Of a DNA stretch of 64,000 bases, positions 1 through 64,000 are shown in pieces. A program made the translations under genes and the position numbers. The DNA is taken from contig NC_007759.1 of assembly GCF_000013405.1 (NCBI RefSeq), positions 1,179,001-1,243,000 of the forward strand, read 5' to 3'. Position 1 is the first letter of the stretch; each line of letters begins with the position of its first letter. The DNA comes from Syntrophus aciditrophicus SB (GTDB taxonomy: Bacteria > Desulfobacterota > Syntrophia > Syntrophales > Syntrophaceae). The notes beneath the pieces are model-generated. The model made no database searches, had not been told where the DNA came from, and saw only the letters and a list, made by a program, of their open reading frames with translations.

Positions 1-49
1 GTCAACAGGGCCTGAGCTTTTATTGCCTAAGCCCTTGTTTATGCTGACA

Positions 50-101
50 GGCCGCATGAGGGACTTGAACCCACGGCCAACGGCTTAAAATTCATTTGGC
101 G
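50..101 (-). repeat. tRNA-Lys 3'-half remnant (att-like copy A)
   Basis: The plus strand here matches the complement of the 3' half of the tRNA-Lys gene at 15306-15381, from the T-arm to the anticodon loop, with only scattered mismatches. The central stretch GGACTTGAACCCACGGCC (61-78) is identical. An imperfect hairpin (about 4-40) lies just before it, as terminator hairpins do before copies B and C. About 40 bases after it also resemble the sequence after copy C. I read it as an old attachment-site scar. Confidence 0.65.
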
Positions 102-586
102 TACTCAATAATATTAAATATTTACAAAACAATTGGTGCATAGTGAGTGCATTTTACTTATCAAACAGCTTCCTCGCTTCCGCAAAGTCAGAAGTCCGCC
201 AGCAGGCCCTTCGGATCAACATTAAATATTTAAACCAAAAAATCAATTATCTTTGAATGATCATAACCCCCCCTGTCGATCAAAAAAAAATTTGTAGCGG
301 TAAGAGCAGATTTTTTCTGTTTAATATCAGTTATTGGTTGGTATAATTTCCGTAGTAAATCCGTGTTGCAATAATTATTGATTATGTAATTTTGTAAGAA
401 CTCAGGCGAGGAAAATATCTATTACCTTGCTGTGACCGCTTTCCTGGAATTGCCGAATTCTGATTATCTTTTCTGTAGTGACTATCTGCTGACAGCCCTG
501 CTGTGATAACATTCCTGTAATTACTTTTTCCTGATTACCTTGTTGTGACTGCCTTCTTGCTGAGAATATCAAAAAAGGAGGAGAAC
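102..586. other. Intergenic, AT-rich, no gene recognised
   Basis: There is no convincing coding sequence in these roughly 480 bases. The first 40 or so bases continue the att-like repeat shared with copy C. A cluster of imperfect repeats occupies 421-562, just upstream of the small gene at 587. A minus-strand reading frame over the repeats has no ribosome site and looks spurious. Confidence 0.5.
421..562 (+). repeat. Imperfect repeats upstream of small gene
   Basis: The segment starting at 421 (ATTACCTTGCTGTGAC...) recurs at about 535 with about four differences over 26 bases. Weaker copies sharing CTGTGA or CTGTAGTGA and a CTG end lie near 463 and 496. The spacing is irregular, about 30-42 bases. 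The position, ending a few bases before the ribosome site of the 587 gene, would suit a regulatory array or an untranslated-leader structure. Function unknown. Confidence 0.4.
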
Positions 587-790
587 ATGGCTGATCGGTC
601 AAAATTGATCGTAAACGGAATGAAAAAAGCGAAAGGAAGATATGGGAGAGTTAAATTTGAACAAATCAACTCTAACCAATACGATGGCTTATTTGAATGC
701 TTGTGCAGAAGGTATGCAAAAGGAAAGAATCTTTTCACAGAAGCAGAGACTTCTATATATGCCGAGATAACCAGGGAATTCAACGAGTGA
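587..790 (+). CDS. Small hypothetical protein (67 aa)
   Basis: The start at 587 is chosen because AAAGGAGGAGAA lies immediately upstream (575-586); a longer frame from 545 has no such site. The product is basic at its N-terminus (MADRSKLIVNGMKKAKGR) with an aromatic, acidic C-terminal half, and has no signal peptide or membrane helix. It lies alone between tRNA-Lys scars A and B, so it is probably cargo of an old integrated element. I do not recognise the family. The strong ribosome site is the main reason to believe it is expressed. Confidence 0.45.
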   Translation: MADRSKLIVNGMKKAKGRYGRVKFEQINSNQYDGLFECLCRRYAKGKNLFTEAETSIYAEITREFNE

Positions 791-1244
791 TTTACATTGT
801 GATGCAGTTTCCAGAAAGTTAAGCGATCTGCTTGTGATCAGGCTTTGCCTTTTTATATCTTCAATCGAAATCCGTATGAGCCATTTATTCAAATTTCCAG
901 AAGATTGACTTTGGGGGGGAGCCTATTTGCAGGACGCATTTCTTCCTCCCTCTGGTTTCGATGTAAAATGAACAGCCTCTTTTGAACACTCTCATGTGTT
1001 TGTTCATAAACGAAATCTGCCCATAATTGCGATAGACTTCCTGCGGTGATTAAACTGAATGGCTTGACTTGCTCTGAATGAATCGATCAGCGGGTGATCG
1101 AGAATTCATTTATGTCGACCATCTCTTATTTTCCCTGAATGAGGTGTGAGAGAAGGAGGAATATTGTCTGTAAAACTGTTCCGAAAAGTTATGTAAAAGT
1201 TATGCTGCATTTCTCGTCTTGGAAGAGAATTGAAAAGGTTCACA
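791..1244. other. Intergenic, nothing recognised
   Basis: No reading frame with a credible start and no recognisable RNA gene is visible. The last 40 or so bases (TGCTGCATTT through GGTTCA) resemble the sequence just before the hairpin at 5375, so the repeated unit shared by scars B and C begins before the hairpin. Confidence 0.45.
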
Positions 1245-1284
1245 AAATAAGGGGCTCCACTTGACTTAGCGGAGCCCCTTATTT
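1245..1284. terminator. Hairpin terminator next to scar B
   Basis: A perfect 14-bp stem (AAATAAGGGGCTCC, 1245-1258, with its complement at 1271-1284) and a 12-base loop. The A/T-rich stem ends give T-runs on both strands, so it can act in both directions. It sits directly before the tRNA-Lys-like fragment at 1289. A sister hairpin at 5375-5414 differs by a C-to-T change matched by a compensating G-to-A, so the pairing itself seems to have been kept. Confidence 0.65.
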
Positions 1285-1288
1285 ATCG

Positions 1289-1320
1289 GGTGGGCCGTAT
1301 GGGACTTGACTCCACGGCTA
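1289..1320 (-). repeat. tRNA-Lys 3'-end remnant (att-like copy B)
   Basis: GGTGGGCCGTATGGGACTTG (1289-1308) is identical to the complement of the CCA end, acceptor and T-arm start of the tRNA-Lys gene at 15306. Homology decays after about 1320. As with copy C and the real tRNA, it directly follows a hairpin. It is best explained as a scar of integration at tRNA-Lys. Confidence 0.65.
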
Positions 1321-1485
1321 TAGGGTTCAGAAATGTTAAGCTCTATAAATAACAGCAGCTACTTACAAAGCCATGTCTTGGTGGCGTAAGTTATTTAATT
1401 ATTTTTTATTACATCGCATCCATGATTCACTTGTCCACGTTTTTCAATCAAAAAGATGCTGAAAATTACTTATGACAATAGAAAG

Positions 1486-1980
1486 TTAATGAGCATGGGC
1501 GGCTTCGGCATCCTCGAACGTTTTGTGTAATGTTCCGGCAGGATGTTCTGGTGGTGCGTAAATCACGTAAACCTTCAGAGGTTTGTTCCCTTCATTGATG
1601 ATGTTATGCCAAAAACCGGACGGGATGAAAATTGCCCAATCGTCTGAGACTTTCTTGTTAAAAGTCATCAATTCCTTTGATTGTCCCATCACTATACGGG
1701 CCTCACCCTGTTCCACACGGATAAACTGATCGCCTTCATCGTGCTTTTCAAGACCTATCTCTCCCCCCGGTTTAATTGTCATAACGGTCATCTGAAGATG
1801 ATTCCCTGTCCAGTGCGTTGCCCGGAAATTATCATTTTTTGTTGTCAGATCCTCAATGTCAACTACCCAGGGCTGTCTGCCATAATCCTTGATTTTTTTT
1901 GTCCCGTCGTTTTCTCCCGCTGCTAAAACGCCCACGGAAAACATCATGCACATAAAAACTAAAACGGCTTTTATCAACAT
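1486..1980 (-). CDS. Secreted cupin-domain protein
   Basis: A 164-residue protein with an N-terminal signal peptide (about residues 1-21, ending near GVLAAG), so probably periplasmic. The body is one cupin barrel. Metal-ligand style residues appear in KHDEGDQFIRVEQGEA and again in IPSGFWHNIINEGN, giving the usual His/Glu/His set. Start: the upstream in-frame ATG at 1995 is itself part of the ribosome site (its next codons spell AGGAGG), so translation should begin at 1980. Small cupins bind metals and sometimes sugars or act as isomerases or oxygenases; no substrate can be assigned. It is divergent from the PocR-type regulator at 2277, which may control it. Confidence 0.75.
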   Translation of the reverse strand: MLIKAVLVFMCMMFSVGVLAAGENDGTKKIKDYGRQPWVVDIEDLTTKNDNFRATHWTGNHLQMTVMTIKPGGEIGLEKHDEGDQFIRVEQGEARIVMGQSKELMTFNKKVSDDWAIFIPSGFWHNIINEGNKPLKVYVIYAPPEHPAGTLHKTFEDAEAAHAH

Positions 1981-2055
1981 AATCTGCCTCCTCAAATGAA
2001 TCTTCCATTAATGTAACTGACCAGAAAACCCCTCTTTTTTAATGTATAAGGAAAG

Positions 2056-2105
2056 ACAATATTGTTGTCAAATAAAACTAACAATGGTTGCTCATACGCA
2101 TTGTT
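2056..2105. promoter_or_regulatory. Possible operator between cupin and regulator genes
   Basis: Half-sites ATTGTT (2061-2066), AACAAT (2080-2085) and ATTGTT (2100-2105) alternate in orientation with starts 19-20 bases apart, about two helical turns. The first overlaps the palindrome ACAATATTGT (2056-2065). The array lies in the 296-bp divergent region upstream of a LuxR-type HTH regulator. An operator role is inference. Confidence 0.35.
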
Positions 2106-2276
2106 TATAGAGATAAATCTTACATTTTATGTGAAGAAAAATGTTAATAAACAGAATTGTCTGGACTATTTCCGAATAATTCATATTATTTTTTCAAATA
2201 GTGATTTTGCAGCTATACCAGAGTATCAATCCGATTAGCTGATTTCCTGATTTAGGGTTATAAGGATATAGGGTTA

Positions 2277-5096
2277 ATGAAAAACAAGAATAAGACTAAA
2301 GTTCAACTCGCCAATGAGTTTGAAGAGATGAGAATGAGGATGATGAAATTGGAATCCGGTGAAGCACATCACATGCAGGCAGAATTTTGTAAAGAAACCC
2401 TGCGGCAGAGCATTTTGTCCCTTGAAGTCGACACGGGGGCTCCAGGGATTGCCGACATTCTCGATGCCCCGATGATTGAGTCGCTTATGAATAGTTTTCA
2501 TGAGTTTACCCACATCCCCCTTGCAATTGTTGATCTCAGGGGAAAGGTGCTGGCTGGTCCGGGATGGGGGGATATATGTAAAAGATTCCATCGAGTTCAC
2601 CCTGATACCTGCAGAAACTGCATCGAAAGCGACATCCTGCTATCCGCCGGCATTCCGGCCGGCGAGTATAAACTTTACAAATGCAAAAACAACATGTGGG
2701 ACATAGCGACTCCGATTATCGTAGATGGTAAGCATTTGGGAAACGTAATTTCCGGTCAATTCTTTTTTGATGACGAGTCTGTTGATTATGAACTGTTTCG
2801 ATTGCAGGCCAAAAAATACGGATTTCCCGAGAAAGAGTATATTGCCGCACTGGAAGCTGTTCCGCGGTTCAGCAGAAAATCAATGGATGCAGGGATGACT
2901 TTTCTCATGAAGCTTGCCAGGATGATTTCCCAGATGAGTTACAGCAATATCAAGCTGGTTCAGTCGCTGGAAGAACGGGAAACCTTGATGAAATCGGTGC
3001 TGGCGGCAGAGGATAAGTACCGGGGCATTTTCGAAAATGCTTTGGAGGGAATTTATCGTATAACCACTTCGGGGCGCTTTCTTGATGCCAATCCGGCGTT
3101 GGCCCATATTTTCGGCTATGACACGCCAGAGGCGTTGATCAATGCGGTAACCCCCGTAGGGGAACTGCTTCATGTCGATCCCCAAAGCCGCGAGCAGTTC
3201 ATAGCTATTATGGATCAGCAGGACTATGCCACTTATGAAGGGAAGATGCTCAAGAAGGACGGCAGCCCATTCTGGATACATTTAAGAGGGCGAGCTGTTC
3301 GCGACGCTGAAGGTAAAACGATCCATTACGAAGGGTTTGCCGAGGATATTACCGAAAAGAAAAAGATTGACGAAGAATTGAAACATTATCGCGACGATCT
3401 GGAGGCAATGGTCACGGAGCGGACGTTTCAGCTTCAAGAAAAAAACAGACAATTGATTTCCGAAATTGCTGAACGGAAACGAGTTGAGGAAGCACTTTCA
3501 AAAAACGAAGCTTTATATAGAAACCTGTTCGAAAACATTCCGATTGGAATGTTTCAGACCAACTTTGAAGAGGGCGGTTTCATATCTGTAAACCCCGCCT
3601 ATGCAAAGATTTTGGGTTATGAATCGCCGGAAGATCTTAAATCATCCGTGGCAAATGTCGCAAAAATCCATGTCGACCCCAAAGACCGTGACACAATCCT
3701 TGCTGCCCTCAGAGATCGGGATTGGTATCATGCCGAGTACCCGCGTCTACGCAAGGACGGCAGCGTTATGATAGGAAAGGTGGCAATTCGAAGTGTACTC
3801 AAGGCCGATGGCAGTGTTGACTATATAGAAGGGATTGTGGAGGATGTCACGGAAAGGAGATTGGCGGAAGAGAAGTTGAAAAAGTATGCAGAGGAAGTAA
3901 CTGACCTGTACGAGAATGCACCCTGTGGTTACCATTCACTGGCGAAGGACGGGACGATTATCCGCATTAATAACACGGAACTGACTTGGCTGGGCTATTC
4001 TCGTGAAGAAGTGGTCGGTAAGATGAAGTTTACTGATTTGATCCCGCCGGATGAATCAGCGTCGTTCTGGCAAACCTTTCCCCTTCTGCAGAAGCAGGGA
4101 CGTGTGAGTAATATAGAAGGCAAGCTGACTCGAAGGGATGGAAGTATATTGCCTGTGCTTATTAACGCAACTACAATTTTCGACGAGAACGGAAATTTTC
4201 TGATGAGCCGATCATCTGTTTTTGACAATACGGAACGGAAAAAGATCGAAGATGCCCTTGTTGAAAACGAAGTTTTGTATAGAAACTTGTTTGAGAATGC
4301 GTCAATCGGTATGTTTCAGTCTACTCTCGAGGGGCAATTTATCCGCATTAATAAGGCTTATGCGACAATGCTCGGATATGACTCTCCCGAAGAAGTCATT
4401 TCAACCATTACAGATACCTCGACCCAGATTCACACTGATCCGGAAAACCGCACCAAACTTCTTGCAGCCCTGAAACAGGAGGGCTGGTGTTATGCCGAAC
4501 AGCCATATCTTCGCAAGGATGGCACTATTATGATCGCAGAACTCGCTGTCCGGAAAGTCACCGGGCAGGATGGAGCCATATCCTATCTGGAAGGTATTGT
4601 AGAAGACATCACGAAATGGAAAAAGGCGGAGGAGGCTTTAATGAAAAGCGAAAGAGAATTGCGAATAAAGGCTCATAATCTGCTGGAAGTCAATACAACC
4701 ATGAAGGTCCTTCTGGATACCATGGAAAGGGACCAGGAAGAATTAAAAGAAAGAATTTTAACCAACATCAAAGAGCAGGTTCTGCCCTGGCTGGAGAAAC
4801 TGAAAAAGAGACCGTTGCAGGATGTCGAAAAGGACTATATCCAAATGGCGGAATCACAACTTGCTGAAATTGCCTCCCCATTTATACATAAATTAACCTC
4901 CAGCTTTCTGAATCTTACAAAAAAAGAGATCCAGGTTGCATCCCTGGTGAGGGAAGGCAAGACATCAAAGGAAATAGCAGAACTCTTAAATTCTAAAAAG
5001 CGAGTCATCGACTTTCACAGAGAAAACATCAGAAAAAAGTTGGGCTTAAACAATAAAAAAGGAAGCCTTGCAATTTTGCTCCGTTCCTTTTCATAA
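2277..5096 (+). CDS. PocR / four-PAS / LuxR-HTH transcriptional regulator
   Basis: A 939-residue one-component sensor-regulator. Order: short coiled coil (1-45), PocR ligand-sensing domain (about 50-230), PAS1 (about 244-370), PAS2 (about 416-530), PAS3 (about 544-655), PAS4 (about 669-785), coiled coil (about 790-870) and a C-terminal LuxR-type helix-turn-helix (about 879-939; KEIQVASLVREGKTSKEIAE). Cysteines at 101, 112, 115 and 136 in the PocR domain could hold a metal or iron-sulphur centre. There is no histidine-kinase or phospho-acceptor domain, so the signal must pass straight to DNA binding. PAS2 and PAS4 are closely similar, which suggests internal duplication. It lies on an island segment between tRNA-Lys scars B and C, divergent from a cupin gene. 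The target is unknown. Confidence 0.85.
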   Translation: MKNKNKTKVQLANEFEEMRMRMMKLESGEAHHMQAEFCKETLRQSILSLEVDTGAPGIADILDAPMIESLMNSFHEFTHIPLAIVDLRGKVLAGPGWGDICKRFHRVHPDTCRNCIESDILLSAGIPAGEYKLYKCKNNMWDIATPIIVDGKHLGNVISGQFFFDDESVDYELFRLQAKKYGFPEKEYIAALEAVPRFSRKSMDAGMTFLMKLARMISQMSYSNIKLVQSLEERETLMKSVLAAEDKYRGIFENALEGIYRITTSGRFLDANPALAHIFGYDTPEALINAVTPVGELLHVDPQSREQFIAIMDQQDYATYEGKMLKKDGSPFWIHLRGRAVRDAEGKTIHYEGFAEDITEKKKIDEELKHYRDDLEAMVTERTFQLQEKNRQLISEIAERKRVEEALSKNEALYRNLFENIPIGMFQTNFEEGGFISVNPAYAKILGYESPEDLKSSVANVAKIHVDPKDRDTILAALRDRDWYHAEYPRLRKDGSVMIGKVAIRSVLKADGSVDYIEGIVEDVTERRLAEEKLKKYAEEVTDLYENAPCGYHSLAKDGTIIRINNTELTWLGYSREEVVGKMKFTDLIPPDESASFWQTFPLLQKQGRVSNIEGKLTRRDGSILPVLINATTIFDENGNFLMSRSSVFDNTERKKIEDALVENEVLYRNLFENASIGMFQSTLEGQFIRINKAYATMLGYDSPEEVISTITDTSTQIHTDPENRTKLLAALKQEGWCYAEQPYLRKDGTIMIAELAVRKVTGQDGAISYLEGIVEDITKWKKAEEALMKSERELRIKAHNLLEVNTTMKVLLDTMERDQEELKERILTNIKEQVLPWLEKLKKRPLQDVEKDYIQMAESQLAEIASPFIHKLTSSFLNLTKKEIQVASLVREGKTSKEIAELLNSKKRVIDFHRENIRKKLGLNNKKGSLAILLRSFS

Positions 5097-5374
5097 AAGA
5101 TGGCAGGAACACGATTCCAATCTGAAACGGTGAATTCCTATCGAGAATGTCGGATACTCGATTTCAGTAAAAAAGAATTTTTAAAAAAGTTTCAGTTAAA
5201 CGGCTATAAGGATGCGCGTTATCGTTTCGGAATAAAAAATTGCAGAATTATCGTCCGTGAAGTGAAAATAATTGTGGCGCTCAGACGTTTTGGCAATGGG
5301 TGCATATGTTTGCAGTCAGTCTTAAAAATTGGCACGCAGTGATCTCGTTTTGCTGCATTTTGACGAGGTTCATA
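5097..5374. other. Intergenic downstream of PocR regulator
   Basis: An 80-codon plus-strand frame starts 3 bases after the regulator stop but has no ribosome site, no recognisable motif and a composition like noncoding sequence. I do not call it. The last 25 bases match the sequence preceding the hairpin near scar B. Confidence 0.4.
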
Positions 5375-5414
5375 AAATAAGGGGTTCCGCTTAACATCAC
5401 GGAACCCCTTATTT
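5375..5414. terminator. Hairpin terminator next to scar C
   Basis: A perfect 14-bp stem (AAATAAGGGGTTCC, 5375-5388, with its complement at 5401-5414) and a 12-base loop. It is the sister of the hairpin at 1245-1284, with one compensated base-pair change. Directly followed by tRNA-Lys remnant C. It could end transcription of the PocR regulator gene. Confidence 0.65.
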
Positions 5415-5418
5415 ATTT

Positions 5419-5473
5419 GGTGGGTCGTATGGGACTTGAACCTGCGGCCAACGGATTAAAATCGGTTGGCGCG
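5419..5473 (-). repeat. tRNA-Lys 3'-half remnant (att-like copy C)
   Basis: This is the best-preserved partial copy. About 45 bases match the complement of the tRNA-Lys 3' half from the CCA end to the anticodon loop, with only a few mismatches (for example GGCCAACGGATTAAAA at 5447-5462). It then diverges into sequence shared with copy A. With the intact tRNA at 15306 it would bracket a segment of about 9.9 kb that carries a complete integrase next to the tRNA, so it is my preferred distal attachment site for that element. Confidence 0.7.
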
Positions 5474-5810
5474 ATGAATAATATCAAATACTTGTAAAGC
5501 TGTGTCCGGGAAGTGTACGGATTCTGTTCATTTTTTGCTCTAGTACATCTTGTGTTCTTAGGGGTCAATGAAATGTTATGAATCATCCCCACCAGTAAGC
5601 TGGGGTATAATGGGAGGAGGGAATCTGTGTTGCATCTAATGCCCATGAGCATGTTTTGTAGAGTAGATCCTCCTCCCACCTGCTTTGTTCTGTAACTCGA
5701 ACAGTATCAGAGACCTTCCCCAATGGGAATGAGTTTGTACTTACAAGATGGATTCGAACGAAGCGCTTTTACTGAAGGTCATATTCATTGTTTAAGAAAT
5801 GTGCTTTATT

Positions 5811-6358
5811 ATGTCTTTATCGGCTGTTCTTGGGATAGATCTGGCGAAGCAGAAATTTGATGCTGCCCTTCTTGTCGATGGGAAGACCAAGCATAAGACC
5901 TGCAAAAATTCAGGGGAAGGATTTGAGGCATTGACCCTTTGGCTTACGAAGCAGGAGGTTGAGAAGGTCCATGTCTGTCTGGAAGCGACTGGCAGCTGTG
6001 GAGATGATTTGGCCATCTATCTTCATGAGGCCGGTCATATCGTCAGTATTGTAAATCCGGCCAGAATCAAGGGGTTTGCCCAGAGTGAACTGATTCGTAC
6101 AAAAACGGATAAGATGGATGCCGCTCTGATTGCCCGGTTCTGCCTGGCTATGAAGCCCAAGGAATGGATTCCTCCTTTACCGGAGATTAGAACCTTGAAA
6201 GCGCTGGTCAGAAGGGTTGATAGTCTGGTCGACATGCGCAGTCAGGAGAAAAACCGGCTCAGCACATCGCATGAGTCTGTTTCTTCTTTAATCAAAGATC
6301 ATATCGCTTATCTGGATCAGGAAATTGAAAAAACTCGGAAACAAATTGCAGGGCTCAG
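5811..6358 (+). pseudogene. IS110-family transposase, N-terminal fragment
   Basis: About 180 residues starting MSLSAVLGIDLAKQKFDA, the DEDD-type catalytic N-terminal domain of IS110 transposases. The first acid is in GIDLAKQKFD, the Glu in CLEATGS, and the last pair in RTKTDKMDAALIARF. Homology stops near QIAGLSQ (about 6358), where the frame runs into the antisense of an integrase fragment and ends at 6383. The whole C-terminal transposase_20 half is missing, so it cannot be active. The start at 5811 fits the family N-terminus better than the ATG at 5799. Confidence 0.85.
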
Positions 6359-6843
6359 TCAAGATGGTGGAACCGGGCGGTGACGCCACATGATTTTGCC
6401 ATGTCGTGAAACCACTTATAAACGGTGTCCGGGTGCCATTGCGGGAAAATACGGCCAATATCCTTTTTGACAGGTTCCAGTGCATCAATGACAGGTTGCA
6501 GCAGGGGCACCCGGCGATTGCGCTTGCCTTTTGTTTTGGTCAAAGGGGCGCTTTTATTGTCAAGGGCGCAATCCTGCCAGTTTAGTTCGTGGGCCTCGCG
6601 TCTCCTGGCTCCGGTCCAGAGCAGCAGAGTCAGATATCTCCCGAAATCCGGATCATCTGCATAAGCGGCTGCAAGAATTGTCTTCAGGTCTTTCGGAGAT
6701 ATGATTCTCTCCGCAATGCTTTGCCTGTCTTCAGGGACCATCTTGATCTTCGGTTTTTTGTCGATGAGGCCGTCATCCAGGGCATAGGTGAGGGCAGACT
6801 TGATATGGCGAAGATATCCGTTGACGGTTTGCGGCTTCCGCTC
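6359..6843 (-). pseudogene. Tyrosine recombinase core fragment (both ends lost)
   Basis: About 160 residues of a phage-type integrase: the end of the SAM-like core-binding domain (TVNGYLRHIKSALTYALDD), then the catalytic domain with the first Arg in LLLWTGARRREAHEL and the Lys region KTKGKRNRRVPLL. It ends at RFHHLD exactly where the HxxR box should continue, because the IS110 fragment joins there. The N-terminal domain is also cut near 6843. It is a remnant of a second integrative element at this locus, not of the integrase at 14291. Confidence 0.8.
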
Positions 6844-7064
6844 CACGGGTAAACAAATCCGGAGCGGCACGGGTCTATTTCGAGATGCTTGATTACGTGT
6901 ACTCTCTGGATGACAGCATCACTATCAAAGGGCATATCGATACGGCGAGAAAGTTTGTTAAAAAATGGTTAAAGTACGGGGTGGTGCTGGTTGCGCCGGG
7001 GTATTTTCACAAACATATCGTCAATGCGACATATGAAGAAATGGCAGAAATGACAATAGATTAA
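6844..7064 (+). pseudogene. C-terminal fragment of an unrecognised protein
   Basis: An open plus-strand frame begins abruptly at the end of the integrase fragment and runs to a stop at 7064. It reads about 70 residues with protein-like composition, including YFEMLDYVYSLDDSITIKG and the ending TYEEMAEMTID. There is no ribosome site or start at its left edge (first ATG at 6885), so it looks like the tail of a gene truncated by the IS/integrase junction. I do not recognise the family. Confidence 0.45.
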
Positions 7065-7563
7065 TGATTCCATCTGTGTATCGATACTATCGCTTGTCCC
7101 CGGATGTGGTAACGGTCGAAAACAATATCCACATAGGGAAGAGGTCCCGCACAGCCGAGAAGTAGGCGATGCTCATGTTGCACAAAAAAGAACTGTTAAG
7201 GGTCAATCACCATGTCAGGTTCAGTTCCGGTATATTTTCCGCATTAAGCAGTTGACAACACTTCTAAACCATTTTCCATGCTCTTGTCACTTGAGATCAA
7301 AAGATAAAAACAAATAGAAGCCCAATCAGAGAGATAAGGTCTGGCCATTACCAAAATTAAAGAATTCTCATATTGCCCTGGCACCCCTTGTATCCCTATA
7401 TTTCTATTTATTCCAATACATTATATATAATATATAAGGATTTATATATATGATCATTACACTTTTTTTGTGTATATTTTTCTTATCTATTGTTTGTATA
7501 CATCCGGAACTTAATAATGGGTAAAGGATAAAATTATTAGAAAACTTAAGGAAGGAGGCAGAG
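7065..7563. other. Intergenic; upstream region of decarboxylase genes
   Basis: No gene is recognised in these roughly 500 bases. The right part (7420-7500) is extremely A/T-rich with runs of TATA and probably holds the promoter of the 7564 gene. A 102-codon minus-strand frame covers it but overlaps the well-supported small gene at 7564 and has no ribosome site, so it is not called. Confidence 0.45.
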
Positions 7564-7686
7564 ATGACTGTAATCGAAGCAGTGCAAACGGCAGGCATTG
7601 TATACGTAATCTTAGCGATTATCGGATTTGGAGTTGCAGGCATGATAAAGGCGATGTCGATATTCTTTAAATCAGAAAAGAAATAA
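7564..7686 (+). CDS. OadG-like small membrane subunit (40 aa)
   Basis: A 40-residue protein starting MTVIEAVQTAGIVYVILAII, with one membrane helix (about residues 9-29) and a short basic tail ending KSEKK. GAAGGAGGCAGAG directly precedes the ATG. It lies 76 bases upstream of the sodium-pump decarboxylase beta gene. Gamma (OadG/MmdG-type) subunits are small single-span proteins that hold the decarboxylase complex together. This one is shorter than classical OadG and lacks the cytoplasmic tail, matching the very small OadG-related subunits found beside beta genes. The role is inferred from context and topology. Confidence 0.65.
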   Translation: MTVIEAVQTAGIVYVILAIIGFGVAGMIKAMSIFFKSEKK

Positions 7687-7762
7687 TCTTCAGCATCGTG
7701 AAGAGCAATCACCGGTAAAATGTATCTTTTTAAATTTTAACATCTGGAATGGAGATTATAAC

Positions 7763-8965
7763 ATGAATATCGATGTATTATCATTGTTTCAGGGTATTGC
7801 CACGCTGGTCGGGCAGGACCCGACATTTGCAGTAGCCCGCATCGTATTGATGCTTCTGGGAATATCCTTCGTTTATCTTGGCTACAAGGGAATCCTGGAA
7901 GCCCTCATCATGATCCCCATGGGCCTGGGGATGGCAACGGTCAATGCGTCCGTTTTATTTTTTCCCGACGGAAAAACGGGAACCATTTTTCTTGATCCCC
8001 TGGTTACAGATCCCTCGGCCCTGGTCAATATTTTACAGATCAACTGGCTCCAGCCCATCTACACGATGAGCTTCACCAACGGATTGATCGCCTGCCTCGT
8101 TTTCATCGGCATTGGGGTATTGTGCGACATCGGCTTTGTGCTGGCACGCCCCTTCAGCAGCATGTTCCTCGCGCTCTGGGGCGAGTTGGGTTCCGTTGCC
8201 GTCTTCCCGCTGGCCGTGGCCTTCGGCATGACCCCCCAGGAAGCGGCGGCGACAGCCATCGTCGGCGGCGCCGACGGCCCCATGGTGCTGTTCACCTCCC
8301 TGATGCTGTCCCCGCACCTTTTCGTTCCCATCGGCATTGTGGCCTATCTTTATCTCAGCCTCTGCTACGGTTTGTATCCCTATCTGATCAAGGCTTTGAT
8401 TCCCAAGAAAATGCGGGCCATTCAAATGGATCTCAAAGGCATGCCGCAGATTACACCTCTGCAAAAAATCATGTTTTCTACGATTACCGTCACCATCCTC
8501 TGCCTGCTTTTTCCTGTTGCCGGACCGCTCTTCGTGTCCTTTTTCCTTGGCATTGTAATCCGGGAAGCGGGCGTCAAGCCTTATATTGAATTTATTGAGA
8601 CTACGTTGCTCTACAGCTCAACCTTCTTCCTGGGCCTGCTTCTCGGTGTTCTCTGCGAGGCCGGCACCATTCTCAATCCAGTTGTCCTGAAGATCCTGAT
8701 CCTCGGTTCCACGGCACTGATGGTATCAGGAGTTGGCGGTCTTATCGGCGGGATTCTCCTGTATTACTTCAGCGGGAAAAAATATAACCCGGTCATCGGA
8801 ATTGCCGGGGTTTCCTGTACACCGACCACGGCCAAAGTGGCGCAGAAGGTGGTTTTCAAGGCTAATCCCCGCGCGATGGTCATGCCGCTTGCCCTCGGCG
8901 CCAACGTCAGCGGCGTTATCACGACGGCGATTCTGGCCGGTATTTACTGCACCCTGCTGAAGTAA
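7763..8965 (+). CDS. Sodium-translocating decarboxylase, beta subunit
   Basis: A 400-residue polytopic membrane protein of the OadB/MmdB/GcdB family (OAD_beta). In this family the beta subunit decarboxylates carboxybiotin and couples this to sodium export. Conserved segments are present: GGADGPMVLFTS (central, with the sodium/proton-site Asp) and GANVSGVITTAILAG (C-terminal). The length is at the usual upper range. The carboxyltransferase (alpha) and biotin-carrier genes are absent from this window, so the substrate (oxaloacetate, methylmalonyl-, glutaconyl- or malonyl-) cannot be assigned. In a syntroph, glutaconyl-CoA would be plausible. Its stop overlaps the next gene's start by one base, so the two are co-translated. 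Confidence 0.9.
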   Translation: MNIDVLSLFQGIATLVGQDPTFAVARIVLMLLGISFVYLGYKGILEALIMIPMGLGMATVNASVLFFPDGKTGTIFLDPLVTDPSALVNILQINWLQPIYTMSFTNGLIACLVFIGIGVLCDIGFVLARPFSSMFLALWGELGSVAVFPLAVAFGMTPQEAAATAIVGGADGPMVLFTSLMLSPHLFVPIGIVAYLYLSLCYGLYPYLIKALIPKKMRAIQMDLKGMPQITPLQKIMFSTITVTILCLLFPVAGPLFVSFFLGIVIREAGVKPYIEFIETTLLYSSTFFLGLLLGVLCEAGTILNPVVLKILILGSTALMVSGVGGLIGGILLYYFSGKKYNPVIGIAGVSCTPTTAKVAQKVVFKANPRAMVMPLALGANVSGVITTAILAGIYCTLLK

Positions 8966-9159
8966 TGTTCAAGCAGAAACGCCAGTGGTGGTGGGTTATT
9001 GGAACATGCATCGCGTTGTCGGGGGTCGCTCTGGTGCGGCTCCTCGCCCCGGAATATCCCCCCGGCACCCTCCGCCTTGCAATTAAATTCGGCGGCTATA
9101 CCCTGGTCATTATCGGTCTGTTTTCTCTGCCGCTGGCAATGCGGAAAGATGATGAATGA
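8965..9159 (+). CDS. Small two-helix membrane protein
   Basis: A 64-residue protein with two predicted membrane helices (about residues 9-27 and 41-58) and charged ends (MFKQKRQ and MRKDDE). The start overlaps the stop of the beta-subunit gene (TAATG), so translational coupling is likely. It is probably an accessory or assembly subunit of the decarboxylase complex. I know no named family for it. The role rests only on coupling and topology. Confidence 0.6.
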   Translation: MFKQKRQWWWVIGTCIALSGVALVRLLAPEYPPGTLRLAIKFGGYTLVIIGLFSLPLAMRKDDE

Positions 9160-9231
9160 GATCGGGAAATACTGAACCACATTTACATATTAGTGACTTA
9201 GAAGTCCTTTGAAATTCTGAATATTGACACA

Positions 9232-9268
9232 CATTCTGCCTTTGTCTGCAAAAGACAAAGGCAGAATG
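9232..9268. terminator. Perfect 16-bp hairpin after decarboxylase operon
   Basis: CATTCTGCCTTTGTCT (9232-9247) and its exact complement (9253-9268) enclose a 5-base loop. It lies 73 bases after the last gene of the operon. A T-run does not follow on either strand, so it may be an RNA-stabilising 3' stem or a Rho-type end rather than a classical terminator. Confidence 0.5.
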
Positions 9269-9482
9269 CGGCACCTCAAATCCAATCCAGCTCTTGGAAA
9301 AAACATTAAATATGTTGGCACTTTTTTATGTTACCCGCTAAACTATTTTAAACTAACCACCTTAAAGTAAAGGATAATAAAGTAATTCTTTAAAAAATAT
9401 GCAATGTGCTAGAGCTGTGTCATCTTTGTTTTTGGAGGTAATTTGGCGGCTTAGTGTCCGGGAACTTTAGGGTTTGAATTGG

Positions 9483-10796
9483 GGTTCATCCGGTTAATGA
9501 GTACCTTGGTATTGCATAAAATCACATGGACATGGCAAGAGCCCTGTTGTTTGAGACCAATCGAACAACAAAAGGAGGCTCCAGACCATGTCCACATCGG
9601 TTCTTTATCATGCTTTCAATCTGAAGGGTATTACTTATAGAGCAACACGCTTCACGGGTGACGTCATCGAATATTTTGCAGATGTGAAAGAAGAATACAT
9701 TCGCTGTCCAAAGTGCGGGCAGCGTAAATTTATCTTTAAAGGACAGAAAACACGGAGTTTTCATCTGGGACCTATGGGGCGTAAGAGGTGTTTCCTTGTA
9801 CTTTCCCTTCATCGAATAAAATGCAACACTTGCGACACCCTTTGGTGGCCCGATCTGCCTTTTATGGTGGGGAAGCATAGATTTGCCCGATCCTTTGCTC
9901 TGATTGTTCTGGATCTGCTTCGATTCGGCACGATTCGCTGGGTTGCCGATTACCTCGGCGTGGGTTGGGATATGATCAAAGAGATTCATAAGTTGAAATT
10001 GCAGCGCCTCTATCGGAACATTCCTCTTCATAAAGTTCGGTATATCGGCATTGATGAATTCAGCATCCGGAAAGGCCATGAGTACATGACCACGGTGATG
10101 GATCTCTCCGAAGGACGAATCCTTTACGCCACTGAGGGAAAGGGCAAGGAGGGGATTTTACCCTTCCTGAAAAAACTTGCACGCAAGGGGAAAAAACTGC
10201 GAGCGGTTGCAATGGACATGGGAATTTCCTTCTTCTCCGCCGTCCGGGAAGCCCTTCCCAATATCGATGTCGTCTTCGACCGTTACCATATTATGGCTCT
10301 GATGAATCAAGGCATCGAAAACTTGCGCAGAAATCATCAGAAAGAACTTGATGATATCGGGAAGCAAACCCTCAAGGGAAACCGCTTCCTCCTTTTGCGA
10401 AATTATGATTCCCTGAAGCCGGACCATAAGGAACGTCTCGATGCCCTGATGCAGGCCAATCAGCCTCTATTCGTCATGCATTCCATGAAAGAGCAACTCA
10501 GACTCTTCTGGGAAATACCGGAGTACGCCCAGGCTGTTACCTTCCTTGACACCTGGTGTAAGGACGCCATGCTGTCCGGAATCAAAGAACTCGTCAAAGT
10601 AGCCAAAACGCTCTCCGGATACAGGACTGCGATACTCAATTATTTCAAACATCACATTACAAATGCCGCCCTTGAGGGCACAAACAACAAAATTAAAACT
10701 TTAAAAAGGCAGGCCTATGGATTCCGGGATATGGAATACTTCAAACTCCGCCTCTATCACCTGCATACTCAGAGGTACTCATTAACCGGATGAACC
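9483..10796 (+). mobile_element. ISL3-family insertion sequence
   Basis: The ends are a perfect 24-bp inverted repeat: 9483-9506 (GGTTCATCCGGTTAATGAGT then ACCT) and its complement at 10773-10796. Length 1314 bp with one transposase gene whose stop codon lies inside the right repeat. The 8-bp flanks (9475-9482 and 10797-10804) do not match, so no target duplication is visible. This suggests the flank was rearranged after insertion. Confidence 0.9.
9588..10793 (+). CDS. ISL3-family transposase
   Basis: A full-length 401-residue transposase. Order: N-terminal zinc-ribbon (CPKCGQRKF about residue 40 and CNTCDTLW about residue 79), helix-turn-helix (about 105-130), then a DDE catalytic domain with the acids in YIGIDEFSI, RAVAMDMGIS and ALEGTNNKIK. 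AAAGGAGGCTCCAGACC precedes the ATG. The frame is uninterrupted and all three catalytic acids are present, so the element may still be active. ISL3 elements transpose by cut-and-paste or excision as circles. It inserted between the decarboxylase operon and the ankyrin gene. Confidence 0.92.
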   Translation: MSTSVLYHAFNLKGITYRATRFTGDVIEYFADVKEEYIRCPKCGQRKFIFKGQKTRSFHLGPMGRKRCFLVLSLHRIKCNTCDTLWWPDLPFMVGKHRFARSFALIVLDLLRFGTIRWVADYLGVGWDMIKEIHKLKLQRLYRNIPLHKVRYIGIDEFSIRKGHEYMTTVMDLSEGRILYATEGKGKEGILPFLKKLARKGKKLRAVAMDMGISFFSAVREALPNIDVVFDRYHIMALMNQGIENLRRNHQKELDDIGKQTLKGNRFLLLRNYDSLKPDHKERLDALMQANQPLFVMHSMKEQLRLFWEIPEYAQAVTFLDTWCKDAMLSGIKELVKVAKTLSGYRTAILNYFKHHITNAALEGTNNKIKTLKRQAYGFRDMEYFKLRLYHLHTQRYSLTG

Positions 10797-10807
10797 TTAA
10801 TTTTATT

Positions 10808-11308
10808 TTACGGCCATCTCTGAAGTTTATAGCTTTCAAATTGCAAAAGAGCCACCATACTTGGAGATGCCCATTCTTTCCCATTAATCCAGTCTAATGG
10901 TGTTTTTCCTTGATCATCCGTAGCCTCAACTCTCGCACCAAACTTGATTAATAATTTCGCAATTACTATGTTTCCCCCTTGGGCCGCATAATGTAGCGGA
11001 GTTACTTTGTATTTTGTTCTTGAATTAGGGTTAGCGCCATGAGTAAGCAATAGAATAACAATTTCTGTTGGTCCATGTTCTGCCGCATAATGGAGTGGCT
11101 TTAAATCTCGGCCGGCGTTAGCATCCGCACCTTCTTCTAATAATTTTTCAATTTTTGATAGATTTTGACTTTTGACTGCTTTCATTAATGGAGCTTCAAA
11201 AACTTGGCCAATGTAATGAAAAGACAAATACACAGCACCAAAAATTGCAAAAACGAAAATTAATCCCAATGCACTGGTAGCGATGTCTTTTATAAATTTT
11301 GGAATCAA
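10808..11308 (-). CDS. Membrane-anchored ankyrin-repeat protein
   Basis: A 166-residue protein with one N-terminal membrane helix (about residues 12-33), then roughly three ankyrin repeats. Signatures are DLKPLHYAAEHGPTEIVILL, VTPLHYAAQGGNIVIAKLLI and GKTPLDWING. Translation probably begins at a TTG at 11308 preceded by AAAGGGAC. Ankyrin repeats bind other proteins; in bacteria they occur in envelope stress, toxin-immunity and host-interaction proteins. The stop is only 12 bases from the ISL3 right end. It is probably island cargo, with no partner evident. Confidence 0.75.
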   Translation of the reverse strand: MIPKFIKDIATSALGLIFVFAIFGAVYLSFHYIGQVFEAPLMKAVKSQNLSKIEKLLEEGADANAGRDLKPLHYAAEHGPTEIVILLLTHGANPNSRTKYKVTPLHYAAQGGNIVIAKLLIKFGARVEATDDQGKTPLDWINGKEWASPSMVALLQFESYKLQRWP

Positions 11309-11350
11309 AATTAGTCCCTTTCAAACTTCCCGGCCCGTACTGTGCCCTTT

Positions 11351-11524
11351 TTATAGGTTCACTAATTCCCAAGCCATCCTGTCCGCTTTTTCAACCAAGC
11401 GATTATACCCGACATTTCTGATCCTGTCTTCATAATCTTTTGAGCAGTATCGGTTAATTTTCCGGATCGCATTATCGAGTTTAATACTGAGCACGTTTCT
11501 TTTGTAAGATTTGTATAAGCTCAT
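11351..11524 (-). CDS. Small hypothetical protein, last gene of phage-like operon
   Basis: 57 residues, starting MSLYKSYKRNVLSIKLDNAI and ending ADRMAWELVNL; basic and helical. Its ATG overlaps the stop of the preceding gene (ATGA, 11521-11524), which supports translational coupling and is the reason for calling it although no ribosome site is visible. No family recognised. Part of a minus-strand run of four overlapping or near-contiguous genes (12918 to 11351). Confidence 0.5.
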   Translation of the reverse strand: MSLYKSYKRNVLSIKLDNAIRKINRYCSKDYEDRIRNVGYNRLVEKADRMAWELVNL

Positions 11525-11685
11525 AGGAAAAAGTTAAATAAATTAGGTTGCTCTTGCGATAGGACTATAAACTTGTCGCTATCATACTTCACGGATTCGA
11601 CATTCTCATTGAAACGGTACTCCTTGCCGGTAGAGATGTGTTTTAACCTTAAGCCATTAGGATGATTAACTATTTTTTCCGGCAT
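11521..11685 (-). CDS. Small hypothetical protein in phage-like operon
   Basis: 54 residues, starting MPEKIVNHPNGLRLKHISTG and ending PNLFNFFL, with no membrane helix. It starts one base after the stop of the 11687 gene and overlaps the next gene by four bases. This tight packing is typical of phage early operons. Function unknown. Confidence 0.5.
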   Translation of the reverse strand: MPEKIVNHPNGLRLKHISTGKEYRFNENVESVKYDSDKFIVLSQEQPNLFNFFL

Positions 11686-11686
11686 A

Positions 11687-12136
11687 TTACATATTTAAAA
11701 ATTCAAGTGCCGGATTATCAAAAGTTTTTTTGTCCGAGCTGTCAGTTTCTTCTAATGCGTTGTTCATTCTCTCCAATATCTCTTCTTGCGATTTTTTCAT
11801 CTCACGCCCGGAGAAATGTTCAGTAAAGCCTTTAATCATACTTTTAATGGCGTTTATTCTTTCTTCCTTGGTAAGGGGACGACGTTTGACGGGGATATAA
11901 CCGTTAAAGGTGTAATGAGTATGCTCTCCGCTATATTTTATCGGATTCTGTAAATTATAATCCTCTATCCTCATAACCTCTGTTATCGCGCTCCCTCTTA
12001 AGCGGTTACCGTCTATCTCGATAAAATCATTACTTCCTACACGTCTCAAGGCCTTTTCTTGATCAGCGGTAATATAATGCTTTGTTTTATTCATCGTTAA
12101 GATGACATACTCTTTTACGTTCGTTGATAATTTCAT
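11687..12136 (-). CDS. Hypothetical protein of phage-like operon
   Basis: 149 residues, soluble. The middle part reads ALRRVGSNDFIEIDGNRLRG, which could be a small beta-domain. The C-terminal half is charged and helical (KEERINAIKSMIKGFTEHFS). The start codon overlaps the stop of the replication-like gene (ATGA at 12133-12136), so the two are coupled. The family is not recognised. Position after a replication-organiser-like gene suggests a replication or regulatory helper. Confidence 0.55.
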   Translation of the reverse strand: MKLSTNVKEYVILTMNKTKHYITADQEKALRRVGSNDFIEIDGNRLRGSAITEVMRIEDYNLQNPIKYSGEHTHYTFNGYIPVKRRPLTKEERINAIKSMIKGFTEHFSGREMKKSQEEILERMNNALEETDSSDKKTFDNPALEFLNM

Positions 12137-12918
12137 AGTTTTACATTTTTAGGGATATTGCTGTTTTCCCGGTCGTGAAAAACTAGCAATTCTCCTATTT
12201 TATTTTGTAATTGAAGCGGGGTAGTTATAGTTGGGGCGTATCTCTGCCCCTGGACGGAGACGGCGTAACGGATCGTTGCCAACAGTTTGTTATAACCGAA
12301 CCTCTTGATCATCGAGGAGAGTGCGCTGCGCTGCGTCCGATTACCATAGTTGATTAACGGATTAATGGGTCCAAATTCCTTTAAAAGAGAATTAATCTCA
12401 TTACCCGGTCCCGCGACGTCAGTCGCAATATATTTAGAGTCAGAGTCTAAATCAGAGTCAGAGTCAGAGTCAGAGTCAGAGTCAGAGTCTAATGCGGATA
12501 TCCCTTGAAGGGGTATGGATAGGGTATCTGTTTTTTGCTTATGTAACGGTTTATCTGTCATTTTCTTAATTTTTTCCACAATTTGACAAGGTATTTCTTT
12601 TGTGGCGTTTTCAATTCCGATTTTTACTTTGCTGCTTCCTCTTGCGTTCTGATGCTTTTGAAAATTCACGATACACACCCATCCATCGACATAGAAAACC
12701 TTATTGTCTTTTTCAAACCTCTTTATGAGCTTCGGCAGCATTTCTTTGTCAATGCCGGTTTCTTGCGCCATCCGTACTAACGGCAATTCGTATATTCCGC
12801 AAATGTTGGTGTGTTCGTTTGTTAGGAAGTAAAGGAACAAATATCTTTCCAGCGGATCGAGGTTGACAATCCACGAGTCAGACCAAAGCTTGGTATTGAT
12901 ATACCTTTGTTTAGCCAT
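12133..12918 (-). CDS. Phage replication-organiser-like protein
   Basis: 261 residues. The N-terminal part (about 1-120) is a winged-helix-like domain starting MAKQRYINTKLWSDSWIVNL, resembling the N-terminal domain of phage replisome organisers. A low-complexity Asp-Ser linker (about 143-162) follows. The C-terminal helical part (about 175-261) contains RSALSSMIKRFGYNKLLATI, which could recruit a helicase loader. No ribosome site precedes the ATG. Such proteins bind the phage origin, often inside or beside their own gene. Its location beside a large hairpin region is consistent with an origin there. Role by resemblance, not proven. Confidence 0.6.
   Translation of the reverse strand: MAKQRYINTKLWSDSWIVNLDPLERYLFLYFLTNEHTNICGIYELPLVRMAQETGIDKEMLPKLIKRFEKDNKVFYVDGWVCIVNFQKHQNARGSSKVKIGIENATKEIPCQIVEKIKKMTDKPLHKQKTDTLSIPLQGISALDSDSDSDSDSDSDLDSDSKYIATDVAGPGNEINSLLKEFGPINPLINYGNRTQRSALSSMIKRFGYNKLLATIRYAVSVQGQRYAPTITTPLQLQNKIGELLVFHDRENSNIPKNVKL
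12436..12490 (-). repeat. Hexanucleotide repeat coding an Asp-Ser linker
   Basis: GAGTCA (plus strand) is repeated about six times in a row with flanking variants GAGTCT and AAATCA. On the minus strand it codes alternating Asp-Ser in the linker of the replication-like protein. Because the unit is six bases, slippage would change linker length without breaking the frame. Confidence 0.8.
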
Positions 12919-12967
12919 ATTGTTGTGACAAACTAAAGGCGTGGGGCCGCCTGTGTAAATTAAAAAA

Positions 12968-13039
12968 TCCGTTGAGGAATATTACCAGACAAAGGCTTTC
13001 GCGGGCCTTGCCAAGGAGGCGGTAATATTCCTTAACGGA
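12968..13039. repeat. Long inverted repeat (19-bp stem) upstream of replication gene
   Basis: TCCGTTGAGGAATATTACC (12968-12986) pairs with 13021-13039, every position Watson-Crick except one G-T. The 34-base loop can form its own small stem (AAGGC with GCCTT). It lies 50 bases upstream of the replication-like gene in the noncoding space between two divergent gene sets. Possible roles: replication origin hairpin, RNA leader, or recombination site. Confidence 0.6.
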
Positions 13040-13085
13040 CATTTAATTTTGCGAAATTTTTTGTCGTTATATTCAGTTGTAAATA

Positions 13086-13170
13086 GCCGTTGCCGAGGAA
13101 TCGAACCCCGGTTAAACCAATCAACGGTCACCGGAAAAATTATGAAGAAAACCGGTGAAGCAATTACGGC
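13086..13170 (-). other. tRNA-like fold without D-arm
   Basis: On the minus strand these 85 bases can fold with an interrupted closing stem (GCCGT...TGC with GCA...ACGGC), a 7-bp arm (TCACCGG/CCGGTGA, 17-base loop) and a canonical T-arm (stem CGGGG/CCTCG, loop TTCGATT). The D-arm is missing and there is no encoded CCA. It could be a decayed tRNA, a tRNA mimic or an attachment-related structure. Confidence 0.35.
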
Positions 13171-13212
13171 ACCGCACGTGCCTTAAAAGCTTAAAGAACA
13201 ATCTGCACTCCC

Positions 13213-13298
13213 ATGCTTGTATTTACATGATACACCTTTAGAGGAAACTGGTCAAATGCTTGTATTTATTAATGATTATTGTATAATTTCTTTAGAGG
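13213..13298 (+). promoter_or_regulatory. Promoter with flanking direct repeats
   Basis: TTGTAT (13260-13265) and TATAAT (13282-13287) are separated by 16 bases and face the VRR-NUC gene at 13326. ATGCTTGTATTTA occurs at 13213 and again at 13256, overlapping the -35 box. TTTAGAGG occurs at 13237 and 13291. The repeated pair around the promoter looks like a repressor operator. The regulator is unknown. Confidence 0.55.
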
Positions 13299-13325
13299 GA
13301 ATTATAAGCAATAAAGTTATCAACA

Positions 13326-13643
13326 ATGCGGGAAAGCGCCATCCTAACCGCCATCTGCCAATATCTTCAATACCAGGAGAACCTGGGGCAGTTGGTTTTT
13401 ATCAGAAATAATTCGGGCGCGTTCATCAATCCGAAAGGTCAATTCTACAAAATGGGCAGGCCGGGCAGTCCGGATCTGCTTATTTTTTTAAAAAATGGCC
13501 GCTGCGCGCACATCGAGGTCAAGAATGAAAAAGGCAAGCAGAACGAGGCGCAGAAAGAATACGAGCAGGCCGTGACCGATCTCGGGCATGATTATCATGT
13601 AGTTAGAAGCGTCGAGCAAGTCGAACAGCTGTTAAATTCCTAA
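13326..13643 (+). CDS. VRR-NUC domain nuclease (phage type)
   Basis: 105 residues forming one VRR-NUC (PD-D/ExK) nuclease domain. The catalytic motif is visible as GRPGSPDLLIF (about residues 45-55) and HIEVKNEKGKQ (about 62-72); the first Glu is near residue 3 (MRESAIL). Stand-alone VRR-NUC proteins occur in many phages next to replication genes and are thought to cut branched DNA such as Holliday junctions. It follows the promoter at 13260 and has no strong ribosome site. It supports a phage or satellite origin of this module. Confidence 0.85.
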   Translation: MRESAILTAICQYLQYQENLGQLVFIRNNSGAFINPKGQFYKMGRPGSPDLLIFLKNGRCAHIEVKNEKGKQNEAQKEYEQAVTDLGHDYHVVRSVEQVEQLLNS

Positions 13644-13722
13644 ATCTTCCCATATCTTCCGTAGCAAATTCAACAACATCCAAATATCCTACCTCTTAAA
13701 TAAACTTTAGGAGGTAAAGGAA

Positions 13723-13908
13723 ATGAGCAGCTGGGGTGAAATTTTTTTAGAGCAGGCGTTTGGAATTACTAACGGAAAGAAGAAAAAAAAGAAGTATCAC
13801 CATCCTAAACCGAACAAGTACGGCGCAAAGGAGGGCGACACGGTTATCTTTGACGAAAGAGGCAGGCTTTACATGGTGATCGACAAACGCGGAAAGATAA
13901 CGAGATAA
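13723..13908 (+). CDS. Small basic hypothetical protein
   Basis: 61 residues, starting MSSWGEIFLEQAFGITNG, then a lysine run and a small beta-like C-terminal part (GDTVIFDERGRLYMVIDKRG). TTTAGGAGGTAAAGGA precedes the ATG closely, so expression is likely. The basic stretch suggests nucleic-acid contact. No family recognised. It ends next to a hairpin that terminates the facing excisionase-like gene. Confidence 0.6.
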   Translation: MSSWGEIFLEQAFGITNGKKKKKKYHHPKPNKYGAKEGDTVIFDERGRLYMVIDKRGKITR

Positions 13909-13935
13909 AAAAGCCCCGGAGCATTCGTCCGGGGC
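13905..13935 (-). terminator. Rho-independent terminator of excisionase-like gene
   Basis: Stem GCCCCGGA / TCCGGGGC (13913-13920 and 13928-13935) with a 7-base loop. Reading the minus strand, the stem is followed by TTTTTTAT, a proper T-tract, so it ends the gene at 13946. In the plus direction it lacks a T-tract. Confidence 0.8.
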
Positions 13936-13945
13936 AAAAGGTTGA

Positions 13946-14173
13946 TTAGTCAAGTCCGTGGCGGCTCATTCGGTCGCCCGGCTTGCTAATCGGCTTGGGT
14001 CTTTGGGCTTTGGCTTTCAGGCCGTCCATCAGAATATCCCTGTCAATCATCCATATTCCGCCGAGCTTAAAACTCCCAGGCAATTCGCCCTTATTCAGAA
14101 GTTTGTAAACTTGTTTCAGGCAGATTCTCAATAATGACGACACTTCTGACGGACTAAGGAATTGGCTTGTCAT
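13946..14173 (-). CDS. Excisionase-like helix-turn-helix protein
   Basis: 75 residues with a MerR/Xis-type winged helix-turn-helix (about residues 4-50; FLSPSEVSSLLRICLKQVYK, then GSFKLGGIWMIDRD). AAGGAG sits seven bases before the ATG at 14173, so I prefer this to the longer TTG-started frame from 14209. It is divergent from the integrase gene 118 bp away, a common int/xis layout. Such proteins direct the integrase toward excision and often repress or modulate the integrase promoter. Confidence 0.8.
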   Translation of the reverse strand: MTSQFLSPSEVSSLLRICLKQVYKLLNKGELPGSFKLGGIWMIDRDILMDGLKAKAQRPKPISKPGDRMSRHGLD

Positions 14174-14290
14174 TCGACGCTCCTTTTCCTCACTCCTCCT
14201 AAACTCCAAAATTTTTTCTCAAAGATCCTTACCTAATTGAGATTTAATTTAAATAACCGCTCTTTTTAAAAATATCAAGGAGGTGATTAA

Positions 14291-15241
14291 GTGGGCCAGT
14301 ATTCAAGAAAACTAAAGCGCGGCGTCCGTTGGTATTATTCAGGCCAATATCTTGGGCAGAAATATTTTAGCAGAGCAATATATCTGACAAAACAGGAAGC
14401 GAAGAGGGCGGAAAGGGAAACGATTGCAGAGATGGACCAAAAAGCCCGCCAGCCCGGCGAAGTGCTGCTAAAAGACCTGATTGAAGAACGGCTTGACATT
14501 ATTCTGCACAAGAAATCAAAAGTTTATTACCGCGAGAACCGGCTTTACATGAAAAAACTTCTCGATGCCGTTGGTAATATCCCGATTCAGGACATTACCA
14601 GGCAGCAGATACACAAGGTCTTGATTGATTATTCGAAAGATTTGCGAAAGAGGGGAAAGACAGACCATAAGGCTAATGCCATGATCAGATGTTTTAAAGC
14701 CCTTTTCAATTACGGCATCAGTCTTTACGAGCTAAATATGAAGAATCCGGTCAAGGGAATCCAGTTTTTCAGCGTTGACATCAATCTGAAATACATTCCG
14801 ACCGATGAGGATATTTTAGCCGTTAAAGAGGGACTGACCGAGGAGCAGAAATTTTTGATCGATTTCTGCCAGCAGACCGGCTGTAGGATCAATGAAGCTT
14901 TGAGGCTCAAGGGAAGCGATATCGGGGACAATTACATTGTCCTCTATACCCGGAAAGCCAGGAATTCGAATCTCACGCCTAGGAAGATCCCGAAGCCGCC
15001 TTGCCTTGCCGGCTATAAACCGAAAAAAGAAAGGGTTTTCTCAGAGTGGTCCAACGTCCCAAGGTTTTTGGAAAAGCGGGTAAAAAAACTCGATATGAAA
15101 TACTGGACATGGCACAACCTGCGTCACAAATATGCCAGCGAGCTCTCGAAGCGGAATGTGCCGCTGTTCGAGATCATGAACCTGCTTGGCCACTCCAATA
15201 TGAAAACCACCCAAATTTATCTCCAGCTAATTGGATTTTAG
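14291..15241 (+). CDS. Tyrosine site-specific integrase
   Basis: 316 residues, GTG start preceded by CAAGGAGGTGATTAA. An Arm-type N-terminal DNA-binding region (1-60) is followed by a core-binding domain (about 60-150) and a catalytic domain with all expected residues: Arg in QTGCRINEALRL, HxxR in WHNLRHKYASEL, and the final His and Tyr in LLGHSNMKTTQIYLQ. It ends 64 bp from the 3' end of tRNA-Lys, pointing toward it, and its own terminator lies between. It is the likely enzyme of the most recent integration at this tRNA and appears intact. Confidence 0.92.
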   Translation: MGQYSRKLKRGVRWYYSGQYLGQKYFSRAIYLTKQEAKRAERETIAEMDQKARQPGEVLLKDLIEERLDIILHKKSKVYYRENRLYMKKLLDAVGNIPIQDITRQQIHKVLIDYSKDLRKRGKTDHKANAMIRCFKALFNYGISLYELNMKNPVKGIQFFSVDINLKYIPTDEDILAVKEGLTEEQKFLIDFCQQTGCRINEALRLKGSDIGDNYIVLYTRKARNSNLTPRKIPKPPCLAGYKPKKERVFSEWSNVPRFLEKRVKKLDMKYWTWHNLRHKYASELSKRNVPLFEIMNLLGHSNMKTTQIYLQLIGF

Positions 15242-15263
15242 CCATTCTTTAGCCGGAAAAACA

Positions 15264-15301
15264 AAACGGACATTCAAGAATGATCTTAAATGTCCGTTTT
15301 T
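15264..15301 (+). terminator. Terminator of integrase gene
   Basis: An 11-bp stem, AAACGGACATT with AATGTCCGTTT, followed by a T-run into TTATTATGG. It stands directly before the tRNA-Lys 3' end, the same hairpin-then-tRNA order as in scars B and C. Confidence 0.8.
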
Positions 15302-15305
15302 ATTA

Positions 15306-15381
15306 TGGTGGGCCGTATGGGACTTGAACCCACGGCCAACGGATTAAAAATCCGCTGCTCTACCGACTGAGCTAACGGCCC
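15306..15381 (-). tRNA. tRNA-Lys(UUU)
   Basis: 76 bases including an encoded CCA. Acceptor stem GGGCCGT/ACGGCCC, D-arm GCTC...GAGC, anticodon arm GCGGA with loop TTTTTAA and TCCGT, anticodon TTT, T-arm GTGGG/CCCAT with loop TTCAAGT. A complete cloverleaf. Its 3' half is the attachment site repeated as decayed copies at about 50, 1289 and 5419. Confidence 0.97.
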
Positions 15382-15444
15382 TTGTAATTTAATGAAGGTT
15401 TGCCCTATTAACAGCAAGAATCTTTTGTTGTCAAGCAGAAACTG

Positions 15445-16791
<1,347 letters not shown>

Positions 16792-16796
16792 CTACC

Positions 16797-18380
16797 TTAC
16801 ATATCCAGTTCCTGGACGGAAATAACGTTCGGCGTCTCTTTCAGCTTTTTCAGCAGTTGTGCGTCAACCGGCGTATCGGTGCTGAAAACGACCATGGCCT
16901 TCTGTTCGGCCTGCAGCCGACTCCAGTGCATTCTGGCGATGTTGATATTCGCCGATCCGATCGCTGTGCCGATATTGCCGATCACTCCCGGTTTGTCATG
17001 GTTGTACAGCATCAGCAGATGTCCTTCGGGGATGACATCGACGGTAAACTGATTGATCCGGACGATCCTCGGATCCCGGCGTCCGAACAACGCGCCTGCC
17101 GTTATGGATTCTCCCTCGGACGTTTTCAGGGTCAGGGTGATCATGCTTCGGTAATCCCCTTCCGCACTGCTTCTGGATTCCTTCACATTGATGCCCCGTT
17201 CCTTTGCAATGACCGGCGCATTGATATAATTGACATTCTCATTCAGGATGGGGGTAAGAAGACCTTTAAGCAGAGCAATCGTAATCGGGGCGACATCATA
17301 TTTCAGAATTTCGCCACTGTATTCGATATTGATTTCCTCGATTCCGCCGGAAACAATTTGGGCCTGAAATTTTCCCAGCTTTTCGGCCAGAGCGAGATAG
17401 GGGGTGATCGCTGCCATTAGATCCGCACTGACAGCCGGGAAGTTGACGGCATAGCGGATTTCACCCTTCAGGAGATAGTCCACCATCTGTTCTGCAATGG
17501 CGACGGCGACAGTGGTCTGAGCTTCATCCGTGGAGGCGCCAAGGTGGGGCGTGCAGATAACGTTGTCCAGTGAGATCAAATCTATATTCTTTGTCGGTTC
17601 CTCTTCGAAAACGTCAAGGGCCGCTCCGGCGACCTGGCCAGATACGAGGGCGTCGTAAAGATCTTTTTCATTGACGATTCCGCCACGGGCGCAGTTGATG
17701 ACGAAAACGCCTTTCTTCATTTTGGCGAAGGCCGCGGCATTGATCATTCCCGTGGTTTCTTTGTTCTTCGGGGTATGAACGGAGATGAAATCGGCGCTCC
17801 CATAGATCTCATCCAGGGAAGCCAGCGTGATCCCCATCTTTTCCGCGGCTTCCTGTGAGATGAATGGATCATAGGCGATGACATTCATCTTCAATCCCTT
17901 CGCACGATCGGCCACAACGCTGCCGATACGGCCTATGCCGATGATTCCCAGGGTTTTGTTACAGTATTCATTGCCCATAAACCGGCTCTTTTCCCATTTG
18001 CCGGCCTTCATGGATGCCGTAGCCTGAGGAATTTTCCGTGCCAGCGACAACATCATGGCAATGGCATGCTCTCCGGTAGTTACCGTGTTTCCGCCGGGGG
18101 TGTTCATGACCACGATGCCCTTCTTGCTGGCGGCTTCGACATCAATGTTGTCAACACCGGCTCCGGCACGGCCGATGACGGTAAGCTTGTCTGCCGAATC
18201 AAGGATTTCCTTTGTGATCTTACTGGCGCTGCGAACGACAAGACCATCGTAGCTGGCGACCAGTTCCTTCAACTCTTCAGGGGTGTGTTTCGTGATGACA
18301 TCCACTTCGATCCCCGGTGTCTTCCTGAATACTTCAATGCCTTCAGAGGCCATGCTGTCGCTTACGAGAACTCGTATCAT
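16797..18380 (-). CDS. serA: D-3-phosphoglycerate dehydrogenase
   Basis: 527 residues, the long type. Oxidises 3-phosphoglycerate to 3-phosphohydroxypyruvate with NAD, the first step of serine synthesis. Order: substrate domain, NAD-binding Rossmann part ([18 protein letters not shown], about 145-162), catalytic Arg in [11 protein letters not shown], Glu in DVFEEEP and His in CTPHLGAST, then an intervening ASB domain (about 320-450) and a C-terminal ACT domain (about 455-527; [15 protein letters not shown]) for serine feedback. It follows serC by 17 bp, so the two form a serine operon, with purA after them. Confidence 0.95.
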
Positions 18381-18397
18381 TGATTGCTCCTTCGCTT

Positions 18398-19523
18398 TTA
18401 CAGGGTTTTTATTTTTTCATTGTAGACTTTTTCCAGCTCTTCCAGGGCGTTCTTAATGCTGGCTTCCTCGATGGTCGGTCCACACCAGAAGCGGTAGCCC
18501 GGAGGGGCGTCCTTGTAAGAATTGATATCATGGGCCACGCCGCGTTTGCTTAATTCGCTGCTGATCCCCTTGAGGAACTTGGCCTGATCATCCTTGGAGA
18601 GGGCCTTGACTTTTTCGCTGACGACGGAAAGGCATACGGAGGTATTGGAGCGGATCTCCTTCGAGGTTGCAAGAAAATCGATCCACGGGGTACGGACGAC
18701 CCAGTCTTCGACGACTTTCAAATTTGCCAGGCTTTTCTTGTAGAGATTTTCCAGACCGATTCCGTCGGCCCATTGAAGGGCGTCCAGATAATCCTCCACA
18801 CAGAGCATGGAGGGGGTATTGATCGTATCTCCCTCAAAAATTCCCTTGTTCACCTTGCCGCTTTTCTTCATGCGGAAGATTTTCGGCATGGGCCAGGGGG
18901 GATCATAGGATTCGATGCGGGCTACCGCTCGGGGGCTCAGAATCAGCATGCCGTGAGCCGCTTCGCCGCCTAGGCATTTCTGCCAGGAGTAGGTGAGCAC
19001 ATCGATTTTGGACCAGTCGATTTCCATGGCGAAAACGGCGCTTGTCGCATCGCAGATGGAAAGACCTTCCCGGTTGTCCGGGACCCAGTCCCAGTTGGGT
19101 ACTTTCACGCCGCTGGTCGTTCCATTGGCGACAAAGACCACGTCATTGGACCAGTCAATGGAGTTCAGGTCGGGAATAGAACCATAATCCGCCTTCAGAA
19201 TCGTCGGATTCAATTTGAGCTGCTTGCTGATATCCGTAGCCCATCCATCGCTGAAACTTTCCCATACAAGGACGGTGACCGGCCTGGGACCAAGGACGGA
19301 CCACATCGCGGCTTCAAAGGCTCCCGTGTCTGAAGCGGGTAATATGCCTACGAGATAGTCTTCGGGGATGTTCAGAATTCGTTTTGACTCCGAAATTGCC
19401 TTGGCGAGTCTATCCTTTCCCAGCCTGAGCGGTGGGAGCGCCGACAGGGGCATCCTTCAAGGCTTCAAGGTTCCAATCGGGTCTTTTGCTGCAGGGGCCT
19501 GAACTGAAATTTGGATTATGCAT
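18398..19523 (-). CDS. serC: Phosphoserine aminotransferase, N-terminus frameshifted
   Basis: Pyridoxal-phosphate enzyme turning 3-phosphohydroxypyruvate plus glutamate into phosphoserine. It is the archaeal/alphaproteobacterial type (Lys in [14 protein letters not shown]). The open frame from 19453 lacks the first 30 or so residues. These are found upstream in other frames: ATG at 19523 with ribosome site GAGGAAAGG reads [17 protein letters not shown]...DAPVG. RSHRSG then appears in a second frame and [10 protein letters not shown] in the third. Two single-base deletions (near 19441 and 19424) would explain this; restoring one C at each GGC gives the normal family sequence. Either sequencing compressions or a truly damaged gene. 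Confidence 0.85.
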
Positions 19524-19686
19524 AAAAACCTTTCCTCTCTTCTTTTGTAAAATTCGCGCGCACTATATCAATATTGTTTTCAATACTCAAGAAATTTGCG
19601 ACGATGATTTTTATGTTTTGATGTTGACTAAGGCGTTAATCTACCTTATGTTTCGACCATTCTTGTTGAAGACGGAGAGATGGATT

Positions 19687-21048
19687 TTGAAAAAGAACAG
19701 GACAGCCTTTTTCTGTCGGAACTGTGGTTATGAATCGCCGAAGTGGCTGGGTAAATGTCCCGCCTGCAACGAATGGAATGCCTTCATCGAAGAAGAGGCG
19801 ACAACGATCGGCGCAGATTCCGGATACGGAACCCTGCAGATGAATGAGAACCCCTTGTCCATTGACACCATCGAAGCGAATGAAAAAGAACGCGTCAAAA
19901 CGGATATCCTGGAAATGGATCGAGTTCTTGGCGGAGGAATTGTGGAAGGGTCCGCCGTACTGGTCGGTGGTGATCCTGGCATCGGAAAGTCGACCCTGCT
20001 CCTGCAGATGCTGCAGAAACTGGCGGAAAAAGGGCGGAATGTCCTTTATGTTTCCGGAGAGGAGTCCGCGAGGCAGATCAAGCTGAGGGGTATGAGAATC
20101 GGGGCTGAATCGAAAAATCTACTCGTTCTGGTGGAAACGTCGTTAGAAAATATACTCCAACACCTAAAAACTCTTAAACCGGACGTGGCCGTCATCGATT
20201 CCATCCAGACGGTGTTTTCCACCAGTATGGGGTCCGCACCGGGAAGTGTGGGACAGGTCAGGGAGACGGCGGGTCGACTGATCCATTTTGCAAAAAAAAC
20301 CGGGGTGTCCATTTTTCTCGTCGGTCATGTAACCAAAGAAGGTTCCATTGCCGGTCCGAAAGTACTTGAGCATATGGTGGACACCGTTCTTTATTTCGAA
20401 GGGGATTCCGGGCATGCCTACCGGATCATCCGCGGCATGAAAAACCGATTCGGGCCGAGCAATGAAATCGGGGTCTTTGAAATGAGAGACAGCGGCCTGG
20501 TGGAAGTTCTCAATCCTTCGACGTTTTTCCTTTCCGAACGTCCGGAAGCCGCCTCAGGATCTGTCGTCGTTCCAAGCATGGAAGGCACCCGCCCGATTCT
20601 TGTGGAGATTCAGTCGCTGGTCAGTCCTTCTCCGCTGGGGACGCCGAGAAGGACCAGCATAGGCGTTGATTCCAACCGGGTATCCCTGCTGGTTGCCGTT
20701 CTTGATCGCGTCTGCGGGCTGCATCTGAGTTCAAATGATATCTTTCTGAATGTGGCCGGAGGAATCCGGGTGGATGAGCCGGCGGCAGATCTCGGGATTG
20801 TGGCGGCCATGGCCTCCAGTTTTCTGGAGAGGCCGATCGATCCGGGAACGGTTATCTTCGGAGAAGTTGGGTTGACGGGTGAAGTTCGAGGGATTTCCCA
20901 GATGATCGTACGGATTCGGGAGGCGGCGCGTATGGGATTTAATCGATGTCTTCTTCCACGCACCCTTTCTCAGGAGATTACCGAACTGTCCGGGATAGAG
21001 CTCTGCCGTGTCGGGAGCCTGGGAGAGTTGCTGGAGAATCTGTTTTAA
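19687..21048 (+). CDS. radA: DNA repair/recombination protein RadA (Sms)
   Basis: 453 residues. Helps process recombination intermediates by driving branch migration as a helicase-like ATPase. Order: N-terminal zinc finger (FFCRNCGYESPKW and GKCPACNEW, about 8-30), RecA-like ATPase with Walker A GDPGIGKST (about 97-105), the RadA-specific KNRFGPSNEIG motif (about 255), then a Lon-protease-like C-terminal domain. Translation probably starts at TTG 19687 (GGAGAGATGGATT upstream), since the family begins a few residues before the zinc finger. The open frame extends back to 19432 but covers the serC promoter region. Divergent from serC. Confidence 0.93.
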   Translation: MKKNRTAFFCRNCGYESPKWLGKCPACNEWNAFIEEEATTIGADSGYGTLQMNENPLSIDTIEANEKERVKTDILEMDRVLGGGIVEGSAVLVGGDPGIGKSTLLLQMLQKLAEKGRNVLYVSGEESARQIKLRGMRIGAESKNLLVLVETSLENILQHLKTLKPDVAVIDSIQTVFSTSMGSAPGSVGQVRETAGRLIHFAKKTGVSIFLVGHVTKEGSIAGPKVLEHMVDTVLYFEGDSGHAYRIIRGMKNRFGPSNEIGVFEMRDSGLVEVLNPSTFFLSERPEAASGSVVVPSMEGTRPILVEIQSLVSPSPLGTPRRTSIGVDSNRVSLLVAVLDRVCGLHLSSNDIFLNVAGGIRVDEPAADLGIVAAMASSFLERPIDPGTVIFGEVGLTGEVRGISQMIVRIREAARMGFNRCLLPRTLSQEITELSGIELCRVGSLGELLENLF

Positions 21049-21188
21049 TTCCAATTCCAGGTCAGAGACGAGACCAAGGCGGCAACGCTGAGACGACTAA
21101 GTCGTCCACAGGGTGAACTGAATGGAGTCGATAACGAAGATATCGAGGAGAACGCCTCAATATGGAAGGCGGAACAAAGGAGGATTTC

Positions 21189-21899
21189 ATGCCCACAGGA
21201 CAGAAGCGCATCCTGGTTGTGGATGACGAAAAGGATATCGTGGAACTCCTGACCTTTAATCTGGAAAAGGAAGGCTTTGCCGTCACGCAGGCTTTCGATG
21301 GAGAAGAGGCGTTAAAAACAATCCGGACCAATAAGCCGGATCTTGTGATTCTCGATCTGATGCTGCCCGGCGTTTCAGGACTGGATATCTGTCGGCAGGT
21401 ACGCCGCAACGAGGAGACAGAAACCCTTCCTGTTATCATGCTAACTGCGAAAGGCGAGCCGCTGGACAAGGTCGTTGGTCTGGAAATCGGGGCTGATGAT
21501 TACATCACCAAACCGTTCAACGTGCGGGAACTGGTGGCGCGGGTGAGAGCCGTGCTGCGCCGGTCCAGTCAGCGGCCGAAGGAAGCTTCGGAAGGGACAT
21601 TCACATTTCAGGGGCTTCATGTGGATTATCGAACCTACCAGGTTTCTGTGGACGGGAAAAAGATTGAACTGGGACCGACGGAGATCAAACTGCTGCGGTG
21701 CCTTACCCGCCAGCCCGGGAGGGTCTTCAGCCGGGATCAGTTGCTCGATGCCGTCTGGGGAGAGGAGGCCTTCGTAGAGCCCAGGACGGTTGATGTCCAT
21801 ATCAGCCGCCTGCGAGCGGATATTGAACAGGATAAAGAAAAACCGAAATATATACTGACCGTCCGGGGGATCGGCTACAAATTCGCCGATGGTTCCTGA
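21189..21899 (+). CDS. PhoB/OmpR-type response regulator
   Basis: 236 residues. Receiver domain (about 4-120) with the phospho-acceptor Asp in LVILDLMLPGVSG and the Lys in DDYITKPFN. A winged-helix DNA-binding domain (about 140-235) has the recognition segment TVDVHISRLRADIEQ. AAAGGAGGATTTC precedes the ATG at 21189; the frame's earlier ATG at 21162 is not preceded by a site. Closest in feel to PhoB (phosphate), but no histidine kinase or pho/pst gene is adjacent, so the signal is unknown. It is 140 bp after radA. Confidence 0.9.
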   Translation: MPTGQKRILVVDDEKDIVELLTFNLEKEGFAVTQAFDGEEALKTIRTNKPDLVILDLMLPGVSGLDICRQVRRNEETETLPVIMLTAKGEPLDKVVGLEIGADDYITKPFNVRELVARVRAVLRRSSQRPKEASEGTFTFQGLHVDYRTYQVSVDGKKIELGPTEIKLLRCLTRQPGRVFSRDQLLDAVWGEEAFVEPRTVDVHISRLRADIEQDKEKPKYILTVRGIGYKFADGS

Positions 21900-22096
21900 T
21901 CCAGGAAATACCCTTCAATTTCTTCTGGCTCCCACAAGGTCCGCGTTAAGCCGCAACCCTTGAACAGTATGGTCACCAGTTTTCCGTCCCGAGTACCGAA
22001 CAGCGGCTCATCAGGGTATTGGACAATAAAGGGCTTGCCATTGACGGTGAGCGTCCGATCCACAAAGTCCAGCCTGTCCGTATTTTTCAGTCTCAT
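21875..22096 (-). CDS. Small hypothetical protein (73 aa)
   Basis: Starts MRLKNTDRLDFVDRTLTVNG and has a compact beta-rich look with PFIVQYPDEPLFGTRDGKLV. TGGGGAGATTCAAC precedes the ATG at 22096, which decides this start over 22111. Its last 25 bases overlap the 3' end of the response-regulator gene on the other strand. No family recognised. The good ribosome site and protein-like composition support it being real. Confidence 0.55.
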   Translation of the reverse strand: MRLKNTDRLDFVDRTLTVNGKPFIVQYPDEPLFGTRDGKLVTILFKGCGLTRTLWEPEEIEGYFLDQEPSANL

Positions 22097-22316
22097 GTTG
22101 AATCTCCCCAAAAAGTTAGCGGGATATTTACCTCCTTATCTATATTTTGGCAAGTGAAAGGGTGCAAAGCAGATCTCTTTATCCCTCATTATCCCTTTGA
22201 CACGCCTTGAAACCTGTGGCAGTAACATACCCTGCTTGGTTTTCCTCAGGGCAGCGGCTGCCTTTTCACCGTATGAACGGAAGGGAAAACGGAATGAACG
22301 ATTGAAGAGAGGCTCT

Positions 22317-23426
22317 ATGCTGATTGGAGTTCCGAAAGAAATCAAGGATCATGAATACCGCGTTGCCTTGACGCCGGGAAGTGTCGGGACGCTTGTCCGG
22401 GCGGGTCACAAAATTCTTGTGCAGTCTGGAGCAGGGGAAGGCAGTGGATTTCCCGATGATGAGTATCGTTCATCGGGAGCCATTCTTTTTCCGGAAGCCG
22501 CCGACATATGGGAAGGGGCCGGGATGGTCATGAAAGTGAAGGAGCCTCAGCCATCAGAGTATATCTATCTGAGGAATGATCTGATCCTTTTTACTTACCT
22601 CCATCTGGCCGCTGAACCGGACCTGACCCGTGTGCTTCTGGATTCCGGAACGGCTGCCATCGGTTACGAGACAGTTCAGTTGGATAATGGAACGCTGCCC
22701 CTGCTCATGCCCATGTCGGAAGTTGCCGGCCGGATGTCTGCTCAGATTGTTGCTCACTATCTGGAGAAAGAAAACGGGGGGCGTGGAAAGCTTCTCGGTG
22801 GGGTGCCCGGCGTTCGTCCTGCGGATGTGGTGATCCTCGGTGGAGGAATTGTCGGGAGCAACGCGGCCAAAATCGCGTTGGGAATGGGTGCACATGTAAC
22901 CATCATCGACACCAGTTCGGACCGCCTCCGGTATCTGGATGAGGTGCTTCACGGCAATCTGACGACTCTCGGTTCCAATGTGCAGAATATCGCTGATTCC
23001 GTCAATCGCGCCGACGGACTGGTTGGAAGCGTTCTCATCCCAGGGGCTAAGACTCCGAAACTCGTCAGCCGGGAAATGGTGGCCGCGATGAAGCCGGGAA
23101 GCGTCATTGTGGATGTTGCCATCGATCAGGGAGGCTGCGTGGAAACGGCCAGACCGACAAAGCACAGCGATCCCGTTTATATTGTGGATGAGGTGATCCA
23201 CTATTGTGTGACCAACATGCCCGGCGCCGTCCCGCGAACATCTACCTATGCACTGAACAATGCGACTCTTCCTTATGCGTTGAAAATTGCAGGATCAGGT
23301 CTGATGGATGCTCTTAAAGCAGATATCTCCCTTGTCCGGGGCGTCAATACGCTGGGAGGCCGTCTGGCCAGCCGTCCTGTCGCAGAGGCTCATGGTCTGG
23401 AGTATATCCCCCTTTTCAGGCGGTGA
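22317..23426 (+). CDS. ald: Alanine dehydrogenase
   Basis: 369 residues. Interconverts L-alanine and pyruvate plus ammonia with NAD(H). The N-terminal segment MLIGVPKEIKDHEYRVALTP is diagnostic. Catalytic Lys and His lie in VMKVKEPQPSEY (about 70-80) and FTYLHLAAEPDL (about 92-103). The NAD-binding Rossmann part is VVILGGGIVGSNAAKIALG (about 168-186). The start at 22317 (GAAGAGAGGCTCT upstream) matches the family; the open frame continues 120 bases upstream without support. In an anaerobe it could handle alanine as nitrogen store or redox sink. Transcribed alone, convergent with 23481. Confidence 0.95.
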   Translation: MLIGVPKEIKDHEYRVALTPGSVGTLVRAGHKILVQSGAGEGSGFPDDEYRSSGAILFPEAADIWEGAGMVMKVKEPQPSEYIYLRNDLILFTYLHLAAEPDLTRVLLDSGTAAIGYETVQLDNGTLPLLMPMSEVAGRMSAQIVAHYLEKENGGRGKLLGGVPGVRPADVVILGGGIVGSNAAKIALGMGAHVTIIDTSSDRLRYLDEVLHGNLTTLGSNVQNIADSVNRADGLVGSVLIPGAKTPKLVSREMVAAMKPGSVIVDVAIDQGGCVETARPTKHSDPVYIVDEVIHYCVTNMPGAVPRTSTYALNNATLPYALKIAGSGLMDALKADISLVRGVNTLGGRLASRPVAEAHGLEYIPLFRR

Positions 23427-23480
23427 GCTGAAAAGCCGGGACATTAATCGGAATGACGGGGGGATTTACAAATGCATATT

Positions 23481-24137
23481 TTAAGTGACGATTAAAGAAT
23501 TTTTCAATTTATTTTCCGTCATGACCAATTCTTCCATTGAAGACTTGGATTCTTTTGACGCGATCGTAATATCATTCAGCGCTTTTTCAATATCAGAAAG
23601 CGTATTCTGCATGGCCTCAACGACAACTTCGAATGCTTTTCCCGTCTCTCCGGCTCGGGCAGCCTCAATACGGGCATTCATGGTCACGATGCGCATGGAT
23701 CGCAGAACAGATTCAATATTGTGAATCGAAATATCAATATATTCGCCTGAAGACTGAAGCGATGATGTCAGCCGGTTGAATTCAAAAGTTAGATTTTCCA
23801 GGATTTCCATACGTTGTGTGTTTTGAATCTCTATAAAATCACACATGATTTTTGCGGCAATGGAGGACATGAAATGCTGATGCGGTTTAAGATTGTCAAA
23901 AATCTTTTTTACGACGCCTTCATTACCTGTTAATTCAATGATAATATCCGCATCCTTCTGACTGATCATGGCAACGGCATCGTTAGTCGTGGGAATTTTC
24001 AGCTCTTTTGCTTTCAGAATTCCCGGTGCGTTTTCATTAATATCGGCTATGCCGATAATATGAATATAGTCGATATTAAGAAAATACTGCATAAGAGTTA
24101 AAGAAGCATTACCTCCGCCTACGAAAATAACATTCAT
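23481..24137 (-). CDS. Rossmann-domain / MCP-signalling-tip hybrid protein
   Basis: 218 residues, soluble. Residues 1-105 or so form a nucleotide-binding Rossmann domain (MNVIFVGGGNASLTLMQYFL; the Gly-rich loop resembles homoserine/aspartate dehydrogenase N-termini, and ADIIIELTGNEGV fits). Residues about 110-218 are coiled coil and carry a recognisable chemoreceptor tip, MRIVTMNARIEAARAGETGK. There is no membrane helix or HAMP. AGGAAAAC before the ATG at 24137 sets the start. It may couple a nucleotide-bound metabolic state to the chemotaxis array as a cytoplasmic receptor. It is the last gene of the minus-strand chemosensory run; function is inferred. Confidence 0.7.
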   Translation of the reverse strand: MNVIFVGGGNASLTLMQYFLNIDYIHIIGIADINENAPGILKAKELKIPTTNDAVAMISQKDADIIIELTGNEGVVKKIFDNLKPHQHFMSSIAAKIMCDFIEIQNTQRMEILENLTFEFNRLTSSLQSSGEYIDISIHNIESVLRSMRIVTMNARIEAARAGETGKAFEVVVEAMQNTLSDIEKALNDITIASKESKSSMEELVMTENKLKNSLIVT

Positions 24138-24304
24138 GTTTTCCTCCATCATCGGTGTATATGTTTCAAGTGGCGATCAGAGAAGGTATCAGGGCGGCAC
24201 GGCAGAGGCTTCGCCTTCATATAAAAGACTTACATTGAGGAGCCAATAACGAATCCGACGAAGAGCACGGACTTTTTCCGGCCCTGAGAACTGTTATTTT
24301 TTAA

Positions 24305-25708
24305 TCAGCCTAAAACCGATATAAGCTCATTGATGTGGTGCTGGATTTCTATAGCTTTCTGATTAAGTATTTTGGAAGCGTCGGCTGATTCTTCGGCATG
24401 AGCTGCCGCTTCCTGGGTCGCCTTGTCCATTGCCGCGACAGCATGATTAATCTGAGCTATTCCCTGTGCCTGTTCTTCAGAGGCGGTTGTGATTTCATCG
24501 ACAATCTGTGCAATTTGAACGGAAATCTCAACATTGTCCTGAAAAGCTTCCTGTGTTGCTTTTGTTAATTCGTTGCCGTTGCTTACGGCCTGCATGGTAT
24601 TGGCAATCAGCTTACTGGTATTTTTTGCGGCATCGGCGGACCGTGTGGCCAGATTTCTCACCTCTTCGGCAACAACGGCAAACCCTGCACCTGCTTCACC
24701 GGCACGAGCCGCTTCAACTGCCGCATTAAGAGCCAGAAGGTTCGTCTGAAATGCAATTTCATCAATTGTTTTGATGATTTTTCCCGTCTCCTCGCTGGAT
24801 TTGTTGATTTCATTGATTGCTTGGGTCATTTCATCCATATGAGAGTTCACTTTTTCGACTATTCTCTGTGTTTTTCCCATCATAGCTCTGGCCTGTTTCG
24901 CATGATCCGAATTGTTCCGGGTCATTGACGACATTTCTTCCAGGGACGAGGAGGTTTCTTCCAGGGACGAAGCCTGGGCTGCAGTTCCATCCGCGACGTT
25001 CTGACTTGAAGAAGAAACCAGGCCGGAGGCGGTTGCAACCTCTTCGACGAAGGAATGCAGTTCTTGAGCGATTCGATTAACCGGTCGAGTCACGGATATG
25101 CTTAATAGAATCGCAATGGCAATGCCTATGGCGACCATAATCAGGGTAAAGAAAAAAAGAGTCGTGTTGAAGGCGGTCATTTTATTTTCTACATAATGTT
25201 TCTGAACACCTACAAACCACATGCCGATCGTCTTTCCATTTTTGTCTTTAATGGGAGAATATTTTGTCTCACACACCTTACCGACGACCACAGCCTTACC
25301 TATAAAATCAGTGCCTTTTTTAAGCACCTTTTCTTCCACTTCAGAAGCGACCTTTGTGCCTACCGCTCTTTTCCCGTCGGGTTTTAAAACGTTTGTTGCG
25401 ATGCGAATATCTCCCAGAAAGATGGTTGCGGCTGAACCGGTTCTTTCCTTGATCATGTCAACAAGCCTGGTATCGCCATTGATTAATTGCTTTCCTTTAT
25501 ATAGCTTTCCCTCTGCAACGTTCCAGTCTCCCGGATAAAACTGATCAAGAAGCTCATAACCCAAGGCATGGTCAGAGGCCAGCTTTTCGTCCATCATAAG
25601 ACTGGTCACCTGAGTATTTACGAAACAATAGACGGCGATTCCGAATGCAATGAGCAAAGAAACGAATGTCAAAATCAGCTTGTGCTTCATCGTCAAATTC
25701 ATACTCAT
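24305..25708 (-). CDS. Methyl-accepting chemotaxis protein (single-Cache type)
   Basis: 467 residues. Helix 1 (about 9-31), a periplasmic sensor of roughly 150 residues with a single-Cache look ([18 protein letters not shown], then [19 protein letters not shown]), helix 2 (about 188-210), then HAMP-like and signalling coiled coil. The conserved tip is [20 protein letters not shown]. It would sense a small ligand outside and control CheA through CheW inside. No C-terminal CheR-tethering pentapeptide is seen. The start has AAGGAGGAAGAG upstream, with a second Met (residue 3) possible. Confidence 0.9.
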
Positions 25709-26339
25709 GAACTTCTCTTCCTCCTTCGAGAATATTATTAATGCTGAATCCGGCCATGCCGCCTGTGCCGGCGGGTATCATTTTTACATTGCAATATGAA
25801 TCTCGTGAAGTTTCAGCTATTTTTTCTTCTGAAGCATCAGACCGTTATAATAATCCCGCCATCCTATCGGAAGAGCGAGCATTGTTTCTTAATAAGGAAT
25901 GTAAGTATAACTGTCCTGAAGCCTGGGGAAGCATAGGCAGATATATCCTGTAAAGAGGTTAGACAGGATCATGTAAGCATAGTCGTGACTGAAGAGCATG
26001 CTTCTAACTGTTCGTTTTAAAAATTCCGGGAGATTTTTCTTTCCCATCACAATCTCTGCATGTCTTAAAATCATTCAATATGTCACTCAAAACAACAGTG
26101 CCTTGACCTTCTCTTGGCAACATATACCCTCTTTAAAACAAGGTAAAATCAGTGTCCTTTATTTGTACTTCGGAATTCTGAGCATCGTTTATGCCGACTT
26201 ATCTAAATGGGAGTTCATGCAGAGGGTCAGCATGGGGAGCATGAAGCAACCAGGATATCTTTTGGTACCGGAGCTGATCGTCCGGATTGCAGTCCACTAA
26301 ATTTCCCTGACCATGCAGAGCATGTTGTCATAAGCTTTT
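25709..26339. other. Long intergenic region upstream of MCP gene
   Basis: About 630 bases between cheW and the MCP gene, both minus strand. A 100-codon plus-strand frame (25998-26300) has no ribosome site and no recognisable motif, so it is not called. I see no sigma-54 type GG-N10-GC pair on the minus strand in the part nearest the MCP. Presumably it holds the MCP promoter, but I cannot place it. Confidence 0.4.
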
Positions 26340-26849
26340 TTACTGCACCAGTGAGGCCATTTCATCCGCACTCATAACACGATCGATATCCAGCAAAATC
26401 TTAACGCCGCCACCCACCTTGGCCATGCCGAGAATATAGTCCGTATCCAGACGATTGCCGAAACTCGGGGTTTCTTCAATATCGGCGGATTTGATGTTCA
26501 GCACTTCTGAGACGGAGTCTACGACAATTCCCATGGGAATCGTTTTGACCGAGCCCGCAATTTCCACAACAATAATACAGGTTCTTTCAGTATACTCCAT
26601 GGGATCCATGCCGAACTTTCGGCGCAAATCGACTACTGGAATAACTTTCCCTCGGAGATTGATAACGCCTTTGACATAGGGAGGCGTTTGAGGAACGGTT
26701 GTAATCGGCATCATGCCTATTATTTCTTTGACTTTCAGAATACTGATGCCGTATTCCTCGCCGGCCAGAGTAAAGGTCAGATACTTGCCATCACGGTCAG
26801 ACATCGTGTTGACATCTTGTGTCATTGTTTCTTCGATTGCTGCGGGCAC
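26340..26849 (-). CDS. cheW: Chemotaxis coupling protein CheW
   Basis: 169 residues, one CheW domain (about 22-160): YLTFTLAGEEYGISILKVKE, then PPYVKGVINLRGKVIPVVDL, the classic receptor/CheA-binding core. It bridges chemoreceptors and CheA. Translation probably starts at a GTG at 26849 (AAGGAGGAAATCATCT upstream). It stands apart from the main che cluster, beside two receptors, and may serve them or the shared array. The CheA at 36388 has its own C-terminal CheW-like domain. Confidence 0.93.
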   Translation of the reverse strand: MPAAIEETMTQDVNTMSDRDGKYLTFTLAGEEYGISILKVKEIIGMMPITTVPQTPPYVKGVINLRGKVIPVVDLRRKFGMDPMEYTERTCIIVVEIAGSVKTIPMGIVVDSVSEVLNIKSADIEETPSFGNRLDTDYILGMAKVGGGVKILLDIDRVMSADEMASLVQ

Positions 26850-27188
26850 AGATGATTTCCTCCTTGTTTATGATGTCAGTGCTGCTGTCCTGCTGTTATT
26901 TTTCATGTGGCTGAGTTGACGGACTGCAGACTTTAAAAAGTTAAGCTGTGGATTACATAGCAATCATGAAGTGTGCCACTGGTATCCCCTTATGGCATTT
27001 CCGAGCTGTTTGATAAGTCAATAAAAAATCAAGCGGCGGATGCAAAAACGGTCCGCACGACAAAAGCAGGGTAATGAATATAGCCGACATGCTTTTCCTG
27101 GTATGAGCAATGGCAGAATAGGCAAATCTTAGACAATCTGGAAGAGATTCAGTGAAGGATAGGAGTCGTAAACGCTGACTTATTCAAC
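26850..27188. other. Intergenic, nothing recognised
   Basis: About 340 bases between cheW and a receiver gene, without a credible reading frame or terminator. TTCCTCCTTG at its left edge is the ribosome site of cheW read on the other strand. Confidence 0.4.
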
Positions 27189-27572
27189 CTAGTGTCGTTT
27201 CCATCGGTCGAGTTTCTTGAAGGACTCCTGGACCGTTAACGCAATAAGATCCATGTCCAGCGGTTTGACAAAATAATCGTCGAACCCGGCGCCCCGACAT
27301 TCTTCAATATCAAAAAGGGCAGCCCACCCGGTAATGGCATGAATGATGGCCAGGGGAGTTGTCTGACGGATCTGACGACATAAGGCAATGCCGTTCATTC
27401 CGAACAACTTAAGGTCCAGGAAGATCACCTGAATGGCATTGTTTTTCAGGATTTGCAAAGCTTCAGGAGCATTCCCGGCGGTATGGACGTCATAAAGTGA
27501 TTCAGAGAAAAGATTCAGGAACAGATATCGTATGGTTTCTTCATCATCGACAACCAGAATTTCCCTCTTCAT
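27189..27572 (-). CDS. Single-domain response regulator
   Basis: 127 residues, a lone receiver domain. Acidic pocket DDEE (about 9-12), phospho-acceptor Asp in VIFLDLKLFGMNG (about 54) and Lys in DDYFVKPLD. I start it at 27572 (AAGAGGAAAAACGGC upstream); a longer frame to 27647 lacks a site. No output domain, so it must act by protein contact like CheY or as a phosphate relay or sink. It is 100 bp downstream of the NtrC-type regulator gene, perhaps in one transcript. Confidence 0.85.
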   Translation of the reverse strand: MKREILVVDDEETIRYLFLNLFSESLYDVHTAGNAPEALQILKNNAIQVIFLDLKLFGMNGIALCRQIRQTTPLAIIHAITGWAALFDIEECRGAGFDDYFVKPLDMDLIALTVQESFKKLDRWKRH

Positions 27573-27672
27573 GCCGTTTTTCCTCTTGGGAAGGATGTCT
27601 TGAAGTCTTGTATTACATTCATTTTGGCTGAAAATGGTTTTTATCATCGCATGAGAATATCAATCCAGCGGA

Positions 27673-29058
27673 TCAGGATTCCGAAGAGATATTCAGCCTT
27701 TTCAACTTTTCGACAAGGGTTGTTCGATTGAGATTCAGAAGCTTTGCAGCCCTGTTCTTGACACCGTTGGTTTTTGCCAGGGCCTTGAGTAGAATATTCT
27801 TTTCAAATTGATAGACTACATCATTAAAATCAATACCTTCCTCCGGTATCTGATATTCTTTGAAGGATTGGGTTTCTTTTTTAAACTGACGGATTTTTGA
27901 AGGAAGATCTTCAAGCTTTATTTCGCCGTCTTCCTTCATGACAACAAGCATTTCAATCAGATTTTCAAGCTCCCTGACATTACCCGGCCAGGGATAGTGC
28001 AACATGCAGGCAATGGCCTCAGGAGTGAAACGCGTGACCTCTTTCTTCTTGGACTGCGCGAATTTCTGCAGAAAGTGATTGGCTAAGATGGCAATGTCGG
28101 CACCACGTTCCCGAAGAGCAGGTAGATGAATAGGAATCACATTGATTCTGTAAAAGAGATCCTCCCGAAATCTTTTTTCTGTAACAGCCAGTTCAAGATT
28201 TTGATGGGTAGCGGCAATAATCCGGACATCGGCATTGATGGTTTTTACTCCGCCGATCCGTTCAAACTGCTTTTCCTGAATGACTCTCAAAACTTTTACT
28301 TGAAGAGCCGGGCTCATATCGCCGATTTCGTCAAGAAAGATGGATCCGCCCTGGGCCAGTTCAAATCTTCCCAATCTGTTGCGAATCGCTCCGGTAAAAG
28401 CGCCCTTTTCGTGGCCGAAAAGTTCGCTTTCCAGAAGGTCCTCAGGGATGGCTCCGCAGTTAACTGGAATTAAAGGAAAATTATTTCTGTTGCTGTTGAA
28501 GTGGATAGCTCGTGCTACGAGTTCCTTGCCTGTCCCGCTCTCACCATAGATGATCACCGTGCTGTCCGATTTGGCTACCTTTTCGATTGTATCAAAGATC
28601 GTTTTCATGCATTCACTGTAGCCGAGCATCTTGCCGAAATCGTATTGTTCCCGAAGATGATCCCGCAGAGTGACATTTTCTTCCTGCAGACTGGCGTAGG
28701 ACAAGGCTCTGTTGACTGTCAATGTTACCAGATCATTCCTCATGGGTTTGGATATGTAATCAAAAGCGCCAAGCTTCATCGCTTCCACGGCCGAATCCAC
28801 CGTCCCGTAACCGGTCATCATAATCACGATATTGTCGGGGTTCATGTCTTTGACAAATTTCAAAAGCTCCAAGCCATCGCCGTTGGGCATCTTCAGATCG
28901 GTAATGACAAGTTCGTATTTGTCTTCCACAAAGGCATCCATCGCTTTTCTGCCATTGTCGACGGCCTTGATCTCGTAACCTTCAGCGTTCAGCAGTTCGG
29001 TTAAATTACTTCTATTGAGATCATCATCTTCCGCAATCAATATCTTCTGATTTTTCAT
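27673..29058 (-). CDS. NtrC-family sigma-54 response regulator
   Basis: About 461 residues. Receiver (about 4-120; Asp in LVITDLKMPNGDG), AAA+ sigma-54 activator domain (about 135-365; Walker A GESGTGKE, sigma-54 contact loop GAFTGA, Walker B SIFLDEIGDM) and a C-terminal Fis-type helix-turn-helix (NRAAKLLNLNRTTLVEKL). Activates RNA polymerase containing RpoN by ATP hydrolysis when phosphorylated. The start at 29058 matches where receivers begin, although its ribosome site is weak; the frame opens at 29091. It is divergent from an MCP gene that has a sigma-54 promoter, a likely target. The overall plan resembles FlgR/FleQ-type motility regulators. No cognate kinase is adjacent. Confidence 0.92.
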   Translation of the reverse strand: MKNQKILIAEDDDLNRSNLTELLNAEGYEIKAVDNGRKAMDAFVEDKYELVITDLKMPNGDGLELLKFVKDMNPDNIVIMMTGYGTVDSAVEAMKLGAFDYISKPMRNDLVTLTVNRALSYASLQEENVTLRDHLREQYDFGKMLGYSECMKTIFDTIEKVAKSDSTVIIYGESGTGKELVARAIHFNSNRNNFPLIPVNCGAIPEDLLESELFGHEKGAFTGAIRNRLGRFELAQGGSIFLDEIGDMSPALQVKVLRVIQEKQFERIGGVKTINADVRIIAATHQNLELAVTEKRFREDLFYRINVIPIHLPALRERGADIAILANHFLQKFAQSKKKEVTRFTPEAIACMLHYPWPGNVRELENLIEMLVVMKEDGEIKLEDLPSKIRQFKKETQSFKEYQIPEEGIDFNDVVYQFEKNILLKALAKTNGVKNRAAKLLNLNRTTLVEKLKRLNISSES

Positions 29059-29462
29059 GGTGACTGTTCCGCTTTCCAAGCAACTTTCCAATGACAGGCT
29101 CTGGATGAAAAAGAATTCATGATTATTTTAAACAGACGATAGAAATTAAACCGCATCCGTCCGAAAAATTCGTTTAAAGTACAGAGGAAACAAACTGACC
29201 TGACCGGGCTCACCTTATAGGCCATATGCATTAAAATTACAACCCCTATTAGGCTGTTTGTCAAAACCATGACAGGTTGTCATGATTTTGGGTTTAAAGA
29301 TGTTATTCGTTGTATAATTAAATAGTTAAAAATTATTCTCCTTTGCGGCAATCCCGATGCTCTCTTTGATTTTGAACTCTTCTCCTTCAGCAAATCAAAT
29401 TTACTGCAAGAAATCCTTCATTCAAAAAGCAATATGAAGAAATCCGATAAACAGATTCCATC

Positions 29463-29478
29463 TGGCATGAGCATTGCG
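29463..29478 (+). promoter_or_regulatory. Sigma-54 promoter of the 29609 MCP gene
   Basis: TGGCATGAGCATTGCG matches the -24/-12 consensus (TGGCACG, four bases, TTGCW) with two differences and the exact spacing between GG and GC. It is about 130 bases upstream of the MCP start. The rest of the 550-base divergent region (29059-29608) shows no gene; activator sites for the NtrC-type regulator would be expected there. Confidence 0.75.
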
Positions 29479-29608
29479 TTTCAACAAGTTTCAGTAACCG
29501 GACAGGGCATCTTGCCTCAGGCATATTTCCCCCCGGCGTTGCAGAACACACCCATGTATGTTTTTGGGGAAAGCATTTTGAGGAAATAAAATTCAGGAGG
29601 GGAAGAGT

Positions 29609-31555
29609 ATGAAAAAACGTACGCTGGAATTCAAATTGGTAGCCGGAGGAATTTTGCTGGTCCTTATACCGCTTCTCGTGACCGGTATTTTTTCCACCTT
29701 GAGGTCGTCAAAAGCACTGGAAAGCACAGCGATGGGGCAATCAGAACAGGTAGCAAAAAGTGTGGGCAACATGGTGCAGCTTGTTCTTCAGGAAGAGATC
29801 AAGGTGGCTACCCATCTGGCTTCCAATAACACGGTCATCGAGGCTGCAGCCGGGGTGGCCGGAAAAGGGGTGGACGGCGCGGCCGTTGAACTCACCAGGG
29901 CATGTTCAACTCTGGGTATGATTTTGAAGAAATCGGGAACTGATTATGAATACATTGTTGTTACCGATTCCAGTGGCAAGATTATTGCGGACAGCAATGG
30001 AGGGCAGCTCAGGGGGATGGATATCTCCGAGAGGGATTACATCAAGGTGCCGAAGAGCACCGGTAAGAGTCACGTAGGGGAAGTCAGTAAATCCAAGGCT
30101 ACGGGAAAACCCATCGCCCCCTTTGGCGCCCCGGTCTACTCTTCCTCTGGTCAGTTTCTGGGAGTCGTGGGATGCGTTGCCAATATCGACTTCATCAGTG
30201 ATAAGATCGGGGCGGTGAAAATCGGTGAAACGGGCTACGCTTATGTGCTGAATAAGGAAGGAGTCGTAATTGCCCATCCCAAGGCGGATTTTATTTTGGA
30301 AAAGAATCTGGCCAAGGAGGAAGGCATGGTTGAATTCGCCCAGCAAATGCTGGCCCGGAAGTCGGGAACCGGCAAATATGCCCTTGCGGGAGTAGAAAAA
30401 ATCGGAGGATATGCGCCCGTGGAACTCACCGCCTGGAGCGTCGGCGTGGTTCAGGACTATGAAGAGCTTATGGCACCGGCCGTTTCCATCCGGAATTTCA
30501 TGATGTTGATTACCGCTGCGTTTCTTGCTCTCGCTGTTGTTCTGGTGCTGTATTTTGCCCGAAGTATAAGCCGACCCATCAAGAACGCGGTAAATACTCT
30601 GAATGATTCAGCAGACCAGATTGCTTCAGCGTCCATGCAGGTCTCCTCTGCCAGTCAGTCATTGGCTGAAGGGGCTTCCGAACAGGCCTCTGCACTTGAA
30701 GAGACCTCTTCTTCTCTGGAAGAAATGTCTTCGATGACCAAACAGAATGCAGGAAACGCCAGTCAGGCCGACAGCCTGATGAGACAAGCCAATCAGGTTG
30801 TCCAGCGAGCCAATTCATCCATGATTCATCTGACGGATTCCATGCAGCAAATCTCCAAGGCCAGTGACGAGACCTCGAAAATCATTAAAACCATTGATGA
30901 AGTTGCTTTTCAAACGAATTTGCTGGCTTTGAATGCGGCTGTGGAAGCGGCCAGAGCCGGCGAGGCGGGAGCCGGATTTGCCGTTGTGGCTGAAGAAGTC
31001 AGAAACTTGGCCATGCGAGCAGCGGATGCCGCCCGGAATACGGCCAGCCTTATCGAAGGTACCGTCAAAAAGGTGAAAGAAGGTTCCGATCTGGTTGTAA
31101 AAACCAATGAAGCCTTCATGGAAGTGGCGGAAAGTTCAGAGAAAGTAGGTGGTCTGGTCAGTGAAATTGCAGCAGCTTCCAACGAACAGGCCCAGGGCAT
31201 CGATCAAGTGAATAAGGCTGTGGCGGAAATGGATAAAGTGACCCAGCAAACGGCAGCCAATGCGGAAGAATCCGCTTCGGCGTCTGAGGAATTGAACGCT
31301 CAGGCCCAGCAGATGAAAAATATTTCTAATGACCTGGCTGATATTGTCGGTGCTGTCAATTCCTCGCTCGCTTCGAGTGTAAACGGGTTTCAAGCTCAGG
31401 CTGCTCATGATTCGCGGAAAGGCATTCTGAAAAAGATTTCAGCATTGCCGATGAGCCGATCAATAGTTCGGAGCCCTTCGCCAAAACAAAAAGGTAAAGA
31501 AATACGACCTGACCAGATTATTCCTCTTGAGGATGACGAGTTCAAGGATTTTTAG
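29609..31555 (+). CDS. Methyl-accepting chemotaxis protein (double-Cache type)
   Basis: 648 residues. Helix 1 (about 10-30), a large periplasmic double-Cache sensor (about 40-290; [20 protein letters not shown] and [20 protein letters not shown]), helix 2 (about 293-315), HAMP-like region, then a signalling coiled coil with the tip [20 protein letters not shown]. The protein ends EFKDF, which fits the aromatic-x-x-aromatic pentapeptide that tethers CheR/CheB. CAGGAGGGGAAGAGT precedes the ATG. It lies directly before cheR and has a sigma-54 promoter. Confidence 0.93.
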
Positions 31556-31693
31556 ATCTCACAGTCATCTGTAAACCCTGAAATAAATAATTATACAGCA
31601 GTGATTTTTTTCAGGAACTGAAATGAATTCAGGACCTCCCTTTCTTCTTTAGGAAGGGGAGGATTTCCCTGTCGTTCAAGTATTGTCTTGAAA

Positions 31694-31711
31694 CCGGGAT
31701 GTCCGTTGCAA
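31694..31711 (+). promoter_or_regulatory. Weak candidate sigma-54 promoter before cheR
   Basis: CCGGGATGTCCGTTGCAA keeps GG and GC ten bases apart and a good TTGCA box, but the -24 half is poor. It lies about 50 bases before cheR in the 207-base gap after the MCP gene. The cluster may instead be read through from the MCP promoter. Confidence 0.3.
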
Positions 31712-31762
31712 GTGTGCCTGGGTGGTCAAGCCTGTGAAAAAATATTTATTATCTGATTTACC

Positions 31763-32596
31763 ATGATGAATGCATCCGAACTGAGCGATCACGATTTCGA
31801 AAGGATCAGTAATCTGATTTATCAGCAGTGCGGCATCAATCTGCATGATGGCAAGAAAGAGCTGGTCAGGACCAGATTGGGACGGAGATTGCGCGAAGGG
31901 AACTTCCGGTCATTTTCCGAGTATTACAAACATGTGACGACGCGGGAGGGGACTGATGAACTCATTATGATGATTGATTCCATCGCTACGAATCTCACCT
32001 ATTTTTTCAGGGAAGAAAGCCATTTTCAGAGAGTGCAGATTATCGTTAAATCCCTGTTGGATGATTCTGTCGGGCAAAGGCACAGGCAACCGGGGTTGAG
32101 AATATGGAGTGCCGGATGTTCAACGGGAGAGGAGCCGTATTCACTGGGGATGACCATTAAGGAATCATTGAATGGTTTTCCGGCGGAAGTCAAGATCACG
32201 GCTACGGATATATCAACAAAGGTACTGAAAACCGCTGTTAATGGAGTTTTTTCAATCGAGAAAACAAGAAATATACCCCCGGTGATTTTAAGGAAATATT
32301 TTCAACTGGGATACGGGAAATGGGAGGGGTACGTTCGAATCAAGAAAGAAATTCGGGATCTTGTTGAATTTTCAAGATTTAATTTAATGGAGCCCCCTTT
32401 TTCAAAATTTAAATTCGACATCATTTTCTGCAGAAATGTCATGATTTATTTTGATAAGCAGACGCAGGAGAATGTTGTCCGGAAATTCTACAACTGTCTG
32501 AACAAGGGCGGATATTTTTTTATAGGACACTCTGAAAGTCTTGCCGGTTTGGATAATGCTTTTAAGTATGTCGAGCCCAGTGTTTATCGGAAGTAA
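31763..32596 (+). CDS. cheR: Chemotaxis protein methyltransferase CheR
   Basis: 277 residues. Transfers methyl groups from S-adenosylmethionine to receptor glutamates for adaptation. An N-terminal helical domain (1-75; SDHDFERISNLIYQQCGI) is followed by the methyltransferase fold: SAM loop RIWSAGCSTGEEPYSLGM (about 112-130), TATDIS (about 152), and FDIIFCRNVMIYFD near the C-terminal third. The start is the first ATG of a pair, without a strong ribosome site. It opens the cheR-cheD-HDOD-cheY-cheX-cheD2-cheB-cheA series. Confidence 0.95.
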   Translation: MMNASELSDHDFERISNLIYQQCGINLHDGKKELVRTRLGRRLREGNFRSFSEYYKHVTTREGTDELIMMIDSIATNLTYFFREESHFQRVQIIVKSLLDDSVGQRHRQPGLRIWSAGCSTGEEPYSLGMTIKESLNGFPAEVKITATDISTKVLKTAVNGVFSIEKTRNIPPVILRKYFQLGYGKWEGYVRIKKEIRDLVEFSRFNLMEPPFSKFKFDIIFCRNVMIYFDKQTQENVVRKFYNCLNKGGYFFIGHSESLAGLDNAFKYVEPSVYRK

Positions 32597-32599
32597 GCT

Positions 32600-33082
32600 A
32601 TGGGTGACGTGATTGTAAGCATTTCGGATTTTAGAGTGAGCAATAATGTCGGCGACATTCTTGTAACCTACGCGCTGGGTTCCTGCATTGCCGTAGCCAT
32701 TTACGATCCCAAAGTAAAGGTCGGAGGGCTTTTGCACTATATGCTTCCTGACTCTTCTCTGGATGTTGACAAGGCAAAAACAACCCCCGGCATGTTTGCC
32801 GATACGGGAATCCCTCTTTTGTTCAAAGCCTGTTACAGCCTGGGGGCACAGAAGAAATCGATGATCGTCAAAGTCGCTGGCGGTGCAAGCATCCTGGATG
32901 ATACGAATTTTTTCCGTATCGGTCAGAAAAATATCATGATGGCTCGCAAGATGTTCTGGAAGAACAATGTGCTGATCAACGGGGAGGATACGGGCAGCAA
33001 CTGCAATCGAACCGTACGCCTGGAGATCAAAACGGGCAAGGTTTTTGTCAAGAGTTCGGGTGGACCATTAAGGGAATTGTAA
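32600..33082 (+). CDS. cheD: Chemoreceptor glutamine deamidase CheD
   Basis: 160 residues. Deamidates receptor glutamines and binds CheC/CheX-type phosphatases. The catalytic set of the family is visible: Thr in VTYALGS, nucleophile Cys in LGSCIAVAIYD, and His in GGLLHYMLPDS. It starts three bases after cheR and ends overlapping the next ATG by one base. Intact, in contrast to the second CheD-like gene at 34839. Confidence 0.93.
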   Translation: MGDVIVSISDFRVSNNVGDILVTYALGSCIAVAIYDPKVKVGGLLHYMLPDSSLDVDKAKTTPGMFADTGIPLLFKACYSLGAQKKSMIVKVAGGASILDDTNFFRIGQKNIMMARKMFWKNNVLINGEDTGSNCNRTVRLEIKTGKVFVKSSGGPLREL

Positions 33083-33927
33083 TGATAAATCAGTTAATGC
33101 GATCGGTCGATAATCTTCCTGCGTTTCCTGTTACCGTCATCAAGGTAATGGATCTCTTGTCACGCGACGACTATTCCATAGCTGAAGTTGCCAGAGTGAT
33201 CAGTTTCGATCAATCAATTACAGCTAATATCCTTAAAGTAAGCAATTCCGCCTATTTCAGTTTCGGTCGCCCAATAAGGACCGTTCTTGAGGCCGTGGCC
33301 CGCCTCGGGAAGGAAAATGTCATTCGTGCTGTGCAGACAGCAGGAATATCAAAATTCTACAAAACAACCGCCAGGGGATACGTATCTGTCGCAGCTGACT
33401 TGTGGGAACATTCCGTCGCGGTAGCCCTGATGTCCCAGATTTTATCCCGGCGGATATATGGGCGGGAAGATTCAGTTCTCTATTCGGCTGCGCTTCTTCA
33501 TGACGTGGGAAAAATCATTATCGGGGCGTATGTCTATGAATCTCTTGAAAAGATTCAACGTGTGGTCGACGGGCGGAAATGTTCCTTTATTGAAGCCGAA
33601 GAAGAAGTGATCGGTATCAATCACGCGGAATTGGGTGGAAAGATCACAGGGTACTGGAACTTACCGGAAGAAATCTGTGATGCGATTGCCTTTCATCATC
33701 GTCCGGACATCCTGGATAAAAATTCAGTCGACATGCAATGGATTGTTTATCTGGCGGATCAGCTGTGCATGATGACGGGAATCGGTAATGGAATCGACGG
33801 GCTTGCTTATCTGGGGATCAGTGAGGTTCTCAAAAAATTTAATCTTCGTGAAAAAGATCTGGAAACAAACATGATGAACTTGATGGATGATCTTCGGAAT
33901 GCCCGAAGCATTTTAGACATGGTTTAG
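33082..33927 (+). CDS. HDOD-domain signalling protein
   Basis: 281 residues, one HDOD domain over most of the length (LPAFPVTVIKVMDLLSRDD at the start; the HD-like SAALLHDVGKIIIGAYV about residue 140; AFHHRPDIL about 210). HDOD proteins are related to HD phosphohydrolases but are usually noncatalytic regulators. They are often encoded in chemosensory and cyclic-di-GMP operons. Its start overlaps the cheD stop, so it is co-translated. It may link the chemosensory pathway to nucleotide or stress signalling; the partner is unknown. Confidence 0.88.
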   Translation: MINQLMRSVDNLPAFPVTVIKVMDLLSRDDYSIAEVARVISFDQSITANILKVSNSAYFSFGRPIRTVLEAVARLGKENVIRAVQTAGISKFYKTTARGYVSVAADLWEHSVAVALMSQILSRRIYGREDSVLYSAALLHDVGKIIIGAYVYESLEKIQRVVDGRKCSFIEAEEEVIGINHAELGGKITGYWNLPEEICDAIAFHHRPDILDKNSVDMQWIVYLADQLCMMTGIGNGIDGLAYLGISEVLKKFNLREKDLETNMMNLMDDLRNARSILDMV

Positions 33928-33965
33928 AATAGATATGCAGTGCGACGCAGTCGCCAGAGGTGCTT

Positions 33966-34397
33966 ATGTCCTTCAATGTGATGATTGTGGATGATTCCAA
34001 CGCAATGCGCGGGGTTATCAGAAAGATTATTGCCATGTCCGGTTTTAAAATGGATGCATGTCTTGAAGCGGGCAATGGGAAGGAAGCGATGACTCTGCTG
34101 GATTCCAACTGGGTCGATGTGATCCTGTCGGATATCAATATGCCGGAAATGAATGGCCTCGAATTGCTAAGCCGTCTTAAACAGGATGATCTGTTCAAAG
34201 AGATTCCCGTTATCATGATTACAACGGAAGGAAGCAGTCCGAGGATGGAAGAGGCTTTTCGATACGGGGCGAAAGGTTTTATAAAAAAGCCATTTTTACC
34301 TGGGGACTTGAAAAAAGTTCTTCATGAAGTGTTAGGGGTCAATGACGATGGAGACTATGGATCAGATGAAGAAGGTGATAGCGACCTCGATTTTTGA
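33966..34397 (+). CDS. CheY-like response regulator
   Basis: 143 residues, receiver only, with a short acidic tail ([17 protein letters not shown]). Acidic pair in MIVDDSNAM, acceptor Asp in VDVILSDINMPEMNG, Lys in GFIKKPFLPG. AGAGG before the ATG at 33966 sets the start, rather than the GTG at 33960. Its 3' end overlaps the next gene by 56 bp. With the later CheY (38704), the cluster encodes two CheYs, one probably for the motor and the other a phosphate sink or second output. Confidence 0.9.
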   Translation: MSFNVMIVDDSNAMRGVIRKIIAMSGFKMDACLEAGNGKEAMTLLDSNWVDVILSDINMPEMNGLELLSRLKQDDLFKEIPVIMITTEGSSPRMEEAFRYGAKGFIKKPFLPGDLKKVLHEVLGVNDDGDYGSDEEGDSDLDF

Positions 34398-34815
34398 AGT
34401 TTTCGAAAAAATGTTTTTTATTTTTCTTGAACCCGTGGAGAAAAAAAATGACCTCACGTTTGACATGGAAACAGAAATCAAATTTACAGGCTCTGCTGAA
34501 GGGTGCATGAAAATGTTTTTTTCTGATGGATTGGCTTCATTGATGGCGAGAAACATGCTCAGTCTGGACGACGAAGAAGTGACTGATGCTCTTAAAGCGG
34601 ATTGCTCCCGGGAGGCCATCAATATGGTTTGCGGAAATCTCCTGCGAACCTGTGACAGCCGTATAATTTTCAACCTTTCCATTCCGACGTTTCAAAAGAA
34701 TCATCCGTCTGATCCCTTTCCCTTTCAACAGAAAGCGCAACTCAATTCATGGCAGTCTTTATTTGATGTTGATGGAGAAAGTTTGGGCGTCCTGCTGCAG
34801 ATGCAACGTCCGTAA
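34342..34815 (+). CDS. CheX/CheC-type phosphatase-like protein
   Basis: 157 residues of the CheC/CheX fold. One copy of the phosphatase helix motif is visible ([13 protein letters not shown], giving ExxN). CheX-type enzymes remove phosphate from CheY. The start overlaps the preceding cheY-like gene by 56 bases; an alternative ATG lies two codons further. The tight overlap with a CheY gene suggests that they work as a pair. The C-terminal part after residue 120 is divergent. Confidence 0.75.
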
Positions 34816-34838
34816 AACCGGAAGTCGATTGTTTTAAT

Positions 34839-36385
<1,547 letters not shown>

Positions 36386-36387
36386 CG

Positions 36388-38595
36388 ATGAATTATGAAA
36401 CCCTGTTGAAGTCAATTGATTGCATGGCGTCAGATTTTCTCTTTCTTGACAGCGGAGATATGGATGTGCCGACGACAGGAAAATTTCTCAACCATCTGGA
36501 AAATGTCGCAAGAGAGGCATTGAACTTAAATATCATGCCCATTCAGGAAGTAGGAAGGGGATTGAATTCGATTCTTGAATGCATCATCCTGGATTCAATA
36601 GAAGACAAAGAAGCGGCGATTCTGACCTTCGAACAGGGGATCGCACTGTTGCAGGAGATCGTGAACGTAGAGAAAAACCAGGGAAAGTATCAAGGGGATA
36701 TTCGTGGTTATCTGGAGCGAATTGCTTTTGTTACAGGGACTTCCATATCCTCATCCGATAAGGAAATAGTTGACGAGGTTCAAGCCTCGAAGGAGAAAAT
36801 AACGGCTGCGGGTGCTTCCGAAGAGTTTCTGATTCAGGACGAATCCCTGTTGCGGGATTTCATTGCGGAAGGGATGGAGTACGTTGAAGAGATTGAAGTC
36901 AATATCTTAAATCTGGAAAACAATCCGGAAAACAGGGACTATATCAACGCAATTTTTCGTCCTTTTCATTCCATCAAGGGGGTTGCCAGCTTTCTGAATC
37001 TGGAGAAGATCAGAGAACTTTCCCACAATATCGAGAGTCTTCTCGATAAAGCCAGAAACGGAGAACACAGCGTCACGCCGCCATTGATCGATGTTGTACT
37101 GGATGGCGCCGACGCTCTTAAAAGCATGATATCCCGGCTGAAAGAAGCGCTTGAAGGAAAAAAAGAAAATCCTCTCGACGTCGATCTGTCTGCCCTTGAA
37201 ATGCGAATACATAATATCAACAAGGGCATTGAGCAGGAACCTTCCGTAAAAAAACTGGGGGAAATTCTGATAGATGACGGAGTGCTCTCTGAGCAGATGC
37301 TGGAAGAAGGTTTAAAGGCGAAAGAAAATAATCCGGAAAAGAGGCTGGGAGAAACACTGATTAAAGAAAGAGCTGTGACACCGAAGCAGGTTTCTCAGGC
37401 TCTCAGAAAACAGGCCGAGCAGATTACGGATATGTCCACAATAAGAGTGGATACACGAAAGCTCGATGATCTCATCGATATGGTCGGAGAGCTTGTGATT
37501 ACTCAATCCATGGTGCAGCAGAATATCAGCAATCAGGAAAACGGGAACAAGGATCTGGCAAGGAATGTTTCACAACTGTTCCGTATTACGTCAAACTTAC
37601 AGAAGGTATCTACCAGTCTTCGAATGATCCCGATTAAACAGACTTTTCAGCGAATGGCGCGACTTGCCAGAGATGTTTCCAAAAATGTCGGGAAAGCTGT
37701 TGTCGTTGAAATGGAGGGAGAAGACACGGAGCTGGATCGAAATATGGTCGATGAAATTTATAATCCCCTGGTTCATATGATTCGTAATTCCGTTGATCAT
37801 GGGCTGGAAACACCTGAGGAGCGAGTGAGATGCGGGAAGCCGGAAAAAGGGCTGATTCAGTTGAAGGCCTATCATCGTGGCGGAAACTTCGTGATTGAAA
37901 TATCCGATGATGGCCGAGGCTTAAACAGGGAGAAAATTTTGAAAAAGGCCATTCAAAACCATCTCGTCAACAGTGTTGAAGGCCTGACGGACCAGGAAAT
38001 TTATCGTATGATTTTCCTGCCTGGTTTTTCCACCGCTGAAAAAGTGACTGATGTTTCGGGGCGCGGTGTCGGCATGGATGTGGTGAGGCAGACCATTGAA
38101 AAACTGCGGGGCAAGATTGAAATTGAAAGCATCCCGGGAAAAGGCACGACCTTCATTACTCGCTTTCCGTTAACAATGGCCATTATTGACGGAATGATCG
38201 TCAAAGTAGGCAAGGAGCGGTTTATTCTGCCTACTACGGCAATACGTCAGGTTCTCAGGCCGACTCGGGAATCGCATAACCATATTGTGGGACAGGGAGA
38301 AACGGTAAATGTGATGGGGCGGCTTATGCCCCTGGTTCGAGTTTATGATCTCTTCGATATTGAGCCGGAAAAGGTGGATCCCTGGGATGCCATTGTGATT
38401 GTTGTCGATGGGGCCAGCCGTTCCAAATGTCTGCTTGTGGATCAGATCATCGGCAAAGCGGAAGTTGTGATTAAAAGCCTGGGTGAAGGATTAAAGGATA
38501 TAGATGGAATATCGGGCGGCGCCATCATGGGCGATGGTCAGATCGGTCTGATTATTGATCCGGAAGGGTTGTTTGAACTTAGTGAACACTGTTGA
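36388..38595 (+). CDS. cheA: Chemotaxis histidine kinase CheA
   Basis: 735 residues. Order: N-terminal helical part without a phospho-His (1-120), HPt domain (about 140-260) with His194 in RPFHSIKGVASFL, a linker (about 285-345) made of two repeats resembling the MshEN/type II secretion ATPase N-domain (KLGEILIDDGVLSEQMLEEG and RLGETLIKERAVTPKQVSQA), dimerisation helices (about 350-430), HATPase (MIRNSVDHGLETPEER and ISDDGRGLN) and a C-terminal CheW-like domain (about 600-735). No P2 (CheY-binding) domain is recognisable. It phosphorylates CheY and CheB proteins in response to receptors. Confidence 0.94.
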   Translation: MNYETLLKSIDCMASDFLFLDSGDMDVPTTGKFLNHLENVAREALNLNIMPIQEVGRGLNSILECIILDSIEDKEAAILTFEQGIALLQEIVNVEKNQGKYQGDIRGYLERIAFVTGTSISSSDKEIVDEVQASKEKITAAGASEEFLIQDESLLRDFIAEGMEYVEEIEVNILNLENNPENRDYINAIFRPFHSIKGVASFLNLEKIRELSHNIESLLDKARNGEHSVTPPLIDVVLDGADALKSMISRLKEALEGKKENPLDVDLSALEMRIHNINKGIEQEPSVKKLGEILIDDGVLSEQMLEEGLKAKENNPEKRLGETLIKERAVTPKQVSQALRKQAEQITDMSTIRVDTRKLDDLIDMVGELVITQSMVQQNISNQENGNKDLARNVSQLFRITSNLQKVSTSLRMIPIKQTFQRMARLARDVSKNVGKAVVVEMEGEDTELDRNMVDEIYNPLVHMIRNSVDHGLETPEERVRCGKPEKGLIQLKAYHRGGNFVIEISDDGRGLNREKILKKAIQNHLVNSVEGLTDQEIYRMIFLPGFSTAEKVTDVSGRGVGMDVVRQTIEKLRGKIEIESIPGKGTTFITRFPLTMAIIDGMIVKVGKERFILPTTAIRQVLRPTRESHNHIVGQGETVNVMGRLMPLVRVYDLFDIEPEKVDPWDAIVIVVDGASRSKCLLVDQIIGKAEVVIKSLGEGLKDIDGISGGAIMGDGQIGLIIDPEGLFELSEHC

Positions 38596-38703
38596 GCGGT
38601 TAAAAATTTTGGAGAAGGGGAAAGCCGCTGATTTCGGAATGCCTGAACTGAAAATTGGATAAAAGTATAAAATATTTTTAATTTATGATCACCGGAGGAT
38701 AGC

Positions 38704-39084
38704 ATGGATAAAAGTATACGAATATTGATCGTAGATGATTTTGCGACAATGAGAAAGGTTATACGTAATCTTTTGAAGCAGGTGGGATACGAAAATATTG
38801 TGGAGGCCGAGGACGGGGCGATTGCTCTGAGAACCCTGAAGGCTCAGAAAGTGGATTTTGTCATTTCCGACTGGAATATGCCCAATATGAGTGGCCTGGA
38901 GCTGTTGAAGGCTGTTCGGGCAGACGAAGAATTGAATGCAACGCCTTTTTTGATGGTCACTGCCGAGGCGCTTCAGGAAAATGTCATCGCCGCCGTGAAA
39001 GCGGGCGTAAGCAACTATATTGTCAAGCCGTTTACCGCAGAGGTCCTGAATTCAAAAATAGAAAAAATCCTGGGAAGTCTTTAG
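38704..39084 (+). CDS. cheY: Chemotaxis response regulator CheY
   Basis: 126 residues, a compact canonical CheY. Acidic pair in LIVDDFATM, acceptor Asp in [14 protein letters not shown], Thr/Ala switch in [10 protein letters not shown] and Lys in [25 protein letters not shown] precedes the ATG. 108 bp after cheA and 80 bp before a cheX gene. It is the closest to flagellar-motor CheYs in the window, so the likely motor output. Confidence 0.95.
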
Positions 39085-39164
39085 AGGGTTGATCCGGAGA
39101 GCGTGATGTCAATTATTTGTATTTAATTACTGAGTTCCTACTCTTAAGAATAAAAGGATGCCTA

Positions 39165-39635
39165 ATGGATGTTCGATTCATCAATCCCTTTTTGGATGCT
39201 ACAGAGAATGTGTTGAGAACAATGGCGTTTGTTGAGCCGAAGGTGGGTAAACCCTATTTGAAAAAAGATAATGCGGCAAAGGGGGATATTTCAGGAATCA
39301 TCGGGTTGACCGGTGACCTCAGGGGATCTCTGGGGTTGAGTTTCAGCGAAGCCTGCATTGTCAGAATCGTTTCCAACATGCTTGGGGAATCCTTGACGGG
39401 GATCGATAACGACGTCAAGGATGCCGTCGGGGAGATCACCAACATGATCTCGGGTGTTGCCAGAAAAAAGCTGGAGTCGGAGGGATTCAGTATCACGGCG
39501 GCCATTCCAACCGTAGTGGCCGGTAAAAGCCACTCCATTGTCCATGTTCTGGGCGGGCCGAGCATCATTATCCCTTTTGAGATCGAGGAAGGGCCCTTTG
39601 TTGTGGATGTCTGTCTTGGAAACGGTCCTACCTGA
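39165..39635 (+). CDS. cheX: CheY-phosphatase CheX
   Basis: 156 residues. One CheX domain: GKPYLKKDNAAKGDISGIIG, then the phosphatase helix DAVGEITNMISGVARKKLE with ExxN. It dephosphorylates CheY-P. AAAGGATGCCTA lies before the ATG at 39165; the frame is open from 39117 but the extra residues look noncoding. It directly follows cheY, its likely substrate. Convergent with motB. Confidence 0.9.
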   Translation: MDVRFINPFLDATENVLRTMAFVEPKVGKPYLKKDNAAKGDISGIIGLTGDLRGSLGLSFSEACIVRIVSNMLGESLTGIDNDVKDAVGEITNMISGVARKKLESEGFSITAAIPTVVAGKSHSIVHVLGGPSIIIPFEIEEGPFVVDVCLGNGPT

Positions 39636-39675
39636 AATACCATGAAATATAAGCAATACATGAAACGTTGTTCTG

Positions 39676-40440
39676 TTACTTTGGCTGGATGACAATAATG
39701 CTGATCCTCCTGTTGCGGGCATCCATGGGGTTCTGGGGAATAAACAATTCCTGATCGGCGTAACCGATGACTCTGGCAATCCGTCCCGGATCGATTGAAT
39801 TGTTCTCAAGTTCCCGTCGAGCCGCGGATGCTCTGGCTGTAGAAAGTTCCCAGTTTGTTGTTTGCGCGCTTCGGAATGGGGCCGCATCGGTATGGCCTTC
39901 AACGATAATTCTATTGGGACTGTCTTTCAGGTTTTCAGAAACGATTCTCAGAATTTCTTTCGCTTTGAATGTGGGTTCCGCGCTGCCCAAGGGAAACATC
40001 AAACTGCCTTCCTTGTCAACGATCTGAATTTTCAGCCCGTTATCAACGATACTGACCATCACCTGGTCCTTCAGTGTCTGTAATTTCTCATCGATTGCGA
40101 TTTTGATACGATGCTCCAGATCCTTCGAGGAAAGGCCGGGTTCCCGATTTCTGTACCCCTGCCCGGAATCGGCCACTCTTCCCGCTTTATCCAGAATACC
40201 GGATGAACCGGACATGAACGAAGATCCGGATTCCTTCAAGACAGAGAATGTTTTGAAATATTCCGCTACAGCACTTCTCTTTTCGGGAGACACCATGGTG
40301 ATCAGCCAGAGTAATAGAAAAAAAGCCATCATCGCAGTGACAAAATCCGCGTAAGCGACTTTCCAGGATCCGCCGTGGTGGCCATCGTGATGACGCTTTT
40401 TTACTTTTCTTATGATGATAACGGGTTGTTGATCGTCCAA
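39676..40440 (-). CDS. motB: Flagellar stator protein MotB
   Basis: 254 residues. A short basic cytoplasmic head, one membrane helix (about 28-48) with the ion-binding Asp in VAYADFVTAMMAFFLLLWL, a plug/linker region, and a C-terminal OmpA-type peptidoglycan-binding domain (about 140-250; IIVEGHTDAAPF and ELSTARASAARREL). Anchors the stator to the cell wall. It is four bases after motA, forming one operon pilZ-motA-motB. The helix alone does not settle proton versus sodium coupling. Confidence 0.95.
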   Translation of the reverse strand: MDDQQPVIIIRKVKKRHHDGHHGGSWKVAYADFVTAMMAFFLLLWLITMVSPEKRSAVAEYFKTFSVLKESGSSFMSGSSGILDKAGRVADSGQGYRNREPGLSSKDLEHRIKIAIDEKLQTLKDQVMVSIVDNGLKIQIVDKEGSLMFPLGSAEPTFKAKEILRIVSENLKDSPNRIIVEGHTDAAPFRSAQTTNWELSTARASAARRELENNSIDPGRIARVIGYADQELFIPQNPMDARNRRISIIVIQPK

Positions 40441-40444
40441 TTTT

Positions 40445-41302
40445 TTATCCTTTGCTTTGTCTCAGAGCCTCTTCTATTTCTATGAAAGATGGCCGATCGT
40501 TTGCCGGTATGACGCGTCGCCCGAACTCCACGGCCACTTTGGGTGCGGAACCGCCGATAAAGGCCAGAAGAGCCACTTTCAAAACAGTCAGATAGAGAAT
40601 GTTTTCGCCGGCCTGATGTTCGATATTCTTTCCCATGGGACCAACAAATCCATAACAGGTAAGAACACCAATGAAGGTTCCCACCAGGGCCGCGCCGATG
40701 CATTTTCCTAAAACCTCCGGCGGCTCGCTGATCTTGCCCATAGTCAGGACGACACCGAGAACGGCGGCAACGATGCCAAGCCCGGGAAGAGCATCCGCTA
40801 CAAAATTAACACTTTTTGCAGGCTGCATCATTTCTTCATAATAGACATCCAGTTCATGATCAATCAGGGCATCCAGTTCATGGGGAGCGATGGTGGTCGT
40901 CATGACCGTTCGCAGCGTGTCGGTAATCAGGTCAATCGCATGTGTGTTGTTGAGGATGGACGGATATTGAGAAAACAAAGGGCTCTCCTGAGGACTGTCC
41001 ACGTCCGATTCAATCGATACGAGACCCTGCTGGCGGATTTTATAAAAGATCCCGTTCAGCAGCATTAAAGCCTCGGTATAATCTTTCTTGTCAAACGTTT
41101 TACCGCGAAAAATCCGGGAAATTGACTTAATGACCGCTTTAACGACTTTGGATGGGGAACTGATCAGAAAACCACCGATTGCCGCGCCAAAGATAATTAA
41201 AAATTCCGCCGGTTGAAAAAGAACTGCAAGGTTGCCGTGCTCCAGAAGATAACCGCCGATTACCGTGGTAAAAACAATAACAATTCCTATGATGGCAAGC
41301 AT
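40445..41302 (-). CDS. motA: Flagellar stator protein MotA
   Basis: 285 residues with four membrane helices (about 1-20, 27-50, 145-170, 180-205). The conserved Pro is in ADALPGLGIVAAVLGVVLTM. A charged cytoplasmic loop between helices 2 and 3 contacts the rotor. I start at Met 41302 (MLAIIGIVIVF), which fits family N-termini; the frame is open to 41356 but overlaps pilZ. GGGGGAG lies 14 bases upstream, rather far, so coupling to the pilZ stop ten bases away probably matters. Confidence 0.93.
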   Translation of the reverse strand: MLAIIGIVIVFTTVIGGYLLEHGNLAVLFQPAEFLIIFGAAIGGFLISSPSKVVKAVIKSISRIFRGKTFDKKDYTEALMLLNGIFYKIRQQGLVSIESDVDSPQESPLFSQYPSILNNTHAIDLITDTLRTVMTTTIAPHELDALIDHELDVYYEEMMQPAKSVNFVADALPGLGIVAAVLGVVLTMGKISEPPEVLGKCIGAALVGTFIGVLTCYGFVGPMGKNIEHQAGENILYLTVLKVALLAFIGGSAPKVAVEFGRRVIPANDRPSFIEIEEALRQSKG

Positions 41303-41312
41303 TGAATATACG

Positions 41313-41849
41313 TCAGCTCCCCCGTTTTTCCCGAAGGAGTTCCCTTTCCCGTTCAAAAACGAATTTTACAATTTCCTCTCTAACCGAATCGTCCATTTGA
41401 ACGAATGAAAGAGACAACCGGTATCCCTCAGCCCTTTCTTCACTGGCGATGATCATTCCATAAAGACAGAGCGCCCGGTTTTTATGTGGCGAAAGAAATG
41501 TTTTTATTTCGATAATGTCGCCTTCAGCGAATTTTTCAGGCGTTGTAAAGCAGAGACCGGCGCCGCTGATGTTGACGAGTCGTGACGACAGAGCATTAAA
41601 TCCCTCGTTTCGCAATGTGAGAAGGTGGAGTATCTGATCCAGTTTTGCGTTCAAGATACACAGACTGCCATAAAGCGCTGAATCGGCTGTTTCGGGAAGA
41701 ACCTTCGGGTTTTTGGGATAAGTCTGGTCAAGAATTCTTGATTTAAGAAAGGCTAGTTCCTGCTCGGGCACAAGCCGATAAGAGAGGGGAATGAACGCCT
41801 CAACGCGAGAAAACTGTCTTTTGTCGATGTCGCTTTTTCCTTTTTCCAT
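41313..41849 (-). CDS. PilZ-domain protein
   Basis: 178 residues. It starts with an RQFSRVEAFIPLSYR segment, a variant of the RxxxR cyclic-di-GMP arm, followed by a helical insert (about 30-85) and a beta barrel with SSRLVNISGAGLCF (the D/NxSxxG-type motif, here NISGAG) and EGDIIEIKTF. PilZ proteins bind cyclic-di-GMP. Its place as first gene of the motA-motB operon suggests that it tunes stator or motor function (brake-like, as YcgR does), although it lacks a YcgR-N domain. The ATG has AAAAAGGAAA-type sequence upstream. Confidence 0.85.
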   Translation of the reverse strand: MEKGKSDIDKRQFSRVEAFIPLSYRLVPEQELAFLKSRILDQTYPKNPKVLPETADSALYGSLCILNAKLDQILHLLTLRNEGFNALSSRLVNISGAGLCFTTPEKFAEGDIIEIKTFLSPHKNRALCLYGMIIASEERAEGYRLSLSFVQMDDSVREEIVKFVFERERELLREKRGS

Positions 41850-42130
41850 AACTATTTCCCTGCCCGGTTGTCTTTATGCCGCTTCTGGACACAATCTGTT
41901 TTGCAAGGCGGATGCCATGAAAGCGCCATCAAAAGGTTCGTAGTAAGCGAAGCGATGCAGAACCGGGCTGAAGTTCAACTGGAGCGGATTGACAGTCGGA
42001 TCTGTAAGGAGGATTGTTTACAGGAAATAAGGAAAAGCACTCTGTTTAAGCTTTTTTCTGTGAGAGGGAAATTCGGTCTCTGCATATCTTTGTGCATGCA
42101 GACAAATGGTTACAACAGATCCGGAAAATC

Positions 42131-42955
42131 TCAGTACTGATTCTTAATGATTGAAATTCTTTTGTAAAAATAAGCTGATATAAAAAATACGAGATTCAGG
42201 ATCACAATAGCAGCCCCCGTAGGGACATCGAGATAAAAAGAAAAGATTATGCCAGTCAACACGGATGTCAGCGCGCTGACTGCGGCAATCAGCATTGTGG
42301 TCCTGAAACTTCTGGCGAGCTGGAGCGCTGTGACTGCTGGTAGAATTAGAAGCGAGGAGATCAGCATAATGCCGACCACTTTCATGGAAAGGACAACCGT
42401 TATGGCGGTCAAGATGGCAAAAACGTTATCAAGAGCCTTGACATTGATCCCGGCTGCCTTAGCTGATTCTCCGTCGAAAGTGATCAAAAGCCATTCATTA
42501 TAGAAAAAGGATAAAAAAAGAATGACAGCTGCGGACAGGATGATGGCGATGAACACCTCGAGTCGGCTGATCGACAGGATGCTGCCGAAAAGAAAACTGA
42601 AGAGATCGACGTTGAATCCTCCGGCAAGGCTGGAAATCATGACTCCACCCGCAATCCCCAGTGAGGAGATGACTCCGATGGCTGCATCGCCGTAAAGTCG
42701 CATTTTCTGCGTAATTTTCATGATGCCGATAGAGCAGATCATCACCAGGGGAAGGGACACAACCAGAGGGGAAGATTTGAAGAGAAGGGCAAGGGCCACC
42801 GTGCCGAACGTCGCATGAGCAAGTCCGTCGCCTATCAGAGATAGGCGGCGCAGGACGAGAAAGACTCCCTGGGTGGAGCAGAGAAGGGCGATAAAAAGAC
42901 CGGCAATCAGCGCCCGCTGAACAAAACCGTATTTCAGAAACTCGAACATTTCCAT
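42131..42955 (-). CDS. znuB: Zinc/manganese ABC transporter permease
   Basis: 274 residues, ABC-3 family permease with about eight membrane helices (VLRRLSLIGDGLAHATFGTV near residue 31 is characteristic). It forms the channel of a metal importer with the ATPase at 43071 and the binding lipoprotein at 43838. The gap of 115 bp to the ATPase gene is larger than usual, but all three share strand and order. Metal specificity (Zn or Mn) cannot be told from the permease. The znu name is tentative. Confidence 0.88.
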   Translation of the reverse strand: MEMFEFLKYGFVQRALIAGLFIALLCSTQGVFLVLRRLSLIGDGLAHATFGTVALALLFKSSPLVVSLPLVMICSIGIMKITQKMRLYGDAAIGVISSLGIAGGVMISSLAGGFNVDLFSFLFGSILSISRLEVFIAIILSAAVILFLSFFYNEWLLITFDGESAKAAGINVKALDNVFAILTAITVVLSMKVVGIMLISSLLILPAVTALQLARSFRTTMLIAAVSALTSVLTGIIFSFYLDVPTGAAIVILNLVFFISAYFYKRISIIKNQY

Positions 42956-43070
42956 GAATTGAACCTTATCTCTTGAATTAAACTTTTTGGGGACAACAAA
43001 ATCCCTCTTTTCGGGTCCTTATTGCCCTGGGCATGTAGCATGCAGTCATCCTGAAAAAACCCGGTCAAAT

Positions 43071-43847
43071 TCAGCCTGTTTTCCGGTTGTTGTGATCGTG
43101 ACGATGGCAGATGATGTGCTGGGCAAAACTTCCAAACAGGCGGGTGACATCCGAAGACTCACAGAAATCTAAAAAACTTCCGTAAAAAATAATAGTTTTG
43201 TCCAGGTACAGGAGCTTCGAGGAATATCGACCGATGTTGGCAATATCATGGGTAACGAGGATAATCGTGATTCGTCTCTGTTCGTTCATTTCCCGGAGCA
43301 GGTCAAAGAAGCGCTCTCTCGTATGGGGATCCAGGGCGCTGGTCGGTTCATCGAGAATCAGAAAATCAGGATTGCCAACAATGGCCTTTGCCAGCAATAC
43401 CCGTTGCTGCTGGCCGCCAGAAAGTTCCCCGATCAGCCGGTTCCTGAGATCTAAAATCCCCAGTGATTTCAAAGTATCTTCGATGATTTCCCGATCCCTG
43501 TGTCGAATGTACCGGGGGAAGGTCTTGCTGGCCAGCAATCCCATGGCTGCGATTTCCATCACAGTGGCCGGAAACCGCGGATTAATGGAAGCAGCCTTCT
43601 GCGGTAAATATCCGATCCTGTTCCATTCCTTGAAAGAGACGATGTCCTGACCGAAGAGACTTATCCGGCCGTGATTGAAAGGCAGAAGTCCCAGAAGCAC
43701 TTTGATCAGGGTCGTTTTTCCCGAACCGTTGGGGCCTACCAGACCGATGTAATCTCCCTGATGAATAACCAGTGAGATGCCGCTCAGGACTTCTGTCGAA
43801 TTATAATAAAAATTCAGGCGTTCAACAGAAAGCACATCTATGGGCAT
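43071..43847 (-). CDS. znuC: Zinc/manganese ABC transporter ATPase
   Basis: 258 residues. Walker A GPNGSGKTTLIKVL (about 37-50), Q-loop YLPQKAA, signature LSGGQQQRVLLAKA (about 143-156), Walker B FLILDEPTSALD, then the switch His in LVTHDIANIG. Energises import of divalent metal. Its start overlaps the end of the binding-protein gene by ten bases. The C-terminal tail is rich in His (HIICHRHDHNN), which may bind metal. Tentative znu assignment by operon. Confidence 0.92.
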   Translation of the reverse strand: MPIDVLSVERLNFYYNSTEVLSGISLVIHQGDYIGLVGPNGSGKTTLIKVLLGLLPFNHGRISLFGQDIVSFKEWNRIGYLPQKAASINPRFPATVMEIAAMGLLASKTFPRYIRHRDREIIEDTLKSLGILDLRNRLIGELSGGQQQRVLLAKAIVGNPDFLILDEPTSALDPHTRERFFDLLREMNEQRRITIILVTHDIANIGRYSSKLLYLDKTIIFYGSFLDFCESSDVTRLFGSFAQHIICHRHDHNNRKTG

Positions 43848-44794
43848 AGCAGTCCCACTTTCAGATTATTGAGATTTTTCTCCATCAGATCAAGGAAGGT
43901 AACGCCCCGGGCGAGTTCGTCCCTGGAAACGTTGTGAGCCCCGTGGAGCATCAGCATGCTTGCCCCCGTCTCATTGGCTATCGCCCTGGCGACTTTGGGG
44001 TCGATCAGCTCTTCGTGAAAGATGGCCGATATGTGGTTTTTTTTGAGATAATCCGTCATTTCCATCAGCCTCTTCGGTGTCGGTTCCGCGTCTGGCGTGA
44101 ATCCGCGGTAGGCGGACATGTATTGCAAACCATATCGCGCAGCGAGGTAGTTGAAAGTGAAATGACCGGCATGAACCAGAGTCTGATGTTTGCATCGGGA
44201 TAAAGTCGTTTTATAAGTAGAATCCAGTTCGGCCAGCTTCTTTTTGTATTTTTCAGCGTTTTTTCTGTAAAACATCGAATTATCTGGATCTTTTGAGCTC
44301 AATCCTTCTGTGATGGAATCCACCATTTTCATGGCATTGGTGAAATCGAGCCAGGTATGAGGATCGTTCCCTTCCGTTCGCTTAAAGTGGGAGGGGCCTT
44401 CCTCCGGATGCTCATCAGCGGCTTTCAGAGTCAGGACACCCTTGCCGGCGTTGATGACCATGAGCTTTCTGTTGTCAATGCCTTTGAGCAGGTCATCTAC
44501 CCAAGGCTCCATGAAACGCCCTGTAAAGATAAAAACATCGGCATGCTGAATGCGCTTCATGTCGGCTGGAGTGGGTTCGAAGGAATGCGCTTCTACACCG
44601 GGAGGCAGCAGAAGTGCCACTTCGACTTTCTGTTGCCCGATCTGGCGGGTGAAATCATACAAAGGAAAGAGCGAGGTGACGATTTTCATTTTTCCATCGG
44701 GTGAGGGTGGTTGCTCCTGTTTTCCGCAAGCCTGCAGAACAGCACACATCATGACGATGAGCACAATCGGGATGCTTTGTTTTAATGGTTTCAT
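43838..44794 (-). CDS. znuA: Metal-binding lipoprotein of zinc/manganese transporter
   Basis: 318 residues. Lipoprotein signal ending LQAC (Cys at about residue 23). Cluster A-1/ZnuA-like fold: SLFPLYDFTRQIG, metal His in PGVEAHSFEPTP (about 71), a short loop with several His and acids (ADEHPEEGPSHF, about 130), His in VHAGHFTFNY and acids in FHEELIDPK. The loop is much shorter than the His-rich loop of many ZnuA proteins. Binds metal in the periplasm and hands it to the permease. First gene of the transporter operon, 82 bp after the Fur-family gene. Confidence 0.9.
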   Translation of the reverse strand: MKPLKQSIPIVLIVMMCAVLQACGKQEQPPSPDGKMKIVTSLFPLYDFTRQIGQQKVEVALLLPPGVEAHSFEPTPADMKRIQHADVFIFTGRFMEPWVDDLLKGIDNRKLMVINAGKGVLTLKAADEHPEEGPSHFKRTEGNDPHTWLDFTNAMKMVDSITEGLSSKDPDNSMFYRKNAEKYKKKLAELDSTYKTTLSRCKHQTLVHAGHFTFNYLAARYGLQYMSAYRGFTPDAEPTPKRLMEMTDYLKKNHISAIFHEELIDPKVARAIANETGASMLMLHGAHNVSRDELARGVTFLDLMEKNLNNLKVGLLCP

Positions 44795-44876
44795 ATCTCT
44801 GTTCCCTCAGAATCAACGATAAATGATGAATTCTCGTTGCCTGTCAGATGAGACAGCATGGTTTGGCTTCGTTTTT

Positions 44877-45332
44877 TCAAGATACGGGATCATTCACATG
44901 ACGCCGACAGTCATCGCAGAGTCCGCTGATATTGACTGTTATTTGATCGATGATTAAATGTTCATAGCCGGGCAGGCCTTCCCGAAACAAAGAAAGGGTC
45001 TGAGGGGCCAGACAGATCAGAATGCCGCATCGTCGGCAGTTGAAATGAGCGTGCTCTGGATTGTGCATACAATTGATTTCATAATAATTGACTCCGTGCT
45101 GAGTCTCAATTTCTCTGACGATGCCGTGCATTTTGAATGTCTTTAATATCCGGTAAACCGTTACTCTGTTGATTTTGCAGGTATCGTTAAGCAAAGCACA
45201 GATCTCTCCCGCGTTCACAGGGGAATGATGATGAATCAGCAAATCCAGAACGGAAAGTCGCTGCGCTGTTTTATGCAAACCAGCCCTGGACAGGGTTTGC
45301 AGGGCATCGCAATGTTGTGTTGAATCTCCCAT
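44877..45332 (-). CDS. Fur-family metal regulator (Zur-like)
   Basis: 151 residues. Winged helix (about 10-85; KTAQRLSVLDLLIHHHSPVN, NRVTVYRILKTFKMHGIV) and a dimer/metal domain with HNPEHAHFNCRRCG and GLCDDCRRH, giving the two CxxC pairs of a structural zinc site plus His ligands. Adjacent to a zinc/manganese-type importer on the same strand, so most likely Zur, repressing uptake when metal is sufficient. Fur or PerR are less likely from context. Confidence 0.88.
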   Translation of the reverse strand: MGDSTQHCDALQTLSRAGLHKTAQRLSVLDLLIHHHSPVNAGEICALLNDTCKINRVTVYRILKTFKMHGIVREIETQHGVNYYEINCMHNPEHAHFNCRRCGILICLAPQTLSLFREGLPGYEHLIIDQITVNISGLCDDCRRHVNDPVS

Positions 45333-45351
45333 AGAGTCATATTTACATTAA

Positions 45352-45368
45352 ATGCAACTCGAATGCAA
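45352..45368. promoter_or_regulatory. Possible regulator site upstream of Fur-family gene
   Basis: ATGCAA occurs twice with starts 11 bases apart (ATGCAACTCGAATGCAA), 20 bases upstream of the Fur-family start, in the 174-base divergent space before xerD. Each half contains the self-complementary TGCA. It could be an autoregulatory operator; I cannot match it to a known Zur box. Confidence 0.25.
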
Positions 45369-45432
45369 AAACTAAATCCTTACTGTTCAAGAGTCAAACA
45401 GAAAGTATATCTCCATGAAAATGACTATCGCA

Positions 45433-45460
45433 TTGACCTTTTGATCGGAATAGCTTAAAT
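45433..45460 (+). promoter_or_regulatory. Candidate promoter for xerD gene block
   Basis: TTGACC (45433-45438) followed after 16 bases by TTAAAT (45455-45460), about 45 bases before the xerD start. The -35 is good, the -10 mediocre. It would drive the long plus-strand block from xerD onward. Confidence 0.4.
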
Positions 45461-45506
45461 ACTGGCTTCTATTTTTATTCCTCAAGGAAAGTCAATTTAT
45501 ACAGTC

Positions 45507-46397
45507 ATGAATTTTCAGTTGATCGATGAGTATCTGAATTATCTCACTGTCGAAAAAGGGGCGTCTCATAATACGCTCGAAGCATACGGTCGAGACTTGA
45601 GTCGCTATTCGGGCCTGATCCAGGAAAGAGGAATCAAAGAAATTCACGAGATCAGTCCCGATGATGTCATCTATTACATGGCAGAGTTAAAGCGCAAGGG
45701 GTTGTCGGCCAATTCCATCAACAGAAGTCTTGCGGCGCTTCGCGGATTTTACAAATTTCTGTTAAGAGAGAAGAAAATTGAGCAGAATCCTGTCGCGGAG
45801 ATTGAATTGGCCAAGGTCTGGATGCGTCTTCCAGACACCTTGAGTCACGAAGAAATGGACCAACTGCTTTCTCAGCCCGGCGTGAGGACGGACAGCGCCA
45901 TTCGGGATACGGCGATGCTTGAGTTGATGTATGCCACGGGACTCCGGGTTTCGGAGCTGATCTCACTGACCACCGGCAGCATCAACTGGCAGGTCGGTTA
46001 TCTCGTTGTCCAGGGAAAGGGAAACAAAGAACGGATCGTCCCCATCGGGCAGGTTGCCTATGAACACGTCAGGCGTTATTTTGACGAGGTCAGGCCGAAG
46101 TGTATCAGAGGGGCGCAGACGAATGTTCTTTTCCTGAACAAATCGGGCCAGGGGATGACCCGTCAAGGCTTCTGGAAACTGGTGCGCAAGTATGCCGTCA
46201 AGGCAGGTCTTCAAAAGAAGGTGCACCCCCATACCTTCCGGCATTCCTTCGCTTCCCATCTCCTGGAAGGAGGGGCGGATCTTCGTTCTGTTCAGATGAT
46301 GCTGGGTCACGCGGATATTTCCACAACTCAGATCTATACCCATGTGACGCGGGAGCATCTCAAAGACATTCACAAGAAATATCATCCGCGGGGTTAG
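45507..46397 (+). CDS. xerD: Tyrosine recombinase XerD
   Basis: 296 residues, the normal Xer length. Works with XerC to resolve chromosome dimers at dif. N-terminal core-binding domain (LIDEYLNYLTVEKGASHNT) and catalytic domain with Arg in LMYATGLRVSELISL, Lys in VQGKGNKERIVP, HxxR in HPHTFRHSFASHLL and the terminal His/Tyr in MLGHADISTTQIYTH. All catalytic residues are present. Length and clean Xer architecture separate it from the phage integrase at 14291. It heads the plus-strand block and is six bases from the TPR gene. Confidence 0.92.
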   Translation: MNFQLIDEYLNYLTVEKGASHNTLEAYGRDLSRYSGLIQERGIKEIHEISPDDVIYYMAELKRKGLSANSINRSLAALRGFYKFLLREKKIEQNPVAEIELAKVWMRLPDTLSHEEMDQLLSQPGVRTDSAIRDTAMLELMYATGLRVSELISLTTGSINWQVGYLVVQGKGNKERIVPIGQVAYEHVRRYFDEVRPKCIRGAQTNVLFLNKSGQGMTRQGFWKLVRKYAVKAGLQKKVHPHTFRHSFASHLLEGGADLRSVQMMLGHADISTTQIYTHVTREHLKDIHKKYHPRG

Positions 46398-46403
46398 TGG
46401 AAT

Positions 46404-48113
46404 ATGGATTATGAACCCTTTCCCGGAATGTCGAAACCGACATCTTTAAAACTTCCTTTGAAAAAGGTGCTGAAATGGACTGCCATGGTGATGGGGACGG
46501 TCATGGCGATCGCGGCGGCGCTGGCCGCTATTCTTTATCTTTCCGGAGGCCGGCAACGCGTCACAGGGGCTGTTTCTTTTTATGTGCTGGGCCATAAACC
46601 GGCGCTGCATTACCTGGACATAGAAAAGAACGGAAAAGATTACCGGTTGAACCAGGGTGATATCCTGGAACTGGCCGTCCGGGATGAATTCGTCATCAAG
46701 CAGGTCCGCACGGATGTCCTTTCAGACCGCAACATTTCCGTTGATGTAGAGTTTATCGGAAACGAAAATGATTTTCGAAAACTGCTGAAGGGAACTGAAC
46801 TGGTTCAAATGGTTGTCGCAGCGGGTTCCTCCTCCGATGCTTCCGGCAGGCCTCCTTTATCTCCACGGGTTCTCGTCAAATATGGTTCGCAGATTGTCGG
46901 AACAATCTCTATAAAAACGAAAGTTACCCCTCAAGACTGGCTGCAGCAATCCGGTGCATCTGAAAATCTGTCGTCCAGAATCGAACAGCTGCAGAAAGCC
47001 CTGGCTTTAAATCCTTCCGATGACAATGTCAGGCGAGTCCTCGCCGGTCTTTACCAACAGGCCGGCCTCGCGGACAAGGCGGTGGAGCATTATCAGATTC
47101 TCTTATCATCGAATCCGGATGATGTTTTTATCTTGACAGAACTGGTCAAGGCTTATATGGGCCGTAGAAAATATAATGAAGTGATTGATAACTGCCGGCG
47201 AATCGTTGCCTTGGAACCGAAGAATGCGGCAGCCTTTGCTCATCTGGGATATGCCTATGGAGAACTGGGCGACTGGAATAGGGCCATAGAAAGTTATGAG
47301 ACCTCCCTCGGAATCGATGAGGGCAATCCCCCTGTGCGTTTACGATTGAGAGAAGCGTACGAAAAAGCTAAGCAGCACGGTGCTGCCAAAATCGATCAGT
47401 CCGTGCTCAAGCCTCGTACGCCCGATTCTGGAGGCCTGGCAGGCCTGGCAGGACTGGCAGATCTGGACTTCAAGGAAAGGCGTTACGGTGCTGCGGTAAA
47501 AAAATATGAGCAACTGGCCCGTTCCTCCCCACCCCGGCCTTCGATTTATGCCAATCTGGGTTATGCCTATACCGAACTGAAAAATTATGCCGAGTCGGCG
47601 AAGAACTATGAGAAAGCTCTGAAAGCCGGCGCGAAGGATCCTCAGATCTATTACAACCTCGGGTTTGCCTATGAAAAGCTGGGCAGAGAAAAGGATGCCA
47701 TCGGCGCCTATGAGAAATATGAAAAGGATAAACCCTCCCTTCAGGTGACTCAAACCCTGGCGGAGCTTTACCTCAGCGAAAAAAGATACGACCAGGCCAT
47801 TCAGGCCTACCGGAAACTTATCAGGAACAATCCTAAAAAAGCCGCCTGGTATGCAAGTCTGGGTTACGTTTATGGCCGCAAGAATGACATCAATAACGAA
47901 ATAGAGAATTACAGGACTGCCCTGCGTTATGATCCTGAAGATGATGAGACCTGTTATCGCCTTGCTGAGGCCTATGAACGGAAAGGGATGTATGAAGAGG
48001 CCATTTCGGCGTACAGCAGCGCCTATGACTTGAATCCCGATTTGAGCCAGGCAGCCCGGAAGATTCCCAGGTTAAAGATCAAAATTCTGGAGAAGAAACA
48101 TCAGGAATCCTGA
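46404..48113 (+). CDS. Membrane-anchored TPR-repeat protein
   Basis: 569 residues. One N-terminal membrane helix (about 27-48), a beta-rich region of about 120 residues (HYLDIEKNGKDYRLNQGD onward), then about ten tetratricopeptide repeats (for example AAFAHLGYAYGELGDWNRAI and PQIYYNLGFAYEKLGREKDA). TPR arrays are protein-binding scaffolds. The location between xerD and lipopolysaccharide genes suggests an envelope-assembly role, unproven. Spacing of 6 bp after xerD. Confidence 0.82.
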   Translation: MDYEPFPGMSKPTSLKLPLKKVLKWTAMVMGTVMAIAAALAAILYLSGGRQRVTGAVSFYVLGHKPALHYLDIEKNGKDYRLNQGDILELAVRDEFVIKQVRTDVLSDRNISVDVEFIGNENDFRKLLKGTELVQMVVAAGSSSDASGRPPLSPRVLVKYGSQIVGTISIKTKVTPQDWLQQSGASENLSSRIEQLQKALALNPSDDNVRRVLAGLYQQAGLADKAVEHYQILLSSNPDDVFILTELVKAYMGRRKYNEVIDNCRRIVALEPKNAAAFAHLGYAYGELGDWNRAIESYETSLGIDEGNPPVRLRLREAYEKAKQHGAAKIDQSVLKPRTPDSGGLAGLAGLADLDFKERRYGAAVKKYEQLARSSPPRPSIYANLGYAYTELKNYAESAKNYEKALKAGAKDPQIYYNLGFAYEKLGREKDAIGAYEKYEKDKPSLQVTQTLAELYLSEKRYDQAIQAYRKLIRNNPKKAAWYASLGYVYGRKNDINNEIENYRTALRYDPEDDETCYRLAEAYERKGMYEEAISAYSSAYDLNPDLSQAARKIPRLKIKILEKKHQES

Positions 48114-48199
48114 AGCGATGAAGCCCTGTTCGGTTAACGCCGGGGCATCTGAAAAAAGTGTGCGGTGGTCCGCTGTATGTTTTTAAGAGGAAAGATGTT

Positions 48200-49036
48200 A
48201 TGAAACCTGTTCATGTCGGCGGTCTGGTTGTCGGGGGAGGGAGCCCCCTCGTGCTTATTGCCGGACCCTGCGTTATCGAGGATGAGGAACGGACACGGGA
48301 CATTGCCCTTTATCTGAAAAAACTCACGGATGAAATGGATATCCCTTTTATTTTCAAGGCCTCCTATGACAAAGCCAACCGGACATCGGGGAAAGCCTAT
48401 CGCGGTCCAGGCCTCGAGCGAGGGATTGAAATTCTGAAAGCCATCAAGGGCGATCTGGGTATTCCCATCCTTTCCGATGTCCATAGTCGCGAGGAAATCG
48501 AGAAGGCGGCTGAAATCCTGGATGTGGTTCAGATTCCGGCTTTTCTTTGTCGTCAGACCGACCTTGTAAGGGAAGTCGCCCGTCTTGCCAGAGCCGTCAA
48601 TATCAAAAAGGGCCAGTTTCTGGCTCCGTGGGATGTCCGGAATATCATCGAAAAAGTCCTCTCCGAAGGAAATGAGCGGATTCTGGTTACCGAACGGGGG
48701 ACAAGTTTCGGTTACAACAACCTGGTCGTGGATTTCCGTTCCCTGCCCCTGCTGAGAAGGGAAGGTTATCCCGTGATTTTTGACGCAACGCACAGCGTTC
48801 AGCTTCCCGGCGGCCAGGGGACTGCCTCGGGGGGGCAGAGAGAAATGGTGCCCTGTCTGATGCGAGCCGCCGCAGCGGTTGGTATTGACGGTCTTTTTCT
48901 TGAGGTGCACCCGGATCCGGAGAAGGCCCTGTGTGACGGTCCGAATTCTCTTTATCTCGATGCCCTTCCTGAGCTCCTGAGCACGGTGAAATCCATCGAC
49001 CGGCTGGTAAAAAACAGGGCGGACGGCATTTTTTAA
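48200..49036 (+). CDS. kdsA: KDO-8-phosphate synthase
   Basis: 278 residues. Condenses phosphoenolpyruvate with arabinose 5-phosphate to 3-deoxy-D-manno-octulosonate 8-phosphate, the start of KDO synthesis for lipopolysaccharide. Signatures: LIAGPCVIEDEERT, FKASYDKANRTSGKAYRGPG, DVHSREEIEKAAEILDVVQI, FDATHSVQLPGG. AGAGGAAAGATGTT before the ATG at 48200 sets the start; the frame is open to 48158. kdsC follows. Confidence 0.95.
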   Translation: MKPVHVGGLVVGGGSPLVLIAGPCVIEDEERTRDIALYLKKLTDEMDIPFIFKASYDKANRTSGKAYRGPGLERGIEILKAIKGDLGIPILSDVHSREEIEKAAEILDVVQIPAFLCRQTDLVREVARLARAVNIKKGQFLAPWDVRNIIEKVLSEGNERILVTERGTSFGYNNLVVDFRSLPLLRREGYPVIFDATHSVQLPGGQGTASGGQREMVPCLMRAAAAVGIDGLFLEVHPDPEKALCDGPNSLYLDALPELLSTVKSIDRLVKNRADGIF

Positions 49037-49068
49037 CGATATCGGCTTATGCCGGCAGCTTCGCTCAA

Positions 49069-49620
49069 ATGAGGGTGGTGAATGTGATCAAGGATGAAGC
49101 GGTAAAAAGCAGGATCAGGAAGATCCGTCTTCTGATGCTGGACGTGGATGGCGTTCTGACAGACGGGCGCATCATCATCGATGATGCGGGACTGGAAAGC
49201 AAATTTTTTGATGTCAGGGATGGCCATGGCCTCAAACTGATCATGCGTTGCGGTCTTGATGTCGTTCTGTTGACCGGCCGCTCTTCGGCCGTGGTAACCC
49301 ATCGCGCCAGGGATCTGGGAATCCGGGAAGTTTTTCAGGGGATATTAAACAAATTGGAATTCTTTCAGCAGTTTATTGAGAAAAGGGAAATTCGTCCGGA
49401 GGAGGTCGCCTATGTCGGGGATGACATGGTGGATATTCCCATTCTCAAGAGAGTCGGTTTTTCCGCTGCCGTGAAGGATGCCGTCGAAGAAGTCAGGGAA
49501 ATCGTGGATCATGTCACGGAAAGACCGGGCGGACGAGGCGCCGTTCGGGAGCTATGCGAACTGATCCTCAAGGTTCAGGGGAGATGGGACGAGGTTACGC
49601 GGAAATACGAATTAGGCTGA
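49069..49620 (+). CDS. kdsC: KDO-8-phosphate phosphatase
   Basis: 183 residues, HAD-family type C0. Removes phosphate from KDO-8-phosphate. Motif 1 LLMLDVDGVLTDGRI (nucleophile Asp), motif 2 VVLLTGRSS, motif 4 AYVGDDMVDIPILKRVG. The upstream ATG at 49069 contains a ribosome-like GAGGGTGGT in its second to fourth codons, so the true start may be the GTG at 49084. Length agrees with the family either way. Followed by lptC, the usual order. Confidence 0.93.
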   Translation: MRVVNVIKDEAVKSRIRKIRLLMLDVDGVLTDGRIIIDDAGLESKFFDVRDGHGLKLIMRCGLDVVLLTGRSSAVVTHRARDLGIREVFQGILNKLEFFQQFIEKREIRPEEVAYVGDDMVDIPILKRVGFSAAVKDAVEEVREIVDHVTERPGGRGAVRELCELILKVQGRWDEVTRKYELG

Positions 49621-49671
49621 ATTCATTAATAGAATTCGATTCATGTTTGGTCTTTACTTGTCCTGAAACGG

Positions 49672-50268
49672 GTGATATACAACAGCAAAAACAGGAAAAG
49701 GTTGAAAAGACTTATAACAATAGGAAATAAAAGGATTGTCATTCTGGCAGTGCTATGTTTTGCTGTTCTTTCCATTGTTTCGGGAGTGATCTATAAGGTT
49801 TCGGGTAACCGCCCCCAGAAAACTCTTTTGAAAATCATGGACAGTACCGTGGATCTGCAGGTCATGAATGTCCATTATACGGAAGCGACGGATGAAGGAG
49901 TCAAGTGGGAGATCAAGGCGGACAGTGCCCAGTATCGCAAAAAGGAAAATCTGGCTGTCTTTAAAAATCCCTGTATTAAATTGATCATGCCCAATGGCCG
50001 CGTCTATGTCATGACCGGGAATGAGGGATTTGTGCATCAGGATTCAAAGGACATGGAAATATCTGGTAATATAAATCTGACTTCCAGCAACGGCGATGAG
50101 TTTAAAACGAATCATCTGAGTTATTCCGGGATCGAAAAGCGATGTTACACGCCGGCGCCGGTCACGATGAAAAACAGCAGGATTCAGGTGGATGCCAAAG
50201 GGATGTCGCTTTCCCTGAAAGACGAACAGCTCACCCTTTTGTCCGGGGTCAGGGCAGTTCTTAATTGA
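49672..50268 (+). CDS. lptC: Lipopolysaccharide export protein LptC
   Basis: 198 residues. GTG start, basic N-terminus, one membrane helix (about 22-43), then a periplasmic beta-jellyroll (VHYTEATDEGVKWEIKADSA, GRVYVMTGNEGFVHQDSKDM, NGDEFKTNHLSYSG). Part of the Lpt bridge that takes lipopolysaccharide from the inner membrane to LptA. The stop overlaps the lptA start (TGATG). Confidence 0.9.
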   Translation: MIYNSKNRKRLKRLITIGNKRIVILAVLCFAVLSIVSGVIYKVSGNRPQKTLLKIMDSTVDLQVMNVHYTEATDEGVKWEIKADSAQYRKKENLAVFKNPCIKLIMPNGRVYVMTGNEGFVHQDSKDMEISGNINLTSSNGDEFKTNHLSYSGIEKRCYTPAPVTMKNSRIQVDAKGMSLSLKDEQLTLLSGVRAVLN

Positions 50269-50858
50269 TGAAGGATGTTCCAAGATTGAAAAAGTCGAGA
50301 GTTGTATGCCTTGTATTATTGATCGTCAGCCTGCTGGTCTGGGCGGTTATGGCTGCGCCTGTCGCGGGAGAACCCCAGTCGCAGAAAAAAAATCAAGTGA
50401 CCGGCAGCGAGCCGATTCGGATTGATTCGGACCGGCTGGATGCATACAACGATCAGCGCCTTGTCGTTTTTTCAGGAAATGCGGTTGCTGTGCAGGGCGA
50501 TAAAACCATCAAATCAGAAAAAATTCTGCTTTATTATAAAAAAGGGGAAAGCGGAACGCAGAAAGTTGCGTCAAAAGAGGTAGGGAAAACCGGTGATCTT
50601 GAGAGAATCGAGGCCAAAGGGAATGTTATCCTAACCCAGGGTGAAAGAGTTGTAACAGGTGACGAGGCGGTTTATTATCAGGGCAGTCAGAAGATCGTCA
50701 TGAGCGGAAACGCTGTCATGCGTGAAAACAGGAACATCATCCGCGGTGATCGTATCGTTGTCTTTATCAACGAAAACAGAGGAATGGTTGAAAGCACCCA
50801 GCGCAAAAGAGTGACGGCGACCATTTATCCGTCTGAAAAAGATGAGAAAAAGAAGTAA
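50268..50858 (+). CDS. lptA: Lipopolysaccharide transport protein LptA
   Basis: 196 residues. Signal peptide (about 1-34, cleaved near VAGEPQ), then an OstA-type beta-jellyroll (RIDSDRLDAYNDQRLVVFSG, GNVILTQGERVVTGDEAVYY, NRNIIRGDRIVVFINENRG). Forms the periplasmic bridge for lipopolysaccharide. The ATG at 50268 overlaps the lptC stop. The C-terminal end is lysine-rich (EKDEKKK). Confidence 0.92.
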   Translation: MKDVPRLKKSRVVCLVLLIVSLLVWAVMAAPVAGEPQSQKKNQVTGSEPIRIDSDRLDAYNDQRLVVFSGNAVAVQGDKTIKSEKILLYYKKGESGTQKVASKEVGKTGDLERIEAKGNVILTQGERVVTGDEAVYYQGSQKIVMSGNAVMRENRNIIRGDRIVVFINENRGMVESTQRKRVTATIYPSEKDEKKK

Positions 50859-50870
50859 CGGCCCTGACGG

Positions 50871-51593
50871 ATGAGTGAGTTATCGGCAAACGGGCTGGTT
50901 AAAATATACAGTGGCCGCAGAGTCGTCGATGAAATCGATCTGCGGATTCAACCCGGCGAGGTTGTGGGGTTGCTGGGACCCAATGGAGCGGGTAAAACAA
51001 CCACCTTTTACATGATTGTCGGTCTCATCCGGCCTGATGGCGGAAATATTCTTCTCAACGGTGAGGATGTTACCCATGAACCGATGTATATTCGCGCCAG
51101 AAAAGGATTGAGTTATCTTCCTCAGGAACCATCCGTTTTCAGAAAACTGACCGTTGAAGATAACATCCTGGCGATTCTGGAAACTCTGAAGCTGTCGGCT
51201 GAAGAAAAAGAGAAACGACTGCAGGAATTGCTGGGGGAGCTGGTTTTAACTCATCTTGCGAAGAACAAAGCCTACTCGCTTTCCGGAGGGGAAAGGAGAC
51301 GAGTGGAAATTACAAGGGCGCTGGTCACTTCCCCGCGATATATCCTTCTCGACGAGCCCTTTGCCGGTATCGATCCTCTGGCTGTGGCCGATATTCAGAA
51401 GATTATCTTGAAGCTCAGGTCGAAAGGAATCGGTGTGGTGATTTCGGATCATAATGTCCGGGAGACGCTTTCCGTTTGTGATCGGGCCTACATCGTCAAT
51501 GCCGGGAAAATCCTGGTGGAGGGAAAACCGGAAGATATTGCGTCCAGTGAAATGGCAAGGAAAATTTATTTCGGCGAGGATTTTACTCTGTAA
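50871..51593 (+). CDS. lptB: Lipopolysaccharide export ATPase LptB
   Basis: 240 residues. Walker A GPNGAGKTTTFYMIVGL (about 35-51), signature LSGGERRRVEITRAL, Walker B ILLDEPFAGIDPLAV, switch His in VVISDHNVRETL. Powers the Lpt machine with LptFG, which are not encoded here. Position between lptA and rpoN is the conserved proteobacterial order. 12 bp after lptA. Confidence 0.95.
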   Translation: MSELSANGLVKIYSGRRVVDEIDLRIQPGEVVGLLGPNGAGKTTTFYMIVGLIRPDGGNILLNGEDVTHEPMYIRARKGLSYLPQEPSVFRKLTVEDNILAILETLKLSAEEKEKRLQELLGELVLTHLAKNKAYSLSGGERRRVEITRALVTSPRYILLDEPFAGIDPLAVADIQKIILKLRSKGIGVVISDHNVRETLSVCDRAYIVNAGKILVEGKPEDIASSEMARKIYFGEDFTL

Positions 51594-51642
51594 TTGATCT
51601 TCGGCGACAGCGTGCATTTCATATTGGCAGAAGTTAAAAGAT

Positions 51643-53106
51643 ATGGCATTTGAACTCAAACAGAACCTCAAACTCAGTCAGCAACTGATCATGACTCCAC
51701 AGCTGCAGCAGGCCATCAAGCTGCTCCAGCTCTCAAGAATGGAAATGATCGATGTCATTAACCAGGAAATGGAAGAGAATCCTTTGCTGGAAGATGCACC
51801 TGCGGATGAGTATGATGAAACGGAACGGAATCATGGCAGCGAGGAAGGCAAAACTCCTGAAAGGGAAGAGCTCAGGGGGATTGAACGAACCGAAGAGATA
51901 ACGGGAGAGGGAGACGGAAAAGAAGAATTCGACTGGAACAGTTACCTCGAAGATTATGGAACGTTCGGGACAACGTATGATCGAAGTGACGGGGAGGCTC
52001 CGAACTGGGATAATGTACTGACGGAAAAGTCGACATTGACCGATCATTTGATGTGGCAATTGAAGCTTTCCCGCTTGACGGAACAGGAAATGAGGGTCGG
52101 TGAACAGATAATCGGCAATCTGGACGCGAATGGATATCTTGCCGCCTCTATTGAAGAAATTGCCGGGCTGGAAAACGTTTCGGAGAAAGACGTTGAAACG
52201 GTTCTGAAAAAGATTCAGGAATTTGATCCCCCCGGGATTGCGGCAAGGAATCTTCAGGAATGCCTGCTTATCCAGGTCAAAATGTTAGGGATACAGAATC
52301 AACTGGTTGAGGCTATCATTCAGGATCACATGAAAGACCTGGAGATTAAGAATTACAATCATATTTCCCGGAAAAACAAGGTCCCGGTCGATGATGTTTT
52401 TCAGGCGGTTATGATCATCAGCAACATGGATCCAAGACCCGGAAGTGTTTATAATGAAGAGAAAATTCAGGCCATTATTCCTGACGTTTATGTCTTCAAG
52501 TCTGGTGATGATTATAAAATTGTTCTGAATGATGACGGTTTGCCCCGCCTGAGGATCAGCAATTTCTATAAAGAAATCATGGGCAACGTCAAAGGCGATT
52601 CCAATTCGGAAAGCGGCAGAAAATATATTCGAGAAAGAGTGCAGTCGGCAACCTGGCTGATTAAAAGCATTCAGCAGAGGCAGAGAACCATATACAAAGT
52701 GGCGGAAAGCATCGTCAGGCACCAGAGGGAGTTTTTTGACAGAGGGATTAATTATCTGAAGCCGCTGGTTTTACGAGATATCGCTTATGACGTGGAAATG
52801 CACGAGTCGACGATCAGCAGAGTGGTAACAAATAAATACATGTACACCCCTCGCGGGATCTTCGAATTGAAATATTTTTTCAGCAGCAGTATTCAACGGA
52901 AAAGTGGCGAAGCTATCGCGTCAAAAAGTGTCAAAGAGGAAATCCGCAGGGTCATCGGCGCGGAAGATCCTCTACATCCCTACAGCGATCAGGAAATTGT
53001 CAGTATTCTGGAGAGTAAGGGTATTAAAATTGCCCGGAGAACCGTTGCCAAATATCGAGAAATGATGAATATTCTGCCTTCATCCAGAAGGAGAAGGTAT
53101 TTTTAA
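51643..53106 (+). CDS. rpoN: RNA polymerase sigma-54 factor
   Basis: 487 residues. Region I, Gln/Leu-rich (LKLSQQLIMTPQLQQAIKLL, 8-27), an acidic region II (about 50-115), core-binding domain (about 120-300), helix-turn-helix (about 365-400; DVEMHESTISRVVTNKY) and the RpoN box ARRTVAKYREMMNI near the C-terminus. It reads -24/-12 promoters with NtrC-type activators such as the one at 27673, and would serve the promoter at 29463. Followed by hpf and ptsN. Confidence 0.96.
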   Translation: MAFELKQNLKLSQQLIMTPQLQQAIKLLQLSRMEMIDVINQEMEENPLLEDAPADEYDETERNHGSEEGKTPEREELRGIERTEEITGEGDGKEEFDWNSYLEDYGTFGTTYDRSDGEAPNWDNVLTEKSTLTDHLMWQLKLSRLTEQEMRVGEQIIGNLDANGYLAASIEEIAGLENVSEKDVETVLKKIQEFDPPGIAARNLQECLLIQVKMLGIQNQLVEAIIQDHMKDLEIKNYNHISRKNKVPVDDVFQAVMIISNMDPRPGSVYNEEKIQAIIPDVYVFKSGDDYKIVLNDDGLPRLRISNFYKEIMGNVKGDSNSESGRKYIRERVQSATWLIKSIQQRQRTIYKVAESIVRHQREFFDRGINYLKPLVLRDIAYDVEMHESTISRVVTNKYMYTPRGIFELKYFFSSSIQRKSGEAIASKSVKEEIRRVIGAEDPLHPYSDQEIVSILESKGIKIARRTVAKYREMMNILPSSRRRRYF

Positions 53107-53154
53107 CCTGGAAACATAACGTTCGTTGATGTTCCCGTTTCGGGTTAAGCCGTT

Positions 53155-53189
53155 CGGCCGTATCATCATGTTACGGCCGTATCACGTTA
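53155..53189 (+). repeat. Short tandem repeat in rpoN-hpf gap
   Basis: CGGCCGTATCATCATGTTA (53155-53173) is followed at once by CGGCCGTATCACGTTA (53174-53189), the same unit with a 3-base deletion. It lies 24 bases before the hpf start, near its ribosome site. Possible translational or transcriptional control element; function unknown. Confidence 0.5.
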
Positions 53190-53212
53190 AATGGATTCAA
53201 GGAGGAGCTAAA

Positions 53213-53755
53213 ATGATGAAAATTTCTGTGACCTTCAGGAATACGGAAGAAGAAGGCTGGCAAACGCAATATGTCGAGGACAGGGTGAAAAGGTTAAATA
53301 AATATATTGACGCCCCTGCGGATGTTCACGTCGTTCTGACGGTTGAAAAGTTCAGAAATGTTGCAGAAATAAGTGTAATGACCAATGGTTTGAATCTTAT
53401 CGGCAAGGAAGAGTCGAAGGACATGCACCTGGCCATCGACAATGCCGTTGAGAAGATAGAAAGACAACTTAAAAAACATAAGGAGAAAATCCGGGGCTAT
53501 AAGAACAACACAATGAAAGAGGAAGAGACGATTGAGGCTGAAGCCTTTCCCGGCGAACTGGAGGATGTTGCAGGGGCGAAGATTGTAGAGACAAGAAAAA
53601 TCATTTTAAAGCCCATGTCTCTGGATGATGCCGTCCTGGAAATGGATTCGACCAAAAATCGTTTTGTGGTCTATCGGAATGCGATATCCGAAAACGTCAA
53701 TGTCATTTACAGAAGGGATGATGGCGGTTATCTCCTGATCGAAACCAACGGTTGA
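53213..53755 (+). CDS. hpf: Ribosome hibernation promoting factor, long form
   Basis: 180 residues. N-terminal HPF/YfiA domain (about 1-100; ISVTFRNTEEEGWQ, VEKFRNVAEISVMTNG) and C-terminal dimerisation domain (about 122-180; ILKPMSLDDAVLEMDSTKNR, NVNVIYRRDDGGYLLIE). The long form joins 70S ribosomes into 100S dimers on its own. AAGGAGGAGCTAAA precedes the double ATG at 53213/53216; the open frame to 53126 is not supported. Between rpoN and ptsN, the usual place. Confidence 0.94.
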   Translation: MMKISVTFRNTEEEGWQTQYVEDRVKRLNKYIDAPADVHVVLTVEKFRNVAEISVMTNGLNLIGKEESKDMHLAIDNAVEKIERQLKKHKEKIRGYKNNTMKEEETIEAEAFPGELEDVAGAKIVETRKIILKPMSLDDAVLEMDSTKNRFVVYRNAISENVNVIYRRDDGGYLLIETNG

Positions 53756-53778
53756 TATCCTGTGCTTGAGGATCCGGC

Positions 53779-54240
53779 ATGAAAATCACTGATTTGCTTA
53801 AAAAAGACTTTATCATCGAAGAGCTGGTCTCAACAGGCAAGCAGGAAGTGCTTGAAGAGTTGTCGCGGAGTTTTCAGAAAGGAAATGTAAAGTTTAACCT
53901 GGATGCCATGATTAAAGTCCTTCTGGAACGTGAAAAACTTGGAAGCACCGGAATCGGTGATCATATTGCTATTCCTCACGGGAAATTGAATGGTCTTGAC
54001 GACCTGATCGTCGCGTTCGGACGAAGCAGCCGGGGGATCGATTTTGACGCGATGGATGGAAAACCGGTAAATTTGTTTTTTCTTCTGATGGCTCCGGAAC
54101 ACTCCACCGGTCAGCATCTTAAGGCGCTGGCCAAAATATCACGAATGTTGAAGGATCATCATTTTCGAAAAAGTCTTATGGAAACCAAATCCAAAGATGA
54201 ATTATATCAGATTATTGCCGACAAGGATGATCAAACATAA
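53779..54240 (+). CDS. ptsN: Nitrogen-PTS EIIA component
   Basis: 153 residues, one EIIA type-2 domain. The phosphorylated His is in HIAIPHGKLNGLDDLIVAFG (His about residue 71), with GSTGIGDH just before. In the regulatory PTS, phospho-EIIA-Ntr tunes potassium, nitrogen and envelope functions. Next to hprK and rapZ, which also act on this pathway. No HPr or EI gene is in the window. Confidence 0.94.
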   Translation: MKITDLLKKDFIIEELVSTGKQEVLEELSRSFQKGNVKFNLDAMIKVLLEREKLGSTGIGDHIAIPHGKLNGLDDLIVAFGRSSRGIDFDAMDGKPVNLFFLLMAPEHSTGQHLKALAKISRMLKDHHFRKSLMETKSKDELYQIIADKDDQT

Positions 54241-54379
54241 TTCCGGTTCCATATCAACGCGCATTTTCCGGCAGTTCCGTTATCGGTTTATCAGTGCACT
54301 ACAGTATTGACTGAGCCTCCCCTGCCTTGTCGCCTTGATAGCATTGTTTTGACCCGGGACTGGAAAAGGCGCGGTTTTT

Positions 54380-55282
54380 ATGGTCTTGGTGACACTGGAA
54401 AAGGCTCTCACCTTTCAGGAACTCCTGGCAAACGGGGTTGCCCGTTTGGGAATCAGACAATATGCTGGCGGCATCGGCACGGGTGAACCATTAATCAGGT
54501 TCTGCTCAACAGGGTTGAATAATCCGGCAGACCTGCCTTTCCTCACCCTTCTGAATACAATCTGCATCATTTCATTGCGATCCCCCCTTTTTTTTGAAGG
54601 AGAGCTGTCCGTTTCTCTCCAGTTAAGCCGTTACTTCTCAGGAATCCATCCTCCGGTAAACTCATGCCTTGCCCTTACCGACACAGGGCACATTCCTGAA
54701 TTTCTGATCCACAGTCTGGGTAATTCGCAAATGTTCCTGTTTGCGTCGATTTATGACGAACATCTCCTTGAGAGCCGTTTGATCGGGTTGATTCGAGAGA
54801 AAACTGAACTACGGACAACCCTCTCCGGAGGACTGGTCAATATCGAAGGAATGGGTGTCGTGATAACCGGGGAAAGCGGTTCGGGGAAGACATCGTGCGC
54901 ACTTGAACTCGTCAGGCGGGGACATCGCTGGGTGGCGGATGATGTGGTTGCAGTGGAGAAAAGGAACGATGGACTACTTTACGGGCGAAGTCATGGTTTC
55001 GAAACCTCTTTGCTGGAAGTCAAGGGATGGGGCATTGTGCGTGCGGAAGACGTCATGGCGCCGTCCTCCATAATGAGCGAGAGCCGAATCGACTGCATAA
55101 TGGAAATGGTTGAAGAAGTGAACGCGGATAAGAATAGAGAGTCGGGCAAGCCTTCCAAGGTTCTGAAGAATATCATGGGAGTTGATCTGCCCTGTGTCTC
55201 GATAAGGGCTTCAAGGGATGCTTCATGCCCGGTGGCGGAAATGGAATCCTGTATTCGAACCTTGCAGCGGTTAAGGAGATGA
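54380..55282 (+). CDS. hprK: HPr kinase/phosphorylase-like protein
   Basis: 300 residues. N-terminal DRTGG-like domain (about 1-130) and a C-terminal kinase domain with P-loop [18 protein letters not shown] (about 160-177), VADDVV and the EVKGWGI loop. HprK phosphorylates HPr on serine and can reverse this. Two family signatures are altered: the His-Gly box before the P-loop reads LSGGLVN rather than an HGVL-type sequence, and the ELRGLGI-type signature is EVKGWGI. The enzyme may have lost phosphorylase action. Two bases from rapZ; a 139-bp gap precedes it. Confidence 0.82.
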
Positions 55283-55284
55283 AG

Positions 55285-56148
55285 ATGAATAACCTTCGCG
55301 TAGTCATTATTACCGGTCTTTCCGGTTCAGGGAAAAGCACGGCGTTAAGAGCACTGGAGGATATCGGTTTTTATTGCGTGGACAATATGCCCGTTGTCCT
55401 GCTGCCGCAGTTTCTGGAAATCCAGTCCGACAAATCAAAGGATATCTCTCAAGTGGCCATGGTGATGGACTTGAGGGAAAAATCATTTATCGAAACTTAT
55501 AAGGGCATCTTCGAACAGATCAAAGCCCGGGGTTATAAGATCGAGATCGTTTTTCTCTATGCCACCGACGACGCTCTGCTGCATCGCTTCAGCGAAACGA
55601 GAAGGGTTCACCCTTTGTCGAGTGTTTCGATCATGGAAGGGATTCGTCTGGAGCGCGAGCAGCTTCGCGCCCTGGAGGAAATGGCCGATAAGGTGATTGA
55701 TACGACTTCCTGCAATGTCCATCAGTTAAAGGATATCGTCCAGCGTCATTTTCTGCCTTCCTCCACGGCCAGACGGTTGTTTATTCATCTGATCTCTTTC
55801 GGCTATCGTTACGGTCTCCCGGCCGATGCCGATTTGGTTCTGGATGTTCGTTTTCTTCCCAATCCCTATTGGGTTGAAAGCTTAAAATCCTTCAATGGTC
55901 ACCATCAGGATGTTCGGCGGTATGTTCTGAGTGCTGAAGCGAGTTCCATCTTTCTTCAGAAGCTGTTCGACCTGATGGAATTTTTGATTCCTCTTTATGA
56001 AAAGGAAGGAAAACCACGAATAACCATTGCCGTGGGATGCACGGGGGGGAAGCATCGCTCCGTTGTCATGGCGAATGAATTGTGGTCCTACTTTTCCGGC
56101 CGGGATTATCCGGTAAACGTGAACCACCGCGACGTTGGTAAAAGCTGA
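55285..56148 (+). CDS. rapZ: RNase adapter / nucleotide-binding protein RapZ
   Basis: 287 residues. P-loop [18 protein letters not shown] near the N-terminus, Walker-B-like region, and the C-terminal conserved part [20 protein letters not shown] and [19 protein letters not shown], which in E. coli RapZ senses glucosamine-6-phosphate and binds small RNAs. AAGGAG six bases before the ATG at 55285 sets the start (an ATG at 55279 overlaps the hprK stop). Last gene of the plus-strand block. Confidence 0.94.
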
Positions 56149-56197
56149 TGGCTCATCGCGACAACCTGCTTTTCAAAGAATGACGGTTTTTAAAAAA

Positions 56198-57547
56198 CTA
56201 AAAACTCACCGCCATTTTTCGCAGGACATTGTCCTGAATCCAGTGGGGATCCCACCACTCCTGGGGATTGACAAACTGATCGCCCACAATCATTCCAAAG
56301 TGCAGATGATCGCCTCCAGCCAGGCCCGATAAGCCGCTCGTTCCAATGACACCTCCCCTGGAGACAGGTTGAGTGCTTTTTACCGAGATGGAGGAAAGAT
56401 GAGAATACAGCGTAAAAAGCCCAAGCCCATGGTCAATGATGACGGCATTTCCATAAATGCCCAACGGACCGGTGTAAGCGACAATCCCGCTGTTGGCGGC
56501 CTCGATGGGAGCCTGAGAAGTCGATGCCAGGTCAACGCCCATGTGAATGCTTTCTCCAACCGGTTTCCCATCGTAAAGATAAGTTCTCCTGTCACCGAAC
56601 AGCGCCATGGGCGAGGCGTTTTTCATTCTGAGAAAGGTGCCGTTCCAGAGTTGGCGGGGTGTTGTATTCCGGCAGACATTCTGGATTGTTTTGTTGTTTT
56701 CCTCTCTCATTCGGGTGTTGACATACATGAAGGTTTCCAGGAGGGTCTTGCCTCGCAGCTGGGGATTGGCTGCCTGAAATTCCGGCATCTTCTGCTGCAG
56801 GAACGATTCACTTGTTGCCATGGTGTCGCTGCGGAAGGTTTCCTTCATAAGCAGATAGGGAAGGGGCATAGACGCTTCGTTGCCTCCCTGATCCCTTGCG
56901 ACGATCCGGATGTTGACCGGTCTGCTCCCGGCATCCATCGGCATTGCAAAGTAACTGACGAAGCCGGGTTTCCCGGAGAGGGTAATTGGATAGGCCTTGA
57001 AAAAAAGCTGATCTACTGTGATCCCGGTCATGATGACGGGTTCTGAGACGCGGTAAACGACAACGCAGGTCCCGCCAGGATTGATGTGATTCTGCATATT
57101 TGGGGAAAAAATCTGCGGCGGTCCGAAGTCGATCGTGACCGGCCGGTTGACGGCTATCGAATTGCTGAACAAGGCGTTATCCTTCGCGGTGATATGGAGG
57201 ACGGCCGGGCCCTCGCGCAGCCCGAGCTTCGCGGCATCGACCACCACGCTGACGCTGTGGTTTCTGTATTTACCCGGCGGATAAGCCATGGTTGACAGGG
57301 GAATGGTTTTCCCGTCCTGAACAAGAGAAATCTCCGTTTTCGCAAGACCGCTTTTCGCGTCGGCAAAGGTCAGATTCAAGGAGGTCTGCGATCCGAGAGT
57401 CCGAATTTCGCCGTTGGAAGTAAAGGAAGGCTTGCCGAATTCAAGGCGCTGACCCAGGAAAAGCCAGGCGACCAGGGCAACGACGACAATGGCGATGGGT
57501 GCGATCATATAAAGTGTCAGGTTTTTCTTAGGCTTCATTGAAATCAT
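56198..57547 (-). CDS. M23 (LytM) family metallopeptidase
   Basis: 449 residues. One N-terminal membrane helix (about 10-32), a beta-rich central region (about 40-310) with Ig-like strands, and a C-terminal LytM domain (about 330-435) with zinc ligands in SIHMGVDLAS (HxxxD) and GDHLHFGMIV (HxH). Cuts cell-wall cross-bridges or, if inactive, activates amidases; here the metal ligands are present. GAGGAAAATT before the ATG at 57547 sets the start over 57559. Convergent with rapZ. Confidence 0.9.
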   Translation of the reverse strand: MISMKPKKNLTLYMIAPIAIVVVALVAWLFLGQRLEFGKPSFTSNGEIRTLGSQTSLNLTFADAKSGLAKTEISLVQDGKTIPLSTMAYPPGKYRNHSVSVVVDAAKLGLREGPAVLHITAKDNALFSNSIAVNRPVTIDFGPPQIFSPNMQNHINPGGTCVVVYRVSEPVIMTGITVDQLFFKAYPITLSGKPGFVSYFAMPMDAGSRPVNIRIVARDQGGNEASMPLPYLLMKETFRSDTMATSESFLQQKMPEFQAANPQLRGKTLLETFMYVNTRMREENNKTIQNVCRNTTPRQLWNGTFLRMKNASPMALFGDRRTYLYDGKPVGESIHMGVDLASTSQAPIEAANSGIVAYTGPLGIYGNAVIIDHGLGLFTLYSHLSSISVKSTQPVSRGGVIGTSGLSGLAGGDHLHFGMIVGDQFVNPQEWWDPHWIQDNVLRKMAVSF

Positions 57548-57635
57548 AATTTTCCTCACAGACAGGATTCAGGTGATCAAACAGGCATTCCTATAATTTC
57601 TTCCCATGGGTTTTTCAAGTGGAAAACCGGGACCG

Positions 57636-59444
57636 TTAACTCACGCTTTCCAGACGTTCGGCCTTGCGCCGTTCCCATTCGCCGAGGATTTTTTTGCGCA
57701 ACCGGATGGATTTGGGAGTGATCTCCACGATTTCGCCTTCAGTGATGTACTCCAATGCTTCCTCAAGAGAAAAGACAACGGGCGGCGACAGCTTGACGGC
57801 TTCGTCACTTCCGGAGGCGCGCATGTTCGTCAGTTTCTTTGCCCTCTGAACGTTAACGACCATATCTTCCTCTTTGTTGTGCTCGCCGATGATCTGTCCC
57901 TCATAGACCACTTCCCCCGGCGAGATGAAGAAACGTCCCCGGGCCTGAAGTGCGTCGAGGGCATAGGCCGTGGCTGGTCCCGCCTGCATGGAAATCAGTA
58001 CGCCGTTCTGCCGGTGAGGGATGGAGCCTTTGAAGGGTTCGTATTGGTAAAACTGATGATTAATGACGGCTTCTCCAGCCGTGGCGTTGAGGAGGCGGTT
58101 GCGCAAACCGATCATGCCGCGGGACGGGATGTGGAACTCCAGTCGCGAGCGGCCGCCGATTGAATCAATTTTTTTCAGTTCGCCGCGCTTCCTGCCGACC
58201 ACTTCGATGACCCTGCCCGAGAGATCCGCGGGCGCATCGACAATAAGCAGCTCGATGGGCTCCGCCTTCCGGTTGTTGATTTCCTTGTAGATCACATGAG
58301 GCTGTCCAACCTGAAATTCGTAGCCTTCCCGACGCATCGTCTCAATCAGGATCGACAGATGCAGAATGCCTCGCCCGTAAACCTTCAACGCGTCGGTACC
58401 TGAGGCTGCTTCAATCTGGAGCGCCACATCGCTCTTCAGCTCGCGGAAAAGGCGATCCCGCAGATGACGGCCTGTGACATAACGGCCTTCCTTGCCGAAA
58501 AAGGGCGAATCGTTATGCATGAACGTCATGCTCATGGTCGGTTCATCCACGGGGATGATAGGCAGGGCTTCCGGATTCTCGATGTCGGCAATGGTGTCCC
58601 CGATATCGATGTCCTCCGGACCAATAATGGCGCAGATATCCCCGCAGGGAACTTCCTCCGCCTTGCTGCGCTGCAGTCCCTCAAAAAGAAAAACATCCTT
58701 GATCGCCGATTTCTGGGTAAATCCGTCACGTTTCAGAACGGCGATCGGCATGCCGGCTCTGATCTTTCCCCGGAAGACGCGCCCGATGGCGATACGTCCC
58801 ACATAATCTGAGTAATCCACCGTGGTGACCTGCATTTGTAGAGGTCCTTCCACCTCTTTGGGTGCGGGAATGGAGTCGATCACGGCATCCAGCAGTGAGG
58901 TCAGATCCTTTCCTTCCACGTCCGGAAGGAGGGAAGACCAGCCGAAACGGCTTGATGCATAGAGTACGGGAAATTCCATCTGCTCGTCATCTGCGCCCAG
59001 GTCGATGAAAAGGTCATAGACTTCGTCAAGCACCTCGGCGGGCCTGCGGTTCGGCTTGTCCATCTTGTTGATGACCAGAATGGGGGTCAGATTGAAGGAC
59101 AGGGCCTTCTGGAGGACAAAGCGCGTTTGCGGCATCGCCCCTTCAAAGGAGTCCACAAGAAGAATGGCGCCGTCAGCCATCTTAAGGACGCGTTCCACTT
59201 CCCCACCGAAATCGGAATGTCCGGGGGTGTCGATGATGTTGATTTTGTGACCCTTATAGTTGATGGAGATGTTTTTGGACAGAATGGTGATTCCCCGTTC
59301 GCGTTCCAGATCGTTGGAATCAAGAAAGCAGTCCCGCACTTCCTGGTTTTCACGGAAGATCTTGCTCTGGATCAGCAGTTTGTCAACCAGCGTTGTCTTG
59401 CCGTGGTCGACATGGGCGATGATAGCTACGTTTCTTATTTTCAT
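57636..59444 (-). CDS. typA: Translational GTPase TypA/BipA
   Basis: 602 residues. G1 [18 protein letters not shown] (about 8-25), G3 [19 protein letters not shown]4 [12 protein letters not shown], then beta-barrel, EF-G-like domains III and V and the BipA-specific C-terminal domain ([19 protein letters not shown]). A ribosome-binding GTPase needed for 50S assembly and stress growth. Full length. AAGGATTTCAGG lies upstream. Confidence 0.96.
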
Positions 59445-59468
59445 GATGCTTTAATTCCTGAAATCCTT

Positions 59469-59693
59469 TTAATATTTTGCATGGGCTGTAATTTTTCCGC
59501 AGCCGGCCGGGCAGATAAAGTGTGCCGGCTCGATAAAGAAGAATGAGGCATTTTTCTGGGGAGATACGTCAACGGGAAAATCGATTTCACTTACTATAGA
59601 TCTGATGTCTCCAAGACTGCCGATGGGACGGGATGTCAGCCGTTTTCGGAAAAATTTGTATCGGCTGATAACAGGAAAGAGAGAATTTAGCAA
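59469..59693 (-). CDS. Possible small protein upstream of typA
   Basis: A 74-residue frame if it starts at TTG 59693. The C-terminal half has protein-like composition (FFFIEPAHFICPAGCGKITA) and a CxxxC pair that could bind a metal. No ribosome site is visible and the frame runs on upstream into the phosphomannomutase gene, so the start is uncertain. It ends 24 bases before typA. It may be a decayed gene. Confidence 0.3.
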   Translation of the reverse strand: MLNSLFPVISRYKFFRKRLTSRPIGSLGDIRSIVSEIDFPVDVSPQKNASFFFIEPAHFICPAGCGKITAHAKY

Positions 59694-59708
59694 ACAATTT
59701 GTTGCAGT

Positions 59709-59737
59709 ATTTCCCGCCGGCTTGAGACCGGCGGGAA
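59709..59737. terminator. GC-rich hairpin after phosphomannomutase gene
   Basis: An 11-bp perfect stem TTTCCCGCCGG / CCGGCGGGAAA with a 7-base loop, 12 bases beyond the stop of the minus-strand phosphomannomutase gene. The following minus-strand sequence is only weakly T-rich, so termination efficiency is uncertain. Confidence 0.55.
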
Positions 59738-59748
59738 AACGCCGGATC

Positions 59749-61101
59749 TCAGCAGGAACGCAATTTATGAAAAACAATCTCTTCAATGCTGGAACGGATG
59801 TCATCCAATCGGGACTTCGTGGCGGCTTCAAACCGGAGAACCAGGACCGGCTGTGTATTTGAACAGCGGATCAATCCCCATCCGTCATTGAAGGGGATAC
59901 GGACTCCATCGATATCGATGATCGGGCCGATGGCTCGAAAATGTTCTTTGACCTCCTCGACGATACGGAACTTGACATCGTCCGGACAGTCAATCCGGAT
60001 TTCCGGCGTAGTAAAGGTTGTCGGCACGTCAGCCATCAGTGCGCTGACGGATTTTCCTGTTTCGGAAAGAATTTCCAGGAGCCGCAGAGAGGCGTAAATG
60101 GCGTCATCATATCCGAAATATCGATCGGCGAAAAACAGATGTCCACTCATTTCCCCTGCAAGGAGGGCTTTCTCTTCCTTCATCTTGCCTTTGATCAGGG
60201 AGTGACCGGCTTTCCACATAATGGCTCTGCCGCCGCGGGCCTGAATGTCATCGTATAATTTCTGTGAACACTTGACTTCACCGATAATGGCCGCTCCGGG
60301 ATTTTTTTCCAGAATGGCGCGGGCGAACAGCAGAAGAAGTTCATCGCCCCACAGGATTCGCCCATCGTCCGCAACAATGCCCAGCCGATCCGCATCGCCG
60401 TCGTAGGCAAGACCCACATCCGCACTCAACGCCTTCACCTCGGTCAATAAGGCGGATAGATTCTCGGGGATTGTCGGGTCCGGGAAGTGGTTGGGGAAAT
60501 GGCCGTCCGGCTCACAGTATAAGTCTTTTACCTGGCAACCCAATCGTTTTAAGATGGGCAGAGCGAAATAACCGCCGACACCGTTTCCCCCATCGAGGAC
60601 GACTTTCATCCCTTTTCGAAGTGTAAATTGATTGCACAGGAAATCCTCATAATCCATCGATACGGACTGTTTCCGGAAGCGGCCCTGTCCTTTTTCATAC
60701 ATCCCTGATTCCATGATTGTTCTTAAAACCTGAATTTCATCTCCATAAATGGTATCCTGACCCACGCATACTTTAAACCCGTTGAATTCCGGCGGATTAT
60801 GGCTTCCGGTTACCATAATTCCGCCGCCGGCCTCAAGCGTGCGGATGGAGAAGTAAAGCATGGGGGTTGCGCACATTCCGATATCAATGACATCGATTCC
60901 CGAATCGAGAAGCCCCTCTATCAGGGCAAGATGATAACCTTCTGAACTGAGGCGGCAATCCCTGCCCGCGGTCAATATAGAGGCACCGTGACGCAAGGCG
61001 TACGTGCCGGTTGCCTGTCCCAGGCGATAGACGAAATCAGCATTCAAATCCTTGTCTACAACACCGCGAATATCGTATTCCCGAAATACTTCTGGGTTCA
61101 T
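59749..61101 (-). CDS. Phosphomannomutase/phosphoglucomutase
   Basis: 450 residues, AlgC-type alpha-D-phosphohexomutase. Four domains; active-site Ser in GIMVTGSHNPPEFNGFK (about 97-113), Mg loop LAYDGDADRLGIV (about 235-247), sugar loop LAGEMSGHLFF, phosphate loop RCSNTQPVLVLRFEA. Converts mannose- or glucose-6-phosphate to the 1-phosphate for lipopolysaccharide and exopolysaccharide sugars. The N-terminal FREYDIRGVV is typical. Monocistronic. Confidence 0.93.
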   Translation of the reverse strand: MNPEVFREYDIRGVVDKDLNADFVYRLGQATGTYALRHGASILTAGRDCRLSSEGYHLALIEGLLDSGIDVIDIGMCATPMLYFSIRTLEAGGGIMVTGSHNPPEFNGFKVCVGQDTIYGDEIQVLRTIMESGMYEKGQGRFRKQSVSMDYEDFLCNQFTLRKGMKVVLDGGNGVGGYFALPILKRLGCQVKDLYCEPDGHFPNHFPDPTIPENLSALLTEVKALSADVGLAYDGDADRLGIVADDGRILWGDELLLLFARAILEKNPGAAIIGEVKCSQKLYDDIQARGGRAIMWKAGHSLIKGKMKEEKALLAGEMSGHLFFADRYFGYDDAIYASLRLLEILSETGKSVSALMADVPTTFTTPEIRIDCPDDVKFRIVEEVKEHFRAIGPIIDIDGVRIPFNDGWGLIRCSNTQPVLVLRFEAATKSRLDDIRSSIEEIVFHKLRSC

Positions 61102-61151
61102 TTTTCTGCTCCTTTGATCATTTTCTGAACAATAGATTTCTGAATGATCGA

Positions 61152-61633
61152 TTATCTTTGATTAAAAGAAAAGATGATGACCGAAATTCCCATGTTGAGC
61201 CCTCTTCGGTGAAAAGGGCTCGCCGGACGCCACTGAAACGCCGGCGTGGCCTGCTTTCCCGTCTGCAGGACGTAGAAAATTGATCGGTTTTTTTTCGAAT
61301 CATATCTGCCATAGTTCAACTTGATCGTTTTCGCAAGTTTTTCCGTAAAAAATTGAGCTGCTTTGTCAATATTGTCCAGGCATATCGTCCCCATGAAGAT
61401 CGCCGATCCAGCGGATAATTGAAGTCTTTGATTTCGGGGCGGTACGAAAGTCTTTCGGGAGGCTTTTTCTCTGGATCGACGGGAAAGCCGAACTCTGTAA
61501 CTCCCGCCCGGGATTCTGAAAAAAACACGTCGACCAATCTCCCGGGGTTATTCAAAGCACCAGCATCCATTATAAAATGTGGTTCAAAAAGATATTGGAG
61601 TCCGCGCTCAATCCATTTGTTCTTTCCGGTCAT
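61152..61633 (-). pseudogene. Unknown gene interrupted by a frameshift
   Basis: The first part, from an ATG at 61633 that overlaps the stop of the preceding gene, reads about 76 residues to EIKDFNYPLD. The continuation lies in another frame (AGSAIFMGTICLDNIDKAAQ onward to FSFNQR at 61152). Adding one base near 61412 joins them into a protein of about 160 residues. Both halves have coding-like composition. No family recognised. Either a real frameshift or a sequencing error; compare serC, which shows the same kind of defect. Confidence 0.55.
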
Positions 61634-63528
61634 TTCCTGAAGGCCAGTTTCAGGTCATAAAATCCGGACTTCAAGTTTCCTGTGATCTCGAATTCTCCCT
61701 TTTCCCTGGCGAAAGTGTTCAGCATCGCCTCGTTTTCCATCAGTACCGAGGCGGTAAATCCCAAAAGCCCCTGCCTTTTGGCCAGATAGGTCATATAGGA
61801 AAGCAGTTCTGTTCCGATGCCTTTTCTATGAAAGAGATCACGGACGGCAAAGGCGACATCGGCCCAATGAGAGCTTTCATCGATTGTGTATCGGGCAATG
61901 CCGATGATCATTTCTTTCTTCATAATGGGAACGGTGGCGCAGATGACCATTTGCTTTGTATAATCAATGGCGATCATTTCCTGTATCCGCTCGTGAGGCA
62001 TGTCGAAACGCCTTGAAAAGAAACGAAGATAAAGACTGGTATCGGACAACCCATGAATAAAATCTCTGAAAAGAGTTTCATCCGTAATTTTAATGGGCCG
62101 TAAAAATATATTCAATCCCGCCGATGTCGTCCTGTGTGTTTCCAGATGTTCCGGATATTCCCCTTTTTCGCCGTGAAAAACCTGATCACGGTAAACGAGC
62201 CCCCGCTTTTTCGCTTCCTCCAGCAGCCAGGGACGGAATTTGGGATGGGCGATTGCGATGAGTTCCATCGCCCTTTCCCGAATCGTCTTGCCGTGAAGAT
62301 AAGCGATGCCGTATTCCGTAACGACGTAACGCACATCGCTCCGATTCAGCGTAACTCCCGCAGATTCGGACAAACTGGGAACGATGCGGGAAACCTCGCC
62401 TCCCCTGGCGGTTGACTGCAGAGTCAGGATGCTCCTTCCATTTCGAGCCATGACCGCGCCGCGCATAAAATCCTGATGGCCGCCAATGCCGCTGTAAAAC
62501 GTGCCGCCGATGGATTCCGACGTGGCCTGCCCCGTCAGGTCGATTTCCAGAGCGCTGTTGATTGCCACCATATTATCTTCCTGAGCGATGACCAGAGGAT
62601 CGTTCGTGTAATCGATGGTGCGGAAGGTAATGGAAGGGTTGTCATGAATGTATTCGTAGGTTTCCTTTTTCCCCATGCAGAAGGAGGCGATCGTCTTTCC
62701 CCGATTGAGCTTTTTCCGGGAATTGTCGATCACACCGAGCTTGATCAGGTTGACCAGGCCGTCACTGAGGAGTTCCGTATGAACCCCCAGATTTTTTTTG
62801 TTGTTGAGATGGGACACGGTTTCATTGGGAAGAACGCCGAATCCTACCTGAATCGTATCTCCATCCTGAACAAGACGGGAAACATAACTGCCTATTCTTT
62901 GAGCCGTTTCGCTGGGAATTGTACCCTGTAACTCCAGCAGGGGTTCGTCATGGGGGATGATATAGTCAACGTCCTTGATATGGATGAAACCGTCTCCATG
63001 AGAACGCGGCATGTTTGAGTTGACCTGAGCGATAATCAGAGAAGCATTTTCCGTTGCCGCCTTGACCATATCGATGCTCACTCCGAGACTGAGGAATCCG
63101 TATTCATCCGGGAGGGAGGTCTGGATCAGCGCAACATCGATTTTGACGAAGCCGCTGTACAGCAGCGCCGGAACACTGGACATGGAGATGGGGGTGTAAT
63201 CGGAAGATCCTTTATTCACCGATTTCCTGGTGTTATCCCCGATAAAAAAAGTATTGTGACGAAAATTGAACTGGAATTTCGGATCGGTATAGGGTGCGAA
63301 TCCAAAGGAATAGATATGAATGATTTCTGTATCAAAGAAAGCCTTCGGGTTGGATTCCACGTATTTGATCAGTGCGCTGACCAGATGCTGAGGCTCTCCA
63401 CAGCCGGAAGATACAAAAATGCGGTCACCTCGGCGGATATGACTGAATATTAACTCCTTTTGAGCGAATTTTTCCGAATAACTTGCTTTCCACTTTTCAA
63501 GGTGATGACTGCTGTGCTGACCTGACAT
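61630..63528 (-). CDS. Acetyl-CoA hydrolase/CoA-transferase fused to GNAT domain
   Basis: 632 residues. N-terminal two-part CoA-transferase family domain (about 10-430; the Glu in INSALEIDLTGQATSESIGG and GIGGHQDFMRGAV are characteristic of the acetyl-CoA hydrolase/transferase family), then a GNAT acyltransferase domain (about 470-632; DLFHRKGIGTELLSYM as acetyl-CoA loop). The first domain moves CoA between acyl groups such as acetate and butyrate. The second might acetylate a protein. A near relative begins at the window edge (63894), so this is a tandem pair. Confidence 0.88.
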   Translation of the reverse strand: MSGQHSSHHLEKWKASYSEKFAQKELIFSHIRRGDRIFVSSGCGEPQHLVSALIKYVESNPKAFFDTEIIHIYSFGFAPYTDPKFQFNFRHNTFFIGDNTRKSVNKGSSDYTPISMSSVPALLYSGFVKIDVALIQTSLPDEYGFLSLGVSIDMVKAATENASLIIAQVNSNMPRSHGDGFIHIKDVDYIIPHDEPLLELQGTIPSETAQRIGSYVSRLVQDGDTIQVGFGVLPNETVSHLNNKKNLGVHTELLSDGLVNLIKLGVIDNSRKKLNRGKTIASFCMGKKETYEYIHDNPSITFRTIDYTNDPLVIAQEDNMVAINSALEIDLTGQATSESIGGTFYSGIGGHQDFMRGAVMARNGRSILTLQSTARGGEVSRIVPSLSESAGVTLNRSDVRYVVTEYGIAYLHGKTIRERAMELIAIAHPKFRPWLLEEAKKRGLVYRDQVFHGEKGEYPEHLETHRTTSAGLNIFLRPIKITDETLFRDFIHGLSDTSLYLRFFSRRFDMPHERIQEMIAIDYTKQMVICATVPIMKKEMIIGIARYTIDESSHWADVAFAVRDLFHRKGIGTELLSYMTYLAKRQGLLGFTASVLMENEAMLNTFAREKGEFEITGNLKSGFYDLKLAFRK

Positions 63529-63675
63529 CTCAAAGCTCCTGGCATTTACGAACTATCTTCGTTCCGAAACGAGCACAACGAATGATGGACATGGTGATCG
63601 TGAGCTGAAGGAACAAGTCACGGTAATCCTCTGAAAAAGAATTTTCCGTTAAAAACTTTAATCAGGAGGAAGACC
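63529..63675. other. Intergenic between tandem CoA-transferase genes
   Basis: With 63775-63893 this makes a gap of about 365 bases containing only the doubtful 32-codon frame at 63676. GAACTATCTTCGTTCCGAAA near 63548 can form a weak stem. No promoter is evident to me. Confidence 0.35.
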
Positions 63676-63774
63676 ATGAGTCGGCGTGTAGATAGCAGAA
63701 TTATCGGGATTGTGCATCCCATTTGTTATAGGAATGATGTTGACGATGAGTGCATATCGGCAGGTGTTGCTTGA
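63676..63774 (+). CDS. Possible 32-residue peptide
   Basis: CAGGAGGAAGACC stands directly before an ATG at 63676. The frame reads MSRRVDSRIIGIVHPICYRN and ends at TGA 63774. It is on the strand opposite to both neighbours. The ribosome site is the only support; it could be a leader peptide or chance. Confidence 0.3.
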   Translation: MSRRVDSRIIGIVHPICYRNDVDDECISAGVA

Positions 63775-63893
63775 GCAGACCACTTCGGAACCGATCAGCT
63801 GAACATCAGAAAGATTGAGATTTTTACGGGTTATTTGATGAGGGTGTGATCATGGCTGTTCCGTTGTGGCGATTGAGAGAAAGGATATGCCGG

Positions 63894-64000
63894 TCATTTT
63901 CTGAAGGCCAGTTTTAAATCATAGAATCCGGCCTTTAATTTTCCGGTGATATCAAAACCTCCCTTGGCAAAGGTATTCAGCATCGGTTCGTTTTCCATAA
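63894..64000 (-). CDS. Partial acyl-CoA transferase/GNAT paralogue (C-terminus)
   Basis: The last 35 codons of a gene running off the window. The translated end (MENEPMLNTFAKGGFDITGK, then AGFYDLKLAFRK) matches the C-terminus of the 61630 gene (MENEAMLNTFAREKGEFEIT, then SGFYDLKLAFRK) with a 2-residue gap. Therefore a tandem paralogue with the same GNAT extension. The N-terminal part lies outside. Confidence 0.85.
   Translation of the reverse strand, partial: MENEPMLNTFAKGGFDITGKLKAGFYDLKLAFRK

Follow-up and report, generated by a model that had tools for sequence, protein, structure and literature searches.

A Rossmann domain fused to a minimal chemoreceptor tip: a candidate soluble receptor for NAD(H) redox state in Syntrophus aciditrophicus

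A gene of Syntrophus aciditrophicus SB was found to encode a short soluble protein in which a Rossmann domain is joined to the tip of a chemoreceptor. The gene lies in a stretch of 64,000 nucleotides of contig NC_007759.1, which was analysed as a whole and is termed the window below. Such a chimera had been proposed in the first-pass annotation of this DNA, and it was borne out by the Pfam and PDB matches of the tip and by the family profile of the Rossmann domain. We give about an even chance to the reading of the protein as a minimal soluble chemoreceptor which reads the NAD(H)/redox state and steers the single CheA of the host; the ligand, the coupling, the insertion into arrays and the motility output are what we infer in this reading. 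A sensor linking metabolism to swimming is considered probable because proteins built in this way are also found in distantly related bacteria.

The open reading frame extends over 23481-24152 on the minus strand, and 223 aa are counted from its first ATG. The third in-frame ATG, at 24137, is preceded by a Shine-Dalgarno-like GGAGG (24143..24147, minus strand; the minus-strand sequence around the start is ATGATGGAGGAAAACATGAATGTT), and the Met encoded there pairs in the alignment with the first Met (residue 1) of the Acetoanaerobium homologue. On account of both, the start is likely to be at 24137, as the first-pass annotation had placed the end of the gene, which gives a gene of 218 aa at 23481..24137 (minus strand). 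Residue numbers used here (G12, G14, D37, A48, T75, G76, 132-207 and G168) are counted from 24152. Neither a terminator nor an excess of promoters was found around the gene. The alanine dehydrogenase gene (22197-23426, plus strand), which encodes an NAD enzyme, is convergent with the fusion gene, with 55 bases between the two ends, and this closeness is probably coincidental.

The C-terminal part of the protein is a short antiparallel coiled-coil hairpin with about 55 residues per leg (23484..23819, minus strand), as judged by the MCPsignal match and the leg lengths, with the turn near G168 and the receptor tip NARIEAARAGETGKAF at 23631..23678 (minus strand). Both the VGGGNAS loop and the tip NARIEAARAGETGK quoted in the first-pass annotation are present as given. 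Residues 132-207 matched Pfam MCPsignal (PF00015) with E=1.1e-6 and 29.1 bits, under the gathering cut-off of 34.6, and solved receptor tips were matched as well (PDB chemoreceptor 4jpb, E=2.9e-7); at the core of the tip, N, E, R, G and F have all been retained. By these scores the match of the query tip to chemoreceptors is well above chance. The same-layout homologues that were scanned gave MCPsignal scores of 57.7-71.3 bits, over the cut-off. A truncated ordinary MCP was ruled out, the homologues being equally short. The cytoplasmic location and the lack of HAMP, membrane helices and a methylation region, all of which had been read from the sequence before, were upheld by hydropathy (no membrane helix in the query, its maximum over 19 residues being 1.2 as compared with 3.0 for the MCP next to it), by the domain scan (no HAMP in the query) and by the motif search, in which the methylation site [AST]xx[EQ][EQ]xx[AST] had no match in the query protein.

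The N-terminal part (23823..24137, minus strand) was identified as an NAD-type Rossmann sensory domain by family alignment and profile, residues 6-110 alone giving weak matches to Pfam Rossmann models. It contains the glycine-rich loop VGGGNAS (24102..24122), the aspartate of beta2 (24042..24044), which is the expected ribose-binding carboxylate, and a Leu-Thr-Gly motif after beta4 (23925..23933), all on the minus strand. Across 45 aligned domains, G12 was conserved in 45/45, G14 (the second Gly of GxG) in 96%, Asp37 in 93% (Glu in the remaining 7%), A48 in 100%, and T75 and G76 in 96% each. The query retains G12, G14, D37, T75 and G76; at the third loop position it carries Ser (GGGNAS), and most relatives carry Cys or Gly. 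Conservation of the nucleotide loop, a lack of which had been named in the first-pass annotation as evidence against its reading, thus holds among the homologues of the Rossmann domain and is weaker in some fusions of magnetococci-like genomes (see below). In Rossmann enzymes that use NAD, FAD and SAM, the ribose is classically bound by a carboxylate located at the beta2 tip (PMC4777477). The conserved Gly loop, beta2-Asp and Thr-Gly support the binding of an NAD-type nucleotide, and NAD(H) is the most likely ligand in view of the beta2-Asp; NAD is preferred over FAD and SAM since the Rossmann relatives are NAD enzymes. An amino-acid-related metabolite, which had been considered as an alternative ligand, gained no specific support.

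When the family profile was compared with solved structures, the acylating acetaldehyde dehydrogenases 7z3s (2.8e-7) and 1nvm (1e-6) were nearest, and Gfo/Idh/MocA enzymes and, weakly, the redox sensor Rex (5zz5, E=0.001) were matched as well. The earlier description of the segment as homoserine-dehydrogenase-like fits loosely: NAD_binding_3 is matched by 6/19 family members, and GFO_IDH_MocA or DapB_N by more of them. The catalytic domain of a dehydrogenase is absent: the Rossmann fold of about 105 aa is followed by the coil, and the NCBIfam scores were 20-23 bits vs cut-offs of 166-282. A model made by AlphaFold2 from the single query sequence had a mean pLDDT of 38.6 and was not used.

A search of Desulfobacterota genomes gave matches in 112/395, many covering the N-terminal half only. 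The outputs of the proteins carrying the Rossmann domain were HisKA/HATPase, HisKA_3, PAS, GAF and GGDEF, with one LuxR-type helix-turn-helix, and some carriers were short stand-alone proteins. Because its relatives sit on histidine kinases and on GGDEF, PAS and GAF proteins, the domain is taken as a sensory input module, and it appears to be a common one on the histidine kinases and diguanylate cyclases of Desulfobacterota; neither Pfam nor NCBIfam contains a family-specific model for it. Example loci are L104, L105, L037, L068, L071, L043 and L126, and two tandem copies of the domain were seen in three kinases (L043, L047 and L049). In the host genome, the family profile found no other strong member and two weak hits.

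A family search for the same fusion, as suggested in the first-pass annotation, found the layout in other phyla. Full-length proteins of 214-260 aa with this layout were present in Acetoanaerobium (Bacillota), in one other Desulfobacterota genome and in Pseudomonadota. The protein of Acetoanaerobium noterae (260 aa), one genome being the whole of the Bacillota evidence, showed 30% identity over 222 columns (tblastn, E=3e-23), and a protein of 228 aa was found by the phylum search in the Desulfobacterota genome G201. A profile spanning both halves was built from three members, namely the query and the Acetoanaerobium and G201 fusions. Among 395 Desulfobacterota it found only the host and G201, both profile members, and the other ten members of the order of G201 had no full-length fusion; among Pseudomonadota it matched 33/299 genomes over about model positions 3-228, and these carriers are presumably magnetotactic cocci. 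The scan of genome contigs with the query returned only one tip fragment, and the scans of viral contigs returned receptor tips only, or nothing.

Two observations were made beside these searches. The PLSDB record L072 (NZ_CP154629.1), labelled as plasmid pTPELB2, is 2.63 Mb long with tyrosyl-tRNA synthetase, CheA and many MCPs, and looks like a chromosome mislabelled as a plasmid. The IMG/VR viral contigs L093 (2542-3420) and L096 (1596-2468) each encode a protein of about 290 aa that resembles a soluble receptor. In both the N-terminus is a coiled coil, and the C-terminal halves of the two are almost identical (MCPsignal E=2.3e-36 for L093); these may be chemoreceptors carried by phages or prophages.

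The distribution within the genus bears on whether the fusion could be in decay, or newly acquired, and of little function to the host species, a reading which we regard as improbable. It would account for the absence of the fusion from 3/3 same-genus genomes, for the GC content of the gene (39% vs 47% in the window) and for the MCPsignal score under the cut-off. It agrees poorly with an intact frame behind a good ribosome-binding site, with the retention of the loop, the Asp, LTG and the five core residues of the tip, and with a layout found across phyla.

Selection on the two halves was compared in 20 of the 33 magnetococci-like proteins. Identity between the proteins came to 92% in the tip coil and 45% in the Rossmann half, and third-base agreement at same-residue codons was 53% and 52%, respectively. 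Since synonymous sites are equally diverged (saturated) in both halves, strong protein-level selection on the coil is indicated, and by this codon comparison the tip of the magnetococci-like proteins is under very strong selection; recent transfer or gene conversion as the source of the tip identity was ruled out, since the third positions have diverged to the same extent in both halves. The tip of these proteins reads INAGIQASRAGEFGKGFAVVAGEV, with Gln where most receptors carry Glu. In L161 (6177-6824) and the homologues L149-L168, QASRAG replaces EAARAG, the tip is nearly invariant and the Rossmann half diverges. Some magnetococci-like fusions are without the loop Gly or the Thr-Gly residues of the Rossmann domain, so the sensor may have changed its ligand there; taken together with the loop Ser of the query, these losses suggest that the ligand may differ between members of the fusion.

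A nearly frozen tip beside a drifting Rossmann pocket is also what would be expected of an array modulator, whose tip enters CheA/CheW arrays and dilutes or inhibits them, and whose Rossmann domain mainly dimerises or binds a protein or another small molecule. The lack of an adaptation region speaks for this reading too, as does the copy number, the fusion being single in 4/4 magnetococci-like genomes checked, beside 24-34 other MCP matches. We hold it to be rather unlikely, though the strongest of the alternatives considered: the site residues are strongly conserved family-wide, also in proteins that can use the domain as an input only (histidine kinases and diguanylate cyclases), and the query itself retains GxG, the beta2-Asp and LTG.

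In the tree of the Rossmann domains, the query was placed with a kinase-type branch and the other fusions across a supported branch (97/93). The best tree needs two changes, and a single origin was not rejected (p-AU 0.246). The query tip showed 33-39% identity to ordinary long receptors, about the same as to the other fusions. It is plausible from these comparisons that the fusion arose more than once, independently.

The gene surroundings in the host were counted for the chemoreceptor. The fusion gene lies 167 bases downstream of the gene for a transmembrane chemoreceptor with an sCache_3_3 domain match (24305..25708, minus strand), a possible array partner, and near a che cluster and CheW (26340..26849, minus strand), the expected coupling partner, whose translation was read and whose name is that of the first-pass annotation. 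The only CheA found by the genome search is encoded at 36388..38595 (plus strand), and the host genome, a single contig of 3,179,300 bases, contains four MCPs besides the fusion and two flagellin genes. Counted against the receptor were the MCPsignal score of the query, its loop Ser, the site residues lost from some magnetococci-like fusions, the absence from the three same-genus genomes, and the neighbourhoods of the homologues: the genes around the G201 fusion were not che genes, and the neighbourhood was not conserved among magnetococci-like genomes. These neighbourhoods would suit a hairpin whose partner is something besides the CheA of chemotaxis, in a protein working outside motility. 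We consider this the least probable of the readings, given a coil that matches solved chemoreceptor tips, a gene in the window that adjoins an MCP near CheW and che genes, and CheA in 10/10 fusion-bearing genomes or records checked. As most motile relatives have CheA too, this co-occurrence is a matter of consistency and not of proof.

In the preferred reading, as a receptor of redox state, the Rossmann domain would bind a dinucleotide that contains ribose, NAD(H) being the likeliest, and its conformation would shift with the ligand or the redox state. The shift would pass straight into the short helical hairpin, which keeps only the tip contacting CheA/CheW. The protein would enter the CheA-CheW baseplate in dimeric form, the dimers probably being grouped into trimers, and would alter the activity of the single CheA, and flagellar switching would be biased by the metabolic state. 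It would have no adaptation of its own by CheR/CheB methylation because the methylation region is absent. Somewhat short of an even chance, the proteins may form a previously undescribed class of adaptation-free soluble chemoreceptors which read the cytoplasmic NAD(H) redox state by a stand-alone Rossmann domain, and by which syntrophs, clostridia and magnetotactic cocci would steer by redox balance.

The usual explanation of energy taxis invokes FAD-PAS or haem sensors which read electron flow, and a receptor reading the NAD pool directly would, if true, connect metabolism to motility by another route. Such a receptor would plausibly serve a syntroph, whose way of life is close to thermodynamic limits, as well as magnetotactic cocci holding their position in redox gradients. 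The minimal tip, which has hardly changed in one lineage, would also offer a compact natural system for testing what is required of a receptor in the control of CheA. Searches covering part of the literature returned no account of a chemoreceptor with a Rossmann or NAD-binding domain.

Soluble chemoreceptors are already known: soluble MCPs (PF00015) such as HemAT of B. subtilis likewise consist of a cytoplasmic sensor and a hairpin with a CheA/CheW-contacting tip, whereas the legs of the fusion are about 55 residues long, without methylation region or HAMP, and its sensor is a Rossmann domain instead of a globin, PAS or GAF. The NAD domain of the acylating acetaldehyde dehydrogenases is its nearest solved relative in sequence; in the fusion the catalytic domain is missing, and the strand and helix after the fold run into the signalling coil. 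Rex, in which a Rossmann domain senses NADH/NAD+ and switches an output, belongs to a different family and carries a winged-helix DNA-binding output in contrast to the receptor tip. The sensory domain of the Desulfobacterota kinases and cyclases is the same as that of the fusion, with the conserved motifs VGGGxxC/G, VADxNxxAPG and ELTG, and is followed there by HisKA/HATPase, GGDEF or PAS and in the fusion by the chemoreceptor tip.
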